DNA of 51,103 nt, from assembly GCA_903943955.1 (NCBI GenBank), contig CAJAPZ010000030.1, positions 1 to 51,103 of the forward strand, given 5' to 3'. The notes beneath the pieces were generated by a model. It saw only the letters and a list, made by a program, of their open reading frames with translations. It made no database searches and was not told where the DNA came from. The translations under genes were made by a program, and so were the position numbers. The DNA comes from an uncultured Actinomycetes bacterium (GTDB lineage: Bacteria > Actinomycetota > Thermoleophilia > Miltoncostaeales > Miltoncostaeaceae). This document shows positions 1 to 51,103 of this stretch, piece after piece; position 1 is the first letter of the stretch, and the number at the start of each line of letters is the position of its first letter.

Positions 1-35
1 GGGGTCAGTCGCTGTGTCAGAAGTGTGCGAAAGGA
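1..35 (-). repeat. Partial copy of dispersed TGACCCC/TCTGTCAC repeat
   Basis: Positions 1-35 match the reverse strand of 47178-47212 at about 31 of 35 positions, including the GGGGTCAGTCGCTGTG core. Seen directly by comparison within the window. It directly precedes the first gene and supplies the sequence around its ribosome-binding site. The element is probably cut by the window edge. Confidence 0.7.
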
Positions 36-41
36 TTGGGG

Positions 42-1307
42 GTGCGACCGGTAGTGTGCCTCCACGTGACTGACGACTTCCGCGGGGCCCGCGTGCGCCC
101 CTTCCGAGCACTGGTCTTCGACCCCGCCGTGGCCGGAGACATGCAGACCCTCGTGGCGCCTCCATACGACGTCATCGGCCCCGAGTACCGGGACGAGCTG
201 GCATCGCGTAACCAGTGGAACGTGGTGGGCATTGACCTGCCGAGTCTCCCCTACGAGACAGTGGCCGCCACCATCGCCGACTGGACCGCGCGCGGCGTGC
301 TGAAGCGCTACGACGATCCGGTGATGATCGCCTGGACCCAGGAGTTCGACCTGCCGGATGGCAGCCACCGAACCCGCAAGACCCTGGTGGCCGCCGTGGG
401 TGCCGAGCCGTACGAAACCCGTGTGGTGCGTCCGCACGAGCGCACGCATGCAGGCCCTAAGGAAGAGCGCCTGCGGCTGATGAACGCCACCAAGGTGCAA
501 CTCTCGCCCGTGTTCGGCCTGTACCCCGATCCGGCCGGCGACGCCTGGACGGCAGCGGCCATCACCGGTGAGCCCGAGGCAGTGATCACCGATGACGACG
601 GCACCGTGCACCGCCTGTGGACCATTCACGATCCCGCACGCCTTGCCGCCATCGAGGAAGCCCTCAAGGGGCGGTGGATCCTCATTGCCGATGGCCACCA
701 CCGATACGAGACGGCTCTGGCCTACCGCGACGAGCGCCGGGCCGAGGATGGCGATGGGGATGATGAGCGCCCGTACGACTTCGTGCTGATGGGCCTCACC
801 TCGCTCAACGACGACGGCCTGGTGGTGTTGCCCACCCACCGCGTGCTGAATGAGTGGCCGGATGGCGCCGAGACCCTCCTGGACGTAACGCCCCTCGACA
901 ACGATCTGGCCGTGCTGCAGGCTGCGCTTGACTCCGCGCCCGCCGATCTGGTGGCCGCAGGTCTGGTGCTCGCCGACAGGGCAATGCTCCTGACCACCCG
1001 TCGCAGGGGCACGGCAGCAGCCGAACGACTCGATCTGGCCGTGTTGGAGCGTGACCTGCTGGTGCCGGCATTCGGCGGCGATCAGGCCCATCTGGCCCAC
1101 GAGGGGATACTCACGTACACCAAGGATGCCAAGGACGCGTGGGACACCGTGCGGTCCGGCCGCGCCAAGGCCGCGCTCATCGTGCGCCACATCCCCACCG
1201 ATCAGGTGGCGGCTGTGGCCGATGAGGGCGGCGTCATGCCCCAGAAGTCCACCTACTTCTTTCCCAAGATCCTCTCAGGCGTTGCCTTTCAGCCCCTGGC
1301 CGACTGA
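42..1307 (+). CDS. DUF1015 family protein
   Basis: A 421-residue protein of the DUF1015 family, widespread in bacteria and some archaea and without an established biochemical role. The family-typical opening (RPFRALVFDP followed by APPYDVIGPEYR) is visible, as is the conserved IADGHHRYETAL segment in the middle and the AHEGILTYTKDAKDAWDTV region near the C-terminus. Start chosen at GTG 42 because AAAGGA (30-35) lies six bases before it. TTG 36 and GTG 93, which would begin MRPFRAL as many homologues do, are alternatives. It is first in a tight plus-strand run with an inositol-phosphatase-like gene 19 bases downstream. The upstream sequence is a repeat copy, so its promoter is not visible in the window. 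Confidence 0.85.
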   Translation: MRPVVCLHVTDDFRGARVRPFRALVFDPAVAGDMQTLVAPPYDVIGPEYRDELASRNQWNVVGIDLPSLPYETVAATIADWTARGVLKRYDDPVMIAWTQEFDLPDGSHRTRKTLVAAVGAEPYETRVVRPHERTHAGPKEERLRLMNATKVQLSPVFGLYPDPAGDAWTAAAITGEPEAVITDDDGTVHRLWTIHDPARLAAIEEALKGRWILIADGHHRYETALAYRDERRAEDGDGDDERPYDFVLMGLTSLNDDGLVVLPTHRVLNEWPDGAETLLDVTPLDNDLAVLQAALDSAPADLVAAGLVLADRAMLLTTRRRGTAAAERLDLAVLERDLLVPAFGGDQAHLAHEGILTYTKDAKDAWDTVRSGRAKAALIVRHIPTDQVAAVADEGGVMPQKSTYFFPKILSGVAFQPLAD

Positions 1308-1326
1308 CCCCGGCGACGCCGCCTGG

Positions 1327-2130
1327 GTGGACATCGTCACGCGCGCGGCCGATCGGGCATCCGCGGCAGTGGCCGCGATCCCGCCCGACGAGCGCGGCAC
1401 CGAGGTAGGGCGGGGGAAGGGAGGCGACACCACTCTGGTGATCGACCGCGATGCCGAGGCGGCAATCGTTGAGGTGCTGGAGCAGGCACATGCCGACGGC
1501 ATGCGGTTTGACCTCATCAGCGAGGAACTCGGCACCAGGTCATTTGATGGCGATGGCGCGCTGGTGGTGGTGGACCCGATCGACGGCAGCCGCAACGCCC
1601 GCCGCGGACTCTCGGAGTTCTGCATCTCCATCGCGGTGTCCGATGGCCCGCGGCTGTCGGACGTGCGCATTGCGTTGCTCAGGCACCTCGGTACCGGTGA
1701 GACCATCGTCGCGGTGCGCGGCCAAGGGGTTCAGGTCAATGGCATGCCGCGCATCGAGCGCGCCTATCGCGGCCTGTGGCTGGCTGTGGTGGAGGGTGCA
1801 TCGCCACGCCGCCTCGCGGGCGCCATGCCTCACCTCGCGCACGTAAGCCGCATCCGCAGCCTCGGATCGCTCGCACTGTCGATGGCCTATGTGGCCCTCG
1901 GGCGCCTTGATGGCCTCGCGGTATTGCGACCGGGGCGCATCGTGGATATCGCTGCGGCCGCGCTCATCGCCGCCGAGTGTGGGGTGATCGTTGTCGATGA
2001 GGACGGCGCACCGCTGGATGCGCCCCTCACCATGGACTGGCGGGGCGCATTCTCCATCGCCCGCGTGCCCGAGGATGTGGATGACCTGGTGGCCGCAACG
2101 CGGGGGGGGCTGGAGGCAGGGCGCCACTGA
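1327..2130 (+). CDS. Inositol monophosphatase family protein
   Basis: A 267-residue member of the Mg-dependent, Li-sensitive phosphatase superfamily (IMPase/FBPase/CysQ). Visible metal-site motifs are GDTTLVIDRDAE near the N-terminus, the SEE-type acidic pair (LISEELG), DPIDGSRNA as the central DPxDG motif, and GSLALSMAYVALGRLDG followed by DIAAAALIAAECG near the end. The usual Trp of the WDxAAG motif is replaced by Val. Substrate is unknown; inositol phosphates, fructose bisphosphate or PAP are family possibilities. GTG 1327 is the only start that keeps the family length, though no clear Shine-Dalgarno precedes it. Its stop overlaps the ATG of the next gene (TGATG), suggesting translational coupling. 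A second, more canonical paralogue lies at 25520-26329. Confidence 0.82.
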   Translation: MDIVTRAADRASAAVAAIPPDERGTEVGRGKGGDTTLVIDRDAEAAIVEVLEQAHADGMRFDLISEELGTRSFDGDGALVVVDPIDGSRNARRGLSEFCISIAVSDGPRLSDVRIALLRHLGTGETIVAVRGQGVQVNGMPRIERAYRGLWLAVVEGASPRRLAGAMPHLAHVSRIRSLGSLALSMAYVALGRLDGLAVLRPGRIVDIAAAALIAAECGVIVVDEDGAPLDAPLTMDWRGAFSIARVPEDVDDLVAATRGGLEAGRH

Positions 2131-2480
2131 TGAGCCACCAACGCGACGCCGATAATGCCGTCGTTCGGGCGGTGTACGACAGCCAGGCGCGCCTCACGCG
2201 CAAGGTGGGCAGGGGCATGCTGATGTTCGCAATCGTGTGGATACCGGCGCTGGTGATCGTGCCCGGAGTGTTCAAACAGGGCGCCATCGCATCGCTCCTC
2301 CTCGCCACTGTGGCTGCCACGACAGTGATGATCATCATGGAACGCACGTGGCTGGGGCCGCGCGACCGCGAACGCGAACGCCGCGCCCAGTTGCCGCCCG
2401 CGCCAGGGCAGCGCCCGCCTGATCCGGCGGGCGGGATCGAGGGTCTCATCGAACGGATCTCAGGTCGCATTCGCAGGTAA
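2130..2480 (+). CDS. Small two-TM membrane protein, unknown function
   Basis: A 116-residue protein with two predicted hydrophobic segments (about residues 29-49, [17 protein letters not shown], and 53-73, [18 protein letters not shown]). The second is followed by an Arg-rich cytoplasmic-type tail ending GRIRR. The start ATG at 2130 shares a base with the upstream stop, so it is probably coupled to the phosphatase gene. No family recognised. The N-terminus (residues 1-28) is polar and may be cytoplasmic, giving a hairpin topology with both ends inside. Its position between a phosphatase and the clpP regulator gives no clear functional hint. Confidence 0.7.
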
Positions 2481-2486
2481 CCGCGA

Positions 2487-2500
2487 TACGCTCTCAGCGT
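2487..2500 (+). promoter_or_regulatory. Promoter and ClgR-box-like palindrome of the regulator-clpP operon
   Basis: A -10 box TACGCT (2487-2492) ends six bases before GTG 2499. The perfect inverted repeat ACGCT-CTC-AGCGT (2488-2500) overlaps both the -10 and the start codon. Its CGC-N5-GCG core resembles the operator core described for actinobacterial ClgR regulators. Operator function is inferred from sequence and position. Confidence 0.6.
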
Positions 2501-2924
2501 GCAGATGTACGCTCAGAGCGAACAGCAGGTGGGAAATCTCGTGGGGGAGACACTTCGTGCCCGTCGCGAGGAGTCCGGTCTGTCGCTCCGCGCGGCCGCC
2601 GAGCGGGCCGGCATGAGCCCGGCGCACCTCTCGGAGGTCGAGCGGGGGCTCAAGGAGCCGTCCCTCGGGGCACTTCAGCGCATCGCCGACGTCGTCGGTG
2701 GCGGGGCGGGCGAGATATTCCTCGACCTGGCCATCGCGCTGGGCGCTGCACCTCCACGCCCTGTCCGCCACCCGCTCGGGTTCGCACCCGATCCGCGGGC
2801 GGAGATCGACTGGGCCGTGGAACGCCTGCACCAGGAGGACCTCCGCGCGGTCGCCGCCTTTGGCGCATTCCTCGCATCGCAAAACCAGAACCGATCAACC
2901 ACAGAAGGAGTCACCACCGCATGA
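2499..2924 (+). CDS. XRE-family transcriptional regulator, ClgR-like
   Basis: A 141-residue DNA-binding protein with one helix-turn-helix of the XRE/Cro type at about residues 14-68. It contains the turn and recognition helix [20 protein letters not shown]. The [11 protein letters not shown] signature resembles ClgR, the actinobacterial activator of clpP and clp ATPase genes, and the ATG of clpP overlaps this gene's stop by four bases (ATGA). The C-terminal half (residues 70-141) is Ala/Arg-rich and not recognised; it is longer than in mycobacterial ClgR. GTG 2499 is preferred because a TACGCT -10 box sits six bases upstream (leaderless); GTG 2541 is possible. Regulation of clpP and of itself is likely but inferred. 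Confidence 0.85.
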
Positions 2925-3505
2925 GCCCGCTCATTCCGATGGTCATCGAACAGACCGCCCGTGGCGAGCGTTCGTTCGACATCTACTCGCGCCTGCTCAA
3001 CGAGCGCATCATCTTCCTGGGCACCCCAGTGGATGACCAGATCGCCAACCTCATCGTGGCCCAGTTGCTGCACCTTGAGAGCGAGGATCCCGACAAGGAC
3101 ATCTCGATTTACATCAACTCGCCGGGCGGCTCGGTATATGCCGGTCTGGCCATCTACGACACCATGCACTTCATCAAGCCGGACGTGCAGACCATCTGCT
3201 GCGGTATCGCAATGAGCATGGGTGCGCTGCTGCTGGCGGGTGGCGCGCCGGGCAAGCGTATGGCGCTTCCCAACAGCCGCATCCTCATCCACCAGGTGCT
3301 GTCGGGCTTCAGCGGCCAGGCGACTGACATTGAGATCCACGCACGCGAGACCCTCAACCTGCGTGCCCGCCTCGACCAGATCCTTGCCCAGCACACCGGC
3401 AAGACCGAGGAGCAGATCCACCAGGACTCCGAGCGCGACCGCTTCTTCACCGCGCAGGAGGCTGCCGACTACGGCCTCGTTGACCGCGTGATCGAGTCGC
3501 ACTAG
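2921..3505 (+). CDS. clpP: ATP-dependent Clp protease proteolytic subunit ClpP
   Basis: The 194-residue serine peptidase that forms tetradecameric barrels and degrades proteins fed by Clp ATPases. The catalytic triad is visible: Ser99 in [11 protein letters not shown], His124 in ILIHQ, and Asp173 in DSERDRFF, at spacings matching E. coli ClpP. The [16 protein letters not shown] stretch that forms the substrate groove is intact. There is no long propeptide. The gene overlaps the ClgR-like regulator by four bases and is followed by a strong hairpin, so the two probably form the end of one transcript. No second clpP copy lies nearby, although actinobacteria usually have at least two; a paralogue would have to be elsewhere. 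Confidence 0.97.
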
Positions 3506-3560
3506 GCACACCCCAATCAGGAGCGCGGCCAGACGGCCCCGCTCCTCGCGCGCAACCATC

Positions 3561-3588
3561 GAGGGGGCTCAGCGTGCTGGGCCCCCTC
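3561..3588. terminator. Hairpin terminator between convergent genes
   Basis: The stem GAGGGGGC (3561-3568) pairs with GCCCCCTC (3581-3588) and continues inward through CAGC/GCTG, giving a stem of about 12-13 bp with a tiny loop. It lies between clpP and a convergent gene. No clear T-tract follows, as is usual in actinobacteria. Confidence 0.7.
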
Positions 3589-3617
3589 TGCGTTTCGCCC
3601 ATCAGTCGGCCCGGTGA

Positions 3618-4535
3618 CTACCGGACGACGAACGTCTGAACCCGATTGCCCACCTTGCTCGGCTTCATCACCAGATTGGGCCTGGTGATGCTCACGCCAA
3701 CGAGCCGTGCACCCTTCGGCACCGACGCAAGGCACAGGTCGTGCATGTTGTCGTCGAGAGCCGGATTGGGCACGCCGTTGGTGGAGTGATCAAGCAGGTC
3801 GCCAAGCGCGATCGGCGTGATGGACCGGCGTTGCCCGGACGACAAGCGGAAGACGGCGCGGTAGGCCAACGTCGTGCTGCGCCCCACCTCGAGTGGCAGG
3901 GAGCTGGGGTTGCTGGAGTAGGCGTTGATGCCGTTCGACCACATCACGCGCACAAACGCGGTGCCGACGGTGCAACGGTTGGGATCGGTCGCGTAAAGGT
4001 CGGCGAGCAGCGGCGTGAGCATCCATGCATCCACAATGGCGGGCGGGTCGGAAACGTCGGTGATGGTGAGCGGCGCGAGCCCGGTCACCGGACGCCACCG
4101 CGTCGCGCCGATGGGCTGCCCCCGAAGTGCACCCACGATGCGAAGTTGCGCCGGACGCACCTTCACGGCCGGGTCGGCTGCGCCCTCGTCGAAGTTCCCA
4201 ATGAGGTTGATCGTCTGGCGCTCATCCGGCTCATTGGGGGGGTACATCAGGGCGCACACCGGAGTGGCCACCGAGCCATCCTCGCGCACGATCTCAAAGT
4301 CAGTGGGCCTCACCGATGCCGGACGGATGAACCAGTTGAACGTGACGGGGAGGTTGTCGTAGATCGGGTCGGTGTTCGGGCACGCCAGCAGGTCGATGCT
4401 GCCCATCTCGGTGCTCAGCACCTTGAGTCCCGCCGGTGCCGCGAGCGCAGGGCCCGACATTGCGACGGCGCCGCCGATTGCCACGATGGCGATGGCTCCG
4501 CGGGCTGACCACATCTGGACGGCTCGTGCGTTCAT
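3618..4535 (-). CDS. Exported protein of unknown function
   Basis: A 305-residue protein with a Sec-type signal peptide (hydrophobic stretch about residues 13-30, probable cleavage after ALAA). The mature part is rich in Pro, Thr and Asn with a few Cys, resembles a beta-rich wall or secreted protein, and matches no family I recognise. ATG 4535 is well supported by AAGGAG seven bases upstream on the minus strand. A TACCGT -10 box lies about 40 bases upstream at 4574-4579, giving a short leader. It stands alone between clpP and a divergent ABC transporter. Confidence 0.75.
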   Translation of the reverse strand: MNARAVQMWSARGAIAIVAIGGAVAMSGPALAAPAGLKVLSTEMGSIDLLACPNTDPIYDNLPVTFNWFIRPASVRPTDFEIVREDGSVATPVCALMYPPNEPDERQTINLIGNFDEGAADPAVKVRPAQLRIVGALRGQPIGATRWRPVTGLAPLTITDVSDPPAIVDAWMLTPLLADLYATDPNRCTVGTAFVRVMWSNGINAYSSNPSSLPLEVGRSTTLAYRAVFRLSSGQRRSITPIALGDLLDHSTNGVPNPALDDNMHDLCLASVPKGARLVGVSITRPNLVMKPSKVGNRVQTFVVR

Positions 4536-4573
4536 GGGGGCTCCTTGGTGTCTCACAGCAAGATCAAGTGAAT

Positions 4574-4579
4574 ACGGTA
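4574..4579 (-). promoter_or_regulatory. -10 box of the exported protein gene
   Basis: TACCGT on the minus strand, predicting a leader of roughly 30 bases containing AAGGAG before ATG 4535. The remaining divergent intergenic space 4580-4755 shows no gene. Confidence 0.5.
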
Positions 4580-4755
4580 TCCCACCGGGCCTCGCCGCCC
4601 CGAGGCGCCGGTCTGCGCTCCCCGCGTGTGGATCTCGGCCCATGGGCGGCACTCGTCCGCACTGCCGGGCGCGTGATGATGGGGCCGGCCCCTCGTGCCC
4701 GTCACCAGCCGCAAGGAAGGGACGGATGACCACCGGCGTGGCCGCGTGACATACC

Positions 4756-4769
4756 TACCCTATTGGGAG
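4756..4769 (+). promoter_or_regulatory. Leaderless promoter of ABC exporter
   Basis: A TACCCT -10 box (4756-4761) ends seven bases before GTG 4769. No Shine-Dalgarno is present, so leaderless initiation is likely. Confidence 0.55.
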
Positions 4770-5674
4770 TGATCAGCACCGCCGCCATCCATGCCCAAGG
4801 ACTCGGGAAGTCGTACGGGTCGGATGTGATGGCGCTCGAAGGTATTGACCTTGAGGTGGCGCACGGTGAGCGCCTCGGTTTTCTGGGCCCCAACGGCGCG
4901 GGCAAGACCACCTTCATCCGCCTGGCGCTTGGAATCCTCTCCCCCACCACCGGCAGCGTGGCCATCAACGGGCACGACCTGGCCACCGATCGCATGGCGG
5001 CGCTCACCGATGCCGGATATGTACCCGGTGATCTGGGACTGATCCGCGAGGTGTCCGGCCGGCGCATGCTTGACGCCCTGGCCCGTCTGCACCCCCGGCC
5101 GCCCGTACTGCGCGACCGCCTGCTGTCGGCGCTCGACCTCGATGACCACACGCTGGGCAAGCGCATCCGCGACTACTCCACGGGTATGCGGCAGAAGCTG
5201 GGCCTGGTCGCAGCACTGCAGCACGACCCCGCCGTCATCATCCTCGATGAGCCCACATCCGGACTCGACCCGGTAATGCAGGCGCGCCTGCTCGAGATGC
5301 TGGAAGAGCGTGCGCGTGCCGGGCGCACCGTGTTCTTCTCCAGCCACGTGCTGGGCGAGGTTGACGAGTTGTGCGACCGCGTCGCCATGGTGCGCGATGG
5401 CCGACTGCTACTGGTACGCGAGGTGGCCGAACTCCGTCGCGCCCGCGTGCGCACCGTCGAGGTGCTGTTCGATGGGGATGTGGACCCTGCCGCCTACCGC
5501 GTGGACGGCATCGCCGACCTTCGCGTGGAGGGCCATGTGCATCACTTCACGCTCGCAGGCGATCCGGGCCCGCTGCTCACCCGGCTTGGGGCGCTCTCGC
5601 CGCGAGACGTCACCATCGAGGCTGCTCGTCTGGAAGATGTATTTCGCGCGCTCTACCTGGGAGACGCCGACTGA
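4769..5674 (+). CDS. ABC transporter ATP-binding protein (ABC-2 exporter type)
   Basis: A 301-residue nucleotide-binding subunit. Walker A is GPNGAGKTT, the signature is the degenerate YSTGMRQK typical of CcmA/DrrA-like exporters, Walker B is VIILDEPTSGLDP, and the switch His is in FFSSHVL. About 90 C-terminal residues after the ATPase core form an accessory domain common in exporters of this type. The stop overlaps the start of the permease gene (TGATG), so the two encode one transporter. The substrate (drug, polysaccharide or lipid) cannot be read from sequence. GTG 4769 is chosen over TTG 4763 on the -10 distance. Confidence 0.9.
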   Translation: MISTAAIHAQGLGKSYGSDVMALEGIDLEVAHGERLGFLGPNGAGKTTFIRLALGILSPTTGSVAINGHDLATDRMAALTDAGYVPGDLGLIREVSGRRMLDALARLHPRPPVLRDRLLSALDLDDHTLGKRIRDYSTGMRQKLGLVAALQHDPAVIILDEPTSGLDPVMQARLLEMLEERARAGRTVFFSSHVLGEVDELCDRVAMVRDGRLLLVREVAELRRARVRTVEVLFDGDVDPAAYRVDGIADLRVEGHVHHFTLAGDPGPLLTRLGALSPRDVTIEAARLEDVFRALYLGDAD

Positions 5675-6468
5675 TGCGCGTGGTGCTCGGGCTCACGCTT
5701 CGCCGGTCACTTCGCCGCACCCTCCTGCTGGGCATGGCACTCGGTGCATTCCTCTTTCTGGTGGGGCTGTCGTACGCGTCGGTGGGGCAGAACCACATAC
5801 GCAGCATGGTGGAGTCGCTGCCGCCGGCGATCCGCGCCTTCGTGCAGGGGGCTGATCTGGCGAGCCCGGAGGGGTATCTCGGTGCCGGATTCATCCACCC
5901 CATCACGCTCGCGCTCCTGGCCACCACCGCAATCGCGGCGGGTGCGGCATCAGCCCGCGACGTCGAGCACGGGGTGGCCGAACTACTGCTGTCGCGTCCG
6001 CTGCGGCGCACCGCATGGATCGGGGCCGAGCTGATCGCTCTGGAGATCTCACTGGCCATCGTCACGGTGCTCGGCTCCATCGGCGCATTCATCGCGGTGG
6101 GAACCATCAATGACCTCGGCACGGTGCCCTTTGGGTCGGTGGCACTCACCGCGCTCGCCATGTTCCTGCTGTTTAGCGGCATCGGTGCCATCACGGCGCT
6201 GGCCGCGTCGTTCTCGCGCACCGGTGCCCGGGCCATCGGCATGGGCGCGGGCATCGCGCTTATCTTCTACGCGCTCGACTACCTGGCACAGATCTGGAGC
6301 CTGGCGGAGCCATTCGGCCCCATCTCGCTGATGCATTGGTACCGGCCATCGAATGTGCTGGGCACAGGGTCGATACCCACTTCAAGTTGGCTGGTCCTCA
6401 TCGGGGTCGCCGTGGTGGCGTCCGGCCTGGCCCTGCTGGTGACCTCACGGCGCGAGGTGGCGCCGTGA
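5674..6468 (+). CDS. ABC-2 type transporter permease
   Basis: A 264-residue integral membrane protein with six hydrophobic segments, beginning MRVVLGLTLRRSLRRTLLLGMALGAFLFL. The AARDVEHGVAELLLSRPLRR-like region between segments two and three is typical of ABC-2 permeases (NatB/YhaP-like). It overlaps the upstream ATPase gene by one base and partners with it as an exporter. It ends 13 bases from a convergent glycosidase gene, with no obvious terminator between them. The substrate is unknown. Confidence 0.85.
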   Translation: MRVVLGLTLRRSLRRTLLLGMALGAFLFLVGLSYASVGQNHIRSMVESLPPAIRAFVQGADLASPEGYLGAGFIHPITLALLATTAIAAGAASARDVEHGVAELLLSRPLRRTAWIGAELIALEISLAIVTVLGSIGAFIAVGTINDLGTVPFGSVALTALAMFLLFSGIGAITALAASFSRTGARAIGMGAGIALIFYALDYLAQIWSLAEPFGPISLMHWYRPSNVLGTGSIPTSSWLVLIGVAVVASGLALLVTSRREVAP

Positions 6469-6481
6469 GGTCACACGTGCA

Positions 6482-7609
6482 CTAGGGGGCCAGCGAGCCG
6501 GTGGGCCGGTGGCTGGCGGCGACGCTCTTGAACGCTGCCAGCGACGGCTTGCTGCCACCGCTGTTGAGAAACAGACCACCCGGCCAGTTGGGGTTGTCCT
6601 GCACCTGGAACCACATCACCAGCGGCACGCGGCTGCTCTTGACCACCGGCAGGGTCCAGATCTGCTTCAGGTAGGTGGCCTGCTGGCTGGGCGTCACCGA
6701 CACCGTGCGGTACGGCGTCTTGGCCGTGGTGTACGACGACTCAGTGACGTAGATCTTCTTCGATGATCCACCGGGCAGTGTGTTGACCGCCTGGATGACC
6801 TTGTCGAATGTGGACCACGACGGGATCGCATTCGTCTTCGTGGTGGGAGCCGCAGCGGGGTAGATGTGCTGGGAGATCGCGTTGTACGTCTTCATGCCAG
6901 CCTTCTTCAGGTCGGCATACCAGTCGATGGTGCCGCGACCTGTGGAATCGCTCTTGCCCTTCGGCCCGGTGACCCCGGCGATGACGATGGCACGCGGGTT
7001 GGCCGCTCGCACCACCGGCGTGGTGAGATTGACCATCTGGGCGTACTTCTTGCCCGCCAGGGGTGTCTTGCCCTTGTACTGCGGCCGCATATACAACTGC
7101 AGGTTGGGCTCGTTCCACACTTCGTAGTTCTTCACCATCACCGGTCCAAAGCCCGGGATATTGGTCTTGCCGTTGTAGCGCGTGGCCACCGCCTGCATAA
7201 AGTTGGCGTAGTCCTTGGCGTTGACTGGGCCGTTGGCATTCCATGTGGGCTGACCGGTGGACTTTCCACCGGTGGCCCAGGCCGGGCCATTCCACGTGGT
7301 GACGATGGGCGTGATGCCGGCCGTCTGCAACTGGCTGAAGATGGTGTCCGCCCACGTCCAGTCGTACGCGGGATCGTTCGGGTCGGTTGGGTTCGCGGGG
7401 CGTACGGGCGCCGTCGCACCCCAGTAGAGGTCAACGCGTGTGACCTTGGCACCGGTGGACTTCAGTGTGTCCACCCGCGCCTGGAGGTCGGCTGGGGCGG
7501 TCACTGGCAGGCGGTCGTCCTGCACACCTGCAGCCGCGCCCATGGCAGATGCCACGGGAATGGCAAGAATTACGGCGGCCGTCAGCAGACCAACGACAGG
7601 TGTTCTCAC
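6482..7609 (-). CDS. Secreted glycoside hydrolase, clan GH-A (GH39/GH5-like)
   Basis: A 375-residue protein with a signal peptide (residues 1-27, cleavage near AMGAAA) and a TIM-barrel glycosidase domain. Likely acid/base Glu167 lies in NYEVWNEPN (the NEP motif at the end of strand 4) and likely nucleophile Glu290 in KKIYVTESSY (strand 7), the two-Glu arrangement of retaining clan GH-A enzymes. Clan members act on xylosides, glucans, mannans and other glycans; the exact family and substrate are uncertain. GTG 7609 is chosen for GGAG seven bases upstream. A TAGCCT -10 lies at 7641-7646. It is monocistronic and convergent with the ABC permease gene. Confidence 0.8.
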   Translation of the reverse strand: MRTPVVGLLTAAVILAIPVASAMGAAAGVQDDRLPVTAPADLQARVDTLKSTGAKVTRVDLYWGATAPVRPANPTDPNDPAYDWTWADTIFSQLQTAGITPIVTTWNGPAWATGGKSTGQPTWNANGPVNAKDYANFMQAVATRYNGKTNIPGFGPVMVKNYEVWNEPNLQLYMRPQYKGKTPLAGKKYAQMVNLTTPVVRAANPRAIVIAGVTGPKGKSDSTGRGTIDWYADLKKAGMKTYNAISQHIYPAAAPTTKTNAIPSWSTFDKVIQAVNTLPGGSSKKIYVTESSYTTAKTPYRTVSVTPSQQATYLKQIWTLPVVKSSRVPLVMWFQVQDNPNWPGGLFLNSGGSKPSLAAFKSVAASHRPTGSLAP

Positions 7610-7640
7610 GCGCTCACTCCATAAAATTGGGGACGATTGG

Positions 7641-7646
7641 AGGCTA
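7641..7646 (-). promoter_or_regulatory. -10 box of glycosidase gene
   Basis: TAGCCT on the minus strand, predicting a leader of about 25 bases that contains GTCCCCAATT and a GGAG ribosome-binding site. Confidence 0.5.
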
Positions 7647-7688
7647 GCAACGGCCTCCGCCGTGCCGGTATGCGTTGGGTCCCCCGTG

Positions 7689-8147
7689 TCAGCCGCCCCG
7701 GCGGTCGGCGAAGAATGCGCGCAGCAGGGTGGCCGACTCGGCGGCGAGAACCCCCTGCTTAACGGGAATACGCGTGGGCAGGCGTGAATCGCGGAAGAGG
7801 TCGATCACGCTGCCGGCCGATCCCGACACCGGCTCAGGGGCTCCCCATACCACGCGCTCCGGTCGTGCCTGAAGAATTGCCCCGGCGCACATGGGGCATG
7901 GCTCGAGCGTGACGTACAACGTGGCCCCCACCAGACGCCACCCGCCAAGGGCGATGGCGGCATCACGAATTGCGAGCACCTCGGCATGCGCGGTGGGATC
8001 CTGGCGAAGCTCACGCTCGTTGCGACCGCTGGCGATGATCTCGCCATCACACACCACCACGCACCCCACGGGCACATCGCCATGGTCGGGAGCGCGCCGG
8101 GCCTCGTCCAGCGCGCGGCGCATCCAGCGCTCGTCGTCGGGCGTCAT
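7689..8147 (-). CDS. tadA: tRNA adenosine(34) deaminase TadA
   Basis: A 152-residue zinc deaminase that converts the wobble adenosine of tRNA-Arg(ACG) to inosine. The cytidine-deaminase fold motifs are complete: HAE with His54 and catalytic Glu56, then PCPMCAG with zinc ligands Cys84 and Cys87. The GHVPVG-like loop reads HGDVPVGCV. It is the last gene of a four-gene minus-strand operon: its ATG overlaps the stop of the DUF4430 lipoprotein gene by four bases (ATGA). A tRNA-modification enzyme at the end of a transporter operon is unexpected, so coupling may be only transcriptional. Confidence 0.94.
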   Translation of the reverse strand: MTPDDERWMRRALDEARRAPDHGDVPVGCVVVCDGEIIASGRNERELRQDPTAHAEVLAIRDAAIALGGWRLVGATLYVTLEPCPMCAGAILQARPERVVWGAPEPVSGSAGSVIDLFRDSRLPTRIPVKQGVLAAESATLLRAFFADRRGG

Positions 8148-9034
8148 GGCCCCTCCCTACCGGCGCTTTGCACCGGGGTTCCGGTGGCGTCGAACGCCAC
8201 GGCGAATCGCTCGGCCAGCACCCCCGGATCGCGCGCGATAGTGGCAGCGGCGGCCCGGGCGGCGGCCGCGTCGACGCCCGCGACTGCCAGTAGCGCGCCA
8301 TCGTCAGGGGTCGCACTCACCGGCACCAGCACTGCAACCGCTGATGCCCCATCCACCGGCGCCAGCGCTCCACCCCCGGGAGGAATGAGCACCACGCGCC
8401 CGCTCGCAATACCGCCGGCAAGGTGATGGCCGCCCGGGTCGCCAGCGATGTCCCGCCACGTGGCGTCCCGGGCAGCCAGTGATGCATCGGTTCCCACTCG
8501 CGCACGAAATATGGAGGCGCCGGTCACAACGGTGGCCCCGGCGGCGCGCAGCGCACCGGCCAGTGGCGGGTCGGCCGACACGCGCGGGGCCAGATGCACA
8601 AAGGGCTCGGGCCACGACCCCACCACACCACGGATGCTCATGGCGCCCGACCAGCCGTGATGATCCCACCAGGCCACGTCGCCATCTCCCAGCGTCACTT
8701 GGGCCGCACCCACGGGTGACTCGATGCCATTGACGTAGAAGAACCAGTCGGCGGGTGGTGACGTCTCGGTGCCACGGCCCAGCATTGACGCCACAAAACC
8801 GCCGCCGTAGGCGGTTTCCACGGCGGTCACCGACCGCAGGCCGTCAATCACCGGGATGCCCACCGATACCGGGGCATCCAGCAGGGACGTGGCCCCGAAG
8901 CCGGCGGTGGCCACGATGCGCGCGGATGCCTCGCTGCTGGATGGTGCCGCAGTATCGGACTTGCGCGAGCATCCAGCCGCCGTAATGGTGAGCGCAATCA
9001 GCGCCAACGCCACGGCCCGGCGTGCCCTACTCAT
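8144..9034 (-). CDS. Lipoprotein with DUF4430-like domain
   Basis: A 296-residue exported lipoprotein. The N-terminus is basic and hydrophobic, ending in the lipobox ITAAGC (Cys about residue 22), followed by a Ser-rich linker. Residues of about 80-140 contain YGGGFVASM, DWFFYVNGI and GDGDVAWWDHHGW. This resembles the DUF4430 domain shared with transcobalamin-like proteins and bacterial surface proteins. The C-terminal half is Ala-rich and unrecognised. The ATG overlaps the end of the permease gene by eight bases, and its stop overlaps tadA. The operon context suggests it is an extracytoplasmic partner of the MacB-like transporter, but the ligand is unknown. Confidence 0.78.
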   Translation of the reverse strand: MSRARRAVALALIALTITAAGCSRKSDTAAPSSSEASARIVATAGFGATSLLDAPVSVGIPVIDGLRSVTAVETAYGGGFVASMLGRGTETSPPADWFFYVNGIESPVGAAQVTLGDGDVAWWDHHGWSGAMSIRGVVGSWPEPFVHLAPRVSADPPLAGALRAAGATVVTGASIFRARVGTDASLAARDATWRDIAGDPGGHHLAGGIASGRVVLIPPGGGALAPVDGASAVAVLVPVSATPDDGALLAVAGVDAAAARAAAATIARDPGVLAERFAVAFDATGTPVQSAGREGP

Positions 9035-11576
9035 AGTGCAGGGCATCCAGCGGATCGAGGCGTGCGGCACGGCGCGCGGGCAAGACGGCAGCCAGCACCC
9101 CAGCAGCAATGGACACCACAAAGAACACCACGAGTTGCAGCCATGGCACCCGGAACACGATTCCCTGGTCGGCCAGCCCCAGGCAGAACACCCAGGCCAA
9201 TGCGACACCCAGCACGATTCCGATAATTCCGCCGATACCCGATGTGATGACGCTCTCATAGCGCACCATGCGGCGCAGCTGCGACCGGGTAAGACCGATG
9301 GCGCGCAGCATGCCGATCTCGCGTATGCGCTCAGTGATCGACAGCACCAGCGTGTTCACGATGCCGAACAGCGAGATGACCACGCTCATGGCCAGCAGCA
9401 CGTACAGCAGGTACAGGATCGAATCCACCTGCTTGCTGATCTCATCGCGGTACTCGGCGTTGGTGCGCACCTGGGCGATCGGATACGGCTTGAGCGAACG
9501 CGCCACGGCGTCCTTTACTGCCACCGGGTCGCGCCCGGGATCAACAGTGGCCAGCAGGAAGATGGGATCGCGCGCCGCAAATGCGCGCTGGAATGGCAGC
9601 TGCCCCACGATGAACCCCTGATTGAAGATGTCGGGGTCCTTGTAGATACCCGTCACGCGGAACTGCGACCGCTTCCCCGTGGATGACGCCGCGTAGATGA
9701 TGTCGCCCACCGCGAGGTTGCCGCTCTTCGCATACTGCGACTCCACCACCGCGGTGCCGCTGTTCAGTTGGCCGAGCAGCGCCGATGATCCCTGCACCCA
9801 CTGCAGACCCAGCGACCGCTCGGCCGCTCCAGGGTCGAGCCCATAGACAATCGCCTTGCCGGCACCGTCAACCTTCGCCCGATCAGTCACCGCGGCCACC
9901 ACGTCGCGTACGCCCGGGGTGTTGGCGGTGGCCGTGACGGTACCCGCCGGAATGGGCGTGAAGCTGCGGCCGGTCACGATCAGATCGCCCCGCAGCGTGT
10001 TGTCGATTGCATCGGTAAATGACGCCTTGAGGCCCTGGGCGAACACGGCGACGAATGCCACCAGCCCAATGCCGATCATCAACGCGGCGGCCGTGGCGGC
10101 GGTGCGCGCAGGATTACGCGTGGCGTTACGCCGCGCCAAGCCACCCGATGCACCGGGCAGGCGCTCGAGCGGCCACCCGATGACACGCGCGAGGAATGGC
10201 ACGGCGAAGCGGCTGAGCGCACCGATGGCGGCGAACACCAGAAATGACCCGAGGGCCATGATGAGGAGACGGTCGGTTGCGTCGCCATCGCTCGTGAGCC
10301 CGCTCACGATGAGCGCAACGCCGGCGGCGGCCAGCACGCCGGAGATGATGGGAGTGAAGCGCGAAATACGCGAGGGTGGGATCTCGGCCCCCTCGCGCAG
10401 CGCGGCGATGGGTGGAACACGACTGGCACGGAAGGCGGGGATGAGCGCCGCCACCACGGTGACTCCCACACCCACCAAGAGCGCGATGAGCGCGATGCCC
10501 GGCGACAACTGCGCCGCCGCCACGGGGATACCGCCGGGCAGGAATGCATCGAACACCTTCACAAGCAGCCATGCGAACCCGTAGCCGGCGGCCAACCCAA
10601 CGATGCCCGCAACAAGACCGATCACCAGGGCCTCGCCCACCACCGACCACATCACCTGACGGCGGCTCGCCCCGATGGTGCGCAGCAGACCGAGCTCGCG
10701 CAGGCGCTGGGCCACCGTGATGGAGAAGGTGTTGAAGATGATGAAGGCGCCCACGAACAGGGCGATGAATCCGAACGCCAGCAGCGCCGGACGCAGGAAG
10801 TTGTTGATGGCATCGGTGGTGCGCTTGGCCTGCTTGGCGGCGTCCTGCTGACCCGTGGCAACATCGACAGTGCGTGGCAGGCCAGCCGCAAGTGACCGCG
10901 CCAGCTCAGTGGGCGAAACACCGGGCTTTGCCGACACCGCAATGGAGTTGATCTTGCCCTCCATCTGGTACCAGCGTTGCACGTCGGCGATAGGCGCGAT
11001 GGTGATGGTGGCGCCACCGATTGAACTGATGTTGGCGAAGGTGACGAGCCCGGTGATGGTGACCGGTCGCACGCCCTTGGGCGTGGCGATGCCCATACGC
11101 GACCCAATACCCACACCGCGCGAATCGGCGAGCCCTTGGTTGACCGCCACCTCACCGGATGCCTGGGGATAGCGGCCGCTCGCCAGGGTAGTGGCCTGGA
11201 ATGGAGGCGGCTCGAGTGCGAACACGAATGACGGGGCGCCGGTGGCCTGCACGTACTCCCCGTTGATGACAGGCGATCCAAGCGCGGCGATCTCGGGAGC
11301 GGCGGCGGCCACACCCTCAATGCCCTTCACCTTCGCCACGAACGACTCGGGCAACGTGGGAATGGACCCGAACCGGCCCTCGAAGTCAATGTGCGGGGTG
11401 ACCCGCACATCCACACCCTGATTGGCCGACTGGAAGATCTCATCGAACGCGCGGGTGATCTGGCTGGTGAGCACCAGGGTGCCCGTGACCATGGCGACGC
11501 CAAGCAGGATGGCGGTGGCGGTAAGCCCAGCGCGCAGCTTGCGCTGGCGCAGACCGGCGAGGATGAATCGGATCAC
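9027..11576 (-). CDS. FtsX-family ABC transporter permease (duplicated, MacB/LolC-like)
   Basis: An 849-residue permease built of two FtsX-type halves. It starts with a membrane segment (residues about 15-37) and a large extracellular domain. This is followed by three segments around residues 265-390 (including FNTFSITVAQRLRELGLLRTIGAS, the typical FtsX motif), a middle pair, a second extracellular domain, and a last set with IVNTLVLSITERIREIGMLR. Such ATPase-permease pairs handle lipoproteins, peptides or mechanotransmission rather than classic import. GTG 11576 overlaps the stop of the ATPase gene (GTGA). It is followed by the DUF4430 lipoprotein gene in the same operon. Confidence 0.92.
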   Translation of the reverse strand: MIRFILAGLRQRKLRAGLTATAILLGVAMVTGTLVLTSQITRAFDEIFQSANQGVDVRVTPHIDFEGRFGSIPTLPESFVAKVKGIEGVAAAAPEIAALGSPVINGEYVQATGAPSFVFALEPPPFQATTLASGRYPQASGEVAVNQGLADSRGVGIGSRMGIATPKGVRPVTITGLVTFANISSIGGATITIAPIADVQRWYQMEGKINSIAVSAKPGVSPTELARSLAAGLPRTVDVATGQQDAAKQAKRTTDAINNFLRPALLAFGFIALFVGAFIIFNTFSITVAQRLRELGLLRTIGASRRQVMWSVVGEALVIGLVAGIVGLAAGYGFAWLLVKVFDAFLPGGIPVAAAQLSPGIALIALLVGVGVTVVAALIPAFRASRVPPIAALREGAEIPPSRISRFTPIISGVLAAAGVALIVSGLTSDGDATDRLLIMALGSFLVFAAIGALSRFAVPFLARVIGWPLERLPGASGGLARRNATRNPARTAATAAALMIGIGLVAFVAVFAQGLKASFTDAIDNTLRGDLIVTGRSFTPIPAGTVTATANTPGVRDVVAAVTDRAKVDGAGKAIVYGLDPGAAERSLGLQWVQGSSALLGQLNSGTAVVESQYAKSGNLAVGDIIYAASSTGKRSQFRVTGIYKDPDIFNQGFIVGQLPFQRAFAARDPIFLLATVDPGRDPVAVKDAVARSLKPYPIAQVRTNAEYRDEISKQVDSILYLLYVLLAMSVVISLFGIVNTLVLSITERIREIGMLRAIGLTRSQLRRMVRYESVITSGIGGIIGIVLGVALAWVFCLGLADQGIVFRVPWLQLVVFFVVSIAAGVLAAVLPARRAARLDPLDALHYE

Positions 11577-12313
11577 GGCGAGTCGAGCGTGCGCACGGCG
11601 TCGTAGATCTCATCAGCGGTCATACCGGGGCGATCCATGACCACACGGCCATCGGAGAGCATGAGCACCCGGTCGGCGACGACCGCCGCGCGCGGATCGT
11701 GCGTCACCATCACCACGGTACGGCCGCCCTCATCCACCGCACGGCGCAGCAGGTGGAGGATCTCGTGCCCGCTTGTGGAGTCGAGGTTGCCGGTTGGTTC
11801 GTCGGCAAAGATGACGGTGGGGTGCGATACCAGTGCCCGGGCGATGGCCACGCGCTGCTGCTGACCGCCCGAAAGCTCGGCGGGGCGGTGCGTGGCGCGG
11901 TCCCCAAGCGCCACGTCGGCAAGCGTGGCGTCAACCCGCGCCGAATCCAGACGGCCAGCGATGCGAAGCGGCAGTTCAACGTTCTCGCGCGCGGTGAGCA
12001 TGGGCAGCAGGTTGAACGACTGGAAGATGAACCCGATGGCCGTACGCCGGAGCACGGTGAGATCGCGGTCTGACAGCCCGCTGAGTGCGGTGCCGTCGAT
12101 GGTCACCTCACCCGAGGTGGGACGATCAAGGCCAGCCAGGCAGTGCAGCAGCGTGGACTTGCCCGAACCAGACGGACCCATCACGGCGGCGAACTGACCC
12201 TTGGGAAACGACACGGTGACGTCGGCGAGAGCGTCGATGGCCGCCTCGCCCTCCCCATACCGGCGCCCCAGCCCTTCGGCGTGCACCGCGATCCCGCCAC
12301 CATTCGTGGACAT
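11573..12313 (-). CDS. ABC transporter ATP-binding protein (LolD/MacB type)
   Basis: A 246-residue ATPase with Walker A GPSGSGKST, Q-loop FQSFNLLP, signature LSGGQQQRVAIARAL, Walker B VIFADEPTGNLDS and switch His in VMVTHDP. The DEPTGNLD form is characteristic of the LolD/FtsE/MacB subgroup that pairs with FtsX-type permeases, and the next gene encodes exactly such a permease with a four-base overlap. ATG 12313 is supported by AGGGGAGAG upstream. A TATCCT -10 box lies at 12339-12344 on the minus strand. It heads the operon ATPase-permease-lipoprotein-tadA. Confidence 0.92.
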   Translation of the reverse strand: MSTNGGGIAVHAEGLGRRYGEGEAAIDALADVTVSFPKGQFAAVMGPSGSGKSTLLHCLAGLDRPTSGEVTIDGTALSGLSDRDLTVLRRTAIGFIFQSFNLLPMLTARENVELPLRIAGRLDSARVDATLADVALGDRATHRPAELSGGQQQRVAIARALVSHPTVIFADEPTGNLDSTSGHEILHLLRRAVDEGGRTVVMVTHDPRAAVVADRVLMLSDGRVVMDRPGMTADEIYDAVRTLDSP

Positions 12314-12338
12314 CTGCTCTCCCCTTTTACGAGGCACA

Positions 12339-12344
12339 AGGATA
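12339..12344 (-). promoter_or_regulatory. -10 box of MacB-like operon
   Basis: TATCCT on the minus strand in the divergent space between the MacB-like operon and the iron-type importer. It gives a leader of about 20 bases with AGGGGAGAG. Confidence 0.5.
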
Positions 12345-12368
12345 GCCGTCCTCTTTGGGCCATGCATA

Positions 12369-12403
12369 TTGCCTATACAGCGGAGGGGCGCTACCGTCAG
12401 GTG
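12369..12403 (+). promoter_or_regulatory. Promoter (-35/-10) of iron-type importer
   Basis: TTGCCT (12369-12374) and TACCGT (12392-12397) are separated by 17 bases, the best two-box promoter seen here. The -10 ends five bases before GTG 12403, so the transcript is leaderless or nearly so. Confidence 0.65.
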
Positions 12404-13503
12404 TGGATATGGAGACCTTTCCTCCCCACGCAGAGATGTGCCCGGCCGTGCCCACGCGCAGCGCCCCTCGCGGGTCGGCACTGTCTGTGCGCGGTGTGGA
12501 GCGGGTGCTGGGCGGTCGTCCGGTGCTGCGGGGTATCGACCTTGACGTACCAGCGGGCACGGTGCTCGCATTGCTCGGCCCATCCGGCTGCGGCAAGACG
12601 ACGCTTCTGCGATGCATCGCGGGCCTTGACCGCCCCGACGCAGGTGAGATCCGGGTCGATGATGTGACCCTCTCGAATTCCGACGGATTCATGCCCCCCG
12701 AGCGACGGCGCATCGGGATGGTGTTTCAGGAGCCAGCGCTCTTCCCCAACCGCAGCGTGGGCGGCAACGTGGGCTACGGCCTGCCGCGCGGCGAACGCAA
12801 GGGCGCGCGCGTGGATCGGGCGCTTGCCCTGGTGGGCCTCACTGGAACCACCGATCGCATGCCGGCCACGCTCTCCGGCGGCCAGCAGCAGCGAGTGTCC
12901 CTTGCACGCGCCCTGGCGGTGGAGCCATCGCTCATGCTGCTGGACGAGCCCTTCTCGGCGCTCGATGCCCCTCTTCGCGCTGAAATGCGTGGCGAGGTAC
13001 GCAGGCTTCTGGCCGCAGCCGGGGCCACGGCGGTGTTCGTGACGCACGATCAGGAGGAGGCATTCCTCATCGGCGATCAGGTGGCACTCATGCTGGATGG
13101 TCGCATCGCCCAGTTGGGCACACCAGCCGATCTGTACGAGCGTCCGGCCTCTTGTGACGTGGCGCGCTTCGTGGGAGACGCCAATATCCTCCCGGCCCAC
13201 GCCTCCGGCGCAATGGCCGATACGCCGGTGGGGCGCGTGCCGCTGGCGCGCGAAGCACACGGTGCCGTGGAGGTACTGATACGCCCCGAGTGCATCGCGG
13301 CCTGCCGGGGAGATGACGCCATCGTGGAGCGCATTGAGTACTACGGCCACGATGCCGTGATGGTGATGAGCAGCCGGGGCTGCCCCGTGCGATGCCGCGT
13401 GATGGGGCATCCACCGTGGGCTGCAGGAGACCGCGTGGGGCTCGAGTATGTGGGTGAGCCCAGCATCGCGTTCGCAGCGACGGAGCGGCTGACCACGGCC
13501 TGA
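12403..13503 (+). CDS. fbpC: Fe3+-type ABC importer ATP-binding protein (FbpC/PotA-like)
   Basis: A 366-residue ATPase of the CUT1/Fe3+/polyamine class. Walker A is GPSGCGKTT, Q-loop FQEPALFPN, signature LSGGQQQRVSLARAL, Walker B LMLLDEPFSALDAP, and the D-loop and switch His are in VFVTHDQEEA. The C-terminal 90 residues form a TOBE-like domain (VLIRPECI...). Followed by a lipoprotein iron-binding protein and a fused permease, so Fe3+ uptake is the likely role; thiamine or other oxyanion substrates are less likely. Start may also be ATG 12409. A Cys-containing N-terminal extension (about 25 residues before the ATPase fold) is unusual and unexplained. Confidence 0.88.
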   Translation: MDMETFPPHAEMCPAVPTRSAPRGSALSVRGVERVLGGRPVLRGIDLDVPAGTVLALLGPSGCGKTTLLRCIAGLDRPDAGEIRVDDVTLSNSDGFMPPERRRIGMVFQEPALFPNRSVGGNVGYGLPRGERKGARVDRALALVGLTGTTDRMPATLSGGQQQRVSLARALAVEPSLMLLDEPFSALDAPLRAEMRGEVRRLLAAAGATAVFVTHDQEEAFLIGDQVALMLDGRIAQLGTPADLYERPASCDVARFVGDANILPAHASGAMADTPVGRVPLAREAHGAVEVLIRPECIAACRGDDAIVERIEYYGHDAVMVMSSRGCPVRCRVMGHPPWAAGDRVGLEYVGEPSIAFAATERLTTA

Positions 13504-13541
13504 TCGGCATGCTCCGTTGGTTTTATCCAATGGCGGTTACC

Positions 13542-13549
13542 TATAGAGT
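13542..13549 (+). promoter_or_regulatory. Internal promoter before iron-binding protein gene
   Basis: Overlapping -10 candidates TATAGA and TAGAGT in the 82-base space after the ATPase gene, giving a leader of about 30 bases with GGAGG before ATG 13586. Separate expression of the binding protein is inferred. Confidence 0.45.
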
Positions 13550-13585
13550 GCGCCCCGTATTGTGACCAACACCATCGGAGGTTTC

Positions 13586-14623
13586 ATGTCCGCACGACTG
13601 CGCGCCGCCATCGGCGCCCTCATCGTCTCCATCGTCGCCGTCGTCGGCCTCTCTGCCTGTGGGTCGGACAGCAGCACGTCGTCCACATCAGGTGGTGACA
13701 CCCTGACCGTGTATTCGGGACGCAGCGAGGAATACGTGGGGCCGGCCCTCGATGCCTTCACCAAGAAGACGGGTATCCCCGTGCAGGTGCGGTACGGCGA
13801 CTCGGTTGACCTTGCGCTGCTGCTGGGCGAGGAGGGCGACCGAACCCCCGCGCAGGTATTCCTTGCCCAGACCCCCGGGCCGATGGTGTTCGTCGCCCAG
13901 AAGAACCTGCTGTCGAGGCTGCCCGCGGCCACGCTCGCAAAGGTGCCCGCCAGGTTCCGCGCAGACGATGGCCGCTGGGTGGGCGTGACGGGTCGCCAGC
14001 GCGTGCTGATCTACAACACCGATCTGGTCACACCGTCGCAGCTGCCTGCGTCGGTGTTCGACCTCACTAAGCCCGAGTATCAGGACATGGTGGCGGTCGC
14101 TCCCAGCAATTCCTCGTTCCAGGACTTTGTCGCGGCCATGACCCAGATTTCGGGCGAGCAGAAGACGAAGGCCTGGCTCGACGGCATGACGGCCAATGGC
14201 GCCAAGGCATACGCCAAGAACGGCGCGATCGCCGATGCCGTGGCCCGTGGCGAGATTCCCTTCGGCCTTGTCAACCACTACTACTTCAATGAGATCAAGA
14301 AGAAGGACCCGAACGCGCCGGTGGGCATTTACCGGTTCCCCGGCAGTGACCCCGGGTCGCTCTTTCTGGTGTCAACTGCGGCGATTCCGTCTCCCGCCGC
14401 GAGCAACGCCGATGCGCTGGCGTTGATCAACTTCATGCTGTCGCCCGAGGGCCAGGCGGTATTCGTGGCCGAAGAGGGCGAATATCCAGTTGTGTCCGGC
14501 GTCAAGCAGAAGTCGGGCCAGCCGTCGCTGGCCGAATTGAACTACCCCAGCTACGACCTCTCGCAGCTGACGGATCTGAAGACCACCGCCAAGCTCATTC
14601 AGGGAAGCGGCATCGGCGGATAG
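13586..14623 (+). CDS. fbpA: Iron ABC transporter substrate-binding lipoprotein (FbpA/FutA-like)
   Basis: A 345-residue extracellular binding protein. Signal peptide and lipobox LSAC place the lipidated Cys at about residue 25, followed by a Ser/Thr linker. The mature protein starts with LTVYSGRSEEYVGPALDAF, the usual opening of the ferric-binding family. Paired Tyr in VNHYYFNEI, towards the C-terminal lobe, correspond to the iron-ligand tyrosines. ATG 13586 is supported by GGAGG four bases upstream. It lies between the ATPase and permease genes of the same importer. A perfect 12-bp hairpin follows the stop and probably sets a higher level for this protein than for the permease. Confidence 0.92.
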   Translation: MSARLRAAIGALIVSIVAVVGLSACGSDSSTSSTSGGDTLTVYSGRSEEYVGPALDAFTKKTGIPVQVRYGDSVDLALLLGEEGDRTPAQVFLAQTPGPMVFVAQKNLLSRLPAATLAKVPARFRADDGRWVGVTGRQRVLIYNTDLVTPSQLPASVFDLTKPEYQDMVAVAPSNSSFQDFVAAMTQISGEQKTKAWLDGMTANGAKAYAKNGAIADAVARGEIPFGLVNHYYFNEIKKKDPNAPVGIYRFPGSDPGSLFLVSTAAIPSPAASNADALALINFMLSPEGQAVFVAEEGEYPVVSGVKQKSGQPSLAELNYPSYDLSQLTDLKTTAKLIQGSGIGG

Positions 14624-14635
14624 CGCAGACACGGC

Positions 14636-14667
14636 GCCCCCGCGGGCTCGGAAGCGCCCGCGGGGGC
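14636..14667 (+). terminator. Intra-operon hairpin between binding protein and permease genes
   Basis: A perfect 12-bp stem, GCCCCCGCGGGC (14636-14647) with GCCCGCGGGGGC (14656-14667), around an eight-base loop, 12 bases after the fbpA stop and 20 before the permease start. No T-tract follows. It probably acts as a partial terminator or 3' stabiliser. Confidence 0.7.
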
Positions 14668-14687
14668 TCGGCAGCACGGCCATCGCC

Positions 14688-16301
14688 GTGCTGCTCGCGG
14701 TACCGTTTGCGCTGTCGTTCGCCTACCTGATCGTCCGCAATGCGGGTGATCTGAGCGGCCTCTGGGCCGCCGTCACCGACGCCGACACCATTGCCCCGGC
14801 ATTTCGCAGCCTGCTGCTGGGAACCTCGGTGGCCATCGCCGCCGGCACGCTGGGCACCGGGGCGGCATGGATGGTGGCCCGTACCGATCTGGCCGGGCGT
14901 CGCACGTGGGCACTCATGCTGTGCCTGCCGCTGGTCATCCCATCGTTTGTGGGTGCGGTGGCGCTCATCGCCGCGTTCTCTCCCGGCGGTCTGCTGTCGA
15001 AGATGCTGGGTGATTCGATCCCTTTGCCCGAGGTGAGCGGATTCTGGGGTGCGTTCGGCGTGCTCACGCTGCTCACGTACCCCTATGTGTTTCTGCCCGT
15101 CGTGGCACGCCTTCGCACCATGCCCCCGGCGGCTGAGGAGTCGGCACGCCTTCTGGGACGGCGACCATTCGCAGTGTTCCTCACCGTGGTCGTACCCCAG
15201 GCGCGCGCGGCAATCGCCGCTGGTGCGCTGCTCGTGTTTCTCTATGTGATCAGCGATTTCGGTGCCGTGCAGTTGCTGCGCTACGACACCCTCACCCGCA
15301 TGATCTATTCGAATCGCCTGCTCGACCCGTCGGTGTCGGTGGCACTCAGCCTGGTGCTTGGCGTGATGGCCGTGGTGATCGTGGCGCTCGAACGCCGGGC
15401 ATCGCGCGTAGGCCTTCGCGAGTACGCCCGACTGCGTACCCCGCTCACGGTTCCCCTCGGACGCCTGAAGGGCATGGCCCTGTCGCTGCTGGGAGCGCTC
15501 GTGGCCCTCTCGCTCATCATCCCCATTGGGGTCCTGGTGTTCTGGGCCATCCGGGGAATCGTGCAGGGCAACCAGCGGTCGAACTCGGTCATCAACGACC
15601 CGGGAATGCTGCTGGGGCCGCTGGGCAATACCGCAGGCGTGAGCATTGCCACCGCGCTGGTGGCCACGCTCGTGGTACTGCCCATCGCGTACCGCACAGT
15701 GCGACGGCCCGGGCGCCTTGGCGAGGCCATTGCCGGAACGGTGATCGGCGGATTCGCGCTGCCGGGGCTTGTGACCGCGCTGGCCTTTGTGTTCTGGACC
15801 CTGTCGTCGCCCGGCCCGATCGGCGCGCTGTACCAGACCCTCCCCCTGCTCATCCTTGCCTATCTGGTGCACCACGGCGCGCTGGCACTGGGCGCGCAGC
15901 AGACCGCCGTTGCGGGCATCCCGCCCCGGCTCGAGGATGCCGCCCAAAGTCTGGGGAGCAGGCGTGTGCGACGCCTGTTCACGATTGAGCTGCCCCTGAT
16001 GTGGCCCGGGATCGCTGCGGGCGCGGGCCTGGTGCTGCTGTCGACTATGAAGGAACTGCCAGCCACCCTGCTGCTGGCACCGCCGGGGTTCACCACGCTG
16101 GCCACCCGCGTGTGGAGCGCCGCCGAGGTGGCCCTTTATGAGGACGCAGCCATTTACGCGCTGGTGCTCGTGGCGCTGTCCGCCGTGCTCACATGGTTTC
16201 TGGTGGTGCGCCCGGCACTCAGGTCGTGGGACCGACCGGCCGTGGGCCCCGACCCACCGGTGGAACCGGTGCCGGTGCCCGCCGAGCCGGTGGCCGGCTG
16301 A
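14688..16301 (+). CDS. fbpB: Iron ABC transporter permease, fused double-domain (FbpB-like)
   Basis: A 537-residue protein with about 12 membrane segments in two homologous halves, each with an EAA-type loop (AEESARLLGRRPFAVFLTVVVPQ and EDAAQSLGSRRVRRLFTIELP), as in FbpB and ThiP permeases. It is the membrane component of the upstream iron-type importer. The reading frame stays open upstream into an Arg-rich stretch (RARKRPRGLGSTAIA) that would be a natural cytoplasmic N-terminus. However, it has no ATG, GTG or TTG and coincides with the hairpin, so GTG 14688 is used. The stop is two bases from a convergent cupin gene. Confidence 0.88.
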   Translation: MLLAVPFALSFAYLIVRNAGDLSGLWAAVTDADTIAPAFRSLLLGTSVAIAAGTLGTGAAWMVARTDLAGRRTWALMLCLPLVIPSFVGAVALIAAFSPGGLLSKMLGDSIPLPEVSGFWGAFGVLTLLTYPYVFLPVVARLRTMPPAAEESARLLGRRPFAVFLTVVVPQARAAIAAGALLVFLYVISDFGAVQLLRYDTLTRMIYSNRLLDPSVSVALSLVLGVMAVVIVALERRASRVGLREYARLRTPLTVPLGRLKGMALSLLGALVALSLIIPIGVLVFWAIRGIVQGNQRSNSVINDPGMLLGPLGNTAGVSIATALVATLVVLPIAYRTVRRPGRLGEAIAGTVIGGFALPGLVTALAFVFWTLSSPGPIGALYQTLPLLILAYLVHHGALALGAQQTAVAGIPPRLEDAAQSLGSRRVRRLFTIELPLMWPGIAAGAGLVLLSTMKELPATLLLAPPGFTTLATRVWSAAEVALYEDAAIYALVLVALSAVLTWFLVVRPALRSWDRPAVGPDPPVEPVPVPAEPVAG

Positions 16302-16303
16302 CC

Positions 16304-16663
16304 TCAGGCGAAGTAGGTGTCCTCGGCGCTCCACGGCGGGGCGCAGGTGCAAAGGAACCTGAGGTCGGCTGACCCGGTGTTGGTGATCTGGTGCCAGGTG
16401 CCCACGGGAATGAGCACGGCGTCGCCCACCGCGACATCGCGCTCCACGCCGTCGATCTCCATACGCCCCTGGCCCTCAAGGAGGTAGTACATCTCCTCAC
16501 TCACCTTGTGGTGATGGCGCTCAGTCTGGCCAGCCGCTGGCAGGGTGGCCTCGGCCAGGCTGTGATTGGCAACCGGGGCCACTGAGAGGTCGAGCAGCGA
16601 TTTGATGGTGCTGCCATCGGTGGTGACGAAGGGCACGGCTTCGCCGTAGGCGCGGACTTCCAC
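16304..16663 (-). CDS. Small cupin-domain protein
   Basis: A 119-residue single-domain cupin. Both metal-binding motifs are complete: GQTERHHHKVSEEMYYLLEG (His, His, Glu ligands) and GDAVLIPVGTWHQITN (fourth ligand His). Small cupins bind Fe, Mn or Zn and can be dioxygenases, isomerases or ligand binders; the reaction is not readable. GTG 16663 has GGAG seven to nine bases upstream. It is the last gene of a minus operon after the thioredoxin-like gene (13 bases apart). Its stop almost touches the stop of the convergent permease gene. Confidence 0.85.
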   Translation of the reverse strand: MEVRAYGEAVPFVTTDGSTIKSLLDLSVAPVANHSLAEATLPAAGQTERHHHKVSEEMYYLLEGQGRMEIDGVERDVAVGDAVLIPVGTWHQITNTGSADLRFLCTCAPPWSAEDTYFA

Positions 16664-16676
16664 AGAGGTCTCCGGG

Positions 16677-17417
16677 TTAGTTGATGGTGCGCGCGAGGCG
16701 CTTGCGGTATTCCGGCACGAGCGGGTGACCATCACCCAACTCGCGGAACTGGCCGATGAGCATCTTGCGAAGATCATCGCGCTGGCGTCGGTCGGTGCTG
16801 GCGGTGACCGCGTCAATGAGGCTGGCAAACGCCTGCTGCCAGTCCTCGCGCTCGATCGCTGCGAGACCCGCCTGGATGTCGGGCACGTCGCTGCCCATGA
16901 GGCGGGTGCGTGCAAGAAGACCCGCGGCGATGGGGTCGTGCTCGGCCGGGGCCAGATACACGGCGGCCTCCGCGACCGCGCCGTTATCAATGAGGATGTG
17001 CGCCAAGGCGATGCGGGCATCGGTACGCCCGGCGTCACGCTCGACGGCCTCGCGGAGGGAGTCCTCGTCGCCGGCCTCCACGAGCATGTCCACCCTGCTG
17101 GGGACGAGCTTGTCGAGAAATGTCTCCATCTGCGCGGCCGAGACCAGACCCACAAACTCCTCCACGACCTCGCCGTTTCGAAATGCCTTGACCGCCGGGA
17201 TGCTCAGCACCTGAAACCGTTGGGCAAGCCCCGGGTTGGCGTCGATGTCGATCTTCGCAAGCTCCATGTCGGGCATGCGCCGGGCGATGGCGTCGTCAAC
17301 GATGGGCCCGAGCTGGCGGCACGGGCCGCACCACTCGGCCCAGAAGTCGACGACAACAGGTACCTCATGCGAGCGCTCGATGACGTCGGCCTGGAAGGAG
17401 TCTTCGGAGACGTCCAT
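16677..17417 (-). CDS. Thioredoxin-domain co-chaperone (CnoX/YbbN-like)
   Basis: A 246-residue cytoplasmic protein. The N-terminal thioredoxin fold (about residues 1-108) has the active site WAEWCGPCRQ and the cis-Pro in LSIPAVKAF. The C-terminal half is a TPR-like helical domain (about 115-246), the arrangement of YbbN/CnoX, which protects proteins from oxidation and passes them to GroEL. A CGPC active site is kept, unlike E. coli CnoX, so it is probably redox active. ATG 17417 has the strong site AGGAGG. It lies nine bases after an Ntn-hydrolase gene in one operon. Confidence 0.88.
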   Translation of the reverse strand: MDVSEDSFQADVIERSHEVPVVVDFWAEWCGPCRQLGPIVDDAIARRMPDMELAKIDIDANPGLAQRFQVLSIPAVKAFRNGEVVEEFVGLVSAAQMETFLDKLVPSRVDMLVEAGDEDSLREAVERDAGRTDARIALAHILIDNGAVAEAAVYLAPAEHDPIAAGLLARTRLMGSDVPDIQAGLAAIEREDWQQAFASLIDAVTASTDRRQRDDLRKMLIGQFRELGDGHPLVPEYRKRLARTIN

Positions 17418-17426
17418 CTGTTCCTC

Positions 17427-18416
17427 CTACAGCGTGACGGGTGTGAACCGCGCAGCACCTGGAACGGGCGTACGGCGGCTGGTCGAGAAATCTGTCGCGG
17501 GCAAGTCCACCACGTACGGCACGGGATCGCCAACTGTGCGGTACCCATACCGGCGGTCGGTGAGGTTGCACACCGTCACCCAGCTTGTGACCTCGGGCAC
17601 CATCTGCCCGGGCTTGAACTCCTCGCTGATAAGTCCCGCCGGGATGTCGAAGCTGTTGAGCACGTGCAGGCACGCGGCCTCGGCCGAGGCCGCGTCGGCG
17701 GGCTGATCGATGAGCAGCATGAGCGCAGCCGCTCGCACGAACCGTGACGGCGGGGTGTAGTCGCCGGGCAGCCCCAACAGGCCGCCGCCCTGGCCCAGCG
17801 GGTGAAGCACGGTGTCGTGCACCGTGGTGGTGGGATTGACGGCTGAGATGCCCACGTAGTTGCGCAGGTTGGTGACGTGCCAGTCGAGGAACGGTGGGTT
17901 GGTGCCCACCCCGGTCGGGTTGTCCACGATGCTCATGCCCTCGGGACGGAACTCGATTGCGATGGACGCCGTGGCGTCATGCAGCAGGAAGTGCAGCGGC
18001 GGGACGAACCCCACGCCGGGATCGACACCCACCACGTTCAGGGCGGCGGCCGCCGACTTCGCCTCGGCCACGTTCTTGCACGTTCCCAGCAGGTAGGCGA
18101 TGACGTCCATCTCGCTGATGTCGTTACCCGTACCCGCGGGAGCCGCGTAATCGCAGAACCCGGCCATGTACAGCGCGTGGGCACTGAGCCCCTCGGTGTT
18201 CATGCCGTCGGCAAGGAGCCCCTCGCCCATCGCACCCATGCCCACAATGCCGTACTGGGGCGTCCATGCGAGGCCGTTCTTCACCCCGGCAGACGCCCGC
18301 GGTACCCCTGCCGCCACCACCTGAACCTCCCAGGGAATGAGGTCGGGGAACTCCATGGTGCGACCCACAACAACCGTGCCGTCCTTGGACGGCTTGATCT
18401 TAAAGTTGGTGCACAT
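17427..18416 (-). CDS. Linear amide C-N hydrolase (choloylglycine hydrolase family)
   Basis: A 329-residue N-terminal-nucleophile hydrolase related to bile salt hydrolase and penicillin V acylase. Cys2 becomes the nucleophile after Met removal. Arg19 in GRTMEF, Asn in DGMNTEGLS, Asn in TNPPFLDWHVTNLRNY and Arg in PSRFVRAA match the family catalytic set; the usual Asp two residues after the Arg-containing turn is Glu22. There is no signal peptide, so it is cytoplasmic. In a free-living actinobacterium the substrate is more likely an acyl-homoserine lactone, N-acyl amide or beta-lactam than a bile salt. A leaderless promoter (TAGAGT) is shared back to back with ettA. Confidence 0.88.
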   Translation of the reverse strand: MCTNFKIKPSKDGTVVVGRTMEFPDLIPWEVQVVAAGVPRASAGVKNGLAWTPQYGIVGMGAMGEGLLADGMNTEGLSAHALYMAGFCDYAAPAGTGNDISEMDVIAYLLGTCKNVAEAKSAAAALNVVGVDPGVGFVPPLHFLLHDATASIAIEFRPEGMSIVDNPTGVGTNPPFLDWHVTNLRNYVGISAVNPTTTVHDTVLHPLGQGGGLLGLPGDYTPPSRFVRAAALMLLIDQPADAASAEAACLHVLNSFDIPAGLISEEFKPGQMVPEVTSWVTVCNLTDRRYGYRTVGDPVPYVVDLPATDFSTSRRTPVPGAARFTPVTL

Positions 18417-18428
18417 GGGATCACTCTA
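18417..18428 (-). promoter_or_regulatory. Leaderless promoter of amide hydrolase operon
   Basis: TAGAGT on the minus strand (18423-18428) ends six bases before ATG 18416. It overlaps the divergent ettA -10 box by two bases. Confidence 0.6.
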
Positions 18429-18440
18429 TGATGCCGCCCC

Positions 18441-18441
<1 letters not shown>
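18427..18441 (+). promoter_or_regulatory. Leaderless promoter of ettA
   Basis: TATGAT (18427-18432) ends eight bases before ATG 18441. It overlaps the opposing TAGAGT box, so the two transcription units cannot be served at once. Confidence 0.6.
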
Positions 18442-20135
<1,694 letters not shown>

Positions 20136-20147
20136 ACGGACGCGGCG

Positions 20148-20161
20148 GGGGCCTCGGCCCC
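20148..20161. terminator. Short hairpin between convergent genes
   Basis: GGGGCC (20148-20153) pairs with GGCCCC (20156-20161) just after the ettA stop and before the end of the convergent gene. Short, without a T-tract; a weak candidate. Confidence 0.4.
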
Positions 20162-20887
20162 TTAGCCCAGCGTCTCGACCTTGATGGCGGAGATGGTGAC
20201 GCCCTCGGTATTGGCGGTCACGGTTCCACTGGTGGAGTCGCGCAGGCACCCCACGGTGAGCGCGGTGTTGCCCGTTGCGCCGGAAAGGTCAATGGACGCC
20301 GTGACGGGCAGTGGCTGGACCACCGTCAGTCCGTCAAGCTGTCCTGCGTTCCCCTGCCGGTACACGCGCGCGGTCTCGCGCGCGGTGTCGATCTCAACGG
20401 GGAAGTAGCAGTCAACCTCGACGGACTGACCCGTGCCGAGGCCGACCCCGTAGACCGTTGATGAGACGTTGGTGGTTGCCGTTGCGATGTACTTGCCCGG
20501 GGGAAGCGAGATAGTGCCCACCGTGGTCCACGGGGAGGTGCTCGCGATGATGGTTGTCGCTGCGCCCGACGTGGTGGTGAAGTAACCATTGCTCGGCCCG
20601 CGCGCACCAGCGGCGCCGGAGGGGCCAGCGGTGCCCTGGGGGCCAGCGGCGCCGGAGGGGCCAGCGGTGCCCTGGGGGCCAGCGGAACTTGCCAGCAGCG
20701 CGCCCGTCTTGAAGTCGGTGGCGTCCAGACTTCCGGCCTTCACCTTGGCACCGGTCACGGCGTTGTTCTTGATCTGCGCCGTGCCCACCGAGTTCTTCGG
20801 CAGTTGCGTCACGGCGTAGCCGGTACCACCGAGGGCAATGGCAAGGGCAAGGCAGGAAACGGCGAGGGCCGGGGAGGGAGGCTTCAT
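20162..20887 (-). CDS. Secreted collagen-like protein
   Basis: A 241-residue exported protein. The N-terminus LALAIALGGTGYAVTQLPKNSVGT followed by a NNAVTGAKVKAGSLDATDF-type region is of a kind frequent in Thermoleophilia surface proteins. Next is a collagen-like stretch (about residues 68-98) of Gly-X-Y triplets, GPQGTAGPSGAA repeated twice, then a C-terminal beta-rich domain of about 140 residues resembling trimeric collagen-tip domains. Likely an extracellular or wall-attached fibre; function unknown. ATG 20887 is leaderless: TAGGCT ends eight bases upstream. The Gly-X-Y part is encoded by an exact 36-bp tandem repeat. Confidence 0.82.
   Translation of the reverse strand: MKPPSPALAVSCLALAIALGGTGYAVTQLPKNSVGTAQIKNNAVTGAKVKAGSLDATDFKTGALLASSAGPQGTAGPSGAAGPQGTAGPSGAAGARGPSNGYFTTTSGAATTIIASTSPWTTVGTISLPPGKYIATATTNVSSTVYGVGLGTGQSVEVDCYFPVEIDTARETARVYRQGNAGQLDGLTVVQPLPVTASIDLSGATGNTALTVGCLRDSTSGTVTANTEGVTISAIKVETLG
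20607..20685. repeat. 36-bp tandem repeat (2.2 copies)
   Basis: Identical 36-bp units at 20607-20642 and 20643-20678, plus seven bases of a third. Each unit encodes 12 residues of the collagen-like segment, so copy-number change keeps the frame. Confidence 0.9.
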
Positions 20888-20901
20888 GCGGGCCAAGCCT
20901 A
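20888..20901 (-). promoter_or_regulatory. Leaderless promoter of collagen-like gene
   Basis: TAGGCT on the minus strand (20896-20901) ends eight bases before ATG 20887. Confidence 0.6.
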
Positions 20902-20963
20902 CCCCACGGCCCGCACACGGGCATGCGTGCCGGGTGCGCCAGCGCCGAGGCGCATCCGCCATA

Positions 20964-21002
20964 GCGGGCTCACCACGCCCCAAGAGGGAGCGGTGAGCCC
21001 GC
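20964..21002 (-). terminator. Hairpin downstream of peptidoglycan-binding gene
   Basis: GCGGGCTCACC (20964-20974) pairs perfectly with GGTGAGCCCGC (20992-21002), an 11-bp stem with a 17-base loop, just after the stop of the minus-strand gene at 21017. Confidence 0.65.
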
Positions 21003-21016
21003 CATGAAGGGCATCA

Positions 21017-21997
21017 TCAGTCGGCGCAGGTACCCACCATGGTGAATGCCTGGTTGTTGTTGCCCCAAGCGCCCGACAGGCGGAATTGCCCGTTCGACGA
21101 GATGGCGACCTTGTTGATGTTGCCCTGCAGGCCGTAACCGCCACCCTTCACCACCACCTGCGCACCGCTGCCGCCTGCGGTGTCAATCCCGAGGTTCACG
21201 CTGCCCGATGAGCCAGTGGCTTCAATCGTGCCGCGGGTGATCGTGCACGACGACAGGTCGAACGTGCGCTGGATGGCCGGGCTGCCCAGCGTGGCAGTAT
21301 CGCCGGTGGCGTTGTTGCCGCCCCCACCGCCGGAGTTGCTGCACGATGCCGGGCGATCGGGCCATGCCTTGGCGAGTGCGGTGGCCGTGGCCGGGCCGTA
21401 CCGACCGTCCACCTTGATCCCCGCCTGCTTCTGGAAGGCGCGAAGAGCCGCCTCCGTTCCCGAACCGAACACACCATCCACCGTGCCGTCGAAGTAACAC
21501 AGGCCGGTGAGCGCCGTCTGCAGAAGGTTCACTGCATCGGTGTTGGGGTTACCGAGCGCCAGATTGACGGCCGCCATCGTCTGCGGACCAGCGATGCCGT
21601 CAACCGGCAACTGCGCGGCCTTCTGGAAGTTGGACACCGCCGCGGTTGTCGCCGGGCCATAGACGCCACTGATGGGCCCTGAGTAGAAACCCAGCGTGGT
21701 GAGGTCCTTCTGCAGCGAGATGGTCGCCTGCTGTGCGGGATTGAGCACAGGTGCGGCGGGCGTCGACGTGGTCGTGGCCACGGTAACCGTGGTGGTCGCG
21801 ACGACCGTGGACGTGGTGCCTGTGGACACGGTGCCTGTCAAGGGGGTGGTACTGGTCGTATCTGGCGTCAGGGCGCCGGATCCGTTGGGTGACGTCACTG
21901 TGACGGTTGTTGTGTCTCCGCCAAAACCACAGCCGGCGACGAGCACCGTTGCGCTCACCAGCGCCGCTGCGGCGGCGGCGATTCGGATTTTCGCCAT
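21017..21997 (-). CDS. Lipoprotein with two peptidoglycan-binding (PGB1) domains
   Basis: A 326-residue exported lipoprotein. The signal peptide ends in the lipobox LVAGC (Cys about residue 23), followed by a long Thr/Ser/Pro linker (about residues 28-80). Two PGB1 repeats follow: LQKDLTTLGFYSGPISGVYG...AAVSNFQ and LLQTALTGLCYFDGTVDGVFG...ALRAFQKQAGI. The last 95 residues, after a Gly-rich hinge, are a small unrecognised domain with two Cys. Probably attached to the membrane and bound to peptidoglycan; no catalytic domain is seen. ATG 21997 has AGGTGA upstream. Confidence 0.85.
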   Translation of the reverse strand: MAKIRIAAAAAALVSATVLVAGCGFGGDTTTVTVTSPNGSGALTPDTTSTTPLTGTVSTGTTSTVVATTTVTVATTTSTPAAPVLNPAQQATISLQKDLTTLGFYSGPISGVYGPATTAAVSNFQKAAQLPVDGIAGPQTMAAVNLALGNPNTDAVNLLQTALTGLCYFDGTVDGVFGSGTEAALRAFQKQAGIKVDGRYGPATATALAKAWPDRPASCSNSGGGGGNNATGDTATLGSPAIQRTFDLSSCTITRGTIEATGSSGSVNLGIDTAGGSGAQVVVKGGGYGLQGNINKVAISSNGQFRLSGAWGNNNQAFTMVGTCAD

Positions 21998-22146
21998 TTC
22001 GGGTTCACCTCGTACGTTGAATTGGGGACATCTGGGGCCTCATCACGGTTCTTCACCCCCGCCACCCGGTGCCCTGCCTCTTGTAGCCTCCCCGACCGGC
22101 CCGGGGACGCTCTGGCCATGACACCGATTTCGCACGAGGAGCATTT

Positions 22147-24825
<2,679 letters not shown>

Positions 24826-24833
24826 TTCCCGTC

Positions 24834-24861
24834 CCCCGGCCGCCCATCGCAGCGGCCGGGG
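24834..24861 (+). terminator. Terminator after acnA
   Basis: CCCCGGCCGC (24834-24843) pairs perfectly with GCGGCCGGGG (24852-24861), a 10-bp stem with an 8-base loop, followed by a comparatively T-rich stretch. Confidence 0.8.
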
Positions 24862-24868
24862 AATGCTT

Positions 24869-24874
24869 TACTAT
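24869..24874 (+). promoter_or_regulatory. -10 box of VapBC-like pair
   Basis: TACTAT just after the acnA terminator, 26 bases before ATG 24901; AAAGGAGG serves as ribosome-binding site. Confidence 0.5.
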
Positions 24875-24900
24875 TTGGCCCCCTGAGTAAAGGAGGCACG

Positions 24901-25119
24901 ATGCCAGTCATCTCGTCAAAGAATCAGGTGACGATCCCCGTCGACGCCCTCCGCGAGGCGGGCCTCGCGGCCGGTGATGACGTCATCATCACCGCAATAG
25001 GTGATGGCAACATCTCCATCGCCAACGCGGCTGCCCTGCTGGACCGCTTCGCCGGTATCTTCGATGACACCGTGTATCCGCCCGGCTACCTTGAGCAGCT
25101 GCGGTCGGAATGGGACTGA
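24901..25119 (+). CDS. Antitoxin, AbrB/SpoVT (MazE/VapB-like) family
   Basis: A 72-residue protein with the swapped-hairpin AbrB DNA-binding fold at residues 1-46 (VISSKNQVTIPVDALREAGLAAGDDVIITAIGDGNISI). The acidic C-terminal tail (about residues 47-72) would neutralise the toxin. A strong AAAGGAGG site precedes ATG 24901. It overlaps the PIN-domain gene by ten bases, the standard antitoxin-toxin arrangement. The AbrB tail probably represses its own promoter at 24869. Confidence 0.88.
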   Translation: MPVISSKNQVTIPVDALREAGLAAGDDVIITAIGDGNISIANAAALLDRFAGIFDDTVYPPGYLEQLRSEWD

Positions 25120-25523
25120 CCGTCCTCGACGCCGACGTGCTCATCGGAGTGCTCACGCGAACGGACGCCAATCACATAAAGGCACGGCGAATCATTCAAC
25201 GGGTGCTCACCGACGTGCCCGACCGGGTGATCAGTGCGGTGACCGTCGCCGAGATCAGCGTCGGCCCCATGGCACGGGGCGACGCTGAGGGCAACGCCGT
25301 CCGCATGTTCATCGAGGGGCTTCGCGCCAAGGTGCTTCCACTTGACGAGGAACGTGCCCGGCAGGCCGCGGCCATCCGCGCACGCACAGGGGTGAAGCTG
25401 CCCGATGCATGCGTTCTGGCTGCTGCCCTTGAGATGGAGGCGCGCCAGCCCGAACCGGTCACCATCACATCATTCGACAAACGCCTGCTGAGTGCGTGGA
25501 AGCGCCTGAGCCGGGCGGGCTAG
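25110..25523 (+). CDS. PIN-domain ribonuclease toxin, VapC-like
   Basis: A 137-residue Mg-dependent ribonuclease of the PIN family. Acidic active-site residues are Asp7 (VLDADVLI), Glu48 (AEIS), Asp99 (LPDACVLAAA) and Asp123 (TSFDKRL). VapC toxins usually cut tRNA or 23S rRNA. It overlaps its antitoxin gene by ten bases. Its stop overlaps by four bases the stop of the convergent phosphatase gene, so there is no terminator between the strands. Confidence 0.88.
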   Translation: MGLTVLDADVLIGVLTRTDANHIKARRIIQRVLTDVPDRVISAVTVAEISVGPMARGDAEGNAVRMFIEGLRAKVLPLDEERARQAAAIRARTGVKLPDACVLAAALEMEARQPEPVTITSFDKRLLSAWKRLSRAG

Positions 25524-26329
25524 TTGATCCCATCCGCGGCGGTATCGACCACCGCACGAAGCTGGGCGGCGAGACCGGGGCGGGCAGCCAGGGTGCCGGG
25601 CGCGCCCTCGGGGCCCACGGGCAACGGCTGCACCTCTCCCCCTGCGGCGATCACGATGACCGCGCCGGCAGCGACGTCCCAGGCGTTGACACCGAACTCG
25701 TAATAACCGTCAAGGCGACCGGCGGCCACCCAGGCCATGTCAAGCGCGGCTGAGCCGCCCCGGCGCATGTCGCGCACGTGCGGGATGACGCCCGACAGGC
25801 GTAGCGCCTGGCGGCGGCGGCGCACGGCGTCGTAGCCAAAGCCGCTGCCGATAAGCGCCTTGCTCAGGTCATCTCGCTGCTCAAGTACCAGGGGCGTTCC
25901 GTTCAGCAGCGCAGGCCCGCCGCGCACAGCACTGAAGGTCTCGCCGCGAATCGGATCGTGCACCACACCCACCAGGCCACCGTCATCGTCGTGGCAGCCG
26001 ATACTCACCGCCCACTGGGGGTAGCTCCATAGGTAATTGGTGGTGCCATCCAGCGGGTCAACCAACCACGTAAGCCCCGTGGTGCCGTCCTCGGCCTCAC
26101 CCGACTCCTCGCTCAGGATTGCGTCGTCGGGGCGCTCGGCGCGGATCATGCCGAGAATCGTCTCGTCGGCCTCACGGTCGGCGTCGCTCACCAGATCGGT
26201 GGCGCTGCTCTTCTCGGTAAGGCCCTCCGCGGGCCGGTCGAACCGGGCCAGCAGTTGGCTGCCGGCGATCTCGGCGGCACGCAGCGCCAGGTCGAGCACG
26301 GCATTTGCGGTAATGGCATCTGTGGTCAC
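25520..26329 (-). CDS. Inositol monophosphatase family protein (SuhB-like)
   Basis: A 269-residue canonical family member. The metal-site motifs are SSATDLVSDADREAD, ILSEESG, VDPLDGTTNYLWSYP, GSAALDMAWVAAGRLDGYYE and NAWDVAAGAVIVIAAGG, all with the key acidic residues. The likely reaction is hydrolysis of myo-inositol-1-phosphate or a related sugar phosphate; histidinol-phosphate phosphatase activity is known for actinobacterial relatives and cannot be excluded. GTG 26329 is leaderless: TACCCT ends eight bases upstream. It is transcribed divergently from ispH and overlaps the vapC-like gene at the stop codons. Confidence 0.9.
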   Translation of the reverse strand: MTTDAITANAVLDLALRAAEIAGSQLLARFDRPAEGLTEKSSATDLVSDADREADETILGMIRAERPDDAILSEESGEAEDGTTGLTWLVDPLDGTTNYLWSYPQWAVSIGCHDDDGGLVGVVHDPIRGETFSAVRGGPALLNGTPLVLEQRDDLSKALIGSGFGYDAVRRRRQALRLSGVIPHVRDMRRGGSAALDMAWVAAGRLDGYYEFGVNAWDVAAGAVIVIAAGGEVQPLPVGPEGAPGTLAARPGLAAQLRAVVDTAADGIN

Positions 26330-26343
26330 AAGGGGGCAGGGTA
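26330..26343 (-). promoter_or_regulatory. Leaderless promoter of inositol monophosphatase gene
   Basis: TACCCT on the minus strand (26338-26343) ends eight bases before GTG 26329. Confidence 0.6.
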
Positions 26344-26368
26344 CCGACCATTGACCGGCCGGGGGCGC

Positions 26369-26383
26369 TACCGTTCCACCCTA
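26369..26383 (+). promoter_or_regulatory. Leaderless promoter of ispH
   Basis: TACCGT (26369-26374) ends eight bases before ATG 26383. The context GCGCTACCGT is repeated exactly in front of hemQ. Confidence 0.65.
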
Positions 26384-27324
26384 TGCCGAACTCAGTGAAC
26401 CTCATCTCCCCGCGCGGCTACTGCGCGGGCGTCGACCGCGCCATCGAGACCGTTGACCGGCTGCTCGAGGATCGCGGGGCACCCATCTACGTGCGCGGTG
26501 AGATCGTGCACAACCAGTATGTGGTGAAGACCCTTGCTGCCAAGGGCGCGGTGTTCGTGGAGACGCCTGAAGAGGTGCCGGAGGACGCGGTCATCGTGCT
26601 GTCGGCCCACGGCAGCGCACCCGACATCTACGCGCGCTGTGCCGCGCGCAATCTTGAGGTGATTGATGCCACCTGCCCCCTCGTGAGCAAGGTGCACGCC
26701 GAGGTGCGCAGGTATGCCGGGAAGGGCGCCACCGTGCTGCTGGTGGGGCACGTGCAGCACGACGAGGTCATCGGCACCCGCGGCGAGGCCCCCGAACGGG
26801 TCATCGTGGTTGAGGATGTCGCACAGGCCGAGACCGTTGAGGTTCCCGACCCCGAGAACGTTGCCCTCACCACCCAGACCACCCTCTCGCTGGATGACAC
26901 CGCCGAGATCATCGCCGTGCTGCGCCGCAGGTTCCCCGCGCTGCAGTCGCCCACAAGCAGTGACATCTGTTACGCCACGCAGAACCGTCAAGATGCCGTG
27001 AAGGACGCTGTGAGCACTGACCCTGCGGCCGCACCCGAGCTGGTGCTGGTGGTGGGATCGCAGAACTCATCCAACTCGCAGCGTCTTGTGGAGGTCGCCC
27101 GCGCCGGTGGCGCCGCGTCGTACCTCATCGACGGCGTCGACGACCTCGATCCAGCCTGGCTTGAGGGCCGTCCGCGCGTCGCGCTCACGGCCGGTGCATC
27201 GGCGCCCGAGGTGCTCGTACGCGAGGTGCTCGAGCTCCTTGAAACCAAGGGCTACACACGCAGAGGCAGCGAGGTGCCAACCGATGAGGGTGTGGTGTTC
27301 GCCCTGCCGCCGCAGATCAGGTAG
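26383..27324 (+). CDS. ispH: 4-hydroxy-3-methylbut-2-enyl diphosphate reductase IspH (LytB)
   Basis: The 313-residue last enzyme of the MEP isoprenoid pathway, which makes IPP and DMAPP from HMBPP. The three conserved Cys that bind the iron-sulfur cluster are Cys14 (SPRGYCAGV), Cys98 (DATCPLV) and Cys196 (DICYATQ). The histidines of the substrate pocket are in VHNQYVV, SAHGSAP and VGHVQHDEV, and the TQTTLS motif and the SSNSQRLVEVA motif are intact. Leaderless with its own promoter. It ends 14 bases from a convergent gene. Confidence 0.97.
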   Translation: MPNSVNLISPRGYCAGVDRAIETVDRLLEDRGAPIYVRGEIVHNQYVVKTLAAKGAVFVETPEEVPEDAVIVLSAHGSAPDIYARCAARNLEVIDATCPLVSKVHAEVRRYAGKGATVLLVGHVQHDEVIGTRGEAPERVIVVEDVAQAETVEVPDPENVALTTQTTLSLDDTAEIIAVLRRRFPALQSPTSSDICYATQNRQDAVKDAVSTDPAAAPELVLVVGSQNSSNSQRLVEVARAGGAASYLIDGVDDLDPAWLEGRPRVALTAGASAPEVLVREVLELLETKGYTRRGSEVPTDEGVVFALPPQIR

Positions 27325-27338
27325 CGACGCGAGGCAGG

Positions 27339-28712
27339 CTATGCGGGCGGCGGGAAATACACCGGCTCGTCAATGATGAGGTCTGCGGGCACGCGGCCAT
27401 GCAGGTCGGCTGAGTCCTGCGCGAAGCGCGGATCAATCTCCACCACCGCTCCGTCCGGCACGGTAACGCCCGAGATCTTGAGCCATCGCGATGCCCGCGC
27501 CACCATCGCCGCGCGGCAGGTGTCGGGCGAGTCGGCACCATCGGCGTTCTTCACCGGGGCGAAGCGCTCCTCACGCGCCATCTCCACCGTGGCGGTGCGC
27601 GCCGCAAGGGGCAGGGCGTCGAACATAAAGGCCTCAAACTTGACGGCGTTCGGTGCCTGCGGGTCGGGGTCGTCCACCGTGGCCACCCGCTTCTCGGCGC
27701 GGTGAAATGGCAGCTCCACCTCCCCACTCGAAATGCGCATGGCAAACCCGCGGTCCAGACAGTGCACACCAGTTGACCCAGCCCAGTACGTGAGCCCACC
27801 ATCGGGGTCGCGGGCCTGTTCCAGATCCTTGGGCAGGTTGCTGTACTCCAGCAGTGCAGTGCGGCCATCAACGGTGGCCATCACGCCCATGTGCTCCTCG
27901 GCTGAGGTCTTGGCGACCACCAACGTGCTCATCTCGGCCCGGGCCATGAGGTGCGCACCGACAAGCTCCGGGTCGGCCGGGCGCATGAGCGGGTTATCCA
28001 CCTGCATGGTCATGATCACGTCGATTCCGCGCTCCTCGAGATCGCCCAGCACCGCGGCGCGGCCCATGGCACGAAAGATGCCACCGTGGCCGTCAGGCGA
28101 GAGGCAGATGCGGTCGGGAGTCTCACGCAGGATGTCGCCGGTGGCCGGGTCAACCGCGGGCAGCATGCCCTGCACGAAGGTGCCCACCGTGCGTGGGTCG
28201 AGTCCGAACATGGCGTGCTTCTGGAAGAACGCCACGGTCTCGGCGTCATTCCCCGGCGAGGTCATAAGCCAAAGCGGTAGGTCGCACCCGTAGTCACGAC
28301 GGCTCGCCCCGATGCCCGCCGCATGGATGGCAAACAACGAGTGCAGGGTGACGGGCCCGATGCGGAACATTCCCTTGGGTGAGTCAAATCCGAGGCGCGT
28401 GCCCTGCCCCCCGGCAAGCAGCACCACGGCCACGCGGTTGTCGCGAAGCGCCTGCTCACCCACCGCGCGCGCCTCAGCCCGGCCCTCGGGGTGGTCGGCA
28501 ATGCGGTCCACTCGTGCGACACCGATCTCAGCGCTGTGCGCCTGCGCCTGCGGGGACCGCACCATCGTCTGCACCAGGCGCTGCACAAGTGACAGGTCGA
28601 GTGCCGCACACTGCAGGGCGAGTCGGCCGTGCGCATCGCCCGAAAGTTCGGACAGGGAGGCCGCCAGGCGCGATTGCCCGGCGGCCTCCAGCTGGTCCGT
28701 CAGCTCACTCAT
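27339..28712 (-). CDS. UDP-sugar pyrophosphorylase, UDPGP family (UAP1-like)
   Basis: A 457-residue nucleotidyltransferase of the eukaryotic-type UDPGP family, not the GalU or GlmU type. The nucleotide-binding motif LAGGQGTRLG is at residues 99-108, followed by SPKGMFRIG. The uridine/sugar-binding stretches LSPDGHGGIFRAM and MQVDNPLMRPADPELVGAH are clear. It probably makes UDP-GlcNAc, UDP-GalNAc or UDP-glucose from UTP and the sugar-1-phosphate; UAP1-like is favoured by MQVDNPL. Its ATG overlaps the stop of the alcohol dehydrogenase gene by four bases (ATGA). Confidence 0.85.
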   Translation of the reverse strand: MSELTDQLEAAGQSRLAASLSELSGDAHGRLALQCAALDLSLVQRLVQTMVRSPQAQAHSAEIGVARVDRIADHPEGRAEARAVGEQALRDNRVAVVLLAGGQGTRLGFDSPKGMFRIGPVTLHSLFAIHAAGIGASRRDYGCDLPLWLMTSPGNDAETVAFFQKHAMFGLDPRTVGTFVQGMLPAVDPATGDILRETPDRICLSPDGHGGIFRAMGRAAVLGDLEERGIDVIMTMQVDNPLMRPADPELVGAHLMARAEMSTLVVAKTSAEEHMGVMATVDGRTALLEYSNLPKDLEQARDPDGGLTYWAGSTGVHCLDRGFAMRISSGEVELPFHRAEKRVATVDDPDPQAPNAVKFEAFMFDALPLAARTATVEMAREERFAPVKNADGADSPDTCRAAMVARASRWLKISGVTVPDGAVVEIDPRFAQDSADLHGRVPADLIIDEPVYFPPPA

Positions 28713-29797
28713 GCGGGGATGAGGGCCACCTTGATGACGCCCTCTTCGCGCGACTGCATCTTGCGGTAGCCATCCGGAGCCTCCTCCAACGAGAGCTCCG
28801 TGGTGAGGAGCGGCGCGGGATCAACCCGTCCGGCCTTCACCGCGTCAAGCAACTCACCGAAGTACGCCGGGCCCGGCACCAGGCCGCCCGTGATGGTGAT
28901 GTTGCGAAGGAACTGGTCGAACCAGTTGATCTCGGGCACGTTCTGCATGAAGTGGTCCATGCCGAGGCAGGCGATGGATCCGCCGGCGCGCACAGTGGCG
29001 TGAGCAGCGACCATCGACGACTTGCCGCTGATGGAATCGACAACCACGTGGGCACCCTCGCCATTGGTCATCTCCATCACAAGTTCCCTGATCTCGTCCG
29101 GCTCGCGGGCCGTGATCACGCCGGTGGCGCCGAGCTCACGGGCAACGGCAAGGCGGTCTTCGTGGTGCCCCAGCGCGATGATGCTGGCGCCGTCCATCGC
29201 CGACGCGCCGTGAATGGCCGAGAGGCCAACCGCACCGTCGCCGATGACCACCACGTTGTAACCGGGCTTCATGCCAGCCTTGCGCAGGCCGTGCCACCCG
29301 GTGGACATCACGTCCACCAGCGGCAGCATGGTCTTCTGGCGGTCCAGACCGGCGAACTCGTCGGGCATCTGGATCAGGGTGGTGGATGCCAGCGGCACAC
29401 GCACGTACTCACTCTGGCCGCCCTGCGTGCCACCGCCGTGCTGCCATGTGCGGGGGGCCCAGCCAAACAGCGACCACGAGTTGCACGACGAATGCAGGTG
29501 CTCCATGCACATGGGGCAGGTGCCGTCGAGGATCGAGCACGAGGCAAGAACGCGGTCGCCGGCGCGCAGGTTGGTCACCTCGGCGCCCACCTCCTCGACC
29601 GTTCCGATGAACTCATGGCCAAGGCGCGAGCCGGGCTCAAACCCGAAGGCCGAGCCGGCGTTGAGGATGTGCAGGTCGGAGCCGCAGATGGCCGCCATGG
29701 TCACCTTCACCACGGCATCTGTCGGCTTCTCGATCTGGGCGTCCGGCACGTCCTCGACGCGTACATCTTGATCGCCATTGAAGATAAGACCCCGCAT
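28709..29797 (-). CDS. Zinc-dependent alcohol dehydrogenase
   Basis: A 362-residue medium-chain dehydrogenase/reductase. Catalytic zinc ligands are Cys38 (ICGSD), His61 and Glu62 (GHEFIG). A structural zinc site is formed by Cys residues at about 87, 94, 97 and 105, with the first spaced further away than usual. The Rossmann motif is VVIGDGAVGLSAI. It resembles the actinobacterial glutathione-independent formaldehyde/alcohol dehydrogenase-like group (IFNGDQDVRVEDVPDAQI opening). The substrate is unknown. ATG 29797 has GGAGAG upstream. First gene of a two-gene operon with the UDPGP-family gene. Confidence 0.9.
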   Translation of the reverse strand: MRGLIFNGDQDVRVEDVPDAQIEKPTDAVVKVTMAAICGSDLHILNAGSAFGFEPGSRLGHEFIGTVEEVGAEVTNLRAGDRVLASCSILDGTCPMCMEHLHSSCNSWSLFGWAPRTWQHGGGTQGGQSEYVRVPLASTTLIQMPDEFAGLDRQKTMLPLVDVMSTGWHGLRKAGMKPGYNVVVIGDGAVGLSAIHGASAMDGASIIALGHHEDRLAVARELGATGVITAREPDEIRELVMEMTNGEGAHVVVDSISGKSSMVAAHATVRAGGSIACLGMDHFMQNVPEINWFDQFLRNITITGGLVPGPAYFGELLDAVKAGRVDPAPLLTTELSLEEAPDGYRKMQSREEGVIKVALIPA

Positions 29798-29823
29798 GTC
29801 CACTCTCCGAGTTGGTTGCCTGC

Positions 29824-29829
29824 CTAGTA
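29824..29829 (+). promoter_or_regulatory. -10 box of phosphatase-kinase pair
   Basis: TAGTAT upstream of the phosphatase gene. On the opposite strand the overlapping TACTAG could serve the divergent alcohol dehydrogenase gene. A GCCC/GGGC mini-hairpin lies between this box and ATG 29887. Confidence 0.4.
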
Positions 29830-29886
29830 TCGCCCACCGGGCCCTCCAAAGGGCGCCGTAACGGACCATCCGGAGGAGACCGCGAC

Positions 29887-30369
29887 ATGGCCGCAACCCG
29901 CGTGTGCTTCGTATGTCTGGGCAACATCTGCCGCAGCCCCACGGCCGAGGCCATCATGGAGCACCGCCTCGGGTTCGAAGAGATCGGCGTGCACGTGGAG
30001 GTTGAGAGCGCGGGCACTGGGTCGTGGCATGCCGGGCATCCACCTGACGAACGTGCCCGCGACGAGGCCACCCGTCGGGGGATCCCCATGGGCGGCACCG
30101 CCCGGCAGTTCGAGGCCGCCGACTTCGCGCGGTTCGATCTGGTCATGGCCATGGACGCCGACAACGCCGCAGTGCTGCGCTCGCTTGCACCCGATGACGC
30201 CGCGCGCGCAAAGGTGCACCTGCTGCGCGAGTTCGACCCCGACGCACATGGCGATCTTGATGTGCCCGATCCGTACTTCGGGGGGCAGGAGGGCTTCGCC
30301 GACGTGTTCGATATGGTCGACCGCTCGGTCATCGCGCTCATCGGCCATATCGCCACGCCCCGCGACTGA
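29887..30369 (+). CDS. Low molecular weight protein-tyrosine-phosphatase-like phosphatase
   Basis: A 160-residue cytoplasmic phosphatase. The P-loop is CLGNICRSP with nucleophile Cys10 and Arg16, and the general acid is Asp128 in DVPDPYFGG. The two-base gap to a fructosamine-3-kinase-like gene matters. In bacteria this pairing has been linked to repair of sugar-modified proteins: the phosphatase can make free ketoamines by removing the 5-phosphate from ribulosamine-5-phosphates. That role is inferred from context; tyrosine phosphatase activity remains possible. ATG 29887 is preceded by GGAGGAGAC. Confidence 0.92.
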   Translation: MAATRVCFVCLGNICRSPTAEAIMEHRLGFEEIGVHVEVESAGTGSWHAGHPPDERARDEATRRGIPMGGTARQFEAADFARFDLVMAMDADNAAVLRSLAPDDAARAKVHLLREFDPDAHGDLDVPDPYFGGQEGFADVFDMVDRSVIALIGHIATPRD

Positions 30370-30371
30370 CC

Positions 30372-31208
30372 ATGGGGCCGCCCGACCCCGAGCACATCGC
30401 CCAGCTCGCCGGGTCGCAGGTGCACACCACCACGCGCATCCCGGGCGGTTACGTGAGCGATGCCATCCGGGTACAAATGGCCAATGGGCAATCGGTGTTC
30501 GTGAAGCACACCCGTCATGCCCCGGCGGGGCTGTTCCGCTCAGAAGCCGCCGCGCTCGCCTGGATCTCCGATGCCGGCGTCGGCGTTCCTGACGTCGTGG
30601 GCGTGGGTGACGACTGGCTCGCCCTCGAATGGATTGACGAAGGGGAGTTCACCGCCGCGGCCCAGGAAGCCCTGGGGAGGGACATCGCCCGCATGCACCG
30701 CGCAGGTGCCGAGCAATTCGGTGCACCGTGGGATGGCTTTGCCGGCCCGGTGCCCGTCCCCAACGATGCGCGTGACACCTGGCCGGCCTTCCTGGCCGAG
30801 TGCCGCATCATTCCGCTGGCCCACGCAAGCAGTCTGCCGGCCGAGATCTGGCGCAGACTCGACAGCCTACTGGCCAATCTTCCCGACCTGCTGGGGCCGC
30901 CCGAGCCACCGGCCCGCGTGCACGGCGATCTGTGGGCTGGCAACCGCATGGTGAACAGTGAGGGCGTGCCTGTGCTTCTCGACCCCGACGCGTACGGCGG
31001 TCACCGCGAAATGGACCTGGCGATGATGCGCCTGTTCGGGGGCTTCCCCGAGCGTGTATTTGATGCCTACGCCGAGGAGTTCCCGCTGGAGCCCGGCTGG
31101 GCAGAGCGCGTGAAGGTGAACCAGTTGGTACCGGTACTTGTTCACTGCGCCATGTACGGCGGCAAGTGGATTGGCGACGCCGACCAGATCCTGCGGAGTG
31201 TGGGCTAA
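30372..31208 (+). CDS. Fructosamine-3-kinase family kinase
   Basis: A 278-residue kinase of the aminoglycoside-phosphotransferase-like fold. Visible are the N-lobe Lys45 (VFVKHTR), the catalytic loop HGDLWAGN (residues 184-191, Asp186) and the metal-binding LLDPDAYGGHREMDLAMM (Asp204). The DLWAGN and PDAYYGxRExDLAM signatures separate this family from antibiotic kinases. Members phosphorylate protein-bound fructosamine, ribulosamine or erythrulosamine at O3, making the adduct unstable and freeing the protein. It is two bases behind the phosphatase gene and convergent with hemQ, with overlapping stop codons. Confidence 0.9.
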   Translation: MGPPDPEHIAQLAGSQVHTTTRIPGGYVSDAIRVQMANGQSVFVKHTRHAPAGLFRSEAAALAWISDAGVGVPDVVGVGDDWLALEWIDEGEFTAAAQEALGRDIARMHRAGAEQFGAPWDGFAGPVPVPNDARDTWPAFLAECRIIPLAHASSLPAEIWRRLDSLLANLPDLLGPPEPPARVHGDLWAGNRMVNSEGVPVLLDPDAYGGHREMDLAMMRLFGGFPERVFDAYAEEFPLEPGWAERVKVNQLVPVLVHCAMYGGKWIGDADQILRSVG

Positions 31209-31978
31209 CTCGGGATGCCGGCCCGCTCAAGCGCCTCGGGCACGTCCATCACCAGCCCGATAAAGAACTCACCAAACTCGCCAAAGCGGGCTGAGACCTC
31301 GTCAAAGCGCATCTCGTAGACGATCTCCTTGAGCGCGGCCAGGTCGTCGCTAAACAGCGTGACCCCCCACTCCCAGTCGTCCAGGCCCGTCGAGCCCGTG
31401 ATGAGCTGCGTCACGCGCCCTGCATATCTCCGCCCCAGCGTGCCGTGCCCCATCATCATCGCCTTGCGCTCGTCAAACGACAGCGAGTACCAATTGTCGC
31501 CACCAACGCGGCGCTTGTTCATGGGGTAGAAGCAGATGAGTTTGCGCACGGGCAGGTCGGGGTGCACGCGTAGTTGGCGGTACTCCTCAATGCGCACCAG
31601 CCACTCCGCCAGTTTGCCCTCCACGTCGCTCTCTCCCAGTTCAATGAGGCGGGCACGCTCATCGTCCTCGGTGGCGCGGTACTCGCTCTCCTCGGTGATG
31701 GAGAGGTACGTGTACTCGGCCTCCACCGGCCCGGACATGACGCCCTTCACGGCGATGTCGAGGTCGTGCAGGTTGGGTGCCACCAGCAGGAAACCCAGAT
31801 CGGCGCGGCCGCCCACCACCGAGAATGCACGCACCTGGTTCTCGGGGGCGGCGTCGGTGAACACCCTGAGCGCCCGGGCAATGGATGTGCCACTGCCGGC
31901 GTCGGGGTCGACCCTGAGCAGCAGATGGGCAACGGCCCATCCGCGGGAGGGGATGACTGGTTCAAAGTGGTTGCTCAT
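31205..31978 (-). CDS. hemQ: Coproheme decarboxylase HemQ (chlorite dismutase family)
   Basis: A 257-residue enzyme of the coproporphyrin-dependent heme pathway of Gram-positive bacteria, converting coproheme to heme b with peroxide. Active-site Tyr151 and Lys155 (FYPMNKRR) and the heme-ligand His178 (MMGHGTLGRRY) are each exactly six residues after their counterparts Tyr145, Lys149 and His172 in the Geobacillus enzyme. The distal Arg of true chlorite dismutases is not apparent. ATG 31978 is leaderless with a TACCGT box. No other heme-synthesis gene is adjacent. Confidence 0.93.
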   Translation of the reverse strand: MSNHFEPVIPSRGWAVAHLLLRVDPDAGSGTSIARALRVFTDAAPENQVRAFSVVGGRADLGFLLVAPNLHDLDIAVKGVMSGPVEAEYTYLSITEESEYRATEDDERARLIELGESDVEGKLAEWLVRIEEYRQLRVHPDLPVRKLICFYPMNKRRVGGDNWYSLSFDERKAMMMGHGTLGRRYAGRVTQLITGSTGLDDWEWGVTLFSDDLAALKEIVYEMRFDEVSARFGEFGEFFIGLVMDVPEALERAGIPS

Positions 31979-31992
31979 GGTTCACGACGGTA
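31979..31992 (-). promoter_or_regulatory. Leaderless promoter of hemQ
   Basis: TACCGT on the minus strand (31987-31992) ends eight bases before ATG 31978. It is embedded in GCGCTACCGT, identical to the ispH promoter. Confidence 0.65.
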
Positions 31993-32009
31993 GCGCAGCC
32001 ATGCGCACA

Positions 32010-32022
32010 TACCATGTGGGCA
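32010..32022 (+). promoter_or_regulatory. Leaderless promoter of small protein gene
   Basis: TACCAT (32010-32015) ends six bases before ATG 32022, in the divergent space opposite hemQ. Confidence 0.55.
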
Positions 32023-32309
32023 TGAACGATCCAGAGACCTTCGACCCTGCTGGGCGATTTCGCGCGGAGGTGACCGCATCGCTTTTGGAGGACCCGCTCC
32101 CGGGGCTCCAGGTGCTGGCCGATCGACTGGGAATCCCTGTCGATGATGTCGTGCACCACGCCCTTGTGCGATGGATGACAGCAGGGTCCGAGGCCCTGCT
32201 TGCGGCTCCTCCCGAGATGCTGGCGGCCCTGCGTGATGCCGTCGACGCCGGTGATATGGGCCGGGTAAAGGGCATCACCGACGCCCTGCTCGCCGGATGG
32301 AACGAATGA
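32022..32309 (+). CDS. Small acidic helical protein, unknown function
   Basis: A 95-residue protein with no recognised family. The sequence reads as several amphipathic helices; the central part LADRLGIPVDDVVHHALVRWM could be a ribbon- or helix-type DNA/protein interaction module, but no standard motif is complete. ATG 32022 is preferred to ATG 32001 because a -10 box lies six bases before it. Its stop overlaps the start of the DUF427 gene by four bases (ATGA), so the two are co-translated. Confidence 0.65.
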   Translation: MNDPETFDPAGRFRAEVTASLLEDPLPGLQVLADRLGIPVDDVVHHALVRWMTAGSEALLAAPPEMLAALRDAVDAGDMGRVKGITDALLAGWNE

Positions 32310-32806
32310 GGATGCGCCGCCCCGAACCCGATCCGGTGGGCCCGGGGCAGGAGTCGGTGTGGAGCTACCCGCGTCCACCGCGCCTCGAGCAGAGCGGCCG
32401 CCATGTGGTCATCCAACTGGGCGACGTGACGCTTGCCGATACCCGTCGCGCGTGGCGCGTGATGGAGACCAGCCACCCACCGGCGTGGTATCTGCCGCCG
32501 GAGGACGTCGCCATGGAGCACCTGCGTCAGGCCGAGGGCCGCAGTCTGTGCGAATGGAAGGGCCAGGCCGACTACCTCGACGTCGCCGTTGACCAGATCG
32601 TGCTGCCCAAGGTGGCGTGGCGCTACCGCAACCCGGTGCCCGCCTTCGCCCCCATCGCCGGGCATATCGCCTTCTACCCCGGTGCGCTCGAGTGCACGGT
32701 GGATGGCCAGTCGGTGCAGGCGCAGCCCGGTGGCTTCTACGGCGGGTGGGTCACGCCCGACGTGGTGGGGCCCTTCAAGGGCGACGACGGGACCTCGGGT
32801 TGGTAA
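32306..32806 (+). CDS. DUF427 family protein
   Basis: A 166-residue protein with the DUF427 fold. Recognisable stretches are VIQLGDVTLADTRRAWRVMETSHPPAWYLPPEDV, CEWKGQADYLDV and FYPGALECTVDGQ, including the conserved TSHPP(T/V)YY-like and WKG motifs. The family is widespread in actinobacteria and fungi; its reaction is not established. ATG 32306 overlaps the upstream stop, which supports it over ATG 32297 or 32312. It ends directly against the convergent FAD oxidase gene with no gap. Confidence 0.85.
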   Translation: MRMRRPEPDPVGPGQESVWSYPRPPRLEQSGRHVVIQLGDVTLADTRRAWRVMETSHPPAWYLPPEDVAMEHLRQAEGRSLCEWKGQADYLDVAVDQIVLPKVAWRYRNPVPAFAPIAGHIAFYPGALECTVDGQSVQAQPGGFYGGWVTPDVVGPFKGDDGTSGW

Positions 32807-34372
32807 CTAGCCCCTGCGGTGGGTGAGCGGGATCGCCTGACGGAACCTGAAGACGTCGTCGGGGTCGAACCGGCGGCGTGTATCGATGAGCCGGGCGAGG
32901 TTCTGCCCGTAGTAGACCCCGGGATGGTGTCGCTGGTCGGAGTCGATGTAGTTGACGTACTTCTGACCACTCACGTGCGGCACGAGATCACGCTCGAGTC
33001 CGCGAATCCAGGTCACGCCCATCTCCTGCTGGTCGGGTGCGTTCCAGTACGCCAGGTACTGCATGGAGTACCGCATATCGCGGTGGGCGAACGCCGTGGC
33101 ATCGGGGGCCACACGGTTGATGGCACCGCCGTAGGAGTCCAGCAGCATCTCACCGGTGCCGGCACCCATCGCCTGCCGTGCGGCGATGTGGTCACGGATC
33201 ACCTCGGCCCCTGCGCGGTCCATCGGTGCCGACTCGGCCACGTAGTCGGACTTGCCCCAGAAGTACGGACGCGCTTCGGCGCCCCCGGGGTTCATCTGCT
33301 GCCGCGTGCACTGCTCGGCCGCTGCATGCGTGCATTGCGCCCAGAACTGCACCAGAGATGCATAGCTCGCCTGCCTGATCACCGTTGATGCCGGGGTCAC
33401 CTGCGCCAGGAATGGCGCAAGTTCGGCAGCCAACCCCGCTTGGTCGCCAAAGAACTGGCCCGACACCTGCGAGATGGGGTTGGGGCCATCGGCGTTGGTG
33501 AGTGTGCTGCACATTGTGAACATGTCGTCGCCCGTGGCATGCGCCCATTCCTGCCAGGCCATGATCACCTCCGGGCAGTCGGCCCAGTCAAACCGGAACA
33601 CGAAGCCCATGGCCGCATCGGTGGGATGCGTGCGCATCTCATACGAGGTGACGATGCCGAAGTTGCCGCCGCCGCCGCCCCGACAGGCCCACAGCAGATC
33701 CCTTTCGCTACGGGCATCGGCCGTGCGGATACGGCCGTCGGCCGTGACGATGCGCAGCCCCTGGATGTTGTCCGACAGCGTCCCCCACCTTCGCGCCACC
33801 ATGCCCAGGCCACCGCCCTGGGCCAGGCCGCCCACCGACACAGTGGGGCACGTCCCGCCCGGGATGGTGAGTCCGTACCGCGACAACGCGCCGTACGCCA
33901 CACCGAGGGCTGTGCCGCCGCCAATGTGCGCGTATGGCACCCGACCGGACCGCGGCACCACCGCAGACAGGTTGGTGAGATCCACCACCAGGCCGTCGTT
34001 GATCGTGGAGTAGCCCTGGTACGAGTGACCACCCGCGCGCGCGGTAATGGGCACCTCATTGCGGGCGGCCCAACGCACGGCGGCCTGCACATCACGCTCA
34101 TCCAGCGCGTAGAGCACCCCCAGCGGGCGGCGTCCCTCAAAGCGCATGTTGTAGACCTGCGCGGCGAGGAACAACCCAGCATCGCTGCGGGTCACCAATG
34201 GCCCCCGAGTGGCAGTGCCGAGCTCGCGCAGCAGGCGAGCCATGCCCGATGCGCGCGTGGCCGCCGCGGTGGTCCACGACGGCAGCACTGCAGCGGCGGC
34301 AAGGGCAGCGCCGCCCATGAGAAACGACCTGCGGCTGACGGGGCGCCGGGGGGGATGCGATTCGGGAATCAT
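32807..34372 (-). CDS. Tat-exported FAD-linked oxidase (berberine bridge enzyme-like)
   Basis: A 521-residue oxidoreductase. The twin-arginine signal SRRSFLMGGAALAAAAV (residues 13-30) shows export of the folded flavoprotein. The PCMH-type FAD domain has ARAGGHSYQG with His116 and GGTCPTVSVGG with Cys175, the pair that attaches FAD bicovalently in BBE-like oxidases. The C-terminal BBE motif YVNYIDSD...YYGQNLARLIDTRRRFDPDDVF is intact. Such enzymes oxidise oligosaccharides, alcohols or secondary metabolites with O2. Leaderless (TAGCCT, six bases). A PQQ-type sugar dehydrogenase gene lies just upstream on the same strand. Confidence 0.92.
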   Translation of the reverse strand: MIPESHPPRRPVSRRSFLMGGAALAAAAVLPSWTTAAATRASGMARLLRELGTATRGPLVTRSDAGLFLAAQVYNMRFEGRRPLGVLYALDERDVQAAVRWAARNEVPITARAGGHSYQGYSTINDGLVVDLTNLSAVVPRSGRVPYAHIGGGTALGVAYGALSRYGLTIPGGTCPTVSVGGLAQGGGLGMVARRWGTLSDNIQGLRIVTADGRIRTADARSERDLLWACRGGGGGNFGIVTSYEMRTHPTDAAMGFVFRFDWADCPEVIMAWQEWAHATGDDMFTMCSTLTNADGPNPISQVSGQFFGDQAGLAAELAPFLAQVTPASTVIRQASYASLVQFWAQCTHAAAEQCTRQQMNPGGAEARPYFWGKSDYVAESAPMDRAGAEVIRDHIAARQAMGAGTGEMLLDSYGGAINRVAPDATAFAHRDMRYSMQYLAYWNAPDQQEMGVTWIRGLERDLVPHVSGQKYVNYIDSDQRHHPGVYYGQNLARLIDTRRRFDPDDVFRFRQAIPLTHRRG

Positions 34373-34384
34373 GCGGAAAGGCTA
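34373..34384 (-). promoter_or_regulatory. Leaderless promoter of FAD oxidase gene
   Basis: TAGCCT on the minus strand (34379-34384) ends six bases before ATG 34372, between this gene and the preceding sugar dehydrogenase gene. Confidence 0.55.
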
Positions 34385-34410
34385 CGCAGGAGCCTCAACC
34401 TGCGTCTGGC

Positions 34411-35526
34411 TCAGGCCGTGATGCGCTTCACGGTCGTCGTGGTCACCGCATAGATATTGCCCGCGCGGTCCTGGCCGAATGACGTGAGCCCCGGGTGGCG
34501 CCCCAGTTGTCCCGTGATCTCGCGGCTGGGGCCCGATCCGTCTGCCGGTATCGCCCAGGTCTTGCCCGAGCACCAGTCGCCATAGATGTACTGCCCCTCC
34601 AGCGCTGGCACCCTGCCACCGCGCTGAACGTACCCGCCGGTCACCGAGCAGTCGCCGCCACCGTGGCGGTACTGCGCCACGGGATCGGTCTCGGTTGCCG
34701 ACCGGGGCCCGCCCTTGAAGTCGTCGGTGCCCTCGCGCCGGCTCCAGCCGAAGTCGAGCCCGCCCACGCCAGCCGGGGCGCGATCGATCTCCTCAACCGC
34801 GTTCTGGCCCACATCGCCGATCCACATGGCGCCCGTCACCGAATCGAAGGTGAACCGCCAGGGGTTTCTGAGCCCCAGGTGCCAGATCTCGGGCAAGGTG
34901 CCGGGAGTCCGCACGAAGGGGTTTCCGTCAGGCACTGCGTACGCCTTGCCGGGATCGCGTTGGGAGGGGTCGATACGGAGGATCTTGCCGAGCCATGTTG
35001 CCGGGTTGGCTGCGGTGCCGTCCTGGTCGCCCGCGCTCCCGCCATCACCGAACCCGACATAGAGCATTCCGTCGGGACCGAATTGCAGGCTGCCGCCGTT
35101 GTGATTGGTGTACGGCTGATGCTGGCGCAGCACAACGCGGGCTGTGCGCGTGGAGACCCGCGCCGCACCGGGTCGCGATCGCAACTCCACCACGCGTGAG
35201 TCACCTGATCGGTTGGTGTAGTCCACGTACAGGCGGCCTGACGTGGTGTAGTCGGGTGGGAAGGCGAGTCCGAGCAGCCCCTGTTCAATGGATTGCGAGC
35301 CCACCCGGTCACGCAGGTCGAGCCAGACGGGGCCGGGCATGCCGCCGCGGGTAATGGTTCTCACCACGCCGGCGCGGGTGACCACCAGCAGGCGTGCCTC
35401 GCCGGGCGCCTGCACCACGGCCAGCGCACCGTCAAAGCCCCGAGCCACCGGCGCGAGACCCAATGCGGACGCGCCGGATGCTGCCAAGAGGGCTGCGATG
35501 GTGCCGATGAGCGCCGTACGGATCAC
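34411..35526 (-). CDS. Exported PQQ-dependent sugar dehydrogenase-like protein
   Basis: A 371-residue beta-propeller protein of the soluble aldose dehydrogenase (YliI/GdhB) family, with a signal peptide of about 22 residues (cleavage near ASA-LG). Characteristic segments are GLLGLAFPPDY, the catalytic-His region YTNHNGGSLQFGPDGMLYVGFGDGG, KILRIDP, HLGLRNPWRFTFD and YIYGDWCSGKTWAI. It would oxidise aldose sugars outside the membrane if PQQ is available; no PQQ-synthesis gene is in the window. GTG 35526 is leaderless (TAGCGT ends eight bases upstream). Confidence 0.87.
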   Translation of the reverse strand: MIRTALIGTIAALLAASGASALGLAPVARGFDGALAVVQAPGEARLLVVTRAGVVRTITRGGMPGPVWLDLRDRVGSQSIEQGLLGLAFPPDYTTSGRLYVDYTNRSGDSRVVELRSRPGAARVSTRTARVVLRQHQPYTNHNGGSLQFGPDGMLYVGFGDGGSAGDQDGTAANPATWLGKILRIDPSQRDPGKAYAVPDGNPFVRTPGTLPEIWHLGLRNPWRFTFDSVTGAMWIGDVGQNAVEEIDRAPAGVGGLDFGWSRREGTDDFKGGPRSATETDPVAQYRHGGGDCSVTGGYVQRGGRVPALEGQYIYGDWCSGKTWAIPADGSGPSREITGQLGRHPGLTSFGQDRAGNIYAVTTTTVKRITA

Positions 35527-35540
35527 GGCGACTGACGCTA
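35527..35540 (-). promoter_or_regulatory. Leaderless promoter of sugar dehydrogenase gene
   Basis: TAGCGT on the minus strand (35535-35540) ends eight bases before GTG 35526. Confidence 0.55.
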
Positions 35541-35584
35541 GCGCGGCTGCGACCCGAAGCCGCGGCCGGCGGTCACGTGCGGCG

Positions 35585-35839
35585 CTAGTTGACCTCGACG
35601 GGCTCGACCACCGGCTGCACCACGCGACTGACGGTAACCGGCAGCAGGCGCACAAATGCGTTGAGCTCGGGGATTGACGCACCGCCCTTGATGCCGTCCA
35701 CCAGTCGAAGCAGCACCGCGACCTCACGTGGACCGAGGTCCGGGATGACGGGCGCGAGGGCCTCCTCGAGATCCCCCCTCATCTTCGGGTCGATCTGCTT
35801 GAGCGCGGCGGTAAGGTCAGGAGGCAAGGCGTCGGACAT
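35585..35839 (-). CDS. Small helical protein, unknown function
   Basis: An 84-residue protein without signal peptide or membrane segment. It is mostly helical in appearance, with an acidic N-terminal half (ALKQIDPKMRGDLEEALAPVIPD) and a hydrophobic, Val-rich C-terminus (LPVTVSRVVQPVVEPVEVN). No family recognised. The coding call rests on consistent codon usage and on a TAGAAT -10 box six bases before ATG 35839. It lies between two other leaderless minus-strand genes and shows no operon link. Confidence 0.65.
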   Translation of the reverse strand: MSDALPPDLTAALKQIDPKMRGDLEEALAPVIPDLGPREVAVLLRLVDGIKGGASIPELNAFVRLLPVTVSRVVQPVVEPVEVN

Positions 35840-35851
35840 TCGCCCATTCTA
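35840..35851 (-). promoter_or_regulatory. Leaderless promoter of small helical protein
   Basis: TAGAAT on the minus strand (35846-35851) ends six bases before ATG 35839. Confidence 0.55.
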
Positions 35852-35875
35852 GCCTACGCATCACGTTTCTCCCGA

Positions 35876-36790
35876 TCACCCGGCCCCACGGGCGATGTCG
35901 CCAGTAAGTGCACGGCGCAGGCGGTGCGCCACGGGTTGGTAGGCATTCGATGGGATCTCGTGCCCCAGTGCCAACGTCGCCGACAGCGCCTCTCTGATGG
36001 CCGTACATGCATCAGCCACCGACATGGGCACCGGCACAAGCCCGCCGCTAGTCATCGGACCCAGCACCTCGCGGTCGAGTCGCGCAGGGAGCATGTCGGG
36101 AAGCACGAAGGCATCCTCCAGCGCAGCCCCCAGATCGTGATGATCGATGAGCGCCACAATGGGCGCCACCCGTCCGGCGTCGCGTGCCACCGCCACAATC
36201 ACCTGTTGCTGCCTGGGGGCATCCACCGGGGCCGCGGCCCAGGCGGCCACTGGAGTTTGATCCTGCAGCCCCGCGATACACGTGGCCTCGGGAACCGTGC
36301 CGTCCGTCAGGCGCGCCGCAAGATGACCTCCTCCCCCTTCCACCACCACGGCGCAGGCAGACAGAAGATCGCGGCATGCGGGCGTGCCGGCTCGTGCCAT
36401 TGCCCCGAGGAGTGCGATGAGGGCATCCTCTGGAAGGAGACGCGCAATCTCCTCGATGACCACCTCAACGAGGTGTGCCCGCCCGAGTGCAAGCACCGAC
36501 TGGGCAAGGGAATTTGGATCGGCGAGCCATCCCGCCGGACCGGCGGTGCGTTGTGCGAAACGGGCCAACGCGGCTTCGCCGTCAAGCTGGTGTGCCAGAT
36601 CAACCAGGCATGCACGCACCACGGCATGCCGTGATGCCCCAGATCGCGCGAGGGCTCCCTGCACCGTTCGGCGCGCCGAACGCTCATCCCCGATTGACAA
36701 CATGGCGATGGCCGCGGCGTAGCGATCATCGGGATCGTCGTCAATCCCCCCTCGGGTCACCCCACCCGCAGCATCTGCCATTCGCTCCAT
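35876..36790 (-). CDS. DUF4192-like or unclassified helical protein
   Basis: A 304-residue soluble, Ala-rich helical protein. Repeated helix pairs give a HEAT/TPR-like impression (RYAAAIAMLSIGDERSARRTV, AGWLADPNSLAQSVLALGRA, ALIALLGAMARAG). The middle part (VAAWAAAPVDAPRQQQVIVAVARDAGRVAPIVALIDHHDLGAAL) distantly recalls the DUF4192 family of actinobacteria, but I cannot confirm this. ATG 36790 is leaderless with TAGCGT; ATG 36781 is possible. Possibly a cytoplasmic scaffold; no active-site motif is seen. Confidence 0.6.
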   Translation of the reverse strand: MERMADAAGGVTRGGIDDDPDDRYAAAIAMLSIGDERSARRTVQGALARSGASRHAVVRACLVDLAHQLDGEAALARFAQRTAGPAGWLADPNSLAQSVLALGRAHLVEVVIEEIARLLPEDALIALLGAMARAGTPACRDLLSACAVVVEGGGGHLAARLTDGTVPEATCIAGLQDQTPVAAWAAAPVDAPRQQQVIVAVARDAGRVAPIVALIDHHDLGAALEDAFVLPDMLPARLDREVLGPMTSGGLVPVPMSVADACTAIREALSATLALGHEIPSNAYQPVAHRLRRALTGDIARGAG

Positions 36791-36802
36791 GGGGCCACGC
36801 TA
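36791..36802 (-). promoter_or_regulatory. Leaderless promoter of helical protein gene
   Basis: TAGCGT on the minus strand (36797-36802) ends six bases before ATG 36790. Confidence 0.55.
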
Positions 36803-36862
36803 GCCCCGCCCATGTCACCGAATACGCACAGATTGTGCGGAGTTCCACACGACTTCGTGCAT

Positions 36863-37705
36863 CTATCCGTGAATGGTCACGGTGGCACCGTTGCTCGCCA
36901 TCCGCGACAGCACCCTGACGTTGGCATTCAGCATGCGAATGCACCCGTGGCTGACTGGCTTCCCAATCAAGTCGGGCAGGCTCGTGCCGTGGATCGCAAC
37001 ACGGCCATTACCGCCGGCGAACTCGTTAAGGACATTTGAGAATGCCGTGAGCGGTATGACGATAGGGCCGAGGAATGCTTTTGGGTCACCCGTGGGAATG
37101 ATCTCAGCGATGGCAAACCGCCCGGTGGGTGTGGGGGTCTTGGGAGCGCCCACGGCCACTTTGAACAACTTGAGGCGAGTGCCACCCCGGTACAGGGCGA
37201 GCGTGCGTGCCCCAACGTCGATGTCGATTCGCAGATGGATCTCGCGGAAGGTGAAGTCGCGGGCACGCATCCACCCCCGTGTGTTGTTGGGGCGCACTGG
37301 CAGCAGCATCTGCACCCACCGCACGCCGCGCACAATCTTGACGCCCCGCACCTGCAACCACACAGGGCCCGCGCCCAGCGGGGCAATGGGCTGCACCAAC
37401 TTGATGGGCTTGCCACCCGGCCCCGGCATTGCCCGGGCCGTTGAGGTCACCAGCAGGCGCCCTGCCCACACCGATCTCCTTGTGGGTGCCGCCACGCGTG
37501 ATGGAGGCGCAACTGGTACCGCGGTCGTGGGCGTTGATGCAGTCGGGGCGGGAACCGGATCTGGAACCGGCGCCACGGGGGATGTGGTGGTGGGAGCGGG
37601 ATCCGACACCGAGGTGGTGCCCGTGACGTCGTCGGCAAACGCGATACCGGGGATGGCAACGACACATGCAGCGGCAAGGGCCGCGGGAAGGAGGATTTGT
37701 CGCAC
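36863..37705 (-). CDS. L,D-transpeptidase (YkuD domain), exported
   Basis: A 280-residue wall enzyme. A signal peptide (residues 1-24, cleavage near AFA-DD) is followed by a Pro/Thr/Val-rich linker (about 25-70). An SH3-like part comes next, then the YkuD domain, which opens with IDIDVGARTLALYRGGTRLKLFKVAVG. The catalytic motif VAIHGTSLPD...PVSHGCIRM has His253 and nucleophile Cys255. It would form 3-3 peptidoglycan cross-links or attach wall proteins. GTG 37705 is leaderless (TATCGT, six bases). It is divergent from another exported protein gene. Confidence 0.9.
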   Translation of the reverse strand: MRQILLPAALAAACVVAIPGIAFADDVTGTTSVSDPAPTTTSPVAPVPDPVPAPTASTPTTAVPVAPPSRVAAPTRRSVWAGRLLVTSTARAMPGPGGKPIKLVQPIAPLGAGPVWLQVRGVKIVRGVRWVQMLLPVRPNNTRGWMRARDFTFREIHLRIDIDVGARTLALYRGGTRLKLFKVAVGAPKTPTPTGRFAIAEIIPTGDPKAFLGPIVIPLTAFSNVLNEFAGGNGRVAIHGTSLPDLIGKPVSHGCIRMLNANVRVLSRMASNGATVTIHG

Positions 37706-37717
37706 GTGGACACGATA
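37706..37717 (-). promoter_or_regulatory. Leaderless promoter of L,D-transpeptidase gene
   Basis: TATCGT on the minus strand (37712-37717) ends six bases before GTG 37705. Confidence 0.55.
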
Positions 37718-37777
37718 CCCCGACGTCCGAGACCCACCGAGGCAGTCCGTGCCGCGGGGACCCCGCGACGTCGCCGG

Positions 37778-37791
37778 TATCATCAAATCCA
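37778..37791 (+). promoter_or_regulatory. Leaderless promoter of exported unknown protein
   Basis: TATCAT (37778-37783) ends seven bases before ATG 37791. Confidence 0.55.
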
Positions 37792-38519
37792 TGCGCAAAC
37801 TCATCATCCCCATCACCGCCGTTGCCCTCGCCGCAACCGCCTCAGTGGCGACGGCGTGGACGGGTGCCCGCCCCATCGGCGGCACCTGGAATGGCACCGC
37901 ACGCAGCGTCACCGATGCATCCGTCACGTTTACCGTGCACGGCAATATCTCCATCGGTACCGACGGGCGTCCCAGCGGACGGGCCGATCTGGGTGCCCCG
38001 CTCAACTGTTCGGTGCGCTGGACCCCTGTGCGCCAGACCGCGGGCGTCACCACATTCCGTGAGACGGTCACCGCGACCCGAAGCACCCTGTGCGAGGACG
38101 GCGGCATGGTCAACCTGTCGCGCGCCGCCGATGGCACCCTGCGCTACCACTGGACCAGGGGGAGCCTGGCGAGCATCGCGTATCTGGGCGGCATCTCGGG
38201 GCACTGGCGCGGCGTCGGCCATTCTGCGGATGGAGGACGGTTTACGACTGACCTCATTGTGCGCGGCACCGTATTGGAAGGTATCGAGGGCTCCGTGGGC
38301 TACGGCCCACCCCTCACCTGCAGCGGGTACTGGGTGCCCCTCAGTGGAAACGTCCCCGGGTGGCGTCGCTTCACCGAGGTCATCACGCAAAGCCACACCA
38401 AGGGGTGCGTGGGCACTGGCACGGCATCGGTGGCAATTCGCACGGATGGACGTCTGCAGTACCGCTGGACCGGCGGCGGGTACGTGACCACGGCCGTGCT
38501 CGATCGCGTGGGTGGCTAG
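37791..38519 (+). CDS. Exported protein with duplicated beta domain, unknown function
   Basis: A 242-residue protein with a signal peptide (MRKLIIPITAVALAATASVATA). The mature part looks like two similar beta-rich halves. Each ends in a DGxLxYxWTxG motif (DGTLRYHWTRGSLAS at about residue 122 and DGRLQYRWTGGGYVT near the C-terminus) and each has a pair of Cys that could form a disulfide. No family recognised. It precedes the LOG-family gene by four bases, so they may be co-transcribed. Confidence 0.75.
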   Translation: MRKLIIPITAVALAATASVATAWTGARPIGGTWNGTARSVTDASVTFTVHGNISIGTDGRPSGRADLGAPLNCSVRWTPVRQTAGVTTFRETVTATRSTLCEDGGMVNLSRAADGTLRYHWTRGSLASIAYLGGISGHWRGVGHSADGGRFTTDLIVRGTVLEGIEGSVGYGPPLTCSGYWVPLSGNVPGWRRFTEVITQSHTKGCVGTGTASVAIRTDGRLQYRWTGGGYVTTAVLDRVGG

Positions 38520-38523
38520 CCCA

Positions 38524-39249
<726 letters not shown>

Positions 39250-39411
39250 GGTCTGGCCGGCCACGGCCCCACCCAGAAATACCGCGTCAGCACCCCTGAA
39301 GCGAGGGGACATCTCAGGGGCGCGGGAAGTAGCGAGTGGCCCATTTGCCCTCGCGTGGGCGCCTCTCTCCGAAGGGGCGGTGGGCGCTGCGGCCCGGCCA
39401 CGCCCCCACGC

Positions 39412-40251
39412 TCAGCCCCGGGCGGTCACCTTGGCCACGCGAACGGGGACAGTCACCTGATCGATGGTGCCGCCTTTGACGTCCACCGCACGAACCGCAA
39501 TGCCGGCTGGTGACGAATCGACCTCGAGGAACTGATTGACGGGCTTGCACATCACAAGTCCTGGCTGCGAGCGCACGCACGGATAGAGACTGGCGCCGCC
39601 ACCGCCGCTGGTGATGTACGTCACACCTCCGGTGCGAATGCGTTCGTAATTGTGGTTGTGCCCCGACAGCACCAGTGAAACGCCGTACTTCTTGAACAAG
39701 GGCTCCCACGCCCGCCGGCCCTCGTACGACGACGAGTGCAGGCCGGCCGTGTACACCGGCTGGTGCATTGCGACGATGCGCACTGGCTCCTTCGCCGCAT
39801 TGAGGGTGCGCTCAAGAAACGTGCGCTGTGCGGATGACGATGGATTGTTGCCGTCAAGCATGATGAACCGCGTGGTGCCGTTGGCGTAGGTGTAATACCG
39901 CTTACGCGCGCCCAGCACCGTGGCGGTCGAATTGCCGCCCAGATCGTGGTTTCCCCATACAGCACGCCATCTGATGCCCTGCGCCAGCAGGCAGGCCATG
40001 GGTCGGTAGTAGTTGCCGTCGGTGGCCACGCCGTCGGGCGAATAGAAGTTGTCACCCACGGTCATCACGAACGTGGCGGGGTTGGCCGCGTTACTCGCGC
40101 ACATTGCCTTTGCCACATCGGCCTGTTGGGTGCTGCCCGTGCCCCAATCACCTACCACCAGAAAGTGGGTTGATGCCGGTGTCTGCGCCGAGGCGATGGC
40201 CACGGGCGCCAGCACGGCCGCGGCCAGCGTGAGTGCGGCGATTCGATTCAT
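39412..40251 (-). CDS. Exported calcineurin-like phosphoesterase (purple acid phosphatase-like)
   Basis: A 279-residue metallophosphoesterase with a signal peptide (cleavage after AIASA). Metal-binding motifs run in order: VVGDWGTG (Asp), TVGDNFY (Asp/Asn), WGNHDLGGN (Asn-His-Asp), MHQPVYTAG (His) and SGHNHNYER (two His), which match the tartrate-resistant (type 5) acid phosphatase pattern. The role would be extracellular phosphate release from organic phosphates. The 162 bases between its stop and the convergent LOG-family gene hold no gene and only weak inverted repeats. Confidence 0.88.
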   Translation of the reverse strand: MNRIAALTLAAAVLAPVAIASAQTPASTHFLVVGDWGTGSTQQADVAKAMCASNAANPATFVMTVGDNFYSPDGVATDGNYYRPMACLLAQGIRWRAVWGNHDLGGNSTATVLGARKRYYTYANGTTRFIMLDGNNPSSSAQRTFLERTLNAAKEPVRIVAMHQPVYTAGLHSSSYEGRRAWEPLFKKYGVSLVLSGHNHNYERIRTGGVTYITSGGGGASLYPCVRSQPGLVMCKPVNQFLEVDSSPAGIAVRAVDVKGGTIDQVTVPVRVAKVTARG

Positions 40252-40312
40252 GCGCCGGATGCTGACATCACCGCCCGTGGACGAGGAGCGCCGGGGGTCG
40301 CCACAGAACTGG

Positions 40313-40519
40313 TCAGGCGGCGGCATCATCCACTGCCGCGCGGGGTGCGACAGTGGCGCGCAGGCGATCGCGTGCGGCGTCGAGGGCACGCACGGTGTCG
40401 GTATGCGCATGGGCCCGTGAAACCGGGGGCTCGTCGTCGTCGCGGCGGGCACGCACGATGGCTGCGCCAACTGCCGCTGCGGCGGTCACTGATGCAAAGC
40501 CGATGAATGTCCTCGCCAT
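40313..40519 (-). CDS. Small single-TM membrane protein
   Basis: A 68-residue protein with one hydrophobic segment (about residues 4-25, TFIGFASVTAAAAVGAAIV) and a charged C-terminal tail containing RARRDDDEPPVSR and a helical RALDAARDRLRA stretch. No family recognised. Coding status rests on the leaderless arrangement (TAGCAT seven bases before ATG 40519) and the membrane-protein-like composition. It is divergent from the rpsF operon. Confidence 0.55.
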   Translation of the reverse strand: MARTFIGFASVTAAAAVGAAIVRARRDDDEPPVSRAHAHTDTVRALDAARDRLRATVAPRAAVDDAAA

Positions 40520-40532
40520 GTGCACGATGCTA
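40520..40532 (-). promoter_or_regulatory. Leaderless promoter of small membrane protein
   Basis: TAGCAT on the minus strand (40527-40532) ends seven bases before ATG 40519. Confidence 0.5.
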
Positions 40533-40612
40533 AACATGGCCCCGGCGGCACTCGTGTGACGCCGCTGTGCGCATGCCCGCACGGATGCGCGTGATCGGCC
40601 ACAGGGCACTGG

Positions 40613-40706
40613 TATAGTCTCCCGCCTGCCCGCGGGCGGACGGGTGCCCTGTGCACCACCCCGCTTCCGCAGCAGCCCACATGAGAACCAGCCCGGAGGA
40701 CCGGCG
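40613..40706 (+). promoter_or_regulatory. Promoter and leader of rpsF operon
   Basis: TATAGT (40613-40618), the best -10 match in the window, is followed by a leader of about 80 bases. It contains small hairpins (GGTGC/GCACC at 40643-40657) and GGAGGA at 40695-40700. An S6:S18-type autoregulatory site is known in such leaders elsewhere but cannot be confirmed here. Confidence 0.6.
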
Positions 40707-41132
40707 ATTCACCCGTACCAGATCATGATGATCCTCAGTACTGAGGCCGATGGCGAGCAGCACGCGGAGATCATCTCGCGTGTCAGCACACTCATCGACG
40801 AGGCCGGCGGTACCGTGGACGATGTCGCCGAGTGGGGCCGTCGCCCCATCGCCTATCCCGTGCGCAAGCAGACTGACGGCGTGTACGTCATCGTCACGTG
40901 CCAGGCCGAGCCTGCCGCGATCGACGAGGTCTGCCGCATCCTTTCCATCAGCAAGGAAGTGGTGCTTCGGGCCATGCCGTTCCGTCTGTCGGACGCCGAG
41001 CTTGAGGCCGCAAAGGCCAACGGCGTTCCGCTTCCGGTTGACGACCGCCCCGCCGAGGAGCGCCCCCGTGGCGGCCGTGGCGGACGTGGTGGTGGCGCCG
41101 GTGGCGGCCGTCGCCGCGACCGGGACCGCTAG
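40707..41132 (+). CDS. rpsF: 30S ribosomal protein S6
   Basis: A 141-residue ribosomal protein. The core fold (YQIMMILSTEADGEQ...WGRRPIAYPVRKQTDGVYVIV...ILSISKEVVLRAM) is typical, followed by a Gly/Arg-rich disordered tail (RPRGGRGGRGGGAGGGRRRDRDR). ATT 40707 is chosen as start: GGAGGA sits seven bases upstream and the predicted N-terminus, (M)HPYQIMMIL, aligns exactly with the Met-x-x-Tyr start of other S6 proteins. The alternatives are GTG 40644, which adds 21 unrelated residues, and the internal ATGs, which would cut the first beta strand. First gene of rpsF-ssb-rplI-dnaB. Confidence 0.9.
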   Translation: MHPYQIMMILSTEADGEQHAEIISRVSTLIDEAGGTVDDVAEWGRRPIAYPVRKQTDGVYVIVTCQAEPAAIDEVCRILSISKEVVLRAMPFRLSDAELEAAKANGVPLPVDDRPAEERPRGGRGGRGGGAGGGRRRDRDR

Positions 41133-41141
41133 GAGCCCCCG

Positions 41142-41621
41142 GTGGCCGCAGACCTCAACCGCGTCACACTCGTAGGCCGCCTCACCCGCGACCCCGAGGT
41201 GCGTCACCTCGCCAGCGGCGACCCGGTGTGCTCCATGCGCATCGCGGTGAACAGCCGTGGACGCGGGGACGACGGTCAGTGGACCGACAAGCCCAATTTC
41301 TTCGACGTCACCGTCTTCGGTCGTCAGGCCGAGACGGTGTCCAACTACCTCAGCAAGGGCCGCCGAGTCGGTATCGACGGCCGCCTGCAGTGGAGGGAGT
41401 GGGAGGCGAAGGAGGGCGGCAAGCGTCAGAGCGTGGAGGTCGTCGCCAACGACGTCTTCTTCCTCGACAACCGCACCGATGGCGAGGGTGGTGGTGGCAG
41501 TGGTGGCGGTTGGTCCGCCCAGGCAGCCCCGGCCACGCCCGGCGGCGATCTGCCGGTTGACACCAGCGACCTTTCCTCACCGGCCCCGGCACCCGCCGGG
41601 GACGACGACATCCCGTTCTAG
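41142..41621 (+). CDS. ssb: Single-stranded DNA-binding protein
   Basis: A 159-residue OB-fold protein (residues 1-112: LNRVTLVGRLTRDPEVRHLASGDPV...NFFDVTVFGRQAETVSNYLSKG RRVGIDGRLQ). A Gly/Pro-rich linker follows, with the conserved acidic tip DDDIPF that recruits replication and repair partners. GTG 41142 has AGGAG upstream, which overlaps the rpsF stop codon. It is second in the replication-ribosome operon. Confidence 0.96.
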   Translation: MAADLNRVTLVGRLTRDPEVRHLASGDPVCSMRIAVNSRGRGDDGQWTDKPNFFDVTVFGRQAETVSNYLSKGRRVGIDGRLQWREWEAKEGGKRQSVEVVANDVFFLDNRTDGEGGGGSGGGWSAQAAPATPGGDLPVDTSDLSSPAPAPAGDDDIPF

Positions 41622-41630
41622 GAAGACACG

Positions 41631-42089
41631 ATGCAGGCGATCCTTCTTGAAGACATCCGCGGTCTCGGCAATGCCGGATCCGTGGTCACCGTGGCCCGTG
41701 GCTACATGCGCAACTACCTCGAGCCCCGCAGGCTTGCCGAGGTGGCCACCGCGGCGCGCATTGCCGAGGTGCAGCGCACCACCGAGCAGCGCGCAGCAGC
41801 GCGTGCCAAGCAGGCGGCAGAGGCCGTTGAGCTCGCCGACCTCCTGGGTCGCACAATCCTCACGCTCAAGGCCAAGGCTGGCGCTGACGGACGTCTGTTC
41901 GGCTCCATCACGTCGGGTGACGTGTCTGAGGCCATCTTCGAGGCACGTGGCGTGCGCATTGACCGTCGCCACATCTCGGTTGACCCTCCCATCCGCTCGG
42001 CCGGCACCTACGTGGTTCCCGTGGATCTGGGCGAGGGTGGCATCACCGAGGTCAAGACGATCGTCAGCCCGCTCACCGATAACGAGTAG
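41631..42089 (+). CDS. rplI: 50S ribosomal protein L9
   Basis: A 152-residue protein of the normal L9 size. The N-terminal RNA-binding domain (residues 1-50) has GLGNAGSVVTVARGYMRNYLEPRRLA, then the long connecting helix rich in Ala/Gln/Arg, and the C-terminal domain with LFGSITSGDVSEAI. Nine bases separate it from ssb; the usual rpsR gene for S18 between them is absent. It is six bases before dnaB. Confidence 0.95.
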   Translation: MQAILLEDIRGLGNAGSVVTVARGYMRNYLEPRRLAEVATAARIAEVQRTTEQRAAARAKQAAEAVELADLLGRTILTLKAKAGADGRLFGSITSGDVSEAIFEARGVRIDRRHISVDPPIRSAGTYVVPVDLGEGGITEVKTIVSPLTDNE

Positions 42090-42095
42090 GCGGAA

Positions 42096-43493
42096 GTGGG
42101 CTCCGACACCGGAGCACTGACCCGGACCGGAAGCAGCCTGCCGGCAGCGGCCAGCGGCCACATCCCGCCGCCGCAGAACCAGGAGGCCGAGCAGTTCCTC
42201 CTGGCGTCGCTCATCGACGTGGGTGGCAACGTTGCCGAGGCGATGGCCTTTGTGAGCGTGGACGACTTCTACCGCGAGGGGCACCGGCGCATCTTTCAGG
42301 GCGTGTCCGACCTGTTTCAGGTCGGTGAGCCCATCGAGCCCATCACGGTCATTGAGCAACTGACCAAGTCGGGCGACCTCGACATGGCCGGCGGTCGTGA
42401 CGCGGTGCTCGATCTGATGGCCACGCCGTACATCGCCGCGTCGTACCGAACGTATGCCGAACTGGTACGCGATGCCGCCACCCAGCGGCGCCTGCTGCAG
42501 ATCGGGCAGGAGATCGAGAGCATCGTCGCCGAACGCGAGGGTGAGACGCACCACATGGTGCAGCGCGCCGAGGACCTGGTGTACGACCTCACGAAAAAGC
42601 GCACCCGTGGCGACTTTGTGGGCACCAGCGACCTGGTGATGCGCAGCATGGAGCGGCTGGTGGCCGCCAGCGATCAGGGCAGCGAGGTCACGGGGCTGCC
42701 CACCGGATTTGAGGACCTCGACAAGCTGACCGGTGGGTTTCGCGACGGCAACCTCATCGTGGTGGCCGCCCGACCGTCGATGGGTAAGACCGCGCTCGCC
42801 CTGTGCATGGCTGAGCACGTGGCGTTGGCCGAAGAAAAGACCGTCGCCATGTTCAGTCTGGAGATGAGCGGCGAGGAGCTGACCCAGCGACTTCTGTGCT
42901 CGGTGGCGATGGTTGATGCGTCGCGCATGCGAAGCGGCCGTCTTTCGCCCGACGACTGGCCGCGTGTGAGCCAGGCCGCAGATCGCCTGAGCAAGGCCAA
43001 TATCTTCATCGACGACTCCGAGGGCATGACCGTTGCCGAGATGCGTACGAAAGCGCGTCGCCTGAAGGCCCAGCACGGCCTGAGCCTGGTGATCGTGGAC
43101 TACATCCAGCTGATGGAGGGAGCACCGAATCTGCGGCGGCGGGATGAGAACCGCGTGCAGGAGATATCGGCCATCTCGCGTGGGCTCAAGATGATGGCCC
43201 GCGACCTCGAGGTGCCCATCATCGTGGTGTCACAGCTGAACCGCTCGCCTGACGCCCGTAACGACAAGCGCCCCATGCTCTCCGACCTGCGTGAGTCCGG
43301 AGCCATCGAGCAGGACGCCGACATGGTGCTTCTGATCTATCGCGACGACTACTACGAGCCCGACAGCGAGAGCAAGGGCATCGCTGAAGTGAACGTGGCC
43401 AAGCACCGTAATGGCCCGACCGACCGCGTGAAACTCGCGTTCATGGGCACCTACGCCAAGTTCGCCAGCCTGGCCAAGGATCACGACCGCTAG
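42096..43493 (+). CDS. dnaB: Replicative DNA helicase DnaB
   Basis: The 465-residue hexameric helicase that unwinds DNA at the fork. The N-terminal DnaG-interacting domain covers residues about 25-130 (PPPQNQEAEQFLLASLI...). The RecA-like domain has Walker A RPSMGKTAL (about 226-234), Walker B LVIVDYIQLM, and the DnaB signature LRESGAIEQDADMVLLIYR. There is no intein, although dnaB is a common intein site in actinobacteria. GTG 42096 follows the rplI stop by six bases with a GCGGAA site. Confidence 0.96.
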   Translation: MGSDTGALTRTGSSLPAAASGHIPPPQNQEAEQFLLASLIDVGGNVAEAMAFVSVDDFYREGHRRIFQGVSDLFQVGEPIEPITVIEQLTKSGDLDMAGGRDAVLDLMATPYIAASYRTYAELVRDAATQRRLLQIGQEIESIVAEREGETHHMVQRAEDLVYDLTKKRTRGDFVGTSDLVMRSMERLVAASDQGSEVTGLPTGFEDLDKLTGGFRDGNLIVVAARPSMGKTALALCMAEHVALAEEKTVAMFSLEMSGEELTQRLLCSVAMVDASRMRSGRLSPDDWPRVSQAADRLSKANIFIDDSEGMTVAEMRTKARRLKAQHGLSLVIVDYIQLMEGAPNLRRRDENRVQEISAISRGLKMMARDLEVPIIVVSQLNRSPDARNDKRPMLSDLRESGAIEQDADMVLLIYRDDYYEPDSESKGIAEVNVAKHRNGPTDRVKLAFMGTYAKFASLAKDHDR

Positions 43494-43730
43494 ATCGGCA
43501 TGGCAGTGCGGCACCCGATCGATATCGCTGGATCAGCGCCGCCCATGCGTTCTTCGAGGGCCGGTCGTCAGGCATTGATTTCTCATGGCAGCGTGGTTCT
43601 GGTGTCTATTTCGGCCCGAGATGTGTCGCCTAGCCACCGTTGGGGTTGCGGTCAGCCGAGGTGCCCCGTAGGTTGATCCCCGCGCGCCGAGGTACCCGCG
43701 GTCATCACCGCATGTGGCGCGCCTTCCCCG
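43494..43730 (+). other. Intergenic leader of NlpC/P60 gene
   Basis: A 237-base space, less GC-rich than its surroundings at 43570-43610. A GTCGCCTAGCC string at 43625-43635 and a repeated GCCGAGGT (about 43655 and 43687) are the only features noticed. A regulatory RNA is possible but not supported by a complete motif. Confidence 0.3.
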
Positions 43731-44567
43731 TTGGCAACGCAGGAGCCCTGGATCCGGATACGCCCGTTCTCGAGCAACGCACGCACGCGCAATCGCGCCA
43801 TCGCGCTCGTTCTCGGAATCTCGCTTTCGCTCGTCGGAGGCGATGCACTTCTCGCGTCGACCACGCCGACGACGCTCCCAGGATCCTCTCCCCAGACCTC
43901 CCAGCCCACCGAGGGCACCAGTGCGCCAGCGCCTCCCGTGCCCACCACGGCCATTCCCACATCTGTGGCCACGTCGCTCATCGCACCGGGGGCCCGAAGT
44001 TCGCTGGTGCTTTCGCTGCAGCGGCGCCTGCGTGTCAACGGCGTCGCCGTGAAGGTCACCGGAACCTACGACGCCAAAACGCGCGCCGGTGTTCGTGCCC
44101 TGCAGCGCAAGCTCGGCCTGCCCACAACGGGCATCGTGGACACCACGCTGCTTCAGACCATCGGCGTGAAGGTGCGAAGCGTCGCTGGCAGCACCACGCC
44201 GGCAGTACTACCCAACCCCACCGCCAACGCCGCGGTAGTGCCGATCGCACTGTCCCTGCTGGGTATTCCCTACCGCACTGCCGGTGCCACACCAGCCGGC
44301 TTCGACTGCTCTGGATTTGTGTCGTACATCTACGCGCAGATCGGCAAGTCGGTGCCGCACTACACCGTGGACATCTGGAATCAGTTCACCAAGGTGCCCG
44401 TCGACCAGTTGGCCCCCGGTGATCTGCTGCTCATGGATGGCCTGGGCCACGTGGGCGTGTATATCGGTGACGGCAACTTCGTGCACTCGCCCAAGACCGG
44501 CGATGTGGTGAAGGTGACGTCGCTCGGCAGCCGTATGGACGATTACATCGGAGCCGTGCGGCCCTAA
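43731..44567 (+). CDS. NlpC/P60 peptidoglycan hydrolase with PGB1 domain
   Basis: A 278-residue envelope enzyme. A signal or anchor segment is at about residues 22-42, followed by a Thr/Pro/Ser linker and one peptidoglycan-binding repeat (LVLSLQRRLRVNGVAVKVTGTYDAKTRAGVRALQRKLGL, 92-130). The C-terminal NlpC/P60 domain has nucleophile Cys193 (FDCSGFVSYIY), His240 (GHVGVYIG) and third polar residue His252 (NFVHSP). It cuts peptide stems of peptidoglycan, typically between D-Glu and the diamino acid. No ATG or GTG is available, so TTG 43731 is used; the true N-terminus is uncertain. Confidence 0.88.
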   Translation: MATQEPWIRIRPFSSNARTRNRAIALVLGISLSLVGGDALLASTTPTTLPGSSPQTSQPTEGTSAPAPPVPTTAIPTSVATSLIAPGARSSLVLSLQRRLRVNGVAVKVTGTYDAKTRAGVRALQRKLGLPTTGIVDTTLLQTIGVKVRSVAGSTTPAVLPNPTANAAVVPIALSLLGIPYRTAGATPAGFDCSGFVSYIYAQIGKSVPHYTVDIWNQFTKVPVDQLAPGDLLLMDGLGHVGVYIGDGNFVHSPKTGDVVKVTSLGSRMDDYIGAVRP

Positions 44568-44584
44568 GCGCCCGCGAAGTCGCC

Positions 44585-45946
<1,362 letters not shown>

Positions 45947-45949
45947 GCC

Positions 45950-46228
45950 CTAGAGGTAGCCGGCCAGCAGGCCGATCGACCACGCCAGGGCGGCGAGGCC
46001 ACCGGCCCAGCACGAGAAGGCCATTGGGTGGTAGCGGCCCTCCTTGCGCAGCCAGAAGAAGTGCACGCCCGAGATGATGAAGGCCCCGAGGCCCACCCAG
46101 AATGCGGGCCAGGGGTTGTCGCCGGTGACCGAGTAGACGATCAGCACGATATAGGCGGCCGCGTTGATCGCCCAGATGGCGTAGACGGAGTCGGGTGGCG
46201 AACCGACGTTGCTTTGAGAAGTATTCAT
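45950..46228 (-). CDS. Small three-TM membrane protein
   Basis: A 92-residue integral membrane protein with three hydrophobic segments (about residues 16-36, 43-62 and 69-92): YAIWAINAAAYIVLIVYSV, FWVGLGAFIISGVHFFWLR and AGGLAALAWSIGLLAGYL. No family recognised. ATG 46228 is leaderless (TACCGT ends seven bases upstream). Its stop is four bases from the stop of convergent purA. Confidence 0.7.
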   Translation of the reverse strand: MNTSQSNVGSPPDSVYAIWAINAAAYIVLIVYSVTGDNPWPAFWVGLGAFIISGVHFFWLRKEGRYHPMAFSCWAGGLAALAWSIGLLAGYL

Positions 46229-46241
46229 GCGCGCAACGGTA
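46229..46241 (-). promoter_or_regulatory. Leaderless promoter of small membrane protein
   Basis: TACCGT on the minus strand (46236-46241) ends seven bases before ATG 46228. Confidence 0.55.
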
Positions 46242-46275
46242 CGCCTGCGGGCACGGCCTTCGCCTCCAGCAGGCA

Positions 46276-47070
46276 CTACGGGCGCAGCCGCGTACCCCGG
46301 TGGAACATCCTGATGGCCAGCAGTGTGAGCACCCCGGCCACCACGGCAGCCACCGCCACGCTGAGCCACACGGCGCTCTCATGCGTGCCGGTCACCCCTC
46401 CCCGCTCGGCATCCACCAGGTAGTAGATGGGGTCGAGCAGGGTGAGGGTGCGCCATGGTTCCGACAGCATGTCGACCGAGTAGAAGACCCCACCGAGCAG
46501 GGCGAGCGGCGAGATGATCAGCGCAGCGACAAATGCCTGCTGGTCGAAGGAGTCGGCCCAGATTCCGGTCATCACACCAAGGGCGCTGAAGATGACGCCG
46601 GTGAGGATGAGCACCACGATCGCCAGCAGCCAGTTCTCCACCCCGGGCACGAACGGCAGACCGCAGGCGGCAACCAACACGGCGGAGATCCATCCCCGGT
46701 AGAGCCCGCCCGACATGTACGACCACACCACCTCCGCAGGCCGAAGCGGTGAGGTGAGCACGTCATCGATGTACCCCTCGTTGCGCGCCTGGTACAGGCT
46801 GGTGGACGCGTTGGCGAAGGCCTGCCCGGCCACGGTCATCACCAGCAGGCCGGGGAGGATGAACCACAGGTACGGGATGTCGGCGACATCGCGCAACTTG
46901 CCCCCGAGCGCCCCACCGAAAACCACCATGAAGAGCACGGCCCCGACAACCGGAGGCAGGATCGTCTGCGTCCACAGCTTGGAAACCCGCCGGACCTCTC
47001 GGCCGGAAAGCGCAAGGGTCCCACGGCGGGACGCGGCACGAAGCTGCGCGCGTTGATCCTGTTCTGTCAC
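46276..47070 (-). CDS. ABC-2 type transporter permease (DrrB/NodJ-like)
   Basis: A 264-residue permease with six hydrophobic segments (TILPPVVGAVLFMVVFGG, IPYLWFILPGLLVMTVAG, and four more). It has the ABC-2 motif ASTSLYQARNEGYIDDVLTSPLRPAE between segments two and three, as in daunorubicin-type exporters. The GTG 47070 start lies inside a dispersed repeat element: GTGACAGAA is part of the repeated box. A degenerate copy of the first 30 codons follows 128 bases upstream. It partners with the ATPase gene upstream on the same strand; the substrate is unknown. Confidence 0.85.
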   Translation of the reverse strand: MTEQDQRAQLRAASRRGTLALSGREVRRVSKLWTQTILPPVVGAVLFMVVFGGALGGKLRDVADIPYLWFILPGLLVMTVAGQAFANASTSLYQARNEGYIDDVLTSPLRPAEVVWSYMSGGLYRGWISAVLVAACGLPFVPGVENWLLAIVVLILTGVIFSALGVMTGIWADSFDQQAFVAALIISPLALLGGVFYSVDMLSEPWRTLTLLDPIYYLVDAERGGVTGTHESAVWLSVAVAAVVAGVLTLLAIRMFHRGTRLRP

Positions 47071-47127
47071 GGTGACTGACCCCCAGAGGGGCCTAAACAA
47101 GCGGGGGGCCTGACCCCGGAAAGGACC
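47009..47127 (-). repeat. Repeat copy A: duplicated gene start plus 17-bp units
   Basis: Positions 47009-47094 resemble 47137-47222 (offset 128) at roughly 75-80% by eye. They contain the TTCTGTCAC-GGTGACTGAC box (47062-47080) and then three 17-bp units starting at 47077, 47094 and 47111. Confidence 0.75.
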
Positions 47128-47136
47128 CATTCGCCC

Positions 47137-47271
47137 AGCGCAAGGGCTCCCCAGACGGACGCGGCACAAAGTCGCGCGCTTTCACCCATTTCTGTCACAG
47201 CGACTGACCCCCAACGGGGTCTGACCCCATGGGGGGACTGACCCCGGGGGGGGACTGACCCCGGGCTTCGC
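47137..47271 (-). repeat. Repeat copy B: box plus 17-bp TGACCCC tandem array
   Basis: A second copy of the box (47190-47208), followed by TGACCCC at 47205, 47222, 47239 and 47256, an exact 17-base period. The unit junctions form palindromes such as GGGGTCTGACCCC. The array lies inside the 3' end of the ATPase gene. Confidence 0.85.
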
Positions 47272-48037
47272 GGTTTTCCTGCATCGCTGCCATGTAGGCG
47301 TCCTCCAGACGGGCAGCGCCGAAGCGGCTCATGATCTCCGGGACCGTTCCCTCCACAATGATGCGGCCCTCGCGAATCATCGCGATGTCCCCGCAGAGGG
47401 CCTCGGCCTCCTCCAGGTAATGCGTGGTGAGCAGCACCGTGGTGCCCTCCTCCCTGTGGATGCGCGACAGGTACTGCCACAGGTCATGGCGCAGCTCCAG
47501 GTCAACACCGGCAGTGGGCTCGTCGAGGATGGCCAGGCGGGGGCGGTGCACCAGAGCGCGCGCGATGAGCAGGCGGCGGCGCATGCCACCCGACAGCCGA
47601 TTCGGCCGGCTTCCCGCCTTGTTCTCCAGATCGAAGCTGACGAGCAACTCGTCGGCGCGCTCGATGGCGTCGGCCTTGCTCATGCCGAAGTACCGGCCGT
47701 GAAACGACAGGACATCACGCGCTGTGAGGAAGCGGTCGAGATGCACCTCCTGCGGGGCGAGCCCCACCATGGTGCGCGCCAGGCGGTGATCGCTCACCGC
47801 GTCGTGCCCGAACACCTTCACATGCCCGGCAGGTCCGCGCACCAGCCCGGTGATGATGCCGATGAGGGTGCTCTTGCCCGACCCGTTTGGCCCGAGCAGG
47901 CCGTGGAACCCACCCGCCGGCACCGTGAGCGAGAGATCGTCGAGGGCAAGTGTGCCGTCGTCGTACACCTTGGTGAGACCCGTGATCTCGAGCGCGGGAG
48001 GCCCTGCCGCAACGTCGTTGGAGGTGGTGATTGGCAC
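47195..48037 (-). CDS. ABC transporter ATP-binding protein (DrrA/NodI-like)
   Basis: A 280-residue ATPase with Walker A GPNGSGKST, signature LSGGMRRRLLIARAL, Walker B LAILDEPTAGVD and switch His in LLTTHYLEEAEALC, the form typical of drug and polysaccharide exporters. Normal homology ends near EIMSRFGAARLEDAYMAAM. The last about 22 residues (GQSPPGVSPPMGSDPVGGQ...) are encoded by the 17-bp repeat array, and the stop codon is in the repeat box, so the C-terminus is secondary. GTG 48037 is leaderless (TACGGT ends seven bases upstream); ATG 48058 is an alternative. The permease gene follows. Confidence 0.88.
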   Translation of the reverse strand: MPITTSNDVAAGPPALEITGLTKVYDDGTLALDDLSLTVPAGGFHGLLGPNGSGKSTLIGIITGLVRGPAGHVKVFGHDAVSDHRLARTMVGLAPQEVHLDRFLTARDVLSFHGRYFGMSKADAIERADELLVSFDLENKAGSRPNRLSGGMRRRLLIARALVHRPRLAILDEPTAGVDLELRHDLWQYLSRIHREEGTTVLLTTHYLEEAEALCGDIAMIREGRIIVEGTVPEIMSRFGAARLEDAYMAAMQENREARGQSPPGVSPPMGSDPVGGQSL

Positions 48038-48050
48038 GTGGCGCACCGTA
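48038..48050 (-). promoter_or_regulatory. Leaderless promoter of ABC exporter operon
   Basis: TACGGT on the minus strand (48045-48050) ends seven bases before GTG 48037. Confidence 0.5.
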
Positions 48051-48108
48051 GCCGTCATCCATGGCCGAATGGGAGGAGCACGGCCCCGGCAGCCGTGGGC
48101 GCGATGGG

Positions 48109-48121
48109 TAGAGTGGCCTCG
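48109..48121 (+). promoter_or_regulatory. Leaderless promoter of purD
   Basis: TAGAGT (48109-48114) ends six bases before GTG 48121. The context GGTAGAGTGGCC is nearly repeated before purB (GGTAGGGTGGCC). Confidence 0.65.
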
Positions 48122-49389
48122 TGGCGCGCCGAGCACTCGTGGTGGGGAGTGGAGGACGCGAGCACGCGCTGGTGCGCGCGCTCGCGAGGACTGGTTGGAC
48201 GGTTTTCGCGGCACCGGGCAACCCGGGCATTGCGACCATCGCCGACACCCGCCCCATCGACATGCATGACCACGCAGGCATGGTGGATCTGGTGCTGGGC
48301 GAGGACATCGACCTGGTGATCATCGGCCCCGAGGCCCCGCTCGTGGCGGGTCTGGCCGACGTGCTTCGCGTCGCTGGTGTTGCAGTGCTTGGCCCGTCCG
48401 CCGAGGCCGCGCGCCTTGAGGGCAGCAAGGCATTCGCCAAGGAAATCATGCTGGCCTCCGGCGTCCCCACAGCGCGGTCAATGACCGTGACCGATGTGGA
48501 CTCAGGGATGGCGGCCGTGGCCGACTACGGCACGCCCGTCGCCATCAAGGCCGATGGACTGGCCGCGGGCAAGGGCGTTGTCATCGCACAGGACGAGGCC
48601 GAGGCCCGTGCTGCGTTGGTGATGATGCTCGAGGATGCGGTGTTCGGCGATGCCGGCCTCACCGTGCTGGTGGAGGAGGGTCTCGTGGGCCCGGAGGTGT
48701 CGCTCCTGGCCATCAGCGACGGCGTGGCGGTGGCACGCTTCCCGGCTGCCCGCGACTACAAGCCGATCGGCGAGGGCAACACCGGCCCCAATACCGGCGG
48801 CATGGGATCGGTCTCCCCCATCCCCGACATCCCCGACCACCTGGCCGACGAGCTGGTGGAGACCGTGCATCGGCCCGTCATCCGCGAGATGCACCGCCGT
48901 GGCATTCCGTTCAATGGTGTGCTGTACGCGGGCATCATGATGACCCCGAGCGGCCCCAAGGTGTTGGAGTTCAACGTGCGGTTTGGTGACCCCGAGACCC
49001 AGGCTCTGCTGCCCCGGGTGGAGGGCGACCTGGGGGACATCCTGCTGGCCGCGGCCAGCGGTGGGCTGGCCGACTCGCCTGTGACGGTGAGCGGCGAGGC
49101 GTCGGTGGCAGTGGTGCTGGCCGCCGCCAACTACCCGGGCGACCCGCGAACGGGTGATGTGATCTCCGGCATCGACGATGCCATGGCCACGGGGGCCGAT
49201 GTGTTTCAGGCCGGAACGGCGCTGAACGCCGAGGGCGAGCTGGTGACCGCCGGCGGCCGTGTGCTCGCAGTGCAGGCCCGGGGCGTGACGGTGGAGATCG
49301 CGCGTGAGCGCGCCTACGCCGGTGCGGATCTGGTCAACTTCGACGGCAAGCAGATGCGACGTGACATCGCCGCAGGGATGGACGCCTAG
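48121..49389 (+). CDS. purD: Phosphoribosylamine-glycine ligase PurD
   Basis: The 422-residue ATP-grasp enzyme of purine synthesis, making GAR from phosphoribosylamine and glycine. The N-domain opens LVVGSGGREHALVRAL; IIGPEAPLVAGLAD, the ATP-grasp segment IKADGLAAGKGVVIA, NTGGMGSVSP, and the Mg-binding EFNVRFGDPETQ signature are intact. GTG 48121 is leaderless, with no Shine-Dalgarno. Upstream and divergent is the ABC exporter; downstream is a toxin-antitoxin pair, and then purB. Confidence 0.96.
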   Translation: MARRALVVGSGGREHALVRALARTGWTVFAAPGNPGIATIADTRPIDMHDHAGMVDLVLGEDIDLVIIGPEAPLVAGLADVLRVAGVAVLGPSAEAARLEGSKAFAKEIMLASGVPTARSMTVTDVDSGMAAVADYGTPVAIKADGLAAGKGVVIAQDEAEARAALVMMLEDAVFGDAGLTVLVEEGLVGPEVSLLAISDGVAVARFPAARDYKPIGEGNTGPNTGGMGSVSPIPDIPDHLADELVETVHRPVIREMHRRGIPFNGVLYAGIMMTPSGPKVLEFNVRFGDPETQALLPRVEGDLGDILLAAASGGLADSPVTVSGEASVAVVLAAANYPGDPRTGDVISGIDDAMATGADVFQAGTALNAEGELVTAGGRVLAVQARGVTVEIARERAYAGADLVNFDGKQMRRDIAAGMDA

Positions 49390-49439
49390 TCGACGCGATT
49401 TCGTCGCAGTCCGTGACGAAGGCGGGTGTTGCACGGTGT

Positions 49440-49452
49440 TACACTTCGGCGA
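49440..49452 (+). promoter_or_regulatory. Leaderless promoter of second toxin-antitoxin pair
   Basis: TACACT (49440-49445) ends six bases before ATG 49452. GTGTTGCACGGTGTTACAC just upstream contains imperfect repeats that could be an operator. Confidence 0.5.
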
Positions 49453-49730
49453 TGCCGACGACCAAGCCCCGCCATGCAGTGACCGAGACCGGTGCCGTTG
49501 CCGAGGCCCTCGCTGAACTGCGGGCCGAGCCCGGTGGCGACGACGTATCGATTTCGGAGTTGGTGGTGATCGGCGCCAAGGCGCTGGCTGCAAAGAAGCG
49601 AGCGCAGCGCCAGGCCAATAAGGAGATGCTCGAGATTGTTGCCGCGAGGGTGCGGGCGGGCGGGCAGCCCTTCGTCGACCCGGAGGCCGCGGACGAGGTC
49701 CGGCGGTCTGGCTGGGTTCGACCTACGTGA
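49452..49730 (+). CDS. Probable antitoxin of VapBC-type pair
   Basis: A 92-residue protein without a recognised DNA-binding motif, though the N-terminal half (AVAEALAELRAEPGGDDVSISELVVIGAKALAAKKRAQR) looks like a small helical or ribbon-helix-helix-like domain. The C-terminal part (PFVDPEAADEVRRSGW) would bind the toxin. The antitoxin call rests on size, its own promoter and the four-base overlap (GTGA) with a PIN-domain gene. The start ATG 49452 is set by a -10 box six bases upstream. Confidence 0.7.
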   Translation: MPTTKPRHAVTETGAVAEALAELRAEPGGDDVSISELVVIGAKALAAKKRAQRQANKEMLEIVAARVRAGGQPFVDPEAADEVRRSGWVRPT

Positions 49731-50158
49731 CAACCGAGTACTTGCTGGACAACTCGGCCTGGGCGCGCCTTCGGCATCCTGCGCTGCCAACTGCGCGCCG
49801 TGACGACATCGCCGATGCCATCGCGGACAGCCGCGTGTACACGTGCCTGCCCTTCCTGCTCGAGGCCGGGTACTCCGCCAGGAACGCCGAGCAGTACACG
49901 GAGATGATGCGCCACCTGCGTGGCTTCCCATTCGCCGCGCTGGACGATGCCGCTGCGCTGCGCGCCCTCGCTCTTCAGGGCGACCTCGCCGCGTGCGGGC
50001 ACCCCCGCCTGCCACCGCCAGACCTCATCATCGCGGCCATTGCCGAGCGCCACGCGCTTACCGTGCTGCACTGCGACAAGGACTTCGACGTAATCCGCGA
50101 CAAGACGTCGGCAGTGATCAGCGCCGAGTGGCTGGCACCCCCCGACACCTTCTCGTGA
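49727..50158 (+). CDS. PIN-domain ribonuclease toxin, VapC-like
   Basis: A 143-residue PIN-domain protein with acidic active-site residues Asp8 (YLLDNSAWARL), Glu46 (FLLEAGYS), Asp99 (LPPPDLIIAAIAERH) and Asp117/Asp119 (LHCDKDFDVI). The YLLDNSAWAR opening is typical of the mycobacterial-type VapC group. A Mg-dependent RNase toxin is expected. GTG 49727 overlaps the antitoxin stop by four bases. The sequence is not close to the other VapC at 25110-25523, so the pairs are probably independent. Confidence 0.85.
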   Translation: MTTEYLLDNSAWARLRHPALPTARRDDIADAIADSRVYTCLPFLLEAGYSARNAEQYTEMMRHLRGFPFAALDDAAALRALALQGDLAACGHPRLPPPDLIIAAIAERHALTVLHCDKDFDVIRDKTSAVISAEWLAPPDTFS

Positions 50159-50186
50159 GCCCTGCCGCGACGGGGGACCCCGTTGG

Positions 50187-50222
50187 TAGGGTGGCCCTCG
50201 TTACCGCGACGGAAATGGACGC
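50187..50222 (+). promoter_or_regulatory. Promoter and short leader of purB
   Basis: TAGGGT (50187-50192) predicts a transcription start near 50199 and a leader of about 24 bases with CGGAAATGGA before ATG 50223. The box context matches that of purD. Confidence 0.5.
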
Positions 50223-51103
50223 ATGATCCCGAGGTATTCGCGGCCCGAGATGGCCGCCATCTGGACGGAACACGCCAAGCTGCAGCGCTGGCTCGACGTC
50301 GAGCTCGCCGTGTGCCGTGCATGGTGCCGCCGTGGGGTCATCCCCGCCGACGACCTGGCGCAGATCGAGTCGAAAGCCGCCTTCTCGGTTGAGCGCACGC
50401 TCGAGATCGAGAAGACCACCAACCATGACGTGGTGGCGTTTCTCACCAACGTCAACGAGAACATCGGCCCCGCAAGCCGCTGGGTGCACTACGGCATGAC
50501 CAGCAGCGACGTGCTGGACACCGGGCTGGCGCTGGCCATGGTGCAGAGCGGCACGCTGCTGGTCGCCGCGCAGGCCGAACTCACCCAGGCGCTGAAGGCC
50601 CGGGCGCTTGAGCACCGCGACACCCTGTGTGTGGGGCGCACCCACGGTGTGCACGCCGAGCCCACCACGTTTGGCCTGCGCCTCGCCGGCTTCGCGCTGG
50701 AGAGCCGTCGCAACGAGGAGCGCCTGGGGCGCGCGCACGAGCAGATCGCCTACGGCAAGTTGAGCGGTGCGGTTGGCACCTACGCCATGCTCGACCCGGC
50801 CATCGAGGCCGAGGTGATGGACGAGCTGGGCCTCAAGTGCGAGCCCATCGCCACTCAGGTGATCCCACGTGACCGCCACGCCGAGGTGGTCACCCAGATG
50901 GCCGTGGCGGCGTCCAGCCTGGAGCGCCTCGCGGTAGAGATACGCCACCTGCAGCGCACCGAGGTACGCGAGGCCGAAGAGGCATTTGGCAAGGGGCAGA
51001 AGGGCTCGTCGGCGATGCCGCACAAGCGCAACCCCATCACCGCCGAGCGCATTACCGGCCTGGCGCGCGTCATCCGCAGCAACTCGATCGCGGCCCTCGA
51101 GGA
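50223..51103 (+). CDS. purB: Adenylosuccinate lyase PurB (5' part, runs off window)
   Basis: The first 293 residues of the enzyme that releases fumarate from SAICAR and adenylosuccinate. The opening MIPRYSRPEMAAIW, the TTNHDVVAFLTNVNE segment, YGMTSSDVLDT (general-acid region), GRTHGVHAEPTTFG, and the flexible signature loop GSSAMPHKRNPI (catalytic Ser) are present. The 3' end, about 140 codons, lies beyond the window. It has a promoter of its own just after the toxin gene. Confidence 0.95.
   Translation, partial: MIPRYSRPEMAAIWTEHAKLQRWLDVELAVCRAWCRRGVIPADDLAQIESKAAFSVERTLEIEKTTNHDVVAFLTNVNENIGPASRWVHYGMTSSDVLDTGLALAMVQSGTLLVAAQAELTQALKARALEHRDTLCVGRTHGVHAEPTTFGLRLAGFALESRRNEERLGRAHEQIAYGKLSGAVGTYAMLDPAIEAEVMDELGLKCEPIATQVIPRDRHAEVVTQMAVAASSLERLAVEIRHLQRTEVREAEEAFGKGQKGSSAMPHKRNPITAERITGLARVIRSNSIAALE

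What the first reader, a model, noticed from the sequence alone, without database searches (positions are those of the whole stretch)
47009..47271. Dispersed repeat with 17-bp TGACCCC units and a near-palindromic box, three copies in the window
TGACCCC occurs at 47205, 47222, 47239 and 47256 (exact 17-base period), and related units start at 47077, 47094 and 47111. Each array abuts a box of form TTCTGTCAC-N-G-N-GACTGAC, close to a palindrome, and a third box opens the window (1-35, about 31/35 matching the reverse strand). Palindromic GGGGTC-N-GACCCC junctions resemble REP-type elements moved by Y1 (RAYT) transposases, but no such transposase is in the window. A genome-wide, possibly mobile repeat family is inferred.
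Basis: partly seen in the sequence, partly recalled or inferred. Interest (0 to 1): 0.62.

Follow-up and report, generated by a model that had tools for sequence, protein, structure and literature searches.

The report
Transposase-linked palindromic repeat arrays, lake actinobacterium
The odd 17-base repeats in this bacterial genome are one site of a genome-wide family of tiny, probably mobile palindromes that bracket their own single-strand transposase gene, and sister species carry differently spelled versions, sometimes at the very same sites.

Summary
47009-47271 carries two head-to-tail copies of one element: 13-bp palindromes GGGGTCAG(A/T)CCCC at 17-bp pitch, ending in a conserved foot GGGGTCAGTCGCYGTSACAAAwGTG. 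The box occurs 58 times in the 2.0-Mb genome (reversed-pattern control: 1), mostly between genes. Many copies break contigs, including window position 1.

The genome has a RAYT/Y1 transposase (NCBIfam REP_Tyr_transpos, over cut-off) with the same arrays on both sides. That ~0.9-kb unit is absent from the same site in 12 congeners.

In other species of the genus the same transposase lineage is bracketed by a different 13-mer (GGTGCCWGRCACC or GGTGACWGTCACC), and the abundant 13-mer is species-specific. Lineages with different 13-mers share repeat sites roughly 4-7 times more often than random placement would give; the window site is one.

Best reading: a REP-like non-autonomous family mobilised by its cognate RAYT, nearer the published TIRYT/"GGGGWSAS" group than classical GTAG REPs. 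REP switching at syntenic RAYTs ("orthoswitch") is already published in gammaproteobacteria. New here: head-to-tail 17-bp architecture, uncultured Actinomycetota, shared sites. Cleavage and movement are inferred, not shown.

The parts
47183..47211 (-). Box 1: terminal half-palindrome plus conserved foot (GGGGTCAGTCGCTGTGACAGAAATGGGTG on the minus strand). Its TGA (47197-47195) is the stop codon of the ABC ATPase ORF.
47216..47262 (-). Array 1: three 13-bp palindromic units (47216-47228, 47233-47245, 47250-47262) at 17-bp pitch
47055..47083 (-). Box 2: terminal half-palindrome plus foot. The GTG at 47070-47068 is the likely start codon of the ABC-2 permease.
   Evidence: start inferred from alignment with congeners
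47088..47117 (-). Array 2: one unit GGGGCCTGACCCC (47105-47117) and one decayed unit GGGGCCTAAACAA (47088-47100), 17-bp pitch
47009..47119 (.). First copy of the 111-bp tandem duplication; 47009-47060 is permease 5' coding sequence
47137..47247 (.). Second copy of the duplication (77%); shared by G000, G002, G003 and G017, absent in G009
1..29 (+). Third box (GGGGTCAGTCGCTGTGTCAGAAGTGTGCG) at the very start of the contig; the array upstream of it was lost at the assembly break
47195..48214 (-). ABC ATPase gene; its C-terminal tail RGQSPPGVSPPMGSDPVGGQSL is encoded by array 1 plus box 1
46276..47070 (-). ABC-2 type permease gene that follows the repeat

Best explanation
The finding is one site of a REP-like, non-autonomous repeat family whose cognate enzyme is RAYT-A, a Y1/HUH single-strand transposase encoded elsewhere in the same genome. 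The element is one to several 13-bp palindromes (GGGGTCAG[A/T]CCCC) at 17-bp pitch, closed on one side by a conserved foot. Inferred mechanism: when the strand is single (for example on the lagging-strand template) the palindromes fold into short hairpins. RAYT-A recognises the hairpin, cuts and rejoins the strand beside it, and so copies or moves the palindrome to gene junctions. Recombination or slippage between identical units adds 17-bp units and larger head-to-tail duplications. Over evolution the palindrome beside the RAYT changes and the new spelling spreads, giving species-specific families. Shown: anatomy, copy number, RAYT bracketing, the inserted RAYT unit versus empty sites, species-specific 13-mers, and the intact HUH and Tyr residues. 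Inferred: hairpin recognition, cleavage, transposition, and the direction of the switch.
For: 58 boxes and about 130 or more 13-mers in the genome against near-zero controls. RAYT-A bracketed by the arrays in G000 and in its 97% orthologue in G017. RAYT-A passes the NCBIfam REP_Tyr_transpos cut-off, 81.4 vs 80 bits, is Pfam Y1_Tnp, and its best solved relative is TnpAREP 4er8, E 0.0027. HUH H60/H62 and Y119 are invariant in 31 relatives. The RAYT unit is absent at the same site in 12 congeners. RAYT-A orthologues at that same site in G009 and G016 carry GGTGCCWGRCACC on both sides, and their genomes hold 48 and 44 copies of it. G018 carries GGTGACWGTCACC beside its RAYT and 68 genomic copies. 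The GGGGTC box is abundant only in G000, G002, G003 and G017. Related RAYTs in other families and phyla carry 13-mers of the same GGNGNCWGNCNCC form on both sides.
Against: No movement was observed: no polymorphic insertion within a species, and no new insertion with both ends resolved. G002 and G003 have the repeat but no RAYT-A was found; the RAYT locus itself is missing from those incomplete assemblies. G013 (61 copies) and G007 (27 copies) have a 13-mer family with no RAYT detected. G014's RAYT carries GGTGACWGTCACC while its commonest genomic 13-mer is GGGGACWGTCCCC. ssDNA folding of the window array is only modestly better than shuffles (z about -2). The RAYT could have been inserted next to a pre-existing repeat.
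Confidence: 0.85

Rival explanations
1. The 13-mers are tandem operators or structural sites for a host DNA-binding protein, spread by selection or recombination rather than by the RAYT.
For: Regular 17-bp pitch, palindromic 13-mers and location at gene junctions also suit arrayed protein-binding sites.
Against: Does not explain why the same 13-mer brackets a RAYT in several species, or why the 13-mer changes with the species while the flanking genes stay the same. The sites sit by unrelated genes.
Confidence: 0.06
2. Local duplication only: a tandem repeat that arose by slippage at this operon junction.
For: 47009-47247 is a tandem duplication that includes host coding sequence.
Against: 58 boxes genome-wide at about 31 places.
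Confidence: 0.02
3. A transcriptional or mRNA element (terminator, attenuator or RNA stabiliser) kept for function in RNA, with the RAYT association secondary.
For: Mostly intergenic, some in operons; GC-rich hairpins are possible.
Against: Stems are 4-5 bp with no T-run; array length varies from 0 to 4 or more units; orientation relative to genes is mixed; congeners lack it altogether at many of the same junctions.
Confidence: 0.05

Closest known systems
TIRYT / TIRtron (TIR-associated tyrosine transposases; Di Nocera et al. 2013, PMC3733652; probably RAYT subclass 2.1 of Quentin et al. 2018, PMC6006769)
   Same: RAYT-like Y1 transposase flanked by repeats not tagged GTAG; the G000 unit GGGGTCAG fits the reported GGGGWSAS motif; TIR families can be dispersed in clusters.
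   Different: Units here are short 13-bp palindromes in head-to-tail 17-bp arrays with a one-sided foot. No C-terminal HTH domain was detected by Pfam. Sister families (GGTGACAG, GGTGCCAG) break the GGGG start.
Classical REP/REPIN-RAYT systems (REPtrons; E. coli, Pseudomonas, Stenotrophomonas)
   Same: Dispersed intergenic palindromes, one RAYT gene bracketed by its cognate repeat, species-specific sequence.
   Different: No GT[AG]G tetranucleotide at the conserved foot. [quoted passage not shown] The sister species G018 does have inverted doublets.
Orthoswitch of REP classes at syntenic RAYTs (Nunvar et al. 2013, PMC3686654)
   Same: Orthologous RAYTs at the same chromosomal site flanked by different repeat sequences, each expanded in its own genome.
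   Different: Reported there for GTAG REPs of fluorescent pseudomonads and stenotrophomonads; here for non-GTAG 13-mers in Actinomycetota, with other repeat sites also shared across the switch.
IS200/IS605 insertion sequences
   Same: Y1 HUH transposase superfamily.
   Different: RAYT-A matches the REP-associated model and not the IS200 model; it is single-copy with many non-autonomous repeats.

Membership tests
REP-associated tyrosine transposase (RAYT/TnpAREP) | Y1 HUH protein with HxH motif and catalytic Tyr, closer to RAYT than to IS200 | tested here: met
   NF047646 REP_Tyr_transpos 81.4 bits over cut-off 80; 4er8 TnpAREP E 0.0027; H60, H62, Y119 invariant in 31 sequences
REP-associated tyrosine transposase (RAYT/TnpAREP) | Gene flanked by the dispersed repeat of its genome | tested here: met
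   different cognate repeats in G009, G016, G018
Classical GTAG REP | Conserved 5' GT[AG]G tetranucleotide at the foot of the hairpin | tested here: not met
   Conserved foot has no GT[AG]G. GTGG arises where GGGT/GGTG spacers meet the next GGGG stem (42 of 88 strand instances in G000), but in only 2-9 instances per sister genome
Classical GTAG REP / REPIN | Predominantly inverted pairs (REPIN/BIME) | tested here: not met
   In G000 all 15 multi-box clusters have uniform orientation and 31 of 31 orientable neighbouring unit pairs are head-to-tail; G018 units do form inverted doublets at 23 bp
TIRYT / TIRtron | RAYT-like gene flanked by terminal repeats with GGGGWSAS | tested here: met
   GGGGTCAG on both sides of RAYT-A; motif from PMC3733652
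RAYT subclass 2.1 (Quentin 2018) | C-terminal HTH-like domain (Bac_DnaA_C, HTH_23 or HTH_28) | tested here: inconclusive
   Pfam at E up to 1 finds only Y1_Tnp in RAYT-A; no structure predicted; subclass not assigned by tree
RAYT-mobilised repeat | RAYT cleaves and moves the repeat | not testable with these tools
   needs purified protein or an evolving strain

The most novel reading that the evidence does not exclude
Repeat sites persist as inherited addresses while their sequence is overwritten: after the transposase lineage changes specificity, it replaces or adds the new palindrome at sites that already held the old one, so different species carry differently spelled arrays at the same gene junctions.
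Probability: 0.25. Interest if true: 0.65.

Novelty: new variant of a known kind. Interest (0 to 1): 0.5.

Why it matters
One genus gives four or more distinct repeat spellings (GGGGTCAG, GGTGCCAG, GGTGACAG, GGGGACAG), most with related transposases, two of them at the same chromosomal site. That is a natural experiment for how a single-strand transposase and its DNA palindrome change specificity together, and it makes the open question of how the switch happens directly testable with a small panel of proteins and oligonucleotides. It also shows that the non-GTAG, TIRYT-like branch can build genome-wide families, that these can be read through into protein tails (the ABC ATPase here), and that they break metagenome assemblies.

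Tried and rejected
Local duplication only: rejected by the genome count. A literature search for the exact 13-mers found nothing, and the RAYT/Actinobacteria search gave no relevant paper. My automated test for a palindrome shared by both sides of a RAYT (9 of 77 loci vs 0 of 75 controls) required five perfect pairs. It therefore misses GGGGTCAGTCCCC and GGTGCCAGACACC by design, and at least one of the nine (L180, AT-rich) is probably chance. The apparent match L256/L268 in the site-sharing test is only RAYT protein homology and was discounted. G012's GGGGACTGTCCCC near the window site is ATPase coding sequence common to several species and is not a mosaic repeat. A conserved left end of the array was looked for and not found. 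No structure was predicted, because the sequence evidence for RAYT was already sufficient.

Full report
Observation. The coordinates and the 17-base period are right, and shuffled sequence does not reproduce them. Read on the minus strand, the site is array 1 (three units) - box 1 - about 90 bp - array 2 (one good and one decayed unit) - box 2. The two halves are a 111-bp direct repeat at 77% identity, and the outer part of that repeat is the first ~50 bp of the permease gene. So the local pair is a tandem duplication that took host sequence with it. It is shared by four species (G000, G002, G003, G017) and absent from the next relative G009.

Copy number. With up to two mismatches the box occurs 58 times in the genome and its reversed control once. 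The 13-mer gives 133+129 strand hits against 2+4 for the control. At least a dozen contigs begin or end inside an array, including the window contig at base 1, so these are minimum counts for a short-read assembly.

Anatomy. In 51 aligned copies the element reads [GGGGTCAG(A/T)CCCC + 4 nt] repeated, then GGGGTCAGTCGCYGTSACAAAwGTG. The commonest 4-nt spacers are GGGT (40 of about 82) and GGTG (19). No conserved sequence was found at the other end. Foot position 16 and position 22 change together (C with T, 17 copies; G with A, 26 copies), so there are two foot subtypes. All 15 clusters with two or more boxes have the boxes in one orientation, and all 31 orientable neighbouring units point the same way. 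A coarse ORF call places nearly all clusters between or at the ends of genes. At the window site the array is read through: the ABC ATPase ends RGQSPPGVSPPMGSDPVGGQSL-stop, with the stop inside box 1, and the permease most likely starts at the GTG inside box 2.

The transposase. Two Y1_Tnp genes are in the genome. RAYT-A at C128:15998-16648 has four units plus a box upstream and two units plus a box downstream, and its own C-terminus (GVSPHLGSDPGWGQSL) runs into the downstream array. It passes the NCBIfam REP-associated transposase cut-off narrowly, 81.4 vs 80 bits. Its only solved relative by sequence is TnpAREP, 4er8. HUH and Tyr residues are intact in all 31 relatives aligned. In 12 congeners the genes on either side of RAYT-A are separated by only a short gap without RAYT or array. 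The RAYT-plus-array unit is therefore an insertion shared by G000, G017, G009 and G016. RAYT-B (C116), next to a ferredoxin gene, belongs to a separate clade with other repeats.

Species-specific spelling. RAYT-A orthologues at that same site in G009 and G016 are bracketed by GGTGCCWGRCACC. G018's, at another site, is bracketed by GGTGACWGTCACC. Genome counts follow: GGTGYCWGRCACC 48 and 44 in G009 and G016; GGTGACWGTCACC 68 in G018, 61 in G013 and 24-30 in four more; GGGGACWGTCCCC 80 in G014; GGGGTC box 58, 47, 46 and 28 in G000, G003, G017 and G002 and background elsewhere. The RAYT tree puts G000+G017 and G009+G016 as well-supported sister pairs within one clade (100/99 and 99/97; joining node 91/87). 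The spelling therefore changed while the gene stayed in place. Exceptions: G014's RAYT carries a 13-mer that is not its commonest, and G007 and G013 have families without a detected RAYT.

Shared sites. At the window junction ten of the nineteen species examined carry a 13-mer, in at least four spellings; the other nine have none or only degenerate traces. G016 even keeps the 17-bp pitch with another sequence. The G000 site at C72:50.7 kb is the same junction at which G018 holds its RAYT, and at which G014 and G007 hold single palindromes of their own types. Between pairs of lineages with different spellings I count 17 shared junctions (after removing one false match and redundant rows) against about 2.4 expected if about 1600 junctions were equally likely. 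With 1000 usable junctions the expectation is about 4. The counts are not independent (one junction appears in several pairs), the site lists of G018 and G014 were incomplete, and the number of junctions is assumed. The excess is real enough to report but does not separate hot-spot insertion from overwriting of inherited sites.

Comparison with the literature. TIRYTs are RAYT-like transposases flanked by repeats without GTAG, many with the motif GGGGWSAS (PMC3733652); GGGGTCAG fits it. Most of those fall in RAYT subclass 2.1, for which no REP-like sequences were found near the genes (PMC6006769). Different REP classes beside syntenic RAYTs, called orthoswitches, are described for GTAG REPs in pseudomonads and stenotrophomonads (PMC3686654). 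E. coli TnpAREP cuts single-stranded REP in vitro (PMC8266576), which is the basis for the inferred mechanism here.

Verdict. This is a new variant of a known kind: a RAYT/TIRYT-linked palindromic family with head-to-tail 17-bp arrays in an uncultured actinobacterium (nearest named records are freshwater and lake Actinomycetota MAGs). Its genus-wide spellings make it a good test system.

Noticed in passing
window 49413-49730 (+) and 49727-50158 (+): Two small overlapping ORFs; the second has a PIN domain (Pfam E 1.8e-10) and the first has no Pfam match. Possibly a VapBC-like toxin-antitoxin pair next to purD.
   Followed up: partly
L204 (G017:C141), junction at locus base 1501: In G017 about 346 bp of the ABC ATPase gene are missing exactly at the outer end of the array: a repeat-associated deletion or a misassembly.
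   Followed up: no
L031 / G000:C116:1894-2496 and L097-L101, L113-L116: A second RAYT clade (RAYT-B) sits beside a ferredoxin gene in several species, with its own GGTGCCTGTCA/GTCCACAGG repeats; it looks vertically inherited.
   Followed up: partly
G007 and G013: 27 and 61 copies of a 13-mer family in genomes with no RAYT detected: orphan families, perhaps after loss of the transposase.
   Followed up: no
L260-L279 (G018): In G018 neighbouring units are mostly inverted doublets at 23-bp spacing, so architecture as well as sequence differs between sister species.
   Followed up: partly
L124, L150, L166, L190: RAYT relatives in Solirubrobacter and in Clostridia, Nomurabacteria and Bacteroidaceae MAGs carry 12-13-mers of similar form on both sides.
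   Followed up: no
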